NCBI GenBank assembly: GCA_036924285.1
Contig: JAYKYS010000007.1
Span: forward strand, 14,260,001-14,324,000
Direction: 5' to 3'
Length of the DNA stretch: 64,000 nt
DNA from: Asterella californica
Taxonomy: Eukaryota > Streptophyta > Marchantiopsida > Marchantiales > Aytoniaceae
The position numbers and the translations under genes are program-made. Numbering within the stretch: the first letter of the stretch is position 1; the number at the start of each line of letters is the position of its first letter. Shown piece by piece: positions 1 to 64,000 of the stretch. The notes under the pieces were generated by a model. It saw only the letters and a list, made by a program, of their open reading frames with translations, made no database searches and was not told where the DNA came from.

Positions 1-1772
1 AACCACCTCAGCACTGGAGGTAACAACATCCTCGCTCTCACTGAGCGTGGCCGCACTGGAGTCAAACTGACTCTCAATGCTCTCATATCCGTGGCTGAAA
101 ATATAGGGTTCACAAAATTGCTGTAGCCGCCCCCAACATTACGTTCAACATCACATCCACAAACGTCGAGGGTTGACTTGCATCACTCCCACTCCTAGAT
201 GTTGATGCCTCCAACTCCACTGCACCATCGGTTGGTCGTTTAGGAACCATAGACATGGTCCTCAACGTCTCCGATAACGTGAAGGATTGAAGAAGCCTAG
301 CCTGTCTACCAGCCTCCTCGCATTGTGGATCCAACTCCACCAACGCACCTCGTGGCTCAGAAGCCTGTACTGCACCTCGAGTTACTGCCGCAAATGTCTC
401 AATCTGCGTCACACCAGCCATGAAGTCGAAGTCACCTCCTTCTCCTCCATAAGACGTGGAAGTCTCTGTTCTGTCAGATCTCCGCTGAGTCATAGCCATA
501 CTAGCTATCCTTTGCTCCAACTGCTCAATCCGAGTAGCCATACCTGCTTCTGACGTCTTAGACGATGGATTGATTGGTCCTCTCTCAAGTGCCGGATCTC
601 TACCTCTAGCTTGATCATCACGGCCTCCTTGAGCTCCTCCGCCTCGTCCACGATCAGCCTTCCCTTGCCGTAGCTCGGGATGGAAATCAAAACCAGATCG
701 TCCGCAATGCTCACATTGTCTAGGTACCGCTTGAGACGTCCTTGATGTCTCATAACCACCTCTCCTCTGTGACAGTCTTTTTGCTGATGAGGACCATCAC
801 GCATCCAGCAAGGACCCGCTTGTTGTTGACTACAGAAGGACGGCATGAGCTTCTGCCCATCAGATCCTCCAACACCTCCTTGAGATGGTGGCTGCTCCGC
901 ACGATCCTTACCACCATCACCACCACGTTGTTACGTAGCCTATGATCCTCGAGAAGAGGTGGTCCCCATGTGGTGTCTCTTTGCTGAACCCAACAACCAC
1001 CACCCTCTCCTCCATCATGTTGAGCTCAATCCGCTCAGTCAAACCAAAGACAATCGCTAACACCGGAGCGGTATCTCTAAGAAGAGTGGCATCTTGACTC
1101 TCTTACGCAGCTCCCGATCTAGTATCCCATACCAGAACTGGACTGCTTGTGCTTCTGTCACCCCTTGGATAACGCTTATCAACCGCTTCATGCGAGTAAA
1201 CGCCTCGCGTAGGCTCTCTCCAGTCTTCCGCTGGAACTCCTGCAGACTCCTCAACTTGTCAGTCCGCACACCTTGATAGTTCTTCTTCAAACACTAGAAC
1301 TGAACCACAGGGTTAAACCCTGGTGGTATCTCGCTCACACTACCACCTGCTCCACTACTAGTGGACGTACCGCCGATAGTAGATACTCCGTCACCCGTGA
1401 TGCACCACTGCTACTGGCATCCAAACTCGTAGGTGCTATGCCTCCTGAAACTGCACCAGTAGTGATAGAAACGTAGTTGGGAGACCAGTGTTGTCTCCAC
1501 AACTCAATCTCCCACACTGTAGTCTCGCCTGAACTCATGGTAATCGTCCATCGGCGGTCCCTCCAAGTGTTGAAACAAACCCTTCCAGTGGGGATCTCAG
1601 AGATGTCGAACCACGTTGGTTGTTGATCCGGATGAAAATCCTCTGCCTCTCTTTGTGACGTCCAAGCAAAGTGCAGTATAGTAAGTCTTCGAAGTTGTGT
1701 TGTTGGAGCAACACTTGCACAATCCTTAGCTTCTTCATCCTTGAAAATAATGAGAAAAGTGCTTGGTCTCAA
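1..1772 (-). pseudogene. LTR-retrotransposon gag/protease fragment, decayed
   Basis: Read on the minus strand, this is the N-terminal half of a retrotransposon polyprotein broken by stops and frameshifts. The stretch 1290-1057 carries a retrotransposon-gag signature (KTGESLREAFTRMKRLI, then ELRKRVKMPLFL), the usual 'GESLREFLTRF...LPELRKEV' pattern of this capsid domain. Around 820-765 there is a zinc-knuckle-like CWMRDGPHQQKDC in which the second Cys of a CCHC box appears replaced by Arg. The segment 541-110 starts ATRIEQLEQRIASM and ends GAATAIL; the next bases, in another frame, read NFVNPIFSATDMRAL, which resembles the start of a retroviral-type aspartic protease. The element runs off the left window edge, so RT and integrase, if present, lie outside. 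The gag type suggests Ty3/gypsy, by inference. No LTR was identified with confidence at its 5' side (1773-2160). Confidence 0.6.
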
Positions 1773-2159
1773 TTGCCGTGTAGATTGAATATATAAGTGG
1801 AGTTTACGCCCCCACTCTAACGTGACCCATCCTCTATACGTCTCAAATGGAAAAGATCTTCCATAGAAGTAGGATACGAGAGTAGTGCATTATCATATCT
1901 GTTTTTGCATGAAGGTTGTCTAGGAAAACGTGAGGTTCTTAGTTGTGGAAGTATCATATGCTAAACAAAGATCAGAAAAGAGAAACGATTATGAGAACAA
2001 GCTTCGTAAGATATACCAACTCCCACTTTATATACACTCTCATTTTTTTTCTCTAAGAACACAAAACTGAGAAACAGACCTGAATAGTCTATAATTTGCA
2101 CCCAACCTCATAAAAAAGTCTATGAATCTCAACCTATACCCATAACGGTATCTTGCTGT
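1773..2159. other. Unassigned AT-rich spacer upstream of the gag fragment
   Basis: No open frame with recognisable content. If the gag fragment kept its 5' leader or LTR it would be here, but I see no primer-binding site or TG...CA boundary that I can defend. Confidence 0.4.
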
Positions 2160-3392
2160 TCATGGATTGATTGCTGTTGTCGGGTCGAGTGGAGATTTTC
2201 TGTTATGCGAAAGCGTTGCAGAAAGTTTACGGAATGTTCTTGAAGTGACATGTTCGGACCGGAGTGCGTGTTTGGGCATGGCAGACAAAATACTTGTCAA
2301 TGTCAAGCCGGAGTGGGCTCTTTGGAAGCGCATTGGAGAGACAATTCTAGTGCATCAAGTTTCGTGGAGTTTGACCGAGCATCGAAGAAGTTATGGCATG
2401 TTGAAGTTCGATCTCGTGTTACCCGAAAGTGCAAAAAGGCTAGTTACGTCAGATTTTTGTGCAATTTCGTGTGAAAACTCGAGTTTAGGAGTTTTCTTGT
2501 GTGTGTGCATTCGCGAAGTGTGTATTGTGCATTCGTGAACCTGTTGTAGTGGTGTTCGGGTTGGCTTTGGGTGTTCTTGTTGTTTTAAAGCAGATTTTTG
2601 GTTACCCGTGTGCACCCACGAGTTGTTTTTGCTGTTCTCGAGCCTCTTTTGGTGCAATTTGGTGCAATTCGAGGTGTAGCTGAGCCTCTTTTGGTGTGTT
2701 CTATTCGTTCCACTCTACTCCAAGCAGAGAGTGAGCGGGAGTGTCGAAGTGTGGAGTGCGTGTTAGGAGGCGTTAGAGGCTTCGAGGAGCAGAGGTGCAT
2801 GAGTGCGGAGGTGTGAGAAGCGGAGTGCGAGAGTGCGGAGACGGAGCGGAGCCTGAGCCTGAGCCTGAGCCCGAGCTCGTCGCAAGCCAGCTTGCTGACG
2901 TGCGTGAGAGAGGTATGCAAGTTTCAGTTGTGTGAGAAATGTAAAACCAATAGGTCACGCATCTCAACACTCACACACCTCGATCGCAGGTCCAAACAAT
3001 CAAACACAAACGACAACGTCCGAAGATACCAGCAGACGATTTCAGATCAGCGAGCTCTTATTGAACTCCGCCTCGATCTGCATTCAGTTCTTCAAGTAAT
3101 CTGAACAGAGAAATTATCATCTCCAACACTGCAACAAAGATTACTCACAAACGGTCAAGCCAAACCACTCTATGCTCGAAGAGAATCCGGGTTACACTCA
3201 ACTAGACTATCTACCATAGCCTGGAACTTGAAGACTCAACTTGAAGAACTAAGGCCTCCAAGCCCTACCTACGAAATATACCCATAGTGGGTTATCCCAC
3301 CAACTCGCCTTAACGGCACTAACGGCCTTACCGAGATTCGTCATTCCGCACTCGGCCAACCTAGCCGAGGTGCCCAAACTGACGTGACATCT
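2160..3392 (+). repeat. Dispersed repeat, copy 1 (block X then block Y)
   Basis: Block X (about 2167-2975) is clearly homologous in the same orientation to 62480-63335. Both contain GAG/TGAGCC-rich low-complexity DNA (around 2800-2870 and 63130-63230) and share a run ending in a GTAAAACCAATAGGTCAC-type motif. Block Y (about 3010-3392) is homologous to the reverse complement of 62047-62450. Y ends with CAAACTGACGTGACAT in both copies, so this looks like a true element terminus. Block X has a weak open frame (MADKILVNVKPEWALWKRI) partly conserved at protein level in the other copy (VADEIVDNVRPMWARWKRA); it matches no family I know. Immediately after the Y terminus the REL-type retroelement fragment begins. 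Confidence 0.7.
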
Positions 3393-4790
3393 TCCATTGC
3401 ACGTCATCCGGGTTATTTACTCCGCACAATACCTTCATCTCTTATCTTCATCTCGCGCCTTAGAGAGTTTGATAAGAGGATCATGGAGGTTCTTGACGAC
3501 ATCTTTGACATTTTGAGTGTGTGGCAAGACATCTCGCACGTAGACAAACATCTTTGCCGATATCATGTGACGAGGTGGCTTATTATCCATGGAGGAGACT
3601 GCTCCATCAGTCTTTTTGGATAGTTGGGTCCTCTCAACACCTTGGCTTATCATAGATATATTATAGAGAGTTGTGTGTCAAATGTGGAGGATGATTCTTA
3701 CCCATACAGATGGATCTTCGTGAGGCAAGAGATAGTTTGACTCTTGAGGCACTTGAGACACACCTCTCATATTTGATACCTTAGCTATCAGTGGATCCCA
3801 GGACTACAGTCCTTTTTGACGAGACACCATTTCCAGCAAGTTCTTCGTTCGCTCTTAGTCGATCTTTTCATCTCATAGGATATTGGAGCTCGACTCCGCT
3901 CTTGTCTCATAGTTCGATCTTGCATTAGAGCGTTTCGACTCACACCAACTATCTTCTCTACAGCGATGAGGTTCTGCCTAAGCTTGGTCCAGCTTGTTGC
4001 TTCGGCACTATCCATCTATGAGTGCGATGTCTCGCTCGACATCTCGAGTCGGCACCTTGCTCGCTGTCCTCATGATGGAGAGCGGATAGCTACCCATGAT
4101 GTCATCAGGGACATTGTGTTACGGAGAGAGCAGTTACATGGCGTGGAGGAGCGTTAGTATACTCTTCAAACAGGAGGATCAGTGAGAGCTGATCTGTTCA
4201 TGATGAGAGAGGATCATGTCTCAGTGACAGATGTGGTTATCACGGATGTGACACTGGATTCAGTGACGGCTCAGGTGATCACCCATCTCTCAGGATGCGT
4301 TACAAGCGTGACGGCAGCAGTGAAAGTGATAAGTATAAGAGTATGCAGGTGGGACATCGCTTCATCCCTTTAGCCTTGGAGATATACGGATCGACGATCT
4401 CGAAGTTTGACGTTTTTATTCGAGATTGTGCCAGAGCTTACCATGAGAGGTGGCAGGGATACCATTTTTTTTTCTTTTTGCACTACGGTTTTTAGACAAT
4501 GAGTTTTCATTGCTCTATAGAGAACTTTAGTAGGCACTGTCCACATGAGAGCAATTGCAGTAGGTGATGCTACTTCATGTGCACTTGTTGTATGCTGAAG
4601 TTTTGCTTACCGATGTGTGATATTTTAGGAGCGATAGGCAACTTAGAGCTATTGATAGTGGGATTTAGCCTCGATGTTCTTCCTCCCTTCGTTGGTTGCT
4701 TGGCCTTTCAGGTCCTTCTTTCCCTTGTAAGACTTGATGGGGTCTTTCCATCCGTTGACGACTCATTGCGTTGCGTGTTCACATCCACAA
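3386..4790 (+). mobile_element. REL-type non-LTR retroelement, 3' half, decayed (copy 1)
   Basis: This is homologous throughout to the minus-strand element at 41741-44900. Recognisable pieces in order: YLLRTIPSSLIFISRLREFD (end of the RT-proximal region, 3411-3470); a Cys/His region CDVSLD...RHLARC..DGERIATHDVIRD (4020-4115); the putative nuclease core RADLFMMREDHVSVTDVVIT (4185-4245); and the C-terminal GHRFIPLALEIYGST (4345-4400) and RAYHERWQGYHF (4430-4465). Stops and frameshifts lie between the pieces. The 3' untranslated end (4660-4790) shares TCTTTCCATCCGTTG and a CCTTCTTTCCCTTGTAAG run with the other copies. The 5' half, including the RT active site, is absent, as expected of a 5'-truncated target-primed insertion, although here the break coincides with the end of repeat Y. 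Confidence 0.65.
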
Positions 4791-5108
4791 ACTATAGGTA
4801 TAAACAAATAAGTCTACAAATTATAAATATAAATTTTATTAGTTACAGTGACCGAGTATTATAAGTCGAAACTTATTAGTTCATCCTCAACTTCCGGTTA
4901 TCTTGTCCATTATCGAAACTCTGACACTGTATGGATCTTGTGCGACAACAGAATCTCTTCCGCTTTATTCTCCGCTTTCGCATTCCTCAAAGTCATGTGA
5001 GTGAGTCCTCACTTCTGAAACAATAAGAATGTGCTCTGCTCTCAAACGTTAATTTATGATGATAATAAATTAAACATGCCACTTTTGGAATAATATATAT
5101 ATCTAAAT

Positions 5109-5131
5109 CAATGCTTGGATTCCAAGCATTG
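5109..5131. repeat. Perfect 10-bp inverted repeat
   Basis: CAATGCTTGG, three-base loop ATT, CCAAGCATTG. It lies in AT-rich sequence outside any gene. A third partial copy of the arm (CCATGCTTGG) follows at about 5150. Confidence 0.7.
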
Positions 5132-5475
5132 AATCATCCAATCAAATTCCATGCTTGGATAAAGATTTCATCGCCAGAAGCATGTTTTTGTGCTTAACTA
5201 TTATATTTTGTAGTCCTCTAAAAGGGATCCGCGAAAAGAGGTGCTCTGGGTTACCAGGAGTACTTCTACGCATACCGGGGGTTTAAGTATCCGAACCACG
5301 ATTCCAGCTTAAGACTGTGTTTTTCACTGTGATCCCGCTAGAGAGTCCAAGAGAGGCTATTTTGTGTTCCGGCTCTGAAGCTGATCCGAATGGTTACAGT
5401 TAGCAGACCAACGAGTAATTTACCAATTATAGTTCGGCTGACCTCTCTCTGGGTATAGATAACACTCACGCTACT

Positions 5476-5923
5476 TTTATATAGTGAAGCTTCAGATAGT
5501 GATTTATCATTCCCCCGGCCTTGTATACTGAATTTCGTTTTTAATTATTTTAATCTATTTTTATTATACTGAAATCGTTCAAAAAGCGGAGCAACCCGAC
5601 AAATATATTTAATTTGTAATTATTTTAATAAATTATTTCATAAATAATATATATTAATCATTCCCCGACTAGCCAACTCATCCGGAAAAAATCCATAAGA
5701 TAGGCTTTTGGTTCCTAGGTATATAAATCCAGAACATTAAATGTAAAATCACTTCATTTCCCAAGAACATTAATTAATATACACCTACATGGGTGAACAC
5801 GCGTGAATATCCTAGAAGTCTAGAAGAACTGGAGGTTGCAAGTAGTTTGTGTACCGTTTTCGCTGGTGCATGATATGCATGCTTGAGATCATGAGCTTTA
5901 TATAGTGAAGCTTCAGATAGTGA
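5476..5923. repeat. 27-bp exact direct repeats flanking a 394-bp segment
   Basis: The 27-mer beginning TTTATATAGTGAAGCTTCAG is identical at 5476-5502 and 5897-5923. The enclosed AT-rich segment has no open frame. The repeats are too long for an ordinary transposon target duplication, so microhomology-mediated duplication or solo terminal repeats of a small element are likelier. Confidence 0.7.
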
Positions 5924-6225
5924 ATAGCTATTGAGCGATATTTGCACTACAACCTAACCTCAGTTGTCAAAATTAGTTAATCCAGAAGTGGGGCGGTATA
6001 TCAGAGGATGTCAAATTCTGTGGAAACTGGAAGTGTACGGAAATCTTATCCGGCGAAGTCTCTGAAAGGTGCTACTTTCGATGGTCGGTGCTGCGGGCAT
6101 TTCGTCCGTCCGTACCAGCTGCATCTCCCTTTGCATGGGAACAGGAAAGGACAGTAAGGTATCAACAACGTACAAATCCTGAATGCATCGAACATGTCTC
6201 AGCTAGATAAATTTTGAGGTTCCGC

Positions 6226-6705
6226 ATGGTGTGCAGTGTCTCAGGTGGACATCCTCCGGCCATGACGAAACACTTTAAGAGTGTAGAACAGCCAGCAGAA
6301 CAGACGGATGGCTCGGCTCATGACCTGCAACGAGAGAAGACGCAGTTTGTTTACGATGGAACTGTCGTTACTTTTATCGAAATCTACGGTGGACAGGGGG
6401 GAGTAGATTGTACAATTTACTCAATTGTAGGAGACGCCAAGCACAAGGGAGTAGAGTTTGGTGCTGAAAATGTGAAGTTCGCTGAGGGCCGGGTAAACTC
6501 GAGACGAAAAGTGAAGATCTACACACATAGGACAGACGGATCCCCCATGCCACCTGAATGTCCATACTGCCAAGACGAGGATCCGTTCCTGTCATTAGTA
6601 ATCGTTCGTGATCAAGTTGAGTTGATTGCGTGTGTTCTGTTGTCACGAGTGAGCTCATATGTTGTTAGGCTAGGCAAGGTAGAGCACGTTCCGGGCATTC
6701 ACTGA
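6226..6705 (+). CDS. Unassigned 159-aa ORF
   Basis: The ATG at 6226 opens a frame of about 159 codons. The same frame extends four codons further upstream without an ATG, so 6226 is the first usable start. The product is hydrophilic and mixed alpha/beta in character, with a CPYC motif (about residues 108-111) after a Pro-rich turn and a hydrophobic stretch near the C-terminus (ELIACVLLSRVSSYVV). I do not recognise a family. No splice pattern or neighbouring exon confirms it, and it lies 1.4 kb upstream of the K-segment gene on the same strand. Its length in moderate-GC DNA is somewhat more than expected by chance, so it is kept at low confidence. It could also be an exon of a larger gene or a transposon remnant. 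Confidence 0.25.
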   Translation: MVCSVSGGHPPAMTKHFKSVEQPAEQTDGSAHDLQREKTQFVYDGTVVTFIEIYGGQGGVDCTIYSIVGDAKHKGVEFGAENVKFAEGRVNSRRKVKIYTHRTDGSPMPPECPYCQDEDPFLSLVIVRDQVELIACVLLSRVSSYVVRLGKVEHVPGIH

Positions 6706-7560
6706 TACCTGTTCGGATCGTGGAGCTACTAATTCTGTGCCCGTGGGGTCGCTCAGAAGGTTGGTCCACTTCCCACACCGTTGAGGCTCGAGGGATCATT
6801 CATTCCAGAACAGATTTAAGTCTTCAAAGTTGGATACAAGCGGAAGTTGATGTGCATGGCGTTGGACAGAACAACAGAGAGAAGAAAACGCAATGGTAAC
6901 AGAAACTGAACCTACAAAGCCAAAATTCTCACTAATCCAAGAAACAGCTTTCAAAGTTCTCTACCCTACAATTTTAACGGCGGAGTAAGGAATCGACAAC
7001 CATTCGTCTTTCCCATTTACTGAAGTTCTGGAGAGAAATCACGGAAGGAGGGAGAGAGAGAAGAAGTTTGCAGTGCGCTCGCACAACAGCCCGGAGGACT
7101 AAACATGAAAGGCTCCTGAAGAGAGGACTCCTGAAGGCTTGCAGAGTTGAGGTTCTAGAAGTGTAAGACGAACGTCTTACTCGGACGATGCATGGAAGCT
7201 CTTGACGGATGGACGGATGGACGGATGGATAAGGAACAAAAAGGCAGGCAGGGAGTGCTCGTGAGTCGTGACGGGGCCCTCGTCCGCTAAGCTCTCAGGA
7301 AGCCTAAACTTACACAAATATGAGATGCACGGCAACGACAAAACATGCCGAAGACAGGGGAGGGGGTTAAAACTACTTTACAGCGTTTGGGTCAAGAGAT
7401 CAGGCGGGCAGGCGGAAGGCAATCACTTGGTGCAGTTGATTCTCCTCTCTGGCAAAGCAAATAGGTAACAAAACATGAGAATGAAAGTCTACATCTTTTA
7501 CTTATCTCTACGACTTATCTCGCTTCCAGCCCTTTTTCTACCATGGAAAGCTGGCAAATT
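6706..7560. other. Spacer with a short GGAC/GGATGGAC tandem repeat
   Basis: No supported gene. About 7203-7231 is a short tandem array of an 8-base unit (GGACGGAT). The rest is unremarkable and may include distal promoter of the gene at 8070. Confidence 0.5.
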
Positions 7561-8069
7561 GTGGGTCCTACGGGTTTCATACGTGGTGCATTTGTAGGGT
7601 ACCTTATGTGTAGACTCTGAGGCCGTGACCACGTTGTCTGCCAGATACAAGCCAGCTGTGAGGGTGGTGGCGAGCCTACCCATGACCCACCAGCGAGCTC
7701 GCTCCTGGCTTGACACTCTCATTCTCTGTCTCTCTGTAGCTTGTTCTCTTCACTCTCTCCTCCTCTACCATGCTCCTGAAGCCTTAAAAGCTCCCGTCCT
7801 GCCGTCAGCTCCCACTAGAATTTTGACGCTGCAATCGGTGACAATCAAGAAAGACTTCTACAACAGCGCAATATCTGCTGGGTAGTAGTATATGTCTATC
7901 GACTAACTTCCTCCCCGTCACCATAGCCCCGAATATCTACGTCTCCACTGACCATCTTCGTAGAGGCCGCAGGTGCCTTCGAAGAAGTTGTGTAGGAGAT
8001 CTCAGGATAATTGTTTGTGAACTAACTTGAGGAATTGAGAATTTGTTTGCTTTGGGACGGTCGAGAGAA
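7561..8069 (+). promoter_or_regulatory. Probable promoter and 5' leader of the K-segment gene, with two ACGTGG cores
   Basis: ACGTGG, the core of ABA-response elements, occurs at 7581-7586 on the plus strand and at 7629-7634 on the minus strand (CCACGT). A CT-rich tract (about 7720-7770), common near plant transcription starts, follows. Paired ABRE-like cores upstream of a dehydrin-like gene fit ABA or drought control, but this is inference from short motifs. No clear TATA box was seen. Confidence 0.35.
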
Positions 8070-9464
8070 ATGGCTCAAGCAGCACCAACGCCTGTGGTTG
8101 CACCAGAACAAGCTGAGACACCACCCCCGAAGCAGGTGACGATTAAGGAAGGCGCACCGGAAGTGGTGCCCCCTGCACCAGTGGCAGAGGAGAAGGTTGT
8201 AGATAATGCTATGGTGCCACATGATTCCAGCAGGTCGGCTCCTGCTTCGCCCAGCACGCCCGGTAAAGCTGATATGTCCCCGGGGAAGAAGGGTAGCAAT
8301 CTGAAGGCAGAAGCTTTTGCTGAGGCTCACAGCAAAAGAGTGGAAACGGAAGCTCAAGCGTATTTAGAGTCGGAAGTTCGCAAGGCCGAAGCACATGCTC
8401 AGAAGCTGGCGGTTAGTGCACTGCCTCTTATCTGCGTCTCTAATTGGACTCAGTGGAGTATCTTTACTCTCGTACCTTCTTGCCTCTCCATGTTTGCCTG
8501 GATTTCATCATGGCTATACATGTGTCCTACGACTTCGAACGAGTCTTATCTACCGGCTTGGAACGAGTAGTTATGGGTTCAGAGTGTAAATGTAAGATGT
8601 GTTTCAAGGGTATCCGGCCTCCGTTTGAGTGATGCATTGTATCAGTCTGGTAGTGGGGTTCACCATCTGAAGATATGATGTATTTTATATTTATAAGTTG
8701 GTCAGATATTTCTCTTGGATGAGAAAAGTGAACTGCTTTGGCTTGTTACAGGCTAGAGTGGAGAAGGAGAGGATGAGTGCTGAAACCAAGTCTGTGGAAG
8801 TTCGCAAGAAGGAGGAGCAGCGAGCAGAGCAACTGGTCCATGCTACTGAGGTGAATTTCATGCCGTGTTCGCTGCTGCATACCTTGTCAGGATATCAGAG
8901 TAATTGTTGAATATGCTGAAGTTTGGCAATCCATGTTCCATGCTGGTTTTATTCGGTTGCGGGATATTTCTTCAGATGTCCACGGAAGTGTATGGTGTGC
9001 AGATTAAAGCAGAGAAGTTGGTATCACAAGCGAAGGAGAAAGCTTTGTTGATTAAGGCACATGCACAAGAAGAATCGGAGAAACTTATTGCTGATGCGAA
9101 CACAAAAGCTGAAAGGGTGAGTACTTCCGATGCCTTTTCACCAGTTCCACTGGTAGTAAGGACGGACTTTCAGTGTATATATCAGTAATTTCTGTGCGTA
9201 CTCCAGTATCCCCTTGATCACTTTTCTGGACATGCACAAAGCTGTTCCCTTCCCCCGTCTGAAATGGATTTTGTATTTGGGATATGGTGATATGTGGCTT
9301 ACCAGACCAAAGCAGAAACACTTGAAAGGACCAAGAAAGATAGAGCGGAGATTGCAGATAGAGTTGAACAGATGAAGGCTGCCGGAGAGTTCCCCCTCCC
9401 CTCCCCGAAAGGACTCGGCCAGAAAATTAAAGAGAAGATCACAGGGCACCATCATTATCATTAA
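8070..9464 (+). CDS. Helical Ala/Lys/Glu-rich protein with dehydrin K-segment-like C-terminus (4 exons)
   Basis: Exon model: 8070-8411, 8752-8850, 9003-9116 (or from 8976, adding nine codons) and 9306-9464. All introns are phase 0 with GT-AG ends. The product is about 237 aa. Residues 1-80 are Pro/Ala/Val/Glu-rich and probably disordered (APEQAETPPPKQ). Exons 1-3 then encode repeated charged helical modules (EAHSKRVETEAQAYLESEV; KERMSAETKSVEVRKKEEQ; EKLVSQAKEKALLIKAHAQ), likely coiled coil. The C-terminus KGLGQKIKEKITG followed by HHHYH closely resembles the dehydrin K-segment (KKGIMDKIKEKLPG in the family), an amphipathic membrane-binding helix. There is no Ser tract and no clear Y-segment. 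A role as a cytosolic stress or membrane-protective protein is inferred. The helical modules also recall remorin-like or LEA-type proteins, so the exact family is uncertain; the gene model itself is well supported. A second, homologous last exon lies at 9984-10133. Confidence 0.75.
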
Positions 9465-9983
9465 AGCTACTTCTAGTACTCATGTTATGGTCTTCAGTTT
9501 TGAGTCTCAAGGTCACTGTATCTTGAAGACGTGTAAATATGTCTCAAAAGACTCCAGGATTCTCATAGGAGTTTACAGGAGTTTCTGCCACAGACGATGT
9601 GCGAACCACAAGACTGGTGGTCGAACAAGAAGGAAATGAGTACCCAAGGGCAGAGAGATAGAGAAGTAGTTTCATTTATGTCTGGAGCACGGAATGTTTA
9701 CCTTCTTTTTCTACGATTAGCTGGGTTGATCATCACCAGCTCATCGTTTGACTGAAGAAGGAATGTTCATGTAATTACAAGTAGAAGCAACTTCTGTGTG
9801 CAGACGACTTTATGCTCGGAAGGGGGATGGGTTGTGTGGGGGAGAATGGATGCGTTAAGATGGGTGGGAAATACAGAATGAGGTGTTCGTGTGGAGAATG
9901 ATGGTGATGTTGCAGACTGATACGATGTTGATGATGATATTCTTACTGGTTGAAATGGTGGTATGTATGAATGGTCACTATAG

Positions 9984-10133
9984 GCCAAGGCAGAGATAGA
10001 GGAGAGTAAGCAAAGACAATTTGCTGAGTTTCGGGATAAGGCGGAGCAAATGATTGCAGTTGGGGAGCTGATCCCAGATAATAAAGGTGCAGTACAGAAG
10101 ATAAAAGAGACTCTCACTTGTCATGCTTCCTAG
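9984..10133 (+). CDS. Duplicated alternative last exon of the K-segment gene
   Basis: After an AG acceptor at 9982-9983 an open frame of 49 codons runs to TAG (10131-10133), in the same phase 0 as the normal last exon. It aligns over its whole length with exon 4 (9306-9464): AEQMIAVGEL against VEQMKAAGEF, and KGAVQKIKETLTCHAS against KGLGQKIKEKITGHHHYH. The frame is uninterrupted although the sequences have diverged considerably, which suggests it is or recently was translated. Splicing exon 3 (donor 9117) to 9984 would give an isoform lacking the His-rich tail and with a weaker K-segment. The acceptor has only a modest pyrimidine tract, so it could be rarely used or a relic. Confidence 0.6.
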   Translation, partial: AKAEIEESKQRQFAEFRDKAEQMIAVGELIPDNKGAVQKIKETLTCHAS

Positions 10134-12029
10134 TTCTGGCGCAGTATGTGTATAAGGAAAATTTGCTTCGTTCCCACAGACAGTCAGATGAAAAATTCGG
10201 AGACGGACGTATCACCCTACAGAGTAGAATGGGAAGTCGAACCTCGGGTAGTCCAAGTCGGCTGTAAATGTAGGTAGCCGATGGTGTCACAGAAATTAGA
10301 TCAGAATGTGAAGAATATTGATGAACTTCGTCTCCAATGCGGGTTATGTTCGGAAGTGGGGTTTTGAGTGAACATATCTGCTGACGTAACTATGTACTGC
10401 GAAAAGTGTAAATACACTGTGAATATCCAGGTAATGAAAGAGGCAGAATACAAGTTATATCCAAATGTTTCGTTCTTCTGATGCGCAGGATTCATGGGAA
10501 AATTGTGCATGGCAGCCTAAATGAACATCCGTGATTGGTGGTGCCTGCCTGTCCAGTTCTCGTAGCTCATATTTTGCAGTCCATATATGTACAATACCCA
10601 TCACATTATTATTTCAGGTAGAACCTTCAGTTCACCTCATTCTTCGGTACTGCTATGCTTACGAGAGAAATCTTTCGAGGAGAAACAGCCACTATCTCAC
10701 ATCAGATTTTAGTAGGACAGAAACTCTAAATGTGACACTGTAGATTCCAGTCGGTACTTCCCACTCGTTCATATGTAATAGAAAAATGGGTGGTACTGTG
10801 CATCAGATTCTTAGGGATACCCTGCAGACCTTTCTGTTTTTATGTGATATTTTTCTTGGCAATACGGTCTAGTATACCGACTTCAAGATCAAGTCACAGA
10901 GATAATGAGTGTCAAGGCGCGGTTGTGCCGTTTCATTCTCGGCCTAGTGTTTTCCTTGACTAATTCAATAAACATGCCAAGTACAGGGACGCTCTTGTGC
11001 CGTTTCATCTTGACTCTGATGAGTAGTAGTTCTCTTACCCATCTTGAAGGAAATAAAAAGGGTGAGTGCCGATCTCTAAGGAGTAGCTTGCTTGGAAGGT
11101 TTTCAGAGTATGGCCACCTAGTTGACAGAACTCTAGCCAAGCAGAAACCCATCATGAAATATCGATACTTTGCTAGGACTGAACGGGTCAGAGTAAGATA
11201 CTACTGCGAGGGCAAAGCTTTTCTAATGTGTTCTAGGTCTGATCGTAATTCAGAGACATAATCCGCTGTACGATATACAATACACATAATGAAGGAATTG
11301 TACAGGAGTCAAACTCGTCAACATCAAGTTCTTCCACATCAGTTCGCACACTCGAGGACCAAGTAAGTGCTGACGTTAGAAAGGAGAAAAGTGCTGCTCA
11401 GAGATAAGACAATTGTCCAGTGTTAATTACAGTGTCATAATAGAAACTCAGTTTGGGACTTACGATCACAACTACAGTCAAAATGGATGTTTGAGAAGCT
11501 GGTGCAGATGTCCAACAGCAGTACTCTTGTGATATTTCTTAACATTGCAGCGTCCTTGACATTGTCGATGCAATGTTATTGTTTGGAACCCCAAAAAGCT
11601 TTGACCTTATAACCGGCTTTGATGATCGTTCATTCATTCTTTTCATTTTCTTTTAGCTAACTTGTTAAATAACTGATGTGAGGAACGGAAGGGTAAGTAC
11701 GGAGGTTTTTTTCCCTGTGTGATCGTAGGGCAGACTACACGACTAAAACTCATGGATACGCATTTTAGCGGAAGGAAGGGACATTAATGATGAAGTAAAC
11801 GACCTACAGAGTGTGAGATTCCAATCGCATGTCATCTCGATCGAGTGCTTACTGTTGATAATTCGGGGAGTCTGCTAGAAGTCAAAATCACACTATCCTC
11901 ATCAAAGATAATCACTCTCTCGTACAGATAAGCTCTGAGGTGAGTTTCAGCAAAGGACTTCTCTGAGTAGGAAAGACTAGAGTACGAGACCACACAAAAA
12001 GGACGTTCCTACACCTGGGGTGTTAGAAC
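10134..12029. other. Intergenic, no supported gene
   Basis: Several frames of up to about 118 codons occur (for example 10905-11261), but they start without ATG or show no family resemblance or splice partners. There is a short internal direct repeat (TTGTGCCGTTTCAT at about 10922 and 10995). Confidence 0.5.
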
Positions 12030-12224
12030 ATGGGAACAAGTGAAGATGTAATTCTGAATTCACAGCAGGAGAAATACCTTCCACAACGCAATGCGACATG
12101 GCACTACCAATCTGAATCGAGTAACATGAACACGAAGGGAAATCACCCAAATGACTACAGTAGTGAAGATTACCAAAGTGGAAATGTAGAAATAAGCAAC
12201 GCGGCGCAAGAACAAAGAAGGAAG
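12030..12224 (+). CDS. Possible first coding exon, unassigned
   Basis: ATG at 12030 opens 65 codons of hydrophilic, Asn/Ser/Gln-rich sequence ending RRK, directly followed by a good donor (GTATGA at 12225). No acceptor or downstream exon was found with confidence. The DNA just after it holds a MITE (12264-12519), which would then lie in an intron. It may be a chance frame. Confidence 0.15.
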
Positions 12225-12263
12225 GTATGAGTATTTATGAGTACAAAGAAGGAAGGAGCAATA

Positions 12264-12519
12264 CAGAAATTTGCTTGATCACGCCCCGGTATATTTGTTG
12301 TGCTTGATCTCTCAACGATGTAACGCTTGATCATACTTGTGACTGGTTATCGACTCTGAAACCAGTCACTTTGCTATGTTAGTGACATGTCAGATTGCAC
12401 AGATTGCACATCTATAATATTTAATCGCGATCGAAAGTAGTGAAATTATGAAATACATAAATAAAATAACAGGTTTTACGATCGATGGTCAATCATGGAT
12501 GTGATCAAGCAAATTTCTG
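12264..12519. mobile_element. MITE, 256 bp, with 19-bp perfect terminal inverted repeats
   Basis: The termini CAGAAATTTGCTTGATCAC (12264-12282) and its exact reverse complement (12501-12519) flank non-coding DNA. AATA stands immediately outside on both sides (12260-12263 and 12520-12523), a plausible target-site duplication. Inside, CTTGATC motifs recur near the left end and a 10-bp stem (GTGACTGGTT at 12339-12348 with AACCAGTCAC at 12360-12369) forms a subterminal hairpin. There is no transposase. The family is unknown; a link to the Harbinger element nearby is untested. Confidence 0.7.
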
Positions 12520-12523
12520 AATA

Positions 12524-12944
12524 ACAGTGTAATGAAAGAAGAAACAATTTAAATAAGAAAGATCACAAATCCTACAAGGGAAACAAACCCTTAATGAAGC
12601 CGTCAATGATCAGCATTTGTGAACCACTTCGCTTTTCACATTGTTATCAGTCTCCCCTATCTGGTTCTAGCCGGCTCGTATCATTCATTCATTCACCTCT
12701 CCCTCCATCTCGGCTCTTATATGGCTGGCCCTATTCTATTTTAGCTTTCACCCGCACTAACGTTCTCTTCTGCCCTCTAATTATGCTTAAATTTATGGAC
12801 AAAACTTTCTGCGGAGCAGGGTTTGGTCCAAAATCCGCCAGAAATTAAAATGTGAATTTGATTTCCCTAGTTAAGCTTAGGTGGGTTTAGTGGTAGGATA
12901 AACGGACCTGTCCGTTTACGCTTATGGTTTCATTCTTGTGGACA
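12524..12944. other. Intergenic, nothing recognised
   Basis: An 84-codon frame at 12594-12848 has no family resemblance. No RNA gene or element boundary was seen. Confidence 0.4.
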
Positions 12945-13270
12945 TGCCTTCCACTATGTTTTTCAGGCAGCGAGTTTTTATTGCTCTACAGAGAACTTTA
13001 GCAGGCGATATTCATAGGAGAGCAATCGCAGTAAGCAATGCCTCTTCGGGTGCATCTGTTGTATGTAGAAGTACTGACTTTTTAGTCTCCGACATTATAG
13101 GTGCGACTGGCGATTTTAGAGTTACTGATAGAGCGGCTTAGCCCCGGTGTTCTCTTCTTCGGGGTGGTTATTGCTGGGCCCTTCGGGTGCTTCTTTCCCT
13201 TGTAAGGCTTGATAGGGTATTTCCATCCGTTGGCTATTCATTGGGTCGCGTTTTCTCCGTTTTGTTTAGA
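12945..13270 (+). mobile_element. REL-type non-LTR retroelement, 3' terminal fragment (copy 2)
   Basis: It encodes the element's last residues (MFFRQRVFIALQRTLAGDIH, then IHRRAIAVSNASSGASVV), matching MFFRQRVSIALQRALAGVIH in the minus-strand element, with few changes. The 3' untranslated end GGTGTTCTCTTCTTCGGGGT through TTTCCATCCGTTGGCTATTC follows. It is severely 5'-truncated, as is usual for target-primed retroelements. Confidence 0.7.
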
Positions 13271-15200
13271 TACACATGCATGTAACTTTCATGGTCTTCA
13301 GGACTTTATTTTCTTAGAATGATTTTCTTCCATCTCGATGTTACTACGGTCGTTATTCTTATGGTTTGATTTCTTTTATTCATATTTTACTGTAAAACGG
13401 TAGAACCTCCTCCATGCTAAGATCGAATACCTCTTTCCCCATGTTTTAGGTAATCACGGATGCCTTTTATTCAGAGGATCAATCTCGTTTCTCTTCGAAT
13501 TCTAAATCCGTTGTTGAAATGAAATAATGTTTTTTATTTTCTCAACTTAATTTTACTAAAGGATTAAACCAAAGTTTCTCGTGGTCATCCCAGAAATGTT
13601 ACAACGAATAAGCAAAACAAGTTTATTTCCCTCTCTTGTTTGGTCCTCAAGTTTCTACATATTCTACATAGAGAAGATCCATGTGATTAGTTAGGTCTCA
13701 ATAAGACGGACCGTATGCTCAAAGACGTAACTTTCTATCAAATGTTGCCTTTTTGTACCGTTTGCTGTGTAAACTGCATTCTCGGGTGTAAATCCAACAG
13801 TGATGGAGTTTATATTTGCCGCTAAGCAAATATTCTATACTTCAAACTAATACTTAAAAATTAAAACTGATACTTAAAACGACGCGTGTAAATCATATAC
13901 ATACTCACACTGTAGTAAGCATGTATGAACATGCTATATTCATAACTTCCATACACAGAAACTTACAAAATATTTTGTGGGTAAGTGACCTCAAAGAAGG
14001 TGATTTTTATGAATATTATATGAAACCTCAGCTTCCGGAAACGAAAAATATTTACTATTAATCAATTTATCCTTTTGTCAGAAGTCTTTGTCTCTTCTTT
14101 GATTGGTCTATTTTATATTTATAGAGCACGTGTCCAAGTCTAGCGAACTGTATTATATATTAGGGTATGTCTAAGCTAAGAGAGAAGATTTCCTAATGTC
14201 CATCAGCAAAACAGACGTAGTCTCTTCAAGGACAACTTTGTACCGAGTCCTGAATCACTTAATTTGACCTCTGATAGACAGAAGCCTACTTCAGACAATA
14301 AATGTATGTAGACGGGAAAATAATTTGGAAATGAAAGAATAGTCTCGGGGGTTACTGGAGAGTCAAGAAATCTATGAAACATATTTTTTTTGTAGAGAGT
14401 TTTAAACCAGTCTGTAATTCGATTGGTTGTATATAATAGTGTGTGTCAAAGCTGGAGCTTTTTTGCAATATTTTTTTCCCGTTGGCAAGTGTTACGGTTG
14501 CAATCTCTAGTCGTGGATGTTTTCTGTGGATGTCTTCGGAGTTACCCACAGGGAATATTCACGGACGTCTCTAGTCACTTGTGTTTGGAATTCGACTGTA
14601 ACTCATTACAAGAGAGTAGTGTAAGATTCAGATAATATATATCTTTATTAAAAAATATTTTCTATTAAGAATTTGAATTATTCTATTGATTCATAAATAG
14701 AATATCTCTCCTGTTTTCACAAACCTGGAAAAGTTTGTTGTCTGAACACATGCTTGATCGCGGTCCAAACACTTGATGGCCAGACTTCTCATGGTTGAAC
14801 GTGACACACGAATTGATGCTTACATGTACAAATTGAGAGAAATGTGTGAGAAATAGCTGGGGAGGAAATTTCGCCCACGGATGTAGTGAACCAGTAGCAC
14901 AACACAGACGAAACATAGTTAAGCTGAATTGAGAATCACATCACAAGAGTTATGTAATTTCATACAAGTAGCAGCAAACTCACTCTCAATGTGATACAAT
15001 GATGAGGAGCAAAAGGAAATAATGTGAACTTCGATCAAAAGTATATTGGAACATAAGAAGGAACTGAACTTCGATCAAAAGTACATTAGAATTTATCCGA
15101 AGGAAGGAAGCCTAGATGAATATTTCACATGTTACCAGCTCGCAAGGAGAGAGAGAAAATATATATATATTGACTACACTTGAAGCACCAGATGAATAAT
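13271..15200. other. AT-rich intergenic DNA, no supported gene
   Basis: Short frames only, none recognisable. A pair of near-identical phrases (GAACTTCGATCAAAAGTA at about 15027 and 15066) lies close to the Harbinger element and may belong to its terminal region. Confidence 0.5.
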
Positions 15201-15210
15201 AAAAATGCTT

Positions 15211-15370
15211 GATTGCACATGAAGCCTACTCTAAATAAAACAAAAATCACCTGTCTGCACCTGAAGCTTGCTCTGAAAAAAATAAAAATTTCTCGACTGC
15301 ATCTGAAGTCTGCTCTGAATAGAAAAAATCCTCCAATTGTACATGAAGCCTGGTCTGAAAAAAATTAAGG
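15211..15370. repeat. Four-copy ~41-bp tandem repeat beside the Harbinger transposase
   Basis: Units start at about 15211, 15253, 15295 and 15335 (period 40-42 bp). Each holds a TGCACATGAAGCCTGCTCTG-like core followed by an A-rich run. The array lies just beyond the 3' end of the transposase frame. Subterminal repeat arrays of this kind are typical transposase-binding sites, which is inferred here. Confidence 0.65.
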
Positions 15371-15417
15371 TCTGTTCACCTCAAACAAGCTTCAACCGAT
15401 GGTCAAGAATTCAACTA

Positions 15418-16600
15418 TCACTTCTCAAACGTGGTTAGATGTGTCTCGAGGTCTTGGAGCGTTAACCTTTGTACACCTCGCATCATAAGTGCATCTATAA
15501 CATATCTATCCACGTGTACTCTATTTTCTACTATAAAATAGTTATGTAAAACGCAACAAGCTTTTACAACATTGGCTACCCATGGGACACTGCTACTTAC
15601 CCCAGCTGAAAGGATCTGTCATCGTTCTTTGAGGACACCGAAGGCTTGCATTCTGCCTTTCAGTAAATAGTCTTTGCATCAGTTTTGATTGCTATCTCAA
15701 GTTGTAAGGTGGCATAAGTCAGCGCTTCATAGTATAACCAGAATCTCCAAGGATATAAGGGTTGGTTGAAATCCATAAAGTAGTATGACTATCGGCTTAG
15801 TGAGACCTTTACCATCTCAAACATTGCTATACAAAGATGAGTTTCTCAGAACTTTCTCATCGTGATATGAACCTTTTCTCCCACAGCTCACATCCAAGAA
15901 CCGACCATCGGTGTCACACACACACTGTAACACAATTGAGTGATATTGTCTCTTATTATAATATTCAATGGGTTAACGACTATAAGGAGAGGCTTTTACC
16001 TTGATGTGAGAATCATTGACAATTAGGGAGTCTTGCTTTTCTGAAAAACCCGACACTCATCTTCTCCATCTATGTGACAAAAGATCATCGAATAAACAAA
16101 AAGGCCATGATAGAGTTTATAGCTAAGACAACTTGATGAAATATCTCAGTAGAGGTTGACTCCTCTATTCCAAAATGCTCTCCAACATGGAAATGGTTCA
16201 TACCGATTGTAAGTCTCAAGAGTGTAGCTCAAACTCTCATCTCTTTTGGGATTGCTTTTCTATACTGGATGTCTTATTTCCGAATGTGACGACTCAACAA
16301 CTGCACACTATGTAGAAAATAAGTTTTCGACATGCACAAATTTTTCATCCATCGGTCACTATCATAACTCGACCACAAATAATAGTCAAACCAGATGAGT
16401 GATCTAGGTTTTACTCACCACAATGAGGTTGAGAATTCCACATGGTGTGCATAGATAATGTGATGAGCAATGAAGACTACTCGTATCAAACTTTCTTGAA
16501 GCTCTTTTGAGACAAACATAGATTGAGCCTCCTCATCTTCGTCTATACATGTCACGAAGATGACAACCATTCTCCACTGCCACCAGAACAGCAACAATCA
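15418..16600 (-). pseudogene. PIF/Harbinger DDE transposase, decayed
   Basis: Minus-strand pieces follow the order of the DDE_Tnp_4 family. The N-terminal helix-turn-helix region reads LTIGMNHFHVGEHFGI (about 16200-16150), followed by a decayed first-Asp region. Then RQYHSIVLQCVCDTDGRF, with the SYHDEKVLRNSSLY block characteristic of this family (about 15955-15830), and PYILGDSGYTMK with LMPPY (about 15770-15700). Last come FGVLKER and CCVLHNYFIVENRVHVD with a terminal TGA at 15420-15418. The pieces are in different frames and interrupted by stops, so the protein cannot be made from this copy. In the family this enzyme cuts the element together with a Myb/SANT partner, and a fitting partner gene lies upstream on the same strand. 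Confidence 0.8.
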
Positions 16601-16659
16601 CATCACAATCTGAGTCACGTTTGCACATCGTTCCACAGAGTGATACACAACACCTGAAG

Positions 16660-16885
16660 TTGAACTTTGAAAAACTCAAAATCAGTGAGCTTAAAATGCT
16701 ATGATAAACTCAAGATTATTCGGTTATACCTGATACAAAATAAGAAGGGTCTTGAAAAACTCAAAATTATTCATGTTAACCTGTTACACAATAAACATGC
16801 GATTTGATAAAATCAAAATTATTCAAGTTTAACTTGATACATAAGAAAATAACACACATAAAGTCAAAATGTCTCAAGTTACATC
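16660..16885. repeat. Imperfect tandem repeat between the two Harbinger genes
   Basis: At least three or four units of about 45-65 bp begin with AAAACTCAAAATTATTC-like sequence (about 16668, 16705, 16752 and 16806), followed by TTAACCTGTTACACAATAA-like sequence. They fill the space between the transposase and Myb genes and may be regulatory or binding-site repeats. Confidence 0.5.
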
Positions 16886-16969
16886 TGAAACTCTGTAAAG
16901 TATTTTGATATCTACATTCGGGATTCTAGTTAGAAAAAATACTCTAAAAGATAAGTTTAACCGTACACT

Positions 16970-18056
16970 ACGGCTTATCTCTGATGGCCATTCAAAGTCG
17001 AGCCAATGTCCATGAGAGCAGTAACATCTTATCCAACAGAGAAACTATCTTATCAGATTGTTGGTTCGCATTTTCGGTTCTGATTTTCTCAACCTCTCTT
17101 GCAAATTTAGGTTTCTATTTCTCCACGTGAACAATTTTAGTGGATAAAGAATTAAGAGTATCGTTCAGAGCAAATGCAGCTTTGTTCTATGGTCTTTTTC
17201 TCTTCCTCGAGTTATGCATAATTCCAGCTTCGTCGTCCCTAAAAGGAGCATTTCGAACTTCAAAATCTTGATTGTTTGCAGGACCATGGCCGAGGTTCGG
17301 CTCAAGCACAGTTCCAGTAGTATTGCTAGGTGCCATAGACTTTGTCGTGCAAGACGGAGTCATGGATGATCATTGACAATACCACGAATCAATAAGATCA
17401 TAATTGTGCATAGGAAAGTCAAGCGGAAGCTTCAACTCTTTCCTCTCTTACACATTTAGCATACGATGCGTTGCTTGAAAGCTTGTTATGATCGCGGACC
17501 TTCTTGAAATTCAAAATGTGGTTTTCCCACTTGGTTTTGATTTGGTTTGTGCCTACCTCTATGTCTTTAGTCCGTAAAGCAGTCAAAATTTTGTGCAGTT
17601 TCAATTCAACGGATTGCATGTTATCTCGCCTCGAGTTGTCTGTTGCTTCTTCTCACTCTACTCTCTTCGCTTCGATTAGTGCTATCGTCTGTCAATCCTG
17701 CCACATAAACCTACTTCTCTAGGAGTTACATGAGATACGAGAGGAAGGTTGTGAATCGACCTCAGATGCTTCAAAAATTGTGATAGAAACTTAGCGTCAT
17801 CTTAGAAGTGCAAGCCTGCTTCGCATCAACACATCGAATGCATGCTCATCCAAATGAACTGCATACTCTAATGAAGATCCCATCACATTTTGCAAATTTG
17901 TGTAATTTACTAGAGTTTCTTGAACATGCACTTCGCTATCTGAGCTCGCAAAATCTTGATTCGAATCCATGAAATATTTAGTTTCTATGGGAGTACCAAC
18001 CGCTCAAAAATTTCCGTCATAGATCGACAAAGAGCCATCGCGATTGGTCTGCTGCA
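16970..18056 (-). pseudogene. Myb/SANT-like DNA-binding protein of the Harbinger element, decayed
   Basis: Reading leftward on the minus strand, the frame opens with ATG at 18056 (MQQTNRDGSLSIYDGNF) and meets a stop. It continues with an acidic region (MDSNQDFASSDSEVHVQETL). The core at 17619-17419 (HKILTALRTKDIEVGTNQIK then TKWENHILNFKKVRDHNKL) matches the Myb/SANT-like second protein of PIF/Harbinger elements, in which 'Q-I-K-x-K-W' and 'YKxVxDHN' are hallmarks. Distal parts (NKAAFALNDTLNSLSTKIV, about 17200-17140) are helical and probably the C-terminal domain. Several stops and possible introns break it. In the family this protein brings the transposase to its binding sites and to the nucleus. 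Confidence 0.65.
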
Positions 18057-18849
18057 TAGTTTGAAAACAACCAGATCGCAAATCACAACCTCGAGATAAC
18101 AAACCGGTGTCATGAAAAAACTAGCACGTTCGTGTTCTTCTGAACTGTTTGAACGGAATGCAGAATTGCGAGTCTCTCAACTGTATGTGCGTGGCTGATC
18201 GTCAACTCAGCTGTCACTAAACTTGAAAGCACTTTGTGTCCATCAGCTCGAGAAAACAACGTAGCTCTCATGGCTCGGCTCTACTTCACGTCGAATTCTC
18301 CCGCCCTCTTCTGTACATGATTTGTTGATGTGGAGGTGGCAAACCTGTCAGCAGGGATAGCTCTTGCATGTGTCTGGGCCGAAATTGTAAGCTTCAAACT
18401 CAAAACCACCTGGTCACAACCCTTCTCCCAAAATACAAGAACTTGTATGTTTTGTACCCAATCTTATTCATCAAAGTGAAACTACGCACAGTCTAGAGCA
18501 CCCGTTCATTATCACCCCTAACACACACACATGAACTATGCTTGCGCAGTTTTGAAACTTTAAATTCATAGTACATATTATTTTATTCCCGATCGTAAAC
18601 ATCACACGTGTAAGCCAAGAATACAGTTTTGAAAAACTGGTTGCAGTTCTCACCGGTTTGGACAACATGTTTAAGTTTCGGTGTACAACCCTCAAAGACA
18701 ACTCACATCGTGAATAAATTATCATTATCATAGTCCATTACAACTAGCAGCTGAAAACCTCTTCTTTGGTCTTTTTTTTATTACATAACCTTTTTAAGAG
18801 GAAATGTTTTATAGGATATTAAAGATTGCTTGCTGAGATCTTTTTTCTC
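18057..18849. other. Flank of the Harbinger element, nothing recognised
   Basis: Probably includes the element's other terminus, but I could not find matching terminal inverted repeats or a TWA target duplication. Confidence 0.35.
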
Positions 18850-19066
18850 AAGAAGGAAGCAATGTGAGATATGATACATGTTATTATCTGTCCTCTTGAG
18901 ATCTTTGCGGACCATGGGACTGTCCATGTGAGTTCACCACAGCAAGACTCTGACAAGAAGCTTCATTGTCCGAGTCTTGCAGCACATGCTATCCGTAAAA
19001 GATTGAACTCACGACCTTCCTCTTAGAAGACTCTAGGCTAAACCACTTGGGACACCAATCTTTGAC
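18850..19066 (-). mobile_element. tRNA-derived SINE
   Basis: On the minus strand the head reads GGTGTCCCAAGTGG, then TTTAGCCTAGAGT (RNA polymerase III A-box-like), then GGTCGTGAGTTCAATC (B-box-like), with the spacing seen in tRNA-derived SINEs. The body contains a 9-bp inverted pair (GCAAGACTC ... GAGTCTTGC, about 18940-18985). No cloverleaf can be completed, so it is not a functional tRNA. Target-site duplications were not found. Confidence 0.6.
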
Positions 19067-21387
19067 AAGGCTAATCATCAGTATATCTTCAAGCGGTCGT
19101 CTCACTCGACTTTCAAGATTTTAGTTTTTTCAATAAAACTATAAAAAATATTATTTTCCATGTTGAAAGTAAAATAAATATATTATTACGTTAGATATAA
19201 TACAAATACACTTGGCATTCATGGGTTCTCCTTATCTAATTTGGAAATCATAAAATGATTATAGTAGAAGAGTCCTAGTTAGAGTGCTTCTAAATTTCCA
19301 AAGATCAATTATTTCTAAGCATGTATATCCATCTAACCGTGCTGTTGCTAAAAACCTAGAGCCAAGGAATGCAAAATAAACCCATGAAGGGAGTGAAAAG
19401 AAAGAACTTGATTATACCATAAATTACGGACTTAAGAAACAAATGACTATTTAAAAAAATCGTCTTTAATTTTATTACCAGTGAATAAGAACTAATAATT
19501 TATTCATATAAACCAAGCATGTATTTCTGAATGTTAACATATCATATAAGGCTCTAGCTGCGGCTGAAAGCACAGGTATGAATACAAGTACTGCGGGCAG
19601 CCCGGAGTCTCTTCCTGTACGAGTTCGTCGGCATGATTCACTGAAACTGAAGAACTATTAAGTTTCTATGATCAAAATCTTCTTATTTGATGACCAAAGA
19701 GTTGTCGATCAGTAATAGTGAATGAGAATGAGAGATATGGACTAGTTTCTTGGCAAGAAACTAATCCATAGCCTAAAGTACGAAGGGGAAAAATATTATT
19801 TCGCTTTTCTCCTTTTATACCCATACTCGATTTTAGACAATCGACTTTACTAAACTAGACGTTTCTGTACCTATACAGGTTCCTTCCGACTCAAGCCTCC
19901 TAAACCGCCTCAGGACTGCGAATCCACGTGCCCAGGCGGAGGATGTCCGTCGAGGACGCGCTAGAGCCTCAATCAGGGAGACAACCGTACTGACAGTTGT
20001 GCGATCCTGCGGGGACTAACAGGGACGAGGTGTGAGAAGACGAGAAATCCGACGATATCTCGAACGAGCCGTTATAGTTTGATTTCCTCCATGATGCTTC
20101 TCGCATTGAATGAGGAAAAGAACAACAAGGAGCTACTTTTTGCAATTGGAATTGCGTCAGCGATTATCCGGATCGAACCCAATTCCTCTTCCCGTTTCAC
20201 ATTCTCTCCGTCCGTCTTTACTAATACGACCAAATGCAAAACAAAAAGGTCCCTCCTTTCTTGTGTTCACAATCTATGACACGTATAACTATGCTAACGA
20301 ATACCAACAACAGCGGTTCTTTGGAGTCCTTTTTCCTTTTTCTTTTCTTTTTTATAGGGAAAGAGCGGCGGAACGCTCGCGAAAAATATATTTCAGTTTT
20401 TGAGAATAGCCCGAACCCGCACACCAGGGTCCCAGGCAATCAAGCCGCTGCCAAGGTTTGTTCTTTGGAGTATGAACCGACGTAATCTCTACATTGACGA
20501 AATTCATGGGAATGCCTCGGATTTCAACCGGACAAAAAGTATCGTCATATCTTGAAAATAGCCGGCCAACGATCGTCCTGTACATGAAGAACCGAGAGCC
20601 AGGCAAAAATACCGGATAGTTGACGCCAAAGTCAAACGATCTCGCCCATGGCTGCAGCCTGCACTGGCCCTGCAGCAGAACACCGGCCTTTGACCAGAAA
20701 AAGTTCATTTTGGGTGTTGACATGGCAGCCGAGCATTGCATGAGAAAGAGTTGATGTGATAGGTGTTGACATGGAACTATCCACGGTTGAATGTTCACGG
20801 GAAATGCTGCTCTGAGGATGACGTGGCGTAGGACTACCTATCATGCGTTTGGACCGTGGAGGAATAAGAGGGCAAAGAGTGGAGGAAGACGACTGGATGC
20901 AGAGCTGCATTCTTTCTCGACAGAGGCTCTCCTCTTCCGGATTCCTTCGTCTATCGCTCATGGTCTCACTGTCATGTTGTACATGATGCAGCTGGACTTC
21001 CACCAACTCGAATTCAACTGCCCTTCCATTTTTCGAATAATTTATGTACCAATTCCCCCTATAAGTTCCTTTCAGGCTGAAAATCATCACGTGTTTCAAT
21101 CAACTGCGATTTGGCGCAGTTGAATAAACTTTTAGTTCTCATAAACTGTTGAGTCTTGGGAGATCTGCGCTTCCGCAGGGATGATTGAAGAACAGTGCCT
21201 TCGTATTGACGGGTGGTGCACGAGTGGATTCTTGAGGGCGACAGTTCGAAATCAGATGAATTAAAGTACCTGGGATCTCGTTTTCCATTGTGAGTGTGAA
21301 ATAGAGCCAGCTTAGAAGCCTTTGGCCGTTTGTGGTGTCTTTGGGAGGCCGATTGTTCTTGAAGGGTGAGGGCTTGAGAGAGGAGCG
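19067..21387. other. Intergenic DNA and probable promoter of the hydrolase gene
   Basis: The left part (to about 19900) is AT-rich with no gene. At 19900-21387 GC rises. Overlapping frames of 110-155 codons exist on both strands but show no family resemblance and are probably chance. A pyrimidine-rich tract lies at 20325-20360. The last 250 bp before the ATG at 21388 probably hold the transcription start; no TATA box was seen. Confidence 0.45.
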
Positions 21388-24300
21388 ATGGATGGAGCCG
21401 TCGGGTTTGCAGATGAAATTGGATTGAAGAGGTTGCTGGTTACAGCTGCGTCGGTGCCGAGCTGGGAGTACGCTGTATTGTTGTTGGTAATTGTATTAGT
21501 TTGGCTCTATGATGTTCTGGAGTTACACTTCGTGGGAGATGCTTTAAATGCATGGAGAGGCGATGCTGTGCATCTAATTTATAACCCGAGATCGAGTGTT
21601 GCAGCTCAGTTGCTTTCCAAATGCGAAACTCTGACTAAAAGGTGATAGTCTCTTTGGCAGCATCAATTGTGTGGCAGACTTGCAACTTCGGCAGTTCGAC
21701 GCACGATCTCTAGTTTATTCTGTCTGCAACATGGTCAGGAGTTAGCCCTTGTTAGGACTTTAGGCATACAGAACATTCACGGGTGAGAAGTCGTGTAACA
21801 AGAAAATTCGTCAGAGTTCTCGAAGGCCATGAAATACGAAGTAGTAGCTTCTCTCTTTTAAGGTGATGAGAGGGTGAGATTTTCTCGCAAGGATTCTGTT
21901 GGTATTTATGGGGGAATGCGGTAGTTAAAAAGTGTTCGACGATTACGGATTTCTTTCTATTCCAGACTTGGGAAACATAATAGGTCAACAATTTCAATGT
22001 ACTCTGCGTTGGATGACTTTCTGTTGTAATTCAGGTATTTTCCCACACCCTGGCTTGCCAGCCCACATCTGCAGACTCTTTTCTTCCAGTTATTCGGAAG
22101 ATCACCCAGAGTTGATTACCAAAGGTATGCATCTTTCTTCTCCGGTACTCGCAACTGATCATAACTATGATATCTTTTCACAGAGGAAAACGGCTGCAAT
22201 TTGTAGTTCCCTAATCTCTAAGTCGTGTACCGTGGTGAGAAGAAGGTGCCATGTATGTACCGCAACATTCCTGCAGTATTGTGGTAGATCAGGTGACTGA
22301 GTGACCTCAGATGAAAGTATTTGTTCTCGAGAAAGAGTGAAGCGAGGTAGCTGGGAAATGTATAACAACAATTGAATTACAAGACTTGGCAGAAGGCAGG
22401 ACCAAGTTGCAAACGACTTCACACCTTTACCATGAGATCGATGGCATTCCCGGGTCTTGGTTGTGATCGAGCACGTGACAAGAAGTAGTTTTCAGAACTT
22501 AGTTATTCAGTCATTGTCGAGGAACAAGTAGAAGCATCCGAATTCCAGTAAGATATTGTCATCAGGAGATTGATAGAAAGTATTGTCCGTTTTGGTAGGC
22601 AACTGTATATTACTCCAGATGGCGGAACCATCGCTCTTGATTGGGTTCATCCATCGTCAGGCAAGATTCGCTCCATAGTTTGAATAACAGCACTTGTCGT
22701 TGACCTCATGGGTTACCAGTCTCTTCTGCCACTGAATGAAGGCAGTAGAGAGTTTCTGACGTCCTTTCTAAAGCTTGGATTGTGAAAACTCAGTTGTAAC
22801 ATCTTTTGTAAAGCTAAGTCCGACAAGTTTTGTCGACAAAACTGTGGCAGTTACGGTTAATGGGTGTGGTGAAGACACGCGTCAGGCTTCGGCTTCTGAT
22901 GAAACTCCCACCGTCGTCATAGTTCCAGGACTCACGAGTGATTCCAGTAATCACGTACGTCCAAGGCGCAATTCGTGTCATGAAGTTTTGGCATTCCTGT
23001 TGGAAGTTGTCTCAGTTTTATAAGTTTCTGTATAAAGTTTATTGGCGTACTACCGACGGGGTCCTCACTCCAGGCTGGCCACATGCTTCTAGAAGCTTAC
23101 ATGTGTACTCTTTTGCCCTGTGTCAAGCAGTACGTAAAGCACCTAGTGAAAGGTCTCTCTGACAAGGGGTGGCGAGTTTTAGTTATAAATCACCGTGGCC
23201 TTGGCGGGGTCTCTATAACTGTAAGTCCTGACCCTAGTAATCGATTGGCATAAGAGATAAACTCGATCGTCGTAGCTCCCTGAGTTCAGTTTCAAAGATC
23301 GATCCGAAAGGTGATTTCATTATTCCCAAGAATACATCACTTCTAACTTTTGGAGTTTACATTATTGCCAAGATTCGTCACTTCTAACTTTTGGAGTTAT
23401 GCTGCAGTCAGATTATTTCTACAATGCAGGGTGGACAGAAGACCTACGTAGACTCCTTCCTTACGTACAGCAGAAGTATCCGAAGTCGCCCCTTCTAGCA
23501 ATAGGCACAAGCATCGGTGCCAATATTCTGGTGCGTATATTGCAGTGACGGTTTTCAGGATTCTCTTGTTGTTATACTCGTTCTGGTTCACGGGAGTTGG
23601 TTTCTGAGGTGAGTTCACAAAGAAACCCTCCGGAACAGAATAGTAACTCCTAGACTGATGAGGCCCTGCTGAGTTGGGAATTTCTTGAATTCTAGTTGAT
23701 CTCCCTTTCCTTCTCATCTGTAGCCTGACCCTCTCGGCTATGTGCTGAAAATGTCAGAGACCAAGGTTGAAGTGCATGCCAGGGAAATGTATTACCAGCA
23801 TGCTTGGCATGTAATTCGTGGTAGTTAGGTATTTGGGTGTTTAAACACACCTACTCATTACCTACAGCTGCGTCAGAGACAATTGAGCAGAAAGTTGTTC
23901 GAACGATTTTCTGGACGAGTACCTATGCTTGTTGATCTCTGGTTCGATTTTCACGGGTTACCTTCAAGTGTATGTGGAAAGCTCTTGCGTTGTCCTGCTA
24001 TACGCGTAGGCGGTTATAAACTTGTTTTGTTTCATGGTACCCTCGTATCGGGATATCATATTGTTTCCTTCTTGTTTGGAGCTTAACAATGGTGCTGATA
24101 AAGTCGGACTACGGTTGAGGTGCATGACAGGGACGTGTGAATACCAGCATGCTCTGCGTATATGGTCGTTAGTATTTGTGTACACACCTTCTCATTACCT
24201 ACAATCGTGTCAGTGAGTTTTGAGCAGAAGTCTGCTCGAAGAGTTCCTTTTTCCCCGAGTTTGAGGATCTATGCTTCTTGGTCGCTCGCGCACTCTCTTC

Positions 24301-27300
24301 TCTCTTCTTTCCTTTTTTCCCTTAGGTTACTTATCATTCGCTTGATGTATGTCTGTTCACTGCACATTCTCATCTTACTAGATATGCATAACCCTTTATG
24401 GTATGTAATTCATGTTAAAAATTTACTAAACCTCTTTCTTTTGCTCTTTTAGACCTCGTTTCCTTTTCTACGTTAGAAACAGTATACGCATAGGTATGTC
24501 TGCACTGCATATTGTACTCTATATTGCACTTCCATTACCAGGGAGTACAGTGTGTAGGTGCTCTGTGCTACACATTCCCGTTGATCCGCCCCTTGGTTAC
24601 AAACATTCGCTAAATTGATGCTTAAAGTTAGCGCACATTCACATCCCTCTTTGCTGCTCACTATGTACTTCTCTGTAAAGTTCTCTGGGTTTTGGGCACG
24701 TTTATGAGCACGGTTCTTGATTCCAACTGCTGTACTCATGGCCCCGACAGAAACCTCTTGCTTCATTCGTGTTAGTTGCAGATTCATTTTGGACGTTTCA
24801 TTCCAACTAAATGCTAGTCCATTTGCACGGCTGTAACTCAGATTGCCGTCTGCATTAGAAAGATCATGCGTATAATCTAACTGCACTGCATACTGTACAT
24901 GTCATCCATACTGCACGTACGCACCAAGGGGAACAATCTCAGGAAATCTGCTCTGAGCTGGACATTCCCATATGTTTGTCCCCTGGTTACAAACACTAGC
25001 TAACTGAGGAGTACAGTCAGCACACATTCAGACCTCTCTATGCTACTTACTATGTACTTCTCTGGGCTCACTTTTCTCGGGTTACCCGAATTGTGTGAGG
25101 ATACTTCTTTCATCGAACTCCTAGCCTCGTGGACCGACATATACTTGTCTTATTTCCTTTCTTCTACACATTTGCTAGCCGGGATAGACGCAACCTGGTA
25201 ACACCTCTGTTCATTACAATACTCCTGTAGTTGCTACCGTTACTGCTTACATCTTTACACACCACACCTGAATTAGTTAGTCTGATAGGTGGAGAGCTAT
25301 TACGAGAGCCCGCTTCATGATGCCATATAGATGCGATATGGTTGTGATTTCTACTCAGCTTTTTACGCTTTCAACTCATTCTAAAGCTTCTCTATGATGT
25401 CCTAACCTCCTTTCTTTATGGTCCCTATGTTTCCAACCTGACGCCTTGCAAGCAGCCTGACGGAACTAAACAGGACCTACAATTGCAGATTCGAGATTAA
25501 GCTAGGTTGTCTTTGATCTGCTCCTGTGCCACTTAATGTTCCTCCTAGTGCAGTTGTTATCTGACCGTACTATATATTCCTTTGGACCGAACAAACATAA
25601 TTCCTCAGCTTCGACCTTCAAGCAGGTTCTTGTCCCACCTTGTACCATATTCTGCTAACACATAACTGTCCTCATTGCTCTTTCAGTCTTCTGCTTGCAT
25701 CATTATAGTGTTCGTTTCGCTGCCATTTCTGCTAGTTATTTGGTCACTTACATGTAAAGTTACGTTGAACCCCTACCTATGTTCGTTTATGGGCAGTCTT
25801 CTGCCAAGCTCACCGATCGGCCACTATACAAAGACGGGGCGGTCACTCAAAGATATTCTGGAATTGAATAGAAACTCCTCCACGAATAAGGCCCTGCTGA
25901 GCTCCTAATGTCCTCAACTTCGGTTTGTCACCTTTACCGCTCATCTATAGCCTAACCCACTATGCTGATGGTGCCCTCATTTCGGAAATCGTCCTGTCTC
26001 GTTCTTTTCTGGAGCATTAAAATGGTGCTGACGAGTCAGAGTACGGTTGAGGTGCATGCCAGGGGATTGTGAATACCAGCCTGCTCTGCGTATGTACATG
26101 ATCGTTAGGTGTTTCAGTGCACACCTACTCATTACCTACTGCCGTGTTAGTGGATCCGAGTTTGTGGATCTATGCTTCTTTGATCGTTCGCTGTACTGTT
26201 TACTGTCATAACCGTACATTCTCTATTCCTTTCTCGGTTAAGGTTACTGCATCATTTGCCCCGAAGTATGCTACCTGTTCACTGCACATTCTCATCTTAA
26301 TAGATATGCATTGACTCTATACGACGCCATTGATTTTATGACTTTACTAATGCATTCTGTACGTTGCATTCTAACTAATGCTAGCTTCTTTTAAGCTGTT
26401 ACACCTCGGCTTCTCTTCTACATTAGGATAGATCATGTGCATATTTCTGTCTGCACTACATACTGTACATGTGATCTTATTGTAAATACGAGGGGAGACG
26501 ATCTCTGGATATGTGCTCTATGCTACACATTCTCGCACGCTTGTTCCCTGGTTAGAAGCATCCCCTAACTGAGGCTTCAAGTTGGGCACACTCACAGCCC
26601 TCTATGCTACTTACTTTGTACTTCGTTGGGTTCAATCTTTGCGGGGCCTTAAGTGTGGGACGAGAGTTCTTCCATCGAACTGCTATAGTCATCTCCGGAC
26701 AGTACATCTTCTACACATGGCTTTTATGAATTCTCTTCACCGTGAACTATGTTTACATCGGGTCTGAACTAAAGCGACACCATCTGGAAATATTTCCAGG
26801 TAAAGTACCTGGGAGAAGAAGGGACAAAGACACCAGTAGGTGGTGCTGTGGCAATTTGTTGTCCTTGGGATCTTGTGGTAAGATTGCACTCCACGTTTAT
26901 TACTGCACCCCTTTCTGTGGCCTGTGGTGTATCACTATTGACTTCATATTACCCCCATGCTGTCAAGAGAAAAAAAGCGCTTATTTTATCTTACGAACAG
27001 ATAAATACTTTTAAGTGATACGTGCAAATTTCAATCAGCTTTTGGACAGATTCTTGTCAAGGAGGTTGGTACGTCGTGTTTACAGCAGAGCATTAGCTGC
27101 TGGTCTCTGTCAGTATGCCCAACTGTAAGACACTTTTCTGTGACTTTGTGCACATTTATTCAGGTGTGTGACAGATTCATTCAAAGAAAGTGGGTTCAAG
27201 CCCTTTACAACAAAGCTCTAGCAACTGGTCTTTTTCAGTATGCCCAAGTGTAAGTCCACCACACTTTTGGGTCAATAGATGATAGATTGCATGCTGTGAC

Positions 27301-30212
27301 TGGTGGCATATAGATTCGGGTCATCTTTCTAATCAGTGTTTCTTGCAGACACCAAACTGCTCTTTCGCGGATGATGGACTGGAATCTTCTTAGCTCGGTT
27401 AGCTCACCACCTTTGTGTGACCTCACTGAGTTGCTAACGGACATGCATCAAACATTCTTCAATGAGTCATGTATTGTACTCCATGTTTTTGTCGGCCACT
27501 GAAGTGTACCTTAGTGTTCCCCTAGTCAGCCCTTCCAGTCATATGTCTGCTACACTATTTAAACTTGACCATCAACGTAGCCGTGATCATAACGGAAGAT
27601 CCTGTCAAATAATTGACTCTGTTACCTGACGGAGTATACTTTACAGTTCTGTTCTCGTGTGATTTTGTTGGTGGAAAACTAACAGATCTACCCTTGTGTG
27701 GTTTTATTCAGTCAAGAACTGTTAGAGACTTTGATAACCACTGCACTCGACATGTGGGGAAGTATGAGGTAATTCTCCGTTTGGAGATCGTAGTGATTAT
27801 TTCTCTTGAACCTCGGCGTGGCATGTCTCTGGTTTTCGTTCATCCCATGTAATCGAGTAACTTTGAGCATGTTGTCGGATGTAGACTGTAGATACATATT
27901 ATCGCAGGTGCGGGAGTGCGCAGTTTCTGGAAAGCGTCGCCGTTCCACTTCTGTGCGTTAGTGCTGAAGACGATCCCATCTGCACCAAAGAAGCCATTCC
28001 ATACGATGAATGCAGGTAGTTGTTACCCGTTTTATTAAGCTATGCTTGCTACTTTTAGGTACTTATCAACAAGTTTGTGAGGCTATATTTAGCTACTCCT
28101 GTCTCCTACTTGTTCACATGGAGTTACATGGCTTGTATCGAGCTTCGGCTTTCTCCTGAATGGATCGAAATCATTTTGTCTATTCGATCAACGTACAGTT
28201 GGCCATCTCATATATGTGCAGGGTGAACTCCAATGTGCTACTTGCTGTGACGAAACATGGTGGCCACCTTGGGCACTTTGAGGGGTTAACTGCAAAGTCT
28301 ATTTGGTATATTGCTTCTCTCCTGGACATGGAAGTTGGAATGTTTCAGCTTTGATTTGTACTTACTGTGAGATTTGTAAACTAAGTACGAATTCCTGTAT
28401 TGTGAATGTAGATGAGCAATCCATACACAGTGTAACGTGCAATACAGAACACCTGTAGTGATAGTCGACAAACGTAGTAACCTTGCGATACGGCTTCTTA
28501 TCTTCTCGGTCTCGTGAATATTAGGAGTTTCTTTGGGAAGTTTGTGTTTCATTCATGATGAGGTTGCAGAAGCTTGATTGCGTCACATCCTTGAACTTTG
28601 GCAGGTACGTTCGTGTCATAACTGAATTTTCAACGTTTCTTCTTTCTAGTTCTCTCCTGCATCGGCAAATCGAAGTGAGTATATATCCACCCTTTTTATC
28701 TGAAGTATCAAACGTATCGAAATGAAATATAATGATTGGTCTCCAGGAATAAAGTAGCCGTGTCCTTTTGAGGCTTTACGTGGCTAGTGTACAGTTTGCA
28801 TTTTACTATTGCCCTTGGGCATCGTTGGTGGGATGCAACTTAAGTAGAGCTCGAGGAACGTTAGTGCTTTCAAGTAGTCACCGGTGCTCATCCGAACATT
28901 GTCGTATTGTGGTCATATCTATGGATACCCGCATCAGCTTGACCCGTCCCTGTCCCTCATCATACCAGCGTCAATATGCATTCAAACCTTAGGTCAGGAG
29001 CTGGTGATACAAAGGAGAGTTGATTGGTTATATTGGCCTGAACGTTCAGAGTCTTGAATCTGCGAGCACGAGAATGGGGTCAGACATCGACCAGGGCCCG
29101 TTCTTAGCTTTGGGTGACGACTGTAGAGTGGCTGCCGGTGTGGAGGATTCAAGTACTGTCTTTGAAAGGCCAGCAGAAACATCAGAGTTGAGACCGGAGG
29201 CATCGCTTGAGGAGATTGATCCACTGGTTGGCCCTCAGTTGATTAGGGACAAATCAGGGAGGTTGGCTTCAGAGCAGATGGCAGAGGATGGGAACTATGT
29301 AATGGTCGCTGACGATTTTGGTGGTCCTCTTTACAAGCGTGTGGCTGAAGAGTTTGAGAAGGGAGATGCTTTAACTAACGAGAGCAAAGGGGACAAGCAG
29401 ATAACTGGCCAAACAACGTTCAGATTGCAGATTCGAAGTTTCTCAGAACTGATGGCTCTGCAGTCCGTTTTGTCGCAACTTCTACAACAGGTGTTGTTCA
29501 TTTCAAATACAATTATTTTATTGTGCATAATAAATTGCTGTTAGATTGCTGTTAAGTTGCTGTTTTAGAATCTATGCTTGCAAATAATCCTCATCGAATT
29601 GATCGTTACGATGGAAATACTAGCTAACAATGGAGTCTCATTCAAGGAGTCAACGAGTCTCATTCACGTATAAGCAGGTGGGAATTATGAGCGGTGGTGT
29701 GGCCTAAGTCACCTTCACTCAAAGAAAGGCGAGACTTTCTCATCACAAGCTATCCTGCTCACTACCCCGTCGGTTTGTCTCATATGTCGCAGCTACGTCA
29801 GCAGTCCTCCGTCCCTGGCGAGTCTCGCCAAGATGCAGCTTCTGTAAATGTGGAGCCTCCCAGTCAAAGCAGAACTCTCGCAGGTCCAACACCTTTGAGT
29901 TCATCTTTAACGTTTGGTTACGGGGACAGTCAGAAGGAGAACAAGCAGAAGGCACCTGCGAAGGTATCAGTTCAGAACTCCGGCAAGAAAACGTCGCGTC
30001 GAGAAACAGAGGGAGGCCTATTGGTGAAAGCTAACCCTGAGAAGAAGGACCTGGCCAGTTATTTGGCATCGCAGAACAGGCGAACTTTCTGGCTTCTGAC
30101 GTACATTGCACTTATCACAACAGTTCCCTTCTTGGGATCTGCTTTAATGGTAAGAACTCGAGGAAAAATTCTGCAAGTATTCTCCCGGCACTGGGGAAAG
30201 TACAGTTCGTAA
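21388..30212 (+). CDS. Alpha/beta-hydrolase, EMB8-like plant family, 15 exons plus one duplicated exon
   Basis: Exons: 21388-21641, 22035-22124, 22599-22660, 22851-22954, 23131-23220, 23408-23530, 26800-26877, then 27039-27124 or 27164-27249, 27349-27397, 27712-27768, 27885-28015, 28222-28305, 28605-28674, 29050-29490, 29793-30212. Phases match at every junction, giving about 712 aa. Residues 26-50 form a membrane segment (YAVLLLVIVLVWLYDVLELH). The core shows FPTPWLASPHLQTLF, the oxyanion-region PGLTSDSSNH, NHRGLGG, the nucleophile elbow GTSIGAN (Ser), DDPICTKEAIP (acid) and KHGGHLGHFEG (His), so the triad is complete. The C-terminus has an acidic linker and a second hydrophobic segment (FWLLTYIALITTVPFLGSAL). 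Family members are membrane-associated hydrolases of unknown plant substrate. An AATAAA at 30258-30263 supports ending at 30212; alternatively a donor at 30150 could join 30630-30725. Intron 3 uses a GC donor (22661). Confidence 0.88.
22661..22850 (+). other. GC-AG intron in the hydrolase gene
   Basis: Exon 3 ends TCAG and is followed by GCAAGA instead of GT. The acceptor GTGGCAG at 22850 restores phase 1 and gives GTT-ACG-GTT. No GT donor nearby keeps both the conserved DGGTIALDW sequence and the frame. Confidence 0.65.
23531..26799 (+). repeat. Large intron 6 of the hydrolase gene with diverged tandem duplications
   Basis: Unit A (TGAGGTGCATGCCAGGG ... CACACCTACTCATTACCTAC) occurs at about 23755-23960, 24105-24290 and 26035-26215. 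Unit B (TCTGCACTACATACTGTACA ... TGCTACTTACTATGTACTTC) occurs at about 24480-24690, 24850-25075 and 26440-26640. Stretches around 23610-23750 and 25855-25980 (AAGGCCCTGCTGAG) also match each other. The order of units suggests an old duplication of 1-2 kb plus a shorter local one. There is no coding content; the other introns of the gene are mostly 100-400 bp. Confidence 0.65.
27039..27249 (+). other. Tandem homologous exons 8a and 8b of the hydrolase gene
   Basis: Exon 8a is 27039-27124 and 8b is 27164-27249. Both are 86 nt, both start in phase 0 after an AG and end before GTAAG. They encode DRFLSRRLVRRVYSRALAAG and DRFIQRKWVQALYNKALATG, each followed by a QYAQ block; 15 of 28 residues agree. 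Only 39 nt separate them. Because 86 is not a multiple of three, using both, or neither, shifts the frame and soon meets a stop; retaining the 39-nt spacer gives CTG-TAA at once. So only one copy per mRNA can be productive. 8a restores the family's usual YAQLHQ; 8b gives YAQVHQ. Confidence 0.75.
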
Positions 30213-30257
30213 GAGTTCTTTGACCGAGTTTAAAGTTCCGTGCCGTCAGTGAAGTAC

Positions 30258-30263
30258 AATAAA
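30258..30263 (+). terminator. Polyadenylation signal of the hydrolase gene
   Basis: AATAAA, 46 bases after the TAA at 30210-30212, in an A-rich setting. It favours the longer last exon over an extra downstream exon. Confidence 0.5.
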
Positions 30264-33200
30264 CCTAATTGCTTAGTAAAGGACAGCCTTTCTTGCTCCC
30301 GTGTTAGATTACAATAATTGAACCAAAGCATATGCAGTTATGAAACTCTGCAAACTTTGCGATATTGTTTCATGACTGGCGTAATGACACGGTGACAGTG
30401 TTGAGGTTGACTGGTTCGATTGAGCCAGCAAACGAAAGATGGTATGTGCAACCGGTACAAGTTCAGTTCATCTGAAATATTTATATTGCTTAACAAAGTG
30501 TTGTTCGAAGTCAGTTCAAGGTTTATTATTCGTCCTGTGTACAACGACCAGTGACATAAAAGGGTATAAAGGGCAACAAAGAACCATTCCCTGTCTTGCG
30601 ATCTGCCAAATTCTCTCTATTTCTCGCAGTTCCGAGTATTCTATGCCAGTGGAAGTTGGAGTGAACAGCTAGTTTACAATGGTATGGATGGAATAGCTGA
30701 AGTATCAGTTAGTGACAATCGTTAAGCTTTTATTTAGTCATATGTTATCAAGTGGGATGTGTTTGTAGAAACGATGTCTATGATACAATTTCGATTCCAT
30801 CAAATTGTTAAAAGTCTGATTGACATCTAAGCAGCTATAGGGATTCGATTGCGGAGTCCTGGATCCGGTTGATATTTCCTGAACAACAATTCGTCAGAAT
30901 GAAAGTAGAGATATTCTAGAGAGAGGCGGCAAGCCCTGGGTCGGAGAGTACGAAGGAGACTTCCTATTACGAAAGGCTTGAAATGGCTCGTACGCACTCG
31001 ATACGTCCCAGTGTTCCCCGGACCCACAGAGTTTCATGCCCTTTGGGTACGACAGGGGAGCATTAAACTTAAAGGGCAAAGAGGACAGATTCTTATGTGA
31101 TCTTCGAGTCCTTGCGAGCATAATGAAGTCCCTTGTGGAGCTCCTTTGGTTTGGAATTTGGATTCATGCCTGAGCAAGCAACGGTCAGTCTGATGCGCTC
31201 GCATATGGGGTACATGTAGCCTTTTGCATTATAGGCTGATGGAATTTGCATTGGGTGTTCACGAGCATTTGACGAGTTGCATCGCATTTTTGATAAGGGA
31301 TAACTTTTGAATTCTATATGCTTCAGTTTTGATGTCTACGTATTATAGCCCTTGTTTCCTCACAATGGAATAGTTAATTATCCTGAATGCGCTAATTATT
31401 CCGATTGTGTTGATTTTTGGCCTTAGTATAGATTGTCTTTTGTTCCTCATCGTTTTTGTTTCTTTATTTGTATTATATATCGATCTTTAGATTTCTTTTT
31501 ATGATTTGTCCTAGGTATTTATGTGCTAAGGATAGGTGTTTGGAATAGAAGTAGTACAGATTAAGATCTGTAGGCTGGAATGTAGTCGTTATCAATATTA
31601 AATTTGGAAATGATGTGACTGAGGAAACTGAGATCCGACACACATGTGTGAAGTAAAGGGACTGGCCGAGTTAAACAGATTCTCATAGTGGCGACTAGAT
31701 ACTAGATTGAGTTGAAGACTGACGTTGAGAATGAGCAAATATGAAGCACCAAACGTCCCCCTGGAAGTCGTTGGGTGTGGGAAAACTGAATTCTGAAATG
31801 TTCAATTGCTTCCGGATGTCTAACCGGAGATAAATTGGTATTGGTGTCTTTTTGTTGTAGGGAACTGGTTGTATGTTACGGTGTAGGGAAGTATTGACGC
31901 TTGTCAGACTTGAATCCATCCCTCTTAAGATTGTATGGTTTGACTACACCCTTGATAAAAAACAATAAGTTTAGCAAGTTTATCGTTATGTACAAAATAT
32001 TGCACAAGACAATACGGGACCGCACAGGTTGGTAATTTGTTGTAATATATTATAAATTGAAATTTTTATGAATCATTAGCTGTTGACATGCACGTCTCGC
32101 ATTTAGATGACATGACATGTTTACTTATTGAATCTCTTGTCGTCTGTCAAAGATGCAGTCAAATAATGCAATGTAAACAAGGATGAGGTGCAATCAAGTA
32201 ACTCTTTGTGTTGAAGATCAACACATATCATATCATATATCGATGGGTCATATATCTATTTTGAAAATAATTATAAGAAGGCAATGCACAGAGTTTAAAA
32301 TTTTGACAAACAAGTGTCAAATCTGACGTTGAGATACAATATCAAAAATTCCGTAGTTATATGTGTTTTTCATTATATATATTTTGATAATCATTTAAGT
32401 ATAAACACATCACTGCGTGTCCAAAATTCAGTATCAAGTGATCCTTCACCTCAAGTTCACTTATTTGGTAATTTTGGTAGCTCGTACGTCTCAAGGAAAC
32501 AAGGAGTAGACTTCTTCCGTCTTGTCATTGTCCAAAATACGTCGATAAGGATGGAGGAGTATGCTCTGAGACAGAAATTCACACAATAAAGCACCTTTTT
32601 GCTAAAACGAGAACTATGAAGTGGAGGAGTTGAATAAGTCTCAATATGATTTGCATCTGATCCACGAGCATACGGTCCAAGCGCATGATATGTACAAGGT
32701 TCTCTGTGAGTGACAACTAGTGTACCTGACTTCACCAAGAGTGTTGTTTCATCTTCCTTTTATTCATAGTATGATAGTTGTAACCAGTACTCGACCGCTT
32801 GGATTTGGCTCCGTTCAAAGTGGAATCTTATCAAATTGTTTTGAACTCAAACCGTTTTGAATCTTTGAAACCGAACCAAAACAGAACCTCATTATTTAAA
32901 ACTGAATCTATTTGGGACCCATCACATGTCATGATTCATTCAAGAAAATGATTAAAGTAATATTCTTTCATGCAAACCGAGTCACTACAAGATAAGACCG
33001 AATCACCAAGAGATAAGAGAAAACAGAACTAGAACAGAACTAAACCGCTTTCCAATCGTTGGAACTAGAAGTGAACCTTCACATCTAAAACACAATCGTT
33101 TTGCAACTAAAGCAGACCAGAAAATATTGTTCTAATCTGGAGCCAATCTCTAGATGTAAGGTCTTTTTTAGTGGAACGGATGTAACGGAGTCCACTAAGA

Positions 33201-34840
33201 ATGTTGTCTCTCCTCCTCTAAATTCTTTTGACTTTGTGGTCATTGGTACTAGATGGCTCTTTTCTTAAAGTATCTGTCGACTATATCAGTATTTTCTTTA
33301 CTTGACACAAATCATTAAGTTAAAAGAAAGTCCTCTCCATTACAGCGCACGGTTATTTAATATAATTTAATATATGTTGCCACATATGACACATCTACAG
33401 CTTTACAAGTTTAGAGTGAGGATATCCATCCTCTTCCGTATTTTTGTTTGATTTTTCCTTGGATGATTGTGGCATGGGCTTGCCAATTGAGCGTACAGAA
33501 CTTGTGTCATCTTCTCAACATCATTTCTTGTGAATAGCAAGTTCAAGCTTCTACTTTTTCTTTCACATGTCCTTTCAAAATTGAAGGGTCAGAAATTTGC
33601 GTACATATAGTCATCACACTAGCAAAAAGCAGTTACTTTGTTGAACTCAATCATCTGAAAGAGTTGCAAGTGTTGCGAGAATCATTGAGCAAGTGTCGTG
33701 TGTTGGATGTAGCCTGTAGCATGTGCGCGGACGCAATGGATTATAATCATATTATAACATGTTGTGTAATTTATACATGCATTTTATTTGTAAATACAAG
33801 AATCCTGAAATGAGTCGTGCATAGAATCGGAGTATCTTTTTACGACGTGCAATTGAGATGATTTGGAGTGGACATGCAATTCGCATATTGGTGTTTCGAG
33901 TGATTGTCATATCTATCTATGACATCTCTATGCCAAGTTGGATAAGCTATATAATGGTGCTAACATGGTCTATGGGGTTGATTTGTGACGATTCGAGGTG
34001 ACTAGCATGTACGTTAAACTCTAAGAAGATTTAGAGCAACAATATCATATTCATGTTTTGGCTATGTGAGTGCTGATTTGGATGAACAAGTGGTCCATTT
34101 TGATTCACTACAAGTGAGAATTTACATGTGACAGTGAATGCTCACTCTGGCAAATCTCTAAGTTACCAAATTTGTCCATTTTTCAGTTTTTGTTCTTAGT
34201 GCTTACGTTGTCCATTGCTTGTATTTGGTTTTACAATTTTTGAAGCTAGAGCACTAGAGGTTTGATCAGTGCTACACCATTTGCTTTGCTTTTGCAACTA
34301 TTTGCACATTCATTTCATTGAAAAGTAAAAAAAGTTGTAAGTTTGTTTCTAGTTTGTTTTTTTCTTGATTAATAATGAATATGATAAGTATTCTTTTAGA
34401 AACTTGAACCATATTCTGATTAGTATGTACATGACTATAAAACGAGTTAGCTTTTGACTAAACTTGAGCTACATCATATTCTTAAATTTGTTCATGAAAC
34501 TTCATGTATCGTCTAGTATATCAACTTATGCATCATTGATATATACTTATGTGCTAGGCTCAAGCATGTATAGACGCTTGTGAGAATCATGACAGATTAA
34601 ACCCTTCTAGAGGCTAAATGCAAGCAATGGAATGAGATAATGAATTTGAGAAATAGATATCATATGATACATACATTCTCTTATGAATGACTAGAATGAA
34701 CGACATATAGGTGAATGACTAGAATGTAGCTTTAGGGAACAAAGCATTCTAGTCTATGATGATTCTGACTTATCGATCCAATTTGAGAAAATTCATAATA
34801 TTTGGTTTGATATTATTGATGACTTTTATGGTACCAAGTC
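30264..34840. other. Long AT-rich intergenic region
   Basis: No supported gene. GC is still moderate to about 31300 (possible transcript end or 3' UTR), then falls. About 32780-33130 is full of diverged AACCGAACC / GAACCAAAACAG-type phrases, perhaps an old satellite or retroelement remnant. Frames are all short and unrecognisable. Confidence 0.45.
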
Positions 34841-37800
34841 TTGTGTGCAATCTACTCCTTCTCTGATTCTTCGATAAGAGAGGAAGGGTTAGATGATACT
34901 CCGTCAGTTCACTTGACAATTCAAAATTCATTTTGGAGGTTTTACGAGAGTTTGGGAGTGTCGAAAGAAGTGAAGAAGAGTGTTGAAGAGTTCATGACCA
35001 ACAAGAGTATGAGATATTCACTATGCATCATGCAGGGGATGTCAGAGCTTTGGATCATATTTTAACCAAATGTCAGATCATTGATGATGTGTTTGGTCGG
35101 AGAGTTTAATAGAATTGCAGGCACTACCTAACCTTAAGTGTATCTAATGTTGCTGCTGAATTTCTATAGGTGGAATTCAAAAATTGCTTTGTTGTGAAAT
35201 GCGAGAATTGCTATTGCATTTTCTTCCAAGAAAACATAGAAACATCAATACTATAGATCTTAATCATTACTACAGAGATTACCTTGATACAAAGCACAAA
35301 TTATAGAACTCTATGAGAACTTTGCAATGAGAGGAATTCCTTTCATACTATCTTTGACTTTCACTTTAGGATTGTAAAGCAGCATATTTGCATATTTCAT
35401 TTCACAAGAGATAGACCACAACAATAGTACAGCAGTAAGTGCAGATCGCTCAAGAGTCAATCGTCTTCGGACGATAACTGGGACTCCTTGGAAGAAACAC
35501 CAGAGGTGGAAGAGTAGCACTATCATAGAAAAATAACAACAATTCTTTGACAGAGCACTTTATCGTTGCCACCAGAAACGGATAAGCGTGTCTGAGAGAA
35601 AAGCTCAGAAACCTCTTACAAGCGATGCGAACATGCACAGCTTATTATTCTTTCCCAAGCAACGAACATATCTCATAACGACAAGAATAAAAATGAAATC
35701 CGTTTATCGTAAATCCAAGAACAAAAATATCACCTAGCACCAAACATAAAGATGCAAAATACCCATTCTTGTAACAGTTACCAAAGAGCCTCACAAACTT
35801 CACTCCAACGGTCCATGAGGCACTAATAACTACATCAAAATTTCCTCCACTTGTCCTCTTTTTTCTTTCTAGTGCAACCTCCAATTGCATGTAATCTTTC
35901 CTCCAACTCTGATTTGTACAAGACTTGACAAATTCAGCAATACAAGTCTTTATCATATGATGATGCAAGACTCTAGATGTCCTCTGATTCTCACATCATC
36001 AACGTTGCACCAATTCTTTGTTTTTTAAACTTGTGGAATTTGACTTAGAAATCTTCACTATCATGTTTCAAGAAACTTTGACAAATATATTTCTTTAATC
36101 CTTAGAAGTGAATCAAGTTAAATATAGAAAAGAGTATTGACGTATTTTCTGTTTTGTTATCAATTGTAGTTTCATATACATATCCTAAAATGAAGAAATG
36201 TTTGTGTACGAGGTCTTTTCACTCTTTGGTCATCCACTCTTAGTTGAAGCTACATGTAGTAAGTATCTCAATTCTCTTTTGGTGGTAACTTTTCTTATTT
36301 TGAATGGAGCATTTATTTTATCACAAAAAATTCCCCATTGACTTCAAACATTGAACCTCACCTTCTTTATCGGGTGTTAGGTCCTTAATAGAGAACCTCC
36401 TTTTATAACCCTCGGTGATAGTCCTTCTCGCTTGCTTGAATTTAATGCTTGCTTGAAGCGTGTTACCTCCTTGTCTCTAATCATCGCCAGAACTCTTCGA
36501 ATTCAGGATACTAAGTCGTAAACCTCCCGAGGGGAATACCTCGAACAAAGACAATAGTTCTAATCCAACTCAAGAGAGCAAGGATCATAAGCTTACGACT
36601 TACAGCAGTGCATCGACGTAAAATTGAACTTGGAGATAATAACCTTGGACATGTCCTTCTCTAATCTAAACTGCCCCCATTACGCTATCACGTCTCGTTG
36701 TTACATTTATTCATAAACATTTACATGCACCCTTGTTTGTTTGTTATACCACTACTCGACTCTCTACTTCGTTCGTCTCGTTACTGCTTAATGCTTAAGC
36801 AAGGAAGAATATGCCCAACAAGCTAATGTTGGTTGATCTTTCGATGGTAAATTGAGTATAAGGGAACTATAGCTAGTCGTTCAGGTTCACGCTTGTGTAT
36901 GTGATAGGTCTTGCAAGTAGTAATGAATGTAATGAACAAAAATATGTACCTGGTGTGTTTATGTATTATAAAGTTTTTATCTGTACTTGTTAGTGCTTTA
37001 CTGTTATTACTTTGTTTAGCACCAGTCCTCTTGAACCGTGTGCATATACTTAGAAATAGCAAGACGGGTGATAGTGAAAATAGCAACACTTTTTACATTC
37101 TCATGTACAGTGTACATGAGGTGTACACTAAATTTATGTTCTGTTTTTTCCCGCTGGAAAGATTAGAATACAAATTAATATCTTCATAAAACGGCACGGT
37201 TTGGGAATTATTGTCTCGAACTTATCTTCCCAGCAACGCATCAGTCCGGACTCCACTTATGGTTTATATCCGGATGAGTTGGCTATTCCGAGACTGGTTA
37301 ACGTATATCATTTATGAATTAATTTAATTTTTATAATAATTTTATATAATAATTTTTAAAATATTTACACATTTCTTGATAAGAGAAAACAAAAGTCACT
37401 ATAAAAGGCAGTGGGGAAGAATATTCTTCTTTACATTCTCATCCGTAGTATAAATAGGACTATAAGTATCATATGTAGAAGTATCGATTGGAACATAAAT
37501 GTGACAGATCAAAATTTCAAGAAATTTGGATGATAAATAATCATGTGCAAACCTTAGTGTCTACTACCCTAACCACTCATTTGCAAGATGTAGAATCTCC
37601 GTTCAAGTTAAAGATAACGAGTTACAATAAGATTCGTTATATTCACACTCGATTTGATCACATTCGTGTTATATTCATAGAGTTTAGAGGAACAACATTC
37701 TCCTTTATAAAACTTTTTTTCTTGATTTAGTCATTATTAGACTTCTAAAATTAAATGCAAATATAACAAAAATATAACATATAAATTTTAAGACTATAAA

Positions 37801-39293
37801 AATATTTCCGCTTGCAAATGAGGCTAAATTCTATTGTAATTTGAACCAGCTAATTAACCATGGAATCCATTATACCAAGCGTGACACTGGATGTTAATAC
37901 ATTATTTCCATGACGGTGGAAAAGTGAGCATTCATATCGATATTACACTAAATAACATTTGCATATCTGTGCTATTAATAACATTTTTCTCTTGAGTATG
38001 GTTTGTGGAAATGAATCGTTTTGATTTTCAAATATTCATGTTACATGCTTGGACCAGAATGTTCCTGTAACTTGTTTCTGATATAGGAATCTAAATGTAA
38101 ATTAAGATTTGTAGTTTATAATCAATGTTTGAAATGGAAGCAAGTTAGTTCCCAAGTATTTTATTTTTTTTCTTTTATTAACACTAGATGTCACAACCGG
38201 TGATGAGTGCTATAAAATGCTTCAGAGAGTATGTCAGATTGACTCTTTAATCTCCACCTCATTTTACTATTTCATCTTGAGTTTATTAATTAAAGTCTCG
38301 AAAAGTAAAACAAAATGTAAAATTTAGAATAAACAATCAACATTCAGTCTAGATTCAAGGTATTATGTTTCCTTCATACAGAAATTGAGAACTCAATATA
38401 TGACTAAAAGCAAACCTTTTACAAACTCTATCAAACCTTTAATAAACCTTCCGCAAATGAGCTTTATCATTTGTAATATTATTATTTTTATAAATAGATA
38501 TAATTTAATTAATCCATATAAAATTTTATTTTAGTTACAAAAGGAAAATATCCTTATTTTTCTTTAAAATGCATATTAATATTATACCCCGACAATTATA
38601 TAAGGATTCCTGCCGTACCGAAGTCTTCTCGCGTCCGACAGTTATGGGTTTTCATCGTGCGGATCAGATTGAAACATGCGGAAGAACCGCTCCTCTGTTC
38701 ATTACAAATAAGGGTTCCCTCTCTTGGCTACGGAATGTAAATCTCGATGGGACTTACATTCTCTCATGAAGCACATTGCCTTGTTCCCTGCATAAAAATA
38801 TATATATATATGCCACATCGGCCTTTAGGTGACTAGCATCTCATATTCCCGCAAAAGGGTTTAGCATATCCCGTATAAATTTTATATTACACGAGTATTC
38901 CATAAACTCCGGGTATGAGTACAGAAGATATGAGAGAATTGAGGACAGATTAGTCACCTGCTTGTCGAATATTTATTTATTTTGATAAAATGAGGTTAAG
39001 CATTTGAAAAATGAAATGACATCACTTTCGGCACATTAAGAATATATAATGAGATAATTCGACATTGGATTCTATCTTACTCTTAATGACCGTTGAGAAT
39101 TTAAGTTACGTACCTATTTCACTCTTTCATTCATCCAGGGCGGCTAAGTAAATCCTGCTCTAATCATTAACATAAATCTCATATAATTTCTTTGTTCTAC
39201 ATTCTGAGTTTGATATAAATTTCTCATTGTGCAATAGAGAGTATTGGTACTTGTCATGCAAATATGACAGAAAGACAGAAGTAAGTTTCGTCT
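34841..39293. other. AT-rich region with weak frames only
   Basis: Frames at 34841-35065 (+) and 35311-35968 (-) have some biased, protein-like composition but match nothing I know; they may be dead transposon genes. About 37240-37320 carries the inverted partner of the repeat at 5640-5695. 38570-38770 is a GC-richer island with a 66-codon frame, unrecognised. Confidence 0.4.
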
Positions 39294-40730
39294 ATGTTTC
39301 TCTCGGTTAACAAGGAAGAAATGAGCAATGCTATATCTCGTGATTTTGACATGTTAACTGCAGAGTTAGAGATGGAGAGAACATTGCAACATCCTCAACT
39401 CGTGAAGCCACCTTTTGGACGTCCTCGAAAATGCACTGGGGCACTTCTGCTTACACCAAAGGAAGAAGAAGAACCCGCACAGAAGATTGAACATGCACCA
39501 TACATCATACACCAACTGGACCTCCCATCTTAGCCCTTGTCAAAACTCATGGTAATTCAATTGCAGCTTAACGTTACTTGAGATGTTTTCATAGAGAGCT
39601 TGGGGAAATAACAAGTGTTTATGATAAGCTTTCACGAGTGGTTCACTTAACAAGGAGATCTCAAAGACAGATGTAAAAGGTATGCAGAGTCAGGTACTTC
39701 TTTTACGACATGTGCATTTCCAAGTCCTGTATTAGCAAGTCATCCTACCGTTCGATGAGATGTTCACGTTGAGAAATCAAAGAAGCCTGTCTCTGCCTCT
39801 TGCGTCCAGCCATTGATTCAAACAATCATCCAAAAGAGAGCTCCTCAATTGTTACAGTCTTCTCGTCAAAATGATTTCAGTGTTTCTTTAGATTGGACAA
39901 GCACATTTCCCACAGATGACGTAAAGTGAAGCTACCGTGCTGCAACATCCGCTTCTGGAAAATTGCCACTAAACTGGGAACAACAAGGCAAGGAAATGGC
40001 ACAACGAGTAGCTTATTTAGTGAAGCTGCACAACATCCCAAAGTCCTTGCTGGTGAACAACAGATCAAACCGGAATCAACTTGGTCCCAATCGGACGTTG
40101 TAGAACTTGGGGAAAAAAGAGGAGGAAAACATATCTTAGTCCACGGAGTTGAAGACACGAGGCGATTTATCGTCGTTGTCTCCTCTGCTCCAAACGGCGT
40201 TGTCTTTCCTTTTCAAGTTGTTTTCACTGGAACCACAACTCGATCACTACCTCCACTGAACGTGCATCCCAAAGATTATACTCATCTTTGGATGACATTT
40301 AACTCATAGTGTCAATCATTGGTCTACCTGAAAGACCTGCAAAGACTTTGTGGATAATATCTTACAACAATATAGAGTGGTCCAGGTTCAAAGCCTTCAA
40401 CTGTCAGCGAACCAGAAACTTGTCTGATTATCGACTGTTGGAGTGTTCGCAAGTCCAGTGAGTTCTTTCATACATGAAATATACACACAAAGAGATTCTG
40501 GTAATTTTCATTCCAGCAAATTGCACTAGCGTTCTTCAACCTGCAGATGTCACCATGCAACGATCTTTCAAGCATGCATTTCTCAAACAGTTCAATACTA
40601 CTGTGGAAGATAATATAAAGATTCCGTTGTTTGTAAACACAGAAGCAGCGATTGATTGACAAGTCGAACAATGATGATGAGGAAGAGGAAATAGATGCAA
40701 ATGAGATAACTAAATTGTAATGGAAAAGTC
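39294..40730 (+). pseudogene. pogo/Tigger-like DDE transposase, decayed
   Basis: The pieces lie in order in different frames. 39294-39533 has an N-terminal region with the basic PPFGRPRK, perhaps an AT-hook. 39926-40309 carries the DDE_1 domain start, where GVEDTRRFIVVVSSAPNGVV and PFQVVFTGTTTRSLPP match the family's 'GxxDKRQxTxxLxxxxxGxLLPxQLIFxGKTxRxLP' block. 40400-40470 keeps a weak trace of the second-Asp region. 40474-40659 gives ILVIFIPANCTSVLQPADVT, with RSFKHAF downstream, the third-Asp block typical of this superfamily. At least three frameshifts or stops make it inactive. No terminal inverted repeats or TA duplications were located. Confidence 0.75.
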
Positions 40731-41544
40731 ATTAACAAGAATGACCGAGCTGTCAAGATCAAACACCATAGCTAGAATGTCAGCATAAGAAGTTTAGCTA
40801 AAAAGAATAAATAACCTGTTTATAATATTGAGCATCGGATCTAGAAGTGTTTGGAAATCTTCAAATTCATGTCTTCAACTGAAGTCACCTGACATTCTAG
40901 TATTTCGAGAATTTAACATCTTAATTTGTTTTAGTTTCAACATTTTGTCTTTATTATTCTGAAATTTTCATACTCTACATTTTTATAATCTTTTTTCTCC
41001 GGATCTGACCTCGAGGTACGATAGTCTATAAGAACCGTATCCAAATGGGTAACTTAATAAATAAACATGCTCAATCTTTTAGGAACCTTTGCTCCCATCA
41101 TATTATCAGAAAAACTGTAAGTGTTATATGAAAATTCTAGACTAACTATAACCAAAACCTAAATCTTCATGTAAATATTAAATTATTGTTCGACCTACAG
41201 TCAAGGGACGTGTAGAGATAATAAGTTCGATGCCCAGAAACGTGCCTCGGGGGTAAAGTGCGACACCCTAGCGACCAAAAGAACTACATTAATAAATTAC
41301 GTTTGCTCCCTTCTTCAATCTTCAGAAAGAAAAATGGATAAATAAGCACGCAAGATATCTTTCTCTATAGGGGTAGGCATTTTCAGTTCCAGACGTCCAC
41401 AGTTGCTGAACCCCACTCTCGGTATTTAGGAAATAGGTTCCACTGGAGCTCATATGTACTCATACTCTGTCGTCAACCGTGTGACATGAACAAGGTTTCA
41501 CGAAGTAAGTGTGAAATACATACGTTGCGATTCCAAAAACATTG
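40731..41544. other. Spacer, possible tRNA-like relic
   Basis: No gene. About 41200-41260 has a B-box-like phrase (AAGTTCGATGCCC) that might be an old SINE, but no convincing A-box is present. Confidence 0.3.
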
Positions 41545-41735
41545 TACACCATCTAGACCTTCTCGCAGAGTTTGTGAGAGAACTTATCATGAGAGGTGTC
41601 TGAAGTATAACTTTCTTTTTCTTTTTGCATTATATTTTTTACACAACAATTTTTCATTACTTACTCCACAGAGGGCTTTAGCAGACGCGCTCCACAAGAA
41701 AACAATTGCAAGTCATGGGGTCTTTCACTACACAA
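41545..41735 (+). mobile_element. REL-type non-LTR retroelement, C-terminal fragment (copy 3)
   Basis: It matches the coding end of the neighbouring minus-strand element (CTTATCATGAGAGGTGTCTG, then the pyrimidine-rich TTTCTTTTTCTTTTTGCAT and AGGGCTTTAGCAGACGCG). It runs in the opposite orientation and meets the 3' end of that element within a few bases, forming a tail-to-tail pair. Confidence 0.6.
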
Positions 41736-41740
41736 ACACT

Positions 41741-44700
41741 ACCCAATGAATAGCCAACGGATGGGAAGACCACATCAAGCCTTACAAAGGAAAGAAGGAC
41801 CCGAAGGGCCAACCAATAACCACCCTGAAGGAGAGAACACCGGAGCTAAGCCTTGCTATCAGTAGCTCTAAAATCGCCAATCGCATCTATAATGTCAGAG
41901 ACCAAAAACTCAGTATCTCCACCTACAACAGGTGCACCTGAAGAGGCATCGCATATTGCGATTGTTCTCCTGTGAATGACGCCTGCTAAAGCTCTCTGTA
42001 GAGCAATGGAAACCCGCTGCCTGAAAAACATGATGCAGAAAGAAGAGAAAGTGGTACCCCTGGCGCCTCTCATGATAGGCTCTAACGCACTCTCGCAGAA
42101 AGACATCGAACTCCAAAGTTGTCGATCCGTATATCTCCAATGCTAAGGGGATGAAGCGATGTCCCACTTGCATACCCTTATATTTGGATATCTTCGTTGT
42201 TGCCGCCACGCCTGCAGCCCATGGGTGATCACCTGTGCCGTCACTGAGTCCCGTGTCGGATCCGTAACAACCACATCAGTCATTGAGACCTGATCCTCCC
42301 TGATCATGTACACGTCTGCTCTCACTGATCCTCCTGTCTGAAGGGCGTACCAACGCTCTCTCCACGTCATGTGATCGCTCTCCCGTGCTAAGACAAACAC
42401 GACGTCTCTGATGACATCATGAGTGGCTATCCGCTCTCCATCGTGAGAACATCGAGCAAGGTGACGACCCGAGGTGTCGAGCGAGACACCGCACTTGCAG
42501 GTGGATAGTGCCGAAGCAACAGACTGGACCAAGCCTAGATGGAACCTCATCGCTGTAGAGAAGATAGTTGGTGCGAGTCGAAACGCTCTAATGCAAGGTC
42601 GAGCTATGAGCCAAGAGCCTGCGCCCTTGTCCGAACAAGAGCGGAGTCGAGCTCTAGTATCCCGTGAGATGGAAGGATCCACTAAGAGCGTATGGAGAAC
42701 CTGCTAGAAGTGGTCTCCTGTCAGAGAAGACTGTAGTCCGTGAGATCCATCGGAAGATAAAGTATCGAATCGAGGGTGTGTCTCACGTGCCTCAAGAGTC
42801 AAACTATCTCTTGCTTCACAGAGACACATCTGTAGTGGGTAAGAACCATCCTCGACCTCTGTCACATAGCTCTCCAGGGGATAAGTCTATCTCGCACAAG
42901 AAAACGACCACAGAGCCAAGGTGCTGAGAGGACCCAACTACCCAAAAAAGCTGCCGAAGCAGTCTCCTCCATGGATAATAAGCCCACCCCGTCATATGAT
43001 ATTGGCAAAGATGTCTTCCTCCGTGCGAGAGATCCTACCACACAGTCAAAGGTCCCCGGTCCTATGATGTCGTCAAACACCCCCATGATCCTCCTATCAA
43101 ACTCTCTAAGGCGCGAGATGAAGATAGGAGATGGGAGTACTGTGCGGAGTAAGTAACAAAGACGTCGTGCTATGAAAGAGTAAAAGATACCAAAGTCAAC
43201 ATGTGGGTCCTCTAACGTAGGGAGATCCTCAATATGCATAACGTCCTCCGCAAGAGCAATATCTAAGAATCAAGAGACAAAGTCCTCTGTACCCACGGGT
43301 ACTCTGTGGATGCGTAAACCATCTAGAAGAGTAACAAATTCCTCTGGGAGCTGAAGGTCCGACGATATACCTATGGGAGACCAAGCCTTGCACTTTGACA
43401 CCTTCGTCCTCAGCCCTACCAAGGCCAATTGAGAAACAAGGTGATCAAAGACAATATCGACTTGGTCCGCCGGACCTACGATGTGCGTATCATCAGCTAG
43501 AGATGGAAAGACACAACCTGGAGCAGCCAAAGGCGGTGACGAAGAGAGCTTTATAGTGAGCTAAGACAAAGAGAGGTCCACGCAAAGGATCTCCCTGACG
43601 AGTCTCAGCAGCAGAGCTGATGACTGTAACCCTCTCTATCGTAAGACCGTGCTGGTAATAAATAGAAGAGGAAGAACCATAGAACGATCGCACGAAGAGA
43701 ACGAGACGCGCCAGAGATCCTCCGTCATCCATGAGCTCCCTAAAAATAAAAGCGCAGGAAATGCTATTAAAAGCATTTTCAACGTCTACTTGTAAGACCA
43801 TCCAATCAGGATGGATGTCCAAGAGAGCTCTAATGTCGAAAGACACAGACTCACAACCTCTCGACGTCGCAACCCCATACTGATGTGGACAAAGGTGGTC
43901 CTGAAAAATATCTCGAAGCTGAAGGACAATGATTCGACTGATAAGTCGTAAGAGAATCTCACCGATGACTATCGATCGAATCCCTCCACCATCCTTCGTC
44001 ATGGTCAAAAGTCTAGTTGCTCCCAGTACTTTGAGCTATAGACTGAGGAATATGTCCCTGAGCTACTGCTGCCGTTACCTGAAAAAGCTCCGTGAAATCA
44101 CTAGAGAGATCGTCTATCTGAAAACAATCCCGTAGGTGCTCGTAGACCATCCCAGACAGACCTCCAGAAGATAGACGTGGAGTTGTACACAAGACCTAGG
44201 CAAACAAAGATCTATCGAGACATAATGGCTCCTCAGGCTAATAGTCCTGAACCTCAAGTGGTGAGGGATCACTCGGTGAGGGATGAAAGAAACGCAACGC
44301 AACGATCGTCTCCTCAGTCTGACATGTCAATGACAAAGGATGCAATGCTCTGGCAGCTCTGCTATACTCTCCCACCTGACCTAACATCCTAGAACGTCGT
44401 ATGCGAACGGAAGATGAGACATCACGTGTAGAGACAGACTCACTCCTATCTCGTACCGCACGGACTGATTCCTCTTATAAGGCCGCCCAGTCACCTGCTT
44501 GGAATCTCCAAAGATGGGCCGCCATCTCCCGATGTCCTCCTCAGCCACCTCGAGTATAACGGAGGCACCAACGAAGAAATAACAGAAACAATAACCACGC
44601 CGCCTCGTCCCTGATGTTCCGTGCCAACATGTCGAGGGATAAACGGAATGCATGTCTCACCTCATCATGAAGAGCACGAGGTAACAGATGGAACAAATGC

Positions 44701-44900
44701 GGACAAGGGAAACTCGTCTGGAACAAACTCAGAATAGTGCTAGAGTGAGCTCTCAACCACTCTCTGGAGGGACTCCAAGAAGAATGACTAACGGTGCCAT
44801 AATGACTGCACGTGTAGACTTCCGATCTCGGCTAACCTGGGCATCCCATGTGGTCGTATCATAGCTCTTGTGCATCTTTCTCACATGAGATTTTACATGA
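41741..44900 (-). mobile_element. REL-type non-LTR retroelement, near full-length but frameshifted (copy 4)
   Basis: Minus-strand pieces in order: an N-terminal helical region (HLFHLLPRALHDEVRHAFRL, then RWRPIFGDSKQ) at 44756-44500. The RT fingers and palm follow at 44008-43493: DGGGIRSIVIGEILLRLISR, HLCPHQYGVATSRGCESV, MVLQVDVENAFNSIS and RQGDPLRGPLFVLAHYKAL. The catalytic box LADDTHIVGPADQVD (about 43505-43460) comes next, in place of the usual YADD or FADD. The thumb-like region SRLREFDRRIMGVFDDI is at 43239-42862. A Cys/His motif (CKCGVSLD, HLARC, GERIATHDVIRD) and the putative restriction-like nuclease core RADVYMIREDQVSMTDVVVT end the series at 42530-42250. The 3' end lies at about 41741. 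The domain order (RT, then CxC/H/C, then an HxxxRD...AD...DV nuclease) fits retroelements with a restriction-like endonuclease; assignment to a named clade would need phylogeny. Stops and shifts make this copy inactive. Confidence 0.65.
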
Positions 44901-45258
44901 GATAAATAAGTGATTGCACACCAGACATGGTGTGTCTCGAATCAGTCTCGATCTCATGAGAGAGAAAGTACCCATAACTAGAGAAAAAAACGATATCTTA
45001 TCAAACGATACTCATAATAAAAACATCTCCTAAATAAAAAAAAAAAGAAAAAAGAAAAAAAAAGAAAAAAGAGAAGAAGGAAAAGAACCTTCAACCCTGA
45101 TATGTAAAGAAGAAGAGAATAAATACACTAAATGTGATAAAAAATCTCTCCAAAATCTCTCAAAAACCCTAAAAAGAACACTCTGTAACCCTAAGATTTC
45201 AAAAGAACTAAAATTATTTAATACTCACTCATTCCTCTACAAGATGTATTAATTCGAA
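44901..45258. other. Purine-rich tract and telo-box-like motifs
   Basis: 45028-45090 is almost pure A/G (runs of AAAAAAG). 45160-45200 contains AACCCTAAAAAG and TAACCCTAAG, like plant telo boxes. No gene start follows that I can support. Confidence 0.4.
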
Positions 45259-45404
45259 GTGCAAAAGAAAGAGAAAAAAAAACAAAAAAATTTATGTAAA
45301 AAGAACCTGAGATATCTCCCTCTAACACCCTCTCCTCTCTCACAAACCCTCCTTGCGATCTCACTCTCATTTCTCTCCGCTCCGCTTCCCGTCGCTCATC
45401 CGCT

Positions 45405-45465
45405 CATGATGTCTTTCCAAGGGATCTTTTTTCATGAGGTCTTTCCATTCATTGACTATTGATCA
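45405..45465 (+). repeat. Short relic of the REL-type element 3' end
   Basis: ATGAGGTCTTTCCATTCATT followed by GACTATTGATC resembles the 3' untranslated terminus shared by the four REL-type copies (GGGGTCTTTCCATCCGTTG). Only about 40 bases match. Confidence 0.35.
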
Positions 45466-45469
45466 ACAG

Positions 45470-45565
45470 ATTGACCGAAGATCGATAGCTGAGATGCTTG
45501 AATCCCGGACCTCTAAATGAAAGTCTGAGGTTCAAAACCCTCTTGCTCTCTCGATTGGAGGTGCA
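45470..45565 (+). mobile_element. tRNA-like SINE head, degenerate
   Basis: GATAGCTGAGATGC resembles an A-box and, about 40 bases on, GAGGTTCAAAACCCTC resembles a B-box, at about tRNA spacing. The stems do not pair well enough for a functional tRNA. Confidence 0.35.
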
Positions 45566-47398
45566 ACAAAATCGCTGTCGTATGAAACTGATCCGCTGGG
45601 ATTACTCACAAAGGAGAGTCCAATGCCACTTGAAAGGATAAAAAGATAAGATATTCATTACTTCGCGTGTTTCTTCTCGCAGAGCGAGGTCGGTTTTCCA
45701 CTAACACGAAAGAAACCTGACAAAGTTGAGTTCTGCCCACTGTGTTCCACATCACCATCGCTGCGTAAGATGGATTTTCTTTTGTACTGACCCGCTCGTT
45801 TCCATTACAGTCGTATACTTGATCCCATGGGTACAAACCTGTTATATCTGACGATGCCCTGCGGCACTTTGATTGGACAATGTACAAAGACAGTTTGTCT
45901 CGAATCAAGTGAGCGATATCATTTATTCCACCATAGTGCAAAACCAGCAAAGCCAGCCTGAGTCGTCAGAACTGATCCTGCACGATTTATAATAAACAAG
46001 ACCAATTACGTCTAACCTGCTGATACACGCGAGATCACGTATGTGCTTGACGTTGACTATGTTTCAGTAAGTGCCTGCCGCTGTGACAGGATGAAAATTG
46101 AGAAAATCTGCGTGATGATTGTCAAAACTCCTTTTCATCGTCCTGACGACCTTCTCGGCCTTGTGAACGTCTGAACAGATCTTCCTCCCCATCACAACGG
46201 AAATGCTGGAAGGCTGCTGCAAGTCAGTATTAAGGATAAAAACACGCTGTTCTGAAGCTGAAGGCTGTTAGAAAGGTTTCCTCTACCCTGGGCTATCCAC
46301 GAACTCAAACAGTGAATAATAGTACCACGTTCCAAATCCCAATCTGGGCATTCATTCCTGCTAGTGGTCCTGGTCCGCGCTGGAGTGATTGATTAGGGCG
46401 ACAAGCCCGTCCATAACCCTGAATGGGGCCCGAGCCTCGCAGTGCAGACTGAGAAGTACATAAAGCAAACACCACAAATCATGTCGTGGAGGATCTGCAC
46501 ATGGTGATTGGACATAATACTGGATTTTCCGAAAGTAGACAGCAACGATAAGCATGAAGATATGATTGATCGATCCCAGTGGAGAAGCGAGACGTGTCAC
46601 GCCTCTTCTGATGCCGCTCAATTGGTCTAGTTGCCGTGCGAACTACGATAAACACAACAAAACCTGCCCTGTTCTGCGATTAAAGAGAATATCCTAAAGC
46701 TAACAGGAAACTATTTCGACGCTTCACGATCAACCGCAACCATCGAACAAAATGGAAGAAACTGGTCTTCCGTGACAGAAAGTGCGGATAACTCAAGATT
46801 TAAAAAGTTCTGTCTCCGGATGCAAATTAAACGTCCATACAAAACTTCGCGACCATGACCTGACGCAACCACGCGAATAGTGCAATACCATCTGACATAA
46901 AGGAACGGTATCCACAGACTAAAGCAGCACCCTACAAGAGCACAATAGACTGGCTTTGAACACAGATTCACTGGACGGGGTGGTGCGAGTATTCAATAGA
47001 ACAGGAATCTACATAATTTCCATGTTTGTAGACATAACGTGAGTTTTTGTAGCTGTCTACAGGTCACTTTACCATAACTTTGTACGCAAGCATTACCGAG
47101 ACCTTACGAGTACGGTAAGAACTGGAACTTTCCTTCCTCGACACCATGATGCACTTCACCTACATCCTGAACTACTCCTGGTCAGTACAAACTGCAACAA
47201 GCAGCTGAATTTCAAATCAAACACTACAACTTAAGAACTCCAGTTCGACCAGACTGACCTGAACGTTCCATTTGAGTAACTTCGAACAGCTTCATAGCCT
47301 GCGAAATGGCAAAGTTATGGCTGGGACATAATTTCTTTACTTTTGTAAGACCTAAACCTAAGGCGCTGTTTCCCCTGTGGTGTACATGAATACGTCGC
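45566..47398. other. Region downstream of ferrochelatase, no supported gene
   Basis: Minus-strand frames of 86-114 codons occur at 45606-45950, 46361-46621 and 46711-46971, but none resembles a known family and no splice chain links them. Part of this must be the ferrochelatase 3' UTR. Confidence 0.4.
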
Positions 47399-50300
47399 CT
47401 ACCGAGAGAGGGGCAAAATCCCCCACTGATGCAGAACACCTTGACCCGTTGTCACCTCCAGAACAAGCAAACCCAACACAGCTAGCATAGCAGCACGTCC
47501 ATTCCAAGTTTCTGCACTCTTCGTCCAGCCCCACTCCCAAACTGCGACGGGTGCCGGCAGCTCTCTGCGCTGGGTGTCATAAGTGGCCAACAGTTCCTCT
47601 ACCTTCCCCAGAGGAACCAATGACTGCATAATACCACCACCCCGCATGAGAACAGTCCCAACAACGTCTAGAGACGAATATTTTAGGACTTAGGACACGA
47701 TGGGAGCACGGGAAAGAAAAGCTGGTAATGAGGTAACAACCTCGGGTATTAAGACAAACTCCGCATGTTCTTTATTTTCCCGATTGCTAGACTCGCAATA
47801 CAGATGGATTATACATCTAAAGATAACTTCAATTGGTCTACTCCAGGGGACGAAATAATTCTCCTTCCTACAGGATGTGTCAAGTGCATGATCTTGCACT
47901 TCTACTATCGTTATGTGGACAGAAAATCTGACCAATTCTGTTCTATCTCTTCTTCTGCATGTTTTAAAGGCTACGTATGATTTTACTCCGGGCCACAGAC
48001 AGCTGTAAGCTTACAGAGCCCGTAAATAAATTTTGTCTACATAATCGTCAATACAATATACCCCAAAAATGGGGCATCGAAAGTAAGATTTAGTGCATCA
48101 CCAAAACGGTAACACGCTCCTGAAACTAACAAACTTTGGAGGTGACCTCGTCCGAAATGAAGTATATGTTGCCTGCTAAGGTCAAACCCAAAAGGGCGTA
48201 TGGTACCAGGGCCTACAGATAGCATAAATCTCCTTTATAGACGGCACATTCCGAAATAGTAGTCGAATTTAAGCACATGACACCCACCTGGCGCGCTTCA
48301 AGATTAGATACAGCCATGGCTCCAACGTATGGTAGGGCTTCTATAACAGCATCGGCCAAATCGGCTATAAAGGTTGGGTCACAACCCAATGCTGGCACGC
48401 GACCCCAGTTGACTATCCCGGATTCCAGCGCAAGTTCTCGGTATTCGACGTCTATCTCCTCCAACGTTTCAATATGTTCGCTGACGAAGCTGCAACGGGA
48501 AGAACCGGCTATTAGTTACCATCTTAACCAGAACGATCACTCAAGAAGCTGACATAAGACATGTCACATAAACATGTCGGCAAAGATGAATGCTGAGCTC
48601 ACCACGCGATTTGTTTCAGATATGCCTTCACTAAACAACGGGGAACCAGTCAGAATAACAGGTCCGGTAATCCAGGGCCAGAACAGGAGTGCGCTAGCTC
48701 ACCTGATCGGAACCGCCAGGAGGCTTCTCACACCTTTCTTTCCTAGCTCCACAATAGTATCATCCGTGTAAGGTTTCAACCACTCAACCGGCCCTACCCT
48801 GCTCTGTAGTACAAGGACGGACGACACGTCAAAGAAGATACCTGACCATGAAATCTATGACCATAACTCCCCACACCAATGTCAACATGAAAGTGATCCA
48901 TAGTTGACGCAAGCATACCTGGTAAGCTAGAGTATGTGTGTTTAAGACACCTCTCGACTTCACCTCGCGCATTATAAGTTCGACACATTCCTCCATTTCC
49001 GCTTTATATGGATCACCAGCCTCTTCCACATATGCGACGGGTACACCATGAGCGCTGAAGAATATATTGGCCTGCAAAGCCCGCCCGGCTGATCAGCACA
49101 TGACGACAACAATCCCAACCTGATATACAACCATAACAATGTCGACGCGTAGATTCCAGAAGAGTTAAAGGACTCAACAGTCTGTTGCGACTGAATAGGA
49201 AACCCCACTTACTTCTTCAGGGCGTTCAAACTTTTCTAGCTCTTTAACAATAAGTGAAGCCATTGACTGCACATATCCCTCTCTTTGATACCAAGACGGG
49301 ATGACGGTGTGTTGCATGTTCACCAAGTACTCGTCTTCTCTGCAGTTATAAAATGTCACATTAGGGAAGCAAGGAAGCGCCAACCGAAAACACAGCTTCT
49401 TCTAGGATTTACTGATACTTAGTAACAAGAAATGTTATCCCGCTTGATTCGACCTGTAACACCTTCACCTATACTGACGGAGCGCGACCTACTTTCCACT
49501 TGAATTCTAGCCACCAAGCGTATGCAAAACTGTTCAACTTGCCTCTAACTCCTCTCCCACCCCCTGTCCCAGACGGAATTTGGAGTCAGCGCGAACAGAA
49601 GCCAACTCCTCCAGCAAGTGATGAACGAAACTAACGGATTTGATTAATGAACTAACCTGAAAATGCTTTCAAGGAGACGAAGGCTAGAACCACTGGTCGA
49701 AATTGAGAACTGGGGGTAAAGAGGTAGAACTACCAGTCTGGTAATTCCATCCGCCTTAATCTGCACCAACCAACGTTGAAAGTGTCAATCCAGCTGGACA
49801 CAGGAAGGCGTTCGAGACACCCACAGCTTTGTTCGAAGACGGCTTTGGCCATTTCGTCCTGACCACTTCAGGTGTAGTTTGTCAGCAGATCTAACACTAA
49901 CCTGTCGAATGGCTTCTTCAGTGAAAGGATGCCAGTATCTCATGCCGACATACACACGAGCAGGTAAATTCTTCTCTTCCAAAGCTTTCGCAAGCGCCTG
50001 GGCCTGCACACAATAAGCGACAGTCTTGTCGGCTGCTTTATCCTTATCGGAAAGTTAACATTACCATACACAACTGTGTCAGTCTAAGAGTCCTTCCGTA
50101 CCATAAATGACGATGCATTGATTCATCTTCATGCGATGACTACTGCTTTGAGCGATCATAACCAAAATCTGTTACCATCAATGCAGTTCCAACCTGTTCT
50201 AATGCACCCCTACCAAGAAAGCGCCAATATCTGGCGCTACCTCCCTAGTGTTTCACCTACCCTTGTACAGATTATGGCTCTTAGCGTGACTCACCTGTTC

Positions 50301-53300
50301 ATCAGTGATTCTTCTCAGAGGAGAACCACCACCAATGGAAGCATAGGCTTCAGTACTTTTGGGTGCTCTCAAGGTGGAGATGAACTGAGCCAGAGGACGT
50401 TGTAAGAATCGGAACAGCCGTGGTAGCCGAATGATATCCTGGTCCAAGATGGTGTGCAACGTCAGCTACGCCTCATATTGACGTTATCTCTAGAAAGTTA
50501 CAGTGGTAAAGGGATGTGGGAAAAGACAGCACGAGAACACCTTCCTATTGTCTTCAAAGGTCCCTGGTTATGAGCACTCTACGGACTTGCTGATATACTT
50601 GAATAGAAACAGCATCATGCACCGGCAAGACTTCTACGGCATATCGGCATAGTGGTGATTGGCTGATAGCAAGACTACAACTAAAGGAACCGATGATGTA
50701 GATACCTACTGACGTAGAGAGTGAAACATGTGTGGAAGTGTATGCAAAGTTCTTATTCTTTAGAGCGTCGAGTTACTCTACCGTTCATTAATTCTTGTAG
50801 ACCCTGAACTGAATTTCAAAATTTCTAAGCAAAATGGTCTCTTAAGTTCTATGCTGATAACAGATCAGTGATTAGTGATGAACACCTGAGAGCAGCCGTA
50901 CAAACAGGCAACAATCATGAAGCCATAGATTTTACCACACATTATATTCGTTTAATAAGTTCATTTTAGACATATTCTTAGCAACTCTTAGAGATTCTAA
51001 TAACTCTTGTAAACATACCCAAGAATTAAAGAAACATTTTTAAGACCTGAGAGTAGCTGTACGATCAGAATAATCATGAATACACTCTAGGATAATATAA
51101 TGGTACACTGGTAAAGCAGTTTTCGGAGAAAACAGTAACTTCCCCCGCACACTTAGTACCCCCAAATAGTTTTGAACCCCTGCAAGTACAAAGTGAGTAT
51201 CAAAGAGTGGTGAACATGTATGCTAACTTGGTTTGAGAAGTTATATCCATACGTCGAGAATGGCAGAATAGCTCAAGGACCACTCTCTAGTATAGAGGTA
51301 TCACGCAACTTGGTTTGAGAAGTTAGCGAATGAATATGACCGAGGTCGGACCACTCGGTCATATTCAGGGAACGCGCAAGACAACTCCAAGATGCTAACC
51401 CCAGGTGGAGAAGTGCAGGAGAGATGGCAAGTACAGAAAAACAATATGCATCGTCTGGAGAAACAACCATGAAGCATCGGGGAACAAACGGAACAACATT
51501 CGCAACACCAGATTGTCAAGCATGAAGGAAATTAGAGGCAATTCTCCCAGAAAAGGTCCCCGACACGGCTGTAGGTAATGAGTAGGTGTACACTGAAAAA
51601 CCTAACTATCCACAAGATACACACACAGCACGCACAGAACCTCGGCAGTCGCATGCACCACCACCAGCTCTCAGACTTCATCAGCACCCAACAGGGAGGG
51701 TTAGGCTACAGGCGAGTAGGAAAAGTGATCAAACGAAGTTGAGGACTTTTCCAACTCAGCCAGACCTTGTCGGTACAGGCGTTTCTGTTCAGTTCCGGGA
51801 ACATCTGAGGGCAAACTCCCGTTCTTTGTATACTGCAGATCCGTGCGCTTGTGAAGAGAAATGCCAAGAGGTCATATATAAGTAAAGCTCGTCGTTAGTT
51901 AGCAACCCAATAGATAAGGATCGAGAAACAAAGAGAAAACAGTGAAAACGTTAGTTTGAGGAAAGCATAAAACTCGACAATAAGGCGAGAGAACAAGGAA
52001 ATGAGGTAAGAAAAGGTCACAGGAGGTAGCCTGAAGGCGAAAATATCGTGGAGTGAACCGAGCAAAGCATAACCAAGGCGGAAAAGAGTTGTCCAGAAAA
52101 ACCATACCCTAGGTAGCAATAACAGAGCAGAAGGAACCACATAGGTTTCACAAACAGAGGCAGGTATGCTTGATTAATTCCCCACTGACTGGAAACTGCT
52201 TTTAGTTAAAATAAGCATACAGCTCACAGGAGACGGGTGGGAAATAGTTAAGACTGTAGATCATGAAGCGGGCTAATGTAATAACTCACCACATATCATA
52301 TCAGACGAAACTAGGAAGCGGGAGGTGAGAGGTGGTTAAGAATGTAGATCATGAAGCGGGCTAATGTAATAGCCCACCACCTATAAGGGAAACCTAGGAG
52401 GTGGGAGGATGGTAGTGTGCTATTAGTCTCTATCTGATACTTCTGTAAATGCCTAACGCATTGCATCCTTGAATGAACTGTTGGCGAAGTAACGAAGACC
52501 CAGCTCGATGCATAACTTTAGTAGCCGGGTATGTCTTATCTAATAAGAGGAAGGAAAGGAAGACGCCCCTAATAACACGGCCAAGTACATAGTAAGAAGC
52601 AATTAGGGGCCGAATGTGCGCTGACAATGCCGACTGGAGTTATCTTCACACGTCGAGAATGGCAGATATGCTCAAGGACCACTCTCTAGTATAGGGATAT
52701 CACTCAATTAGTCCAGCCAAGTACACAGTGAGAATCAATTAGGGGCCGAATGTGCGCTAACAATGCCAAGCGGAGTAGCGAGTTGTTAAATAGGAGTTAG
52801 CGAATTGTTATATAACAGGAGGGTGTGCCGATGGAAATGTGTAGTGCGAAGCGCATTTCCAGAATAGGTGCCCCTCGGTATGTCTTCGAATTCAAGTAGA
52901 TAATGACAAGAGAACGAATGCAGTATGCTTCAAAGGCTAAATGCAAACCCCTTGCCGAATTGAAGTCAAACTAGATTTGTCTAGTGCAATGTTGAAAGAA
53001 GCGAAGGTTATGAAATCAAAACGTAGATTGCGCTGAACCATAGAATCCATTGCAAGAAACGAAGCTTAAACGAAGGTTATCCAAGCAGAACGAAGACACC
53101 GATAACGGATTTAGTGAGTGAATAGAGGAGAAAGCAGACAGAGGTAGTAAAAGAGGAGCATGTATTTGCCCGTCCATCACCGATGCACTTAGGTACTGAG
53201 TAGGTGTACACCCAAGAACCTATTTACCACAATAAGCACTCGGAGCAGGCAGCAAAACACTCTCCCGTCGCATGCACCTCAACCTGCTCTCTGACTTCAT

Positions 53301-54799
53301 CAGCACCCAACAGAGAGGCTTAGGCTGTAGATGAGTTGGAAAAGTGGTCAATCAGATGAAAACTTAACCGACTCATCAGGGCCTTATCGGTCCCGGAGTT
53401 TCTGTTCAGTTCCGGGACATCTGAGGACAAACTGAGGGCAAATGCCGACTGGAATTAGCGATTTGTTTTATATCTATCAGTGGTGTTATATTAATACTTC
53501 AAGAATGGCAAATATGCTCAAGGACCACTCTCTAATATAGAGCCAGGCTAAGTACATAGTAAGAAGCAATTAGGGGCCGAATGTGCGCTAACAATCCCGA
53601 CTGGAGTTAGCGAATTCTGGGTGGTGTTAGTTTTAATCCTAAGTAGTTCGCTGTTGACGATAGCTAGTTTGGCCAGCATGGAGATGTTAGAATCTAGATG
53701 TGGTAGGCGTTCAAGTTAAAAGCCAAGAAACGGAGGGTGGTCTCTATTATCGAAGAGAGAGGTAGACCCGACTGTAAGGTTTAATTCGCAAGACTGTTTA
53801 GGTCTAGAGCCCTCCGCCTATAGCGTTGGGATCTAAGTACATAAAAGAATTGAAAAAAGGAATATCAATTACTAGCAAGTCGTCGACGAATCTACGAACA
53901 AAGGCGAGAGAGATTAGTACGTCGGGCGGGTATCTGCAGTAATCAAGCATTGCATGAACTCCGTTTCATAGGTGAGCAGGAAAAGGTTGGAAATGTATAC
54001 TGCACAGTTAGTACCCATGGGGATTCCAACAATCTGCTGGTAAACCGAATTCCGGAAAGTTAGAACGAGGTTATCCAGCAGGAAGTTGAGCCAGAGGATG
54101 ATGTTGGAGGCTTGAACCACTTTACATTGGTTTTTGTTAACTCCAACGATGTTATCCTATACACTATAGGATTATCTAAATACAGCAATCGATTTGACTT
54201 TCAGATCCAGCGGTCAATTTCACTATGCTTCAGGTGCTCATTCTTGTCTAGTTATGTGAACCCGTGTTCCACCCCTTCAAAGAGCGTTGTTAAGTGGTAA
54301 AGAGTTTAGAAAGAAACGAAGATCACCCTAGCGGGACAAGATCGAAAATGATATGAGAGCTGGAACTCACTGGATCAGCAAAAAGATTGTAAAGGAAGGG
54401 TTGGACATCTTCAAGCGTCTCCGGACCACCCAGATTCAGCAGTAGCACTCCAACGCGCTCCTCCTCTGTATATTTGTCCCCTGAGCCCTGAACCTCCACT
54501 ATCTCCTGTTTCGAGGCAACGGTTGCCTCGACGGTTGTAGCGGCCCATCTTTCCCTCCTAAAGCTTTTTTTTGAGTACTTTGCGGACAAAATCTGTCGGT
54601 TGACGCTAAATTCTCTGCCGAAGTTCGAGAGGCGGAGAGTGCATCCTTTGGAACGGTTATTCACAACCAAAACGAACGAAGAAGAAGTGGTTGATGCTGA
54701 AACCCCGACAGATCCAGAAGAGCCCGCCTCACTGCGGTCGTACTGACTCCCCAGGCAATTGCACGAATCTAGCCTAAAACAGGCCTGCAAGCATTGCAT
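47399..54799 (-). CDS. FC2: Ferrochelatase, plastid type with CAB/LHC-like C-terminal domain (9 exons)
   Basis: Exons on the minus strand: 54799-54371, 50438-50295, 50003-49902, 49760-49657, 49339-49213, 49071-48919, 48803-48703, 48489-48288 and 47623-47399. All introns are GT-AG and phases agree, giving 528 aa. The enzyme inserts Fe2+ into protoporphyrin IX, the last step of protoheme synthesis. Residues 1 to about 95 are Ser-rich and basic, a likely plastid transit peptide. The catalytic part begins [20 protein letters not shown]. It keeps [23 protein letters not shown], the active-site [23 protein letters not shown]-like [13 protein letters not shown], and [13 protein letters not shown] with its conserved Glu. 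Exon 9 encodes a linker, then [20 protein letters not shown], a CAB-type helix with the ExxNxR chlorophyll-binding motif. This tail is the hallmark of FC-II proteins; in the family it serves membrane association and regulation under chlorophyll synthesis. Intron 1 is 3.9 kb and holds mobile DNA; the others are roughly 120-670 bp. The shorter (CAB-less) FC-I type is excluded by exon 9. Confidence 0.95.
50439..53690. repeat. Nest of partial repeats in ferrochelatase intron 1
   Basis: Four repeat types are interleaved. Q (GAGAATGGCAGATATGCTCA, then AGGACCACTCTCTAGTATAG) is at about 51250-51305, 52650-52705 and 53500-53545. R (AAGCAATTAGGGGCCGAATG, then TGCGCTAACAATGCCGACTG) is at about 52566-52635, 52712-52785 and 53545-53630. 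S (GAGTAGGTGTACAC through TCTGTTCAGTTCCGGGA) is at about 51570-51832 and 53190-53445. T (GTAGATCATGAAGCGGGCTA) is at about 52248-52295 and 52337-52380. Q follows R in one place and precedes R in another, so these look like staggered partial copies of one element, whose intact order may be S-Q-R leading into the RT fragment at 53700-54120. Confidence 0.65.
53700..54120 (-). pseudogene. Reverse-transcriptase fragment inside ferrochelatase intron 1
   Basis: On the minus strand (same sense as the host gene) 54120-53938 reads [20 protein letters not shown], then [26 protein letters not shown] frameshift follows, then [14 protein letters not shown] (about 53900-53845), the RT catalytic box as FVDD, and a weak downstream match ([12 protein letters not shown]). 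The combination GIPMGTNCA plus (Y/F)xDDLL is typical of a distinct group of eukaryotic RTs often found beside Penelope-like elements; I cannot place it further. About 130 codons survive and at least two stops interrupt them. The repeats at 50.9-53.6 kb are probably tails of the same element. Confidence 0.65.
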
Positions 54800-56400
54800 T
54801 GCTTCAGAGGGAAATTACCCTGCTACTAAATTTCTACACAATCAAGGAGAGCCCAGCAAACATCCACTCTCCTCGTCTCGCCTTCTTCTTGCTTCTTCGA
54901 CTTCCGTGCGATTCACTTCAGTTCTCCTCGCTACAGATCGACGTGAACTCGTTCCTCGTTGGCCTGACTCCTGCACAGGGTATCCCTGGTATCAGTCGGC
55001 TGTGGGGATACCAAAACCTCGGACTCAGTCATCTGTGCGGCTGTAGACTGAACTGCATGGTGATAGGTCCTTACTTACTTCAACGGATACTTATCAGCAT
55101 CCGTTTTACAATAGTTTATGGAATATAATACCAGACCACAGTAAAGTACACGTGATTTATCTTCTAGATCACTTTACAAACAACATAACTCACTAGATAC
55201 GAGATCATTGTCCCGTCGATATCACGGTGAACGAAAGAATGCACTATGAGCGAGACCATCAAAGCTATCTCTGAGACAATATGGAGAGACTGGTGCTAAA
55301 GGCGTCCAGGACGATCGACGCGTATCGGTCGAAGGACAACTACCGCAGTGCATCAGAAGCATCTGAAGACAACAAGACGCACGAGCCTACTGCCTTCACG
55401 TATTTATCACTACTGTACAGGAGAAGTTCGACACAACCTATGATAGTTTAATGTGGTCTGACTGTGTGTCTACCTACACATAGTTGTAGATTATTTTTAC
55501 AGATAGTAACATCATGTGACAGAAAAAGAGGCTTCTAAGGCCGAAGTGTTACTAGAATACGAAAGCGTCAAACACGGCAAACAGAAGGTATATGAACAAG
55601 TTCAAACCAGAGAAAGCGTCTAGGTTAAGAGGGAGAAAATTCCTGCGATGAACTTTACATTATCAATTATGGAAAGACTCTGTAAGTCGAATGCCTCATG
55701 AGGAGAGAAAACAGCTTCTGGAGAGATGAGACATTGACACTACTGCAGAGGTAGATCTAAAGCAGGATATCACATAGAAAGGATGTAAAGGACTGCTGTC
55801 CCGTACAATTACCATGACAAAAACCTCCCAACCCCTAACCAAAATAACCAATTAGCTATCTAAGTTTCCCTTCTCAACTGAAGGAGTTATGACTCGAGAA
55901 AAACCTGCTGGAAAGGTTAAACAAGTTCATCCACTGCGAAAGCACCACTGCCTCACTACATAAAACAAAAAGCATACGCAGACCAACCCACGCCATATGG
56001 AATGACTCCTATTTCCGACCAATAAAACTATTCCTTCTAGAGCAACCCAATTTCACGAAATTCCGGGACACTCTAGTGCTCCTAGCTCCAACCTGTACCA
56101 CTTTACGCCTTGCTTCCACGTAAAAATTGCCGCTAAACCCTCAACTCGAAGAGTTTTAACTGTTCTGACGATAAACGTCGATCCTCAAAACCTGGTCCAC
56201 CATCTCCCTCGGGCAAACTTCTACCAAAATATTTCATCTTAAAGATACTCTCGGGTTACTCTAGTAGTATACTCCACACTAAAGTCCCTGGAGCGCCGAT
56301 GGCTGACTTTCAGCGAAAGTACTCCTTGCAGCATAACGCATGACGCTTGGAAGGCTTCGACGACAACTAGTCGATAAAGATAAACTTCCACGAGTTCACC
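54800..56400. promoter_or_regulatory. Upstream region of ferrochelatase, otherwise nothing recognised
   Basis: The first 200-300 bp to the right of 54799 must contain the minus-strand promoter. CT-rich sequence on the plus strand (54870-54930) becomes purine-rich in the leader. No TATA box is evident. From 55100 to 56400 no supported feature was seen. Confidence 0.3.
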
Positions 56401-56838
56401 GTGTCAAAAGTTAAAGAGTACGTTATATCGTTGATGCTCAGCAACAGGATCTTTCGAGAAGAAACCAACTGCGACGTAAAAGGGTGGCCCTCGAAAGTCG
56501 CCCGAGCCAGAAACGCAGACTTACTAACTGCAACAGGGAGCCTTCAAGGAATGGAATCTAGTTCCCTCTACCTAAAGCCGGAGCAGCCAATGCTCGTAAG
56601 AGTGAATCAATCATGCAACAACCCGAAATTGGCAAATCACGTGGCACGACAAGCCGACGTGAACAAACGAATGCGCTGCATTATTTCTCCAGAGGTCGGG
56701 GTTGATGCGGAGTGCAGGGAGAAAGGACAGAAACGACGACGGACCCAAGCGTGCAAGACGGTCCCAATCAGCTCAAGCGCCCACCCGAAAGACGCACTCA
56801 CAATTCACTCACCAAAACTCTACAGTGCTAGACGATGA
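56401..56838 (+). CDS. Unassigned frame, 145 codons
   Basis: The frame opens without an ATG at its left end (GTG), so if translated it would start further in. The composition is polar and basic with no domain I recognise. It is followed by 57 bp of another frame and lacks splice support. Probably chance, listed because of length. Confidence 0.12.
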   Translation: MSKVKEYVISLMLSNRIFREETNCDVKGWPSKVARARNADLLTATGSLQGMESSSLYLKPEQPMLVRVNQSCNNPKLANHVARQADVNKRMRCIISPEVGVDAECREKGQKRRRTQACKTVPISSSAHPKDALTIHSPKLYSARR

Positions 56839-57485
56839 TAGAAACTGCAAACTCCAGACTGATGGCAAATCTCGTTACATCACAAGAAACAACGGAGATG
56901 GTAGTCCGAGGGACGGCATAACCAACCGATATCCGTGCGATTCATTTCTCTTCACTTCGCCACTTCGAATTGACGCGAACACGCCTCACGCTCAGACGAC
57001 TCCCACAACCCAAAAGTATGGAGTCAGTCAGTGAATGGTGATACTGGAAGTCCGATGGATGGTAGGCGGCGGAGGCAAGCAAGGGAGACACTGGACGAAG
57101 CAGTGAACGGGAGCGCAGGTAGTAAGATAGACAAGGCAATGGACGGACTCAGACAAGAGTAGGAGAGAGAATAAACAAGAGGCAATGGGATCAGCAAGGA
57201 GACGCTCCATGCCGAGTGTAAACGTGCCCTACGCTCCTTTCCCTCCGAGATTCCGGTTTGTTTCCTCCGCCGATCCTTGTCAAGGACGGACCGGGTTCTT
57301 TGGACATACTTTCTCGGTATAAGAAAATACGCCAAAACGTTGTCTACCGCGTCATCTTGATACTGACACAGCATTGTCCGAAGTTGACTCATTTAAATAT
57401 CAAGGTTCCAATGCTCTATCGCTAACGCCTGCGTTTACTTTTCCCATTTAGTAATATTTATATAATTTTCCCATCGCTGACCGTT

Positions 57486-57917
57486 ATGACAACCACCGTC
57501 GCCCGAAATGTTTCTAAGGTGGAGGAGGCAGCGTGGTCGAGTCCTACCGACTCCTACGCCAGCAAAGTTAAGGACCGGCTCCGCTCTTTCCTGGACTTTT
57601 GGGGAGAGCAAAAGAAGAGCTTGTGGCGCTCATGGGCCCCGCGTCAGCTCTACTCGACGTGCCTCACTCTTTGGTGGTCGGAGAATGTGGAGGCTCCCGA
57701 GTCCGGACAGTTGTGGCTGGCTGACCATGCCGAACCATCTCCGTTCGCTTTCTCTCCTCCTCCCTCTCTGCTACTCGGTTTCTGGATGAGGAATTATATA
57801 TCCACCGACGAAAAGTTATGGAAATCGGAAGAAGCAGCTCCGTCCCTATGTTCTTCTCCAGGGTTTATCTGTAAAAGTAGCGCCTGGCCGAGATTCACTA
57901 TTGTCCTTTCCAACTGA
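57486..57917 (+). CDS. Unassigned 143-aa ORF
   Basis: ATG at 57486 lies 30-40 bp after an AT-rich, TATA-like stretch (TATTTATATAATTTTCCC). The N-terminal half is unusually protein-like: a helical, aromatic-rich region (KVKDRLRSFLDFWGEQKKSL, then WRSWAPRQLYSTCLTLWW). The second half is Pro/Ser-rich. No family is recognised. A splice donor could truncate it, and no downstream exon was found before the repeats at 58.8 kb. It could be a lineage-specific gene or a first exon. Confidence 0.3.
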   Translation: MTTTVARNVSKVEEAAWSSPTDSYASKVKDRLRSFLDFWGEQKKSLWRSWAPRQLYSTCLTLWWSENVEAPESGQLWLADHAEPSPFAFSPPPSLLLGFWMRNYISTDEKLWKSEEAAPSLCSSPGFICKSSAWPRFTIVLSN

Positions 57918-60000
57918 TAGGATCTTCTGTGATTGATTCTTCTAGATCTAAGATAGGTCAAGGTAGAAAAGCTGGAACTTACGTATTTCCACGCCAGAAG
58001 GACTACAAGACGTGGTAGTGGAGTTTAAATTCATGATCTCGTTCGGGTTGAAACAGTGAAGCGCTAAGTTCCAGAGTCCAGATAGTACACGGAGCGAATG
58101 CTGCAATTGACTTCGCCCACCGAGAAGAACTGACCTTCTCGTCTCGTAGGTACGAAGAAGGTGTCATGTTGCACTCACTTCCCGCGTTATCTTTTCCTCG
58201 TTTGACTGGACCTGTAGTTTCCCAAGTCGCCGGAAACAGTGGACAAGTGCGTAGAACACGTTGTAACGCATCGCCATGTTTACTATGTCCCGTGCCGTGC
58301 GCTCCGTCCGGCTTGTCGGTGTATGCATCGCATGTCCCTTCGACCAGAAGTGACCACGTTATAGCGCCGATCTTTTCCCCAGCCTTCCCTCTTCCAGTCA
58401 ATCATTGCTCTCGTTGTACAAGCGCGAGAGAAGCTCGTCTTCTCCGGCGTGCGGTGGCCACCAAAAAGGAACTTCAAAGCTGTTTGCGCGTACAAAATAT
58501 CTATGAGAACAATTCGAGCCTCCCGCATCCATAAAGATCGTAACGCAGTCGCATAATAATATCAGTGTCTCATCTCCACGACTGTGTTGTGACATAAACT
58601 AGAGTGCACGTAAAATATAAAAGCCTTAAGAAGGATGAGATTTCAGCGTTGTCTTGCAAAAGCAACGTCGAGCTGCAACGGACTTGCAAGGAGAAAGAGA
58701 AAAGTAGAACGCAGCGAGAAGATGCGCTATTCACGTGAAGTGACCTCTTGAAGCGAGCCATAACCGGAAAAACGGACTAAGGCATGAAATTCTTCGAATG
58801 AGAATGAGAATATGAAATCTGAGAATGAATGAATATGAATGAATTCATTCATTCATATGAGAATATGAGAATTCTTCGACAACCTGTGGTTCATGTCAAA
58901 TGTGGTGTGGAGCGTACGAATGGGGTATGCTCCACCCCACGAGCCAAAACAGAGGAATTTTGTTTAGACGAGGCACATACACAATTCTATACTTCTCCAA
59001 TGAATGGCTTATATCAAAGGAGAATAATCGGATTTCAGCATTAGTGGCAGTACGTAGAATTTTTCTTCTACATTTGTGAAATCAAACGATTGAATAAACA
59101 GTTTCATATTAAAAGGAAGGAGGAGGAGGAAAGGAGTCGTTTGGACCTAGCGATAGAAGGCAGACGTTTCTATTACCACAAATGAAATAAACGTAAATAT
59201 CCAATTCATCACATGTTACTATGGTTTGGTTTTGATGTTACGTTTCTCTGCATATCAAAAATTCGTATTACATATATAAGCTTGCCAACTCGATTGTACA
59301 ATATAATCTATGCACATTACTTCTCATGCAATTGTGGAATATATAGTGGATCGATTTGTAAATCAGGAACGAACGATCAATTTGTTCAGCACTTCATCAC
59401 TTATCACTCTATACTAGGGCCACTCAACCTGTTCCGGTAACGAGGTTTACATGGTTCAGATGAAAAGAAGTAAGTGTAAACTGTCAGGCTTGGTCATGGA
59501 TGCAGACCGTCCGTAGTAACTCGGTTCATTTTGTTAGGAGATTTCGTTTACGGGGATATAGTACATACGTCCGATGGTTGGTTGTAAACTTTTATGTATC
59601 ACTTCCAGAGATGATACGTAAAATTTACAGCAAAAATTTACAGTTATAGGAGTTCCATAAGAACTGGGTTCATATTGCCCTGTTTACTCCTAATCGATTT
59701 ATGGATTAGGAGTAAACAGGGCAATAAAACTCTACTGCAGTTAGTGTAGTTTAATTAATTTACAGCTTAATCATGAATGGCTGCTGCAAGAGCGGAAGGC
59801 AAAGGGTAAACCAAAAACGTAACACACCGAAACAGAAGCAATTCCACACTAAGTAAAATGTTGTGAGACACAACCACAGTTGGGAACTATAGTTTATATA
59901 TACACATACAATATAGACATTAAGGAGTATCATAATACCCACTACCGAATGAGTATCACTCTTTTAATGGTGATAGCACTCTTAATATATTCTCAGTGGA
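57918..60000. other. Spacer with GAAT-rich palindrome and a hairpin
   Basis: No supported gene; frames at 58003-58534 on both strands are unrecognised. 58796-58875 is GAAT/GAATAT-rich with an 18-bp perfect palindrome at 58835-58852. A strong hairpin lies at 59673-59726 (separate entry). Confidence 0.45.
59673..59726. repeat. Perfect 22-23-bp inverted repeat with 8-base loop
   Basis: The left arm begins TATTGCCCTGTTTACTCC and ends TAATC at 59695; the loop is GATTTATG; the right arm (59704-59726) is its exact reverse complement. With no mismatch in 23 pairs, this is either a young foldback/MITE core, a hairpin-RNA locus or a strong structural element. It is far from any supported gene. Confidence 0.8.
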
Positions 60001-61127
60001 AGAGCATTAATGATATTTATAAAATACAGTGAGTCTTAATCTATGGTTATAGAAAATTTTTGTGCATCGACCGTCTTGTCCGCGTCAGCTGAAGCTCTTA
60101 CTTAGTAGGTCATGAAACTCACAACGCTAACATGCAAATCACAATCGTACTTTAGCATTCATGCACCACTTACCTTTATCTCGTTTGGTCCGGAACAGAG
60201 CCAGACTGTCTCCTCTAACTCTCAAGCTTAGCATTCCATATGTCTTGATCTAGACACGGCTAGGTCAGTCCCAAAATATGAGCAAGTCACAATGTGACTT
60301 GTGACGGACTTTCAATAAAATATAGGGTCTTAAGTAGTACCTCCATCACACCTAACGGTCCAATCGTCCATGATGTCCGTCTAGTCCAAGCTCTCAAATA
60401 GTGATCGAACCCGTCGTCTTGTCCCATTCTTTGGATTGTTCTCAAGTCCAGACGTCCTCGTCTAGATCAAAATGCACTTTGATATTGACTCAGCCATCAC
60501 CTCATGCCTCCAAAGTCTATCCGCTGAACTCTAGAGTCGGGTGACTCGTCCTGACCTATCCAAGCATCGAGTCCCCTTCATATAACCTTATGAGATCGAC
60601 GGCCCTGCCCTCCTCCTTGGTCCTTGAAAATTATACCACAATCGGATCACGAGACCGACCATATTCTCAACTTTGATGTAAGTTCGATGAGTTCTTATTA
60701 TCATTGGAAAGCTCTCACTAATGTAATAAGTAGAGTTCTACTTATCGATTAGAGATGAAAATTGGTTTGATAAAATTCTTGGGTATAACGATCAGTTACG
60801 TCTAAATCAGTCTGAGAATAGATGCAGCAAAAGAGTACTTCTACTAATAGGCGAGAGATCTGAAAAATCACCAAAACTTTTTGGAAGGAATTTGAGGGTC
60901 TAAATGATGCTTTTTGGATCCGAAAACATGCTGCTAGAGGTAGAGCTTAAGGCATGTCTTAAATGCCCTATAGAGTTCGTACTCTTTGAGAGCTTTCCAA
61001 TGAGACCCCTAGGTGTCTGTTTCCGAAGTTCAGATCTAAGATTACATGTAAACCACGTCAGCGATCCGCGTGCTCACTTTGGACGATCAGCATTGGTCAG
61101 AACTTTATCCTGTACTCCTTTTTGCGT
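60001..61127. other. Probable U3 part of a 5' LTR, limits unknown
   Basis: It precedes the TATA box and primer-binding site at 61128-61210 and has no coding content. I could not define the LTR start because no second LTR is in the window. Confidence 0.35.
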
Positions 61128-61210
61128 TATATAAAGTATGGGAAATGCTCCTCCAAAGGCATTGGAGTTTGAGTTCACTGTAGAGCTCCGTCTTACAATG
61201 ATATCAGAGC
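61128..61210 (+). promoter_or_regulatory. LTR TATA box and tRNA-iMet-type primer-binding site
   Basis: TATATAAA at 61128-61135 is followed about 60 bp on by an LTR-like end (TTACA, 61193-61197). After one base comes TGATATCAGAGC (61199-61210), one mismatch from TGGTATCAGAGC, the initiator-Met tRNA primer site common in plant LTR retrotransposons. Confidence 0.55.
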
Positions 61211-61787
61211 AGAGAACTCTAAGAGAGCGGATTTACTCCTCTTAGAAGGACCTTTGATCGAGGTGTCTGGTGATGAGAACTCTGAGTGCGTCGAAAGATT
61301 AGTCTATATAAGAGAGCTATGTTATGGACGGAGGTAGATTTCTAGCCCTGAAATTATCATTCTTGAACCCTTTTCACATCAAGCTTATGAATCTACATCG
61401 TGAGCATTTTTGAGTGCATCTTATCTACCATTTCGATGAGAATTTCATGGATCGAGTGATGAATTTGTCAGCCTATGTGATTCTTCGAATAGTGACGTAT
61501 CTCAATTCAGATTTTTAGTGTCTATATCTTGATTTAGTTGAGCATGGATATAAACCTACATGCTCCCGTTCTTTCAACATATGAGTGGAGATCCGCTATG
61601 TCTGTAGATCAAAATCATTACATAGAGAGTTTGTGATTATAAATTTTGATGAGGATTTGTATCGTGAAATAATTGATTCTCTTATCCTTTTTGTATTACA
61701 TGTAGTGTATGAACGTTTTCGGGTGACAGTCATAACTCTGTACTAGGGAAAATCCTAAACTTCCGTGTTATTTTAGAGAGAGAGATC

Positions 61788-62046
61788 ATGGATCCGCAAC
61801 CCGCGAACCTAAAATTGGTAATGCAGGAATTGATGCAAGGCATGCTGAACGAGTTTTGAGAGATGAAGATGATAGTTGAATCACTACAAAGCAAGATGTT
61901 GAGCCTCGAGGGTCAAAGTATGACATATGTGGGAGGTAGAGGACCATCTCAAGGAGTACCAGTGATGGGAGAGCAAACTGCACCAAGAAAACTCGTGGCA
62001 CCTATCGTTAGAGCTCCAATCGATGATGAAGATACGATGTTACTAA
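61788..62046 (+). pseudogene. LTR-retrotransposon gag start, interrupted
   Basis: ATG at 61788 (MDPQPANLKLVMQELMQGML) lies 577 bp after the primer-binding site, as expected for gag. An in-frame TGA at 61857 breaks it, after which the same frame continues through helical sequence (MIVESLQSKMLSLEGQSM) to DDEDTML. At about 62046 the frame enters repeat block Y' (element end ATGTCACGTCAG) and gag homology stops. The element was thus split by, or recombined with, the X/Y repeat. The rest is not seen to the right. Confidence 0.5.
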
Positions 62047-63335
62047 TGTCACGTCAGTTTGGCTACTCAATTAGGTTGACCGAGTGCGAAGTGAGGAATC
62101 TCAGTAAGACCATTAGTGCAATTAGGACAAGTTGGTGGGAGTGTCCACAAGGGATATACTTCGCAAGTAGGGCTTGGAGATCTCAGTTTTTCAAGTTGAG
62201 CCTTCAAGCTCTTGGCTATGGTGGATAGTCTTGTGAGTGAGATCTGTATTCTCTGCGAGCACAGAGTGAATTTGGCTCGACTGTAGTGATTGTCTAGTGC
62301 CTGTTGGCATGGTGGAGTGAGTACATACCTTGTTATCACTTGAAGAACTCAGATTGCGGGGTCTAGTAGAGGGATTCAGGTCGCAGATTGCTACCGGTGG
62401 TATCTCCGCAGTTGGCAGATCGTTGGTATCTTCGATTTGCGGGTGCGCTTGCGTGGAGTAGTTCGTTTTGGGTGTTGTGATCGATCGTTGTGTGGATGGA
62501 CGTTGTCTGAACTTGTTCTCAGTCGATTTGGTGGTGAGGTAGTGCGAAGGCGTTGCTGAAATTTGGCGGAATGTGTTGAAGTGACCTATTTCAGACTGAA
62601 GTGCGCATTTGGACGTGGCAGACGAAATAGTCGATAATGTCAGACCAATGTGGGCTCGTTGGAAGCGTGCTGGAAAGACGGTCCTAGTGCACGAAGTTTC
62701 ACAAAGTTTGGTCGAGCCGTTTACGAGTTATGAGAAGTCAAAATTTCTGGTGACAGGTTTTGTGACGGGTTTTAGGTTGGTCGAAGTGCGTCGGCGAGTG
62801 TCAGGTTGGCGTGGGTCGACAATCTTTGGTTCTGAGGAGTGCAGTAGGTGCGCGTCGGGAAGACGATTCCAACGCACCGAAAATCGTTCGATTTGGTGAA
62901 GGAATGACGAAGTTACAAGCCGAAGAAGGTCACGAGTTGGTCAAAATCTGACGTAATCCCGTCTGCGAGTGTCAAATTGGCTGATTTCGACAGTTTGGAG
63001 TGCAATTTCGACCTCTGAGTTGCTATTTCGGGTGTTTCCTCGTCGTACTCTTCCTTCTTGTGATGTTTGACCCGAGTTCTACTCTTCTCCAAGCGGAGCG
63101 GAGCGAAGAGTGTCGAGGTGTGGAGTGCGTGTTAAGAGGCTTCGAGGAGCAGAGGTGCGTGAGTGCGGAGGCGTGAGAGCGGAGTGCGAGAGTGCGAGAG
63201 TGCGGAGGCGGAGCAGAGCCTGAGCCTGAGCCCGCGTCCGCTGCAAGTCAGCTTGTTGGCGTGCGTGAGAGAGGTATCCAAGTTTCAGTTGTGTGGGAAG
63301 TGTAAAACCAGTAGGTCACCCATCCCAACACTATT
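62047..63335 (+). repeat. Dispersed repeat, copy 2 (inverted block Y then block X)
   Basis: 62047-62450 is the reverse complement of Y at 3010-3392, beginning at the same terminus (ATGTCACGTCAGTTTGG). 62480-63335 matches X at 2167-2975 in the same direction. Read on the minus strand, Y holds a modest open frame (62339-62067) with a CPNC motif, KSLKAQLEKLRSPSP and PHFALGQPN. Copy 1 encodes a related but broken version. Together the two copies suggest an ancestral Y'-X-Y element, each copy having lost one end. Confidence 0.65.
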
Positions 63336-64000
63336 TCTGGACTTGGACGTTTAACTCTGTAGTCTTAGCTTTGGTTGTACCACTAGACCAATAGCTCTTG
63401 GTGTCTTACAGGGATACGTGCAAGTACTTAGGGGCTGGTTTAAGGTAGTAGGAGACCTGCTCGCACGTTCCTAGAGGAGTGGTAAGGTGACCCAGAGTAC
63501 TAGGGGGGAGCTGCTGTTGTGGTAGTGTTTGCTTGTACCGTAAAGACGCATATGGAGGCAGTTGGTGGCAGTTGTCTTGGATGAGCTAGTAGAGCTATCA
63601 CGTTGATATTTTTGGAGCTACTAGAGGTGTGGACATCTAGTTAGTGACCTTAGGTGCAGGTTATGACATTCGGGGATCATATATTGTGCATGTGATCACC
63701 GAAGAAGACGGGTCAGTCCGGGTGGGGATGGGTTTCTCTTTATGTGAATGTTTGAGTGTGGAGGGTTATCGTTTGGACTTCTTGTGGTTGGAACCTCTCC
63801 ATATTCTGCTTCTTGTTTGTGCGTCGCGTTTGCTTGTGTTGGCACTTGATTTCCAGAGTGAGTTCACTCTAGTGTGCTGTCGGTAGTGAGGTTGGAGTGA
63901 TGACCAGTCAGACTATCTTTGTTTCTCTCACGGTGCAGTTGGAGTGACGACCAACAAACCGTGAAGAGGCTGCTTGTGGTGATGACAGATACAGGTTGTC
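63336..64000. other. Right edge of window, nothing recognised
   Basis: GT-rich sequence without a supported gene. Near-repeats GTTGGAGTGATGACCA and GTTGGAGTGACGACCA (about 63891 and 63939) are noted. It may be more retroelement debris. Confidence 0.35.

Follow-up and report, generated by a model that had tools for sequence, protein, structure and literature searches.

The stretch of DNA considered here (the window, 64,000 nt in full) comes from the liverwort Asterella californica and contains, on its plus strand, a long hydrolase gene in which exon 8 is present in two adjacent and divergent versions, here called 8a and 8b. The features of this gene that matter for what follows are listed below.

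21388..30212, plus strand: EMB8/ABHD1-3-type alpha/beta-hydrolase gene, complete from start to stop codon, with 15 exon positions and 712 aa
26800..26877, plus strand: exon 7, the last shared exon before the pair, with a phase 0 end at ...CPWDLV
26878..27038, plus strand: intron 7 as far as 8a, 161 nt, similar at its 3' end to the spacer
27039..27124, plus strand: exon 8a, 86 nt, the divergent version LLDRFLSRRLVRRVYSRALAAGLCQYAQ(L); AG before and GTAAGA after, and see the family-fit test
27125..27163, plus strand: spacer, 39 nt, comprising GTAAGA and a stretch apparently copied from the 3' end of intron 7 (20/26 aligned columns match)
27164..27249, plus strand: exon 8b, 86 nt, the orthologous version VCDRFIQRKWVQALYNKALATGLFQYAQ(V); AG before, GTAAGT donor, and see its identity to Riccia and Marchantia
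27250..27348, plus strand: intron 8, 99 nt from 8b and 224 nt from 8a
27349..27397, plus strand: exon 9, which supplies the final base of the split codon and stays in frame only when a single one of the pair precedes it

Elsewhere in the window, frames on the minus strand at 41910-44035 resemble, by eye, reverse transcriptase and other retroelement parts, and a fragment related to them lies on the plus strand at 4193-4495, near the opposite end of the window. The minus strand at 54323-54814 carries part of an apparent ferrochelatase gene.

The hydrolase gene and its family

The exons of the hydrolase gene were placed by tblastn of homologues, and the rebuilt open spliced model (exons 1-7, 8a or 8b, and 9-15) encodes 712 aa. 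All of its introns are GT-AG but for one GC-AG intron after exon 3 (intron 3, 22661-22850), whose donor, CAG/GCAAGA, is the sole non-GT donor of the model. Intron 6 (23531-26799, 3269 nt), just upstream of exon 7, contains 11 families of diverged direct repeats, with 2-3 copies that are about 65-97% alike to the reference copy. Many of them recur at intervals of about 340-390 and 1560-1940 nt, a pattern suggestive of the multiplication of part of the intron.

A near-complete version of the model matched its homologues from Riccia fluitans at 70% and Marchantia polymorpha at 68%, each over 100% of the query, the next relatives among the matches listed being Riccia sorocarpa (66%) and then the liverwort Calypogeia (52%) and Sphagnum. 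The orthologues are R1flu_024093 in R. fluitans and MPTK1_7g11160 in Marchantia. Homologues of the 712-aa protein are annotated, among the matches listed, as EMB8 or ABHD1/3-like, and a 294-aa part of the model is recognized by Pfam Abhydrolase_1 (PF00561; E 2.2e-18). The Riccia orthologue also matches NF008218/PRK10985 (E 1.9e-42), at 145.7 bits, which is under that model's cut-off of 267. In an alignment of 60 sequences, S231, D356 and D357 are invariant and H386 is nearly so, and the motifs GTSIG, EDDP and GGHLG are found in the protein from the window; the acting residues are presumably the nucleophile Ser in GxSxG, Asp and His, as in the alpha/beta-hydrolase fold. Judged from its sequence, the 712-aa protein is an alpha/beta hydrolase of the EMB8/ABHD1-3 family, combining the Abhydrolase fold with full-length homology to EMB8-like proteins. 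A search of solved structures by sequence with the 294-aa part gave no match, and Foldseek returned general alpha/beta hydrolases, headed by the Pyrococcus esterase Pf2001 at 20% identity.

In the AlphaFold model of the R. fluitans orthologue (mean pLDDT 72 overall, and 83-89 in blocks over the exon), the exon-8 segment corresponds to residues 264-292 and coincides with two helices (262-269 and 273-292). With these two begins the cap, which lies between strands 252-256 and 349-354. It appears from this model, therefore, that exon 8 matches a structural unit. The earlier note had assigned the segment to a single lid-proximal helix, which was close: the segment does stand first in the cap, but takes in two helices rather than one.

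The genome assembly comprises 516.7 Mb in 773 contigs. A hunt for processed copies, which would record splicing, found no second copy of the hydrolase gene in this genome by a 601-base DNA search and a protein search in which the best candidates were scored. An older paralogue of EMB8 type (L009, G000:C627:28176000-28185900) lies on the same contig, some 14 Mb off, and tblastn found no tandem exon pair like 8a/8b in it. A further candidate, L010, was taken for a chance match. On a contig of 338 kb, the same hydrolase family is represented in long open frames (L011, G000:C283:8000-17900; the frame at the match is of 981 aa); this contig looks non-plant, perhaps fungal at a guess, and the assembly may hold contaminant contigs.

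Frame, spacing and splice signals of the exon pair

Exons 8a and 8b are of equal length and run from phase 0 to phase 2, each with its own AG acceptor and GTAAG donor. They align without gaps, with 59/86 nt identical, and encode the same residue in 15/28 whole codons (15/29 if the split codon is included). That so divergent a pair (27/86 sites differ) might be an artefact of assembly is hardly credible: both copies stand on one 32 Mb contig, and the region matches the genome once.

In the spliced model, inclusion of either exon alone gives 712 aa followed by a stop, through introns whose sizes, from the model coordinates, are ordinary (161, 286, 224 and 99 nt for the four productive ones). Inclusion of both leads to a stop at codon 315 and omission of both to one at codon 282, and if the spacer is retained, ...QYAQL is followed by TAA at codon 297, directly after 8a. 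Exclusivity enforced by the reading frame thus follows directly from the sequence, and the pair presents what would be looked for in tandemly duplicated mutually exclusive exons (MXEs): homologous neighbours, equality of length and phase, and predicted unproductive outcomes of double inclusion and double skipping. In all this the rebuilt model bears out the earlier note, which had described two 86-nt exons with their own AG and GTAAG signals, a 39-nt spacer and 15 of 28 residues shared, had predicted the stops that result from using both exons, neither, or the spacer, and had placed the junctions at 26877, 27039, 27124, 27164, 27249 and 27349.

These premature stops lend themselves to another reading, in which 8a would be a regulatory switch, faulty products (such as 8a with the spacer) lowering the amount of enzyme through nonsense-mediated decay and the protein form being minor. 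The immediate TAA on spacer retention, and the stops on inclusion of both exons or neither, are as this would have it, but 8a alone gives a full open frame, and a pure poison exon would need none of the residues typical of the family, which 8a nevertheless keeps (see below); we consider this reading improbable.

The spacer, at 39 nt, compares with 99-3269 nt for the 14 other introns of the hydrolase model, and is probably not long enough for excision as an intron. A length of 56 bp has been given as the experimentally validated minimum for an intron, in an account that also cites human introns of about 30 bp, and others as short as 10 bp, while its authors doubt their spliceosomal removal (PMC6310983). 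The least distance between 5' splice site and branch point has been put at about 50 nt (PMC7969005), and any branch point inside the spacer would lie less than 50 nt from the 8a donor, by a threshold that comes from animal work. The suggestion in the earlier note that direct joining of 8a to 8b is sterically unlikely therefore stands under both of these published figures, and is weakened by the claims of shorter introns and by the animal origin of the limit; a steric block to 8a-8b joining is plausible, 39 nt being no proven bar. A simple scan for yUnAy gave no convincing branch point, the sole match for 8b being 6 nt from the acceptor and the sole match for 8a 46 nt.

The acceptor of 8b is the more pyrimidine-rich (13/20, of which 10 are T, against 10/20 with 7 T for 8a), and its donor is GTAAGT rather than GTAAGA. 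Both signals would favour 8b as the default. The RNA fold of 26878-27348 is not exceptional (z -1.5; 10/100 shuffles fold equally well), and for this reason we see no sign of docking or selector sites in that interval.

Orthology, origin and selection

Exon 8b is, by its identity to related proteins, the orthologous form: it shares 26/29 residues with R. fluitans (P0121), 23/29 with Marchantia (P0122) and 20/29 with R. sorocarpa (P0123), against 17/29, 17/29 and 15/29, respectively, for 8a. All three marchantiid proteins found (two from Riccia and one from Marchantia, as proteins only) carry the 8b form. Among 249 homologous proteins in the matches listed, none has an 8a-like segment (at least 20/29 residues; the best reaches 19/29), while 6 of the same 249 have at least 20/29 residues of 8b; the records had been collapsed at 90% identity, which would hide a near-identical isoform of a relative.

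Several observations bear on how the second copy came about. Between the spacer and the 3' end of intron 7, 20/26 columns match when the splice consensus is left out (P 0.0004 by 5000 doublet shuffles). An alternative derivation of the spacer, from the beginning of intron 8, was considered and rejected: GTAAG and ACACTTTT are common to the two in a global alignment, but the local score is unremarkable (P 0.29). The simplest history is probably a tandem duplication of about 125 bp in which the part taken from the intron was only about 33 nt. Given this likeness of the spacer to the end of intron 7, the duplication probably made the exons exclusive at birth: on this inferred step, the gap would have been too short for splicing from the outset, and exclusivity would have required no further evolution.

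The date of this event is suggested by the Cys of the GLC motif, which is present in 8a and in 3/3 marchantiid proteins, and in 0/197 of the other distinct segments among the matches listed; 8a therefore very likely arose within the marchantiid lineage. Leu10 and Arg13 of 8a, however, are unlike the marchantiid residues and like those of the wider family (Leu in 116/197 segments and Arg in 84/197), which could reflect either retention from an early duplication or a return to the family state. A tree on just 29 columns rejects none of the arrangements considered (8a with 8b as a clade, p 0.28; 8b with the three marchantiids, p 0.45; all five together, p 0.45).

Has 8a been kept by selection? 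The evidence comes mainly from its fit to the protein family. Exon-8 segments were taken from 239 proteins among the matches listed (of 335 and 677), and when the three marchantiid proteins were left out and identical segments collapsed, 197 segments remained. Against these non-marchantiid segments the mean BLOSUM score of 8a is 76.7 and that of 8b 79.1, placing them at the 7th and 12th percentiles, respectively, of the family members' own scores. In neutral simulations that started from 8b (on the assumption that the ancestor was like 8b) and introduced 27 random substitutions without selection, the copies averaged only 20.8 (25.6 with more transitions), and among stop-free simulations the score of 8a was reached by 0/6000 with the observed transition share and by 0/5796 with a share of 0.6. 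When the simulation was repeated, 0/20,000 draws matched 8a; with 10 of the substitutions left unconstrained 0.15% did so, and with five, 3.5%. As neutral draws miss the family score of 8a in this way, most of its changes seem to have passed selection, and 8a has probably been kept working for most of its history. In the alignment of 60 sequences, 8a retains 3/3 invariant positions of the exon-8 segment and 6/7 nearly invariant ones, the exception being Gln275, replaced by Arg in a column that is 99% Gln in the 197 segments.

Other comparisons leave room for drift. The synonymous/nonsynonymous test, a weak one here, is compatible with neutrality (pN/pS 0.60; P 0.107 by simulation, 0.134 by Fisher's test), 8a and 8b agree to a similar extent at each codon position (21/29, 20/29 and 18/28), the exons are no more alike (59/86) than the copied stretch of intron (20/26), and the residue identity of the two is ordinary for drift, 15 or more shared residues occurring in 12 to 20% of stop-free draws. 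The objection raised in the earlier note, that one copy might be a dead duplicate, could draw on these points, and also on the finding that about a third of neutral draws (0.33 and 0.29) are still free of stops at such divergence, pN/pS being not significantly below 1. It is largely countered by the family fit, which no draw in 20,000 retained, and drift from the very start is strongly disfavoured.

What survives of that objection is a more recent death, in which 8a, after long use under selection, would now be skipped and would only just have begun to decay. This would agree with the weaker 8a acceptor, with the loss of the near-invariant Gln, with the three marchantiid proteins showing the 8b form alone, and with the lack of anything like 8a among the 249 listed homologues. 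The splice signals, frame and length of 8a are intact, however, and few of the 27 substitutions can have been unconstrained, given the 3.5% of draws that pass with five; recent silencing is therefore unlikely, while being the most probable of the alternatives to a pair in which both exons are in use.

Known exclusive exons and a proposed history

The swapping of tandem exons is a well-known source of protein variants in animals (PMC6071210), and the earlier note had called it rare in plants. This is fair for annotated cases only: exons 2 and 3 of Arabidopsis FLM/MAF1 are an established plant example (PMC3266260, PMC5853260), and Kassiopeia (PMC3923563) predicted 99 internal exons as MXE candidates in Arabidopsis, of which, by that account, none was then annotated as such. 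Tandem MXEs are thus an already known kind of arrangement, including in plants, and 8a/8b is a well-supported candidate member.

The likeness to FLM/MAF1 lies in the possession by a plant gene of two short adjacent exons, which in FLM/MAF1 encode 19 and 15 aa and of which one or the other is included; deletion of single exons by CRISPR shifts the ratio of the two protein forms (PMC3266260, PMC5853260). FLM/MAF1 is, however, a MADS transcription factor in which the splicing has been demonstrated and is temperature dependent, whereas the liverwort gene encodes an enzyme and has been read from DNA. Moreover, the 3' exon of FLM/MAF1 is described in those accounts as cryptic and is not presented there as a copy of the 5' exon, whereas the liverwort exons are homologous, identical in length and made exclusive by the frame. 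The criteria used by Kassiopeia (like length, same frame, homologous neighbours) describe 8a/8b as well, and the liverwort pair carries, unlike those Arabidopsis predictions, an added test of selection.

Exons 4a and 4b of vertebrate OGDH (PMC7969005) likewise belong to an enzyme gene, and their exclusivity is attributed to branch points that lie too close to the preceding 5' splice site; these have been mapped to 25-41 nt from the donor, a long way from the 3' splice site, whereas in the liverwort the whole spacer is only 39 nt. Dscam exon 17 and other MXEs ascribed to steric hindrance or RNA structure (PMC6071210) are also tandem and exclusive, steric hindrance being one of the mechanisms named there, but the liverwort pair differs from the RNA-structure cases in having no evident docking-selector structure. 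Among the titles and abstracts in the matches listed, no tandem MXE was found for this gene or for a named liverwort gene; a paper on R. fluitans (PMC12513226) counts MX events, the genes being unnamed in that account.

The reading that we prefer, with a probability of roughly 0.65, is that 8a and 8b form a working mutually exclusive pair, derived from a duplication of about 125 bp and giving two forms of the enzyme. The duplicated segment, in the marchantiid lineage, would have comprised exon 8 with the last 33 nt or so of intron 7 before it and the first nucleotides of its donor after it, leaving two interchangeable exons 8 in one gene and, since the copied portion of the intron was just about 33 nt, a new gap that measured about 39 nt from the start. 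There would then hardly be room for U1 on the 8a donor together with U2 at a branch point for 8b, and 8a would not be joined to 8b. Two routes would remain, one from exon 7 across 161 nt of intron to 8a and thence across 224 nt to exon 9, the other across 286 nt to 8b and thence across 99 nt to exon 9. Wrong products (with both exons, with neither, or with the spacer kept) would carry early stops and be consigned to nonsense-mediated decay. Exon 8b would be the probable default, and the use of 8a would yield a second form of the enzyme, altered in the first pair of cap helices by the Arg in the 99% Gln column and by the change of a neighbouring Ala to Arg. The earlier note had suggested that the two versions might differ chiefly in surface charge, and the isoforms perhaps in substrate or membrane contact. 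A stronger version of this history, to which we would give even odds, is that a single short duplication was exclusive from birth for want of enough copied intron, that selection then kept both exons as interchangeable cap modules, and that no control of splicing had to evolve.

If the preferred reading is true, a single gene encodes two enzymes with different first parts of the cap, and a spacer in which the copied end of an intron can still be recognized would illustrate how one mutation can give rise to exclusivity. The pair is testable in plants closely allied to the model Marchantia, and would be a natural experiment on the first cap helices of a large plant hydrolase family.
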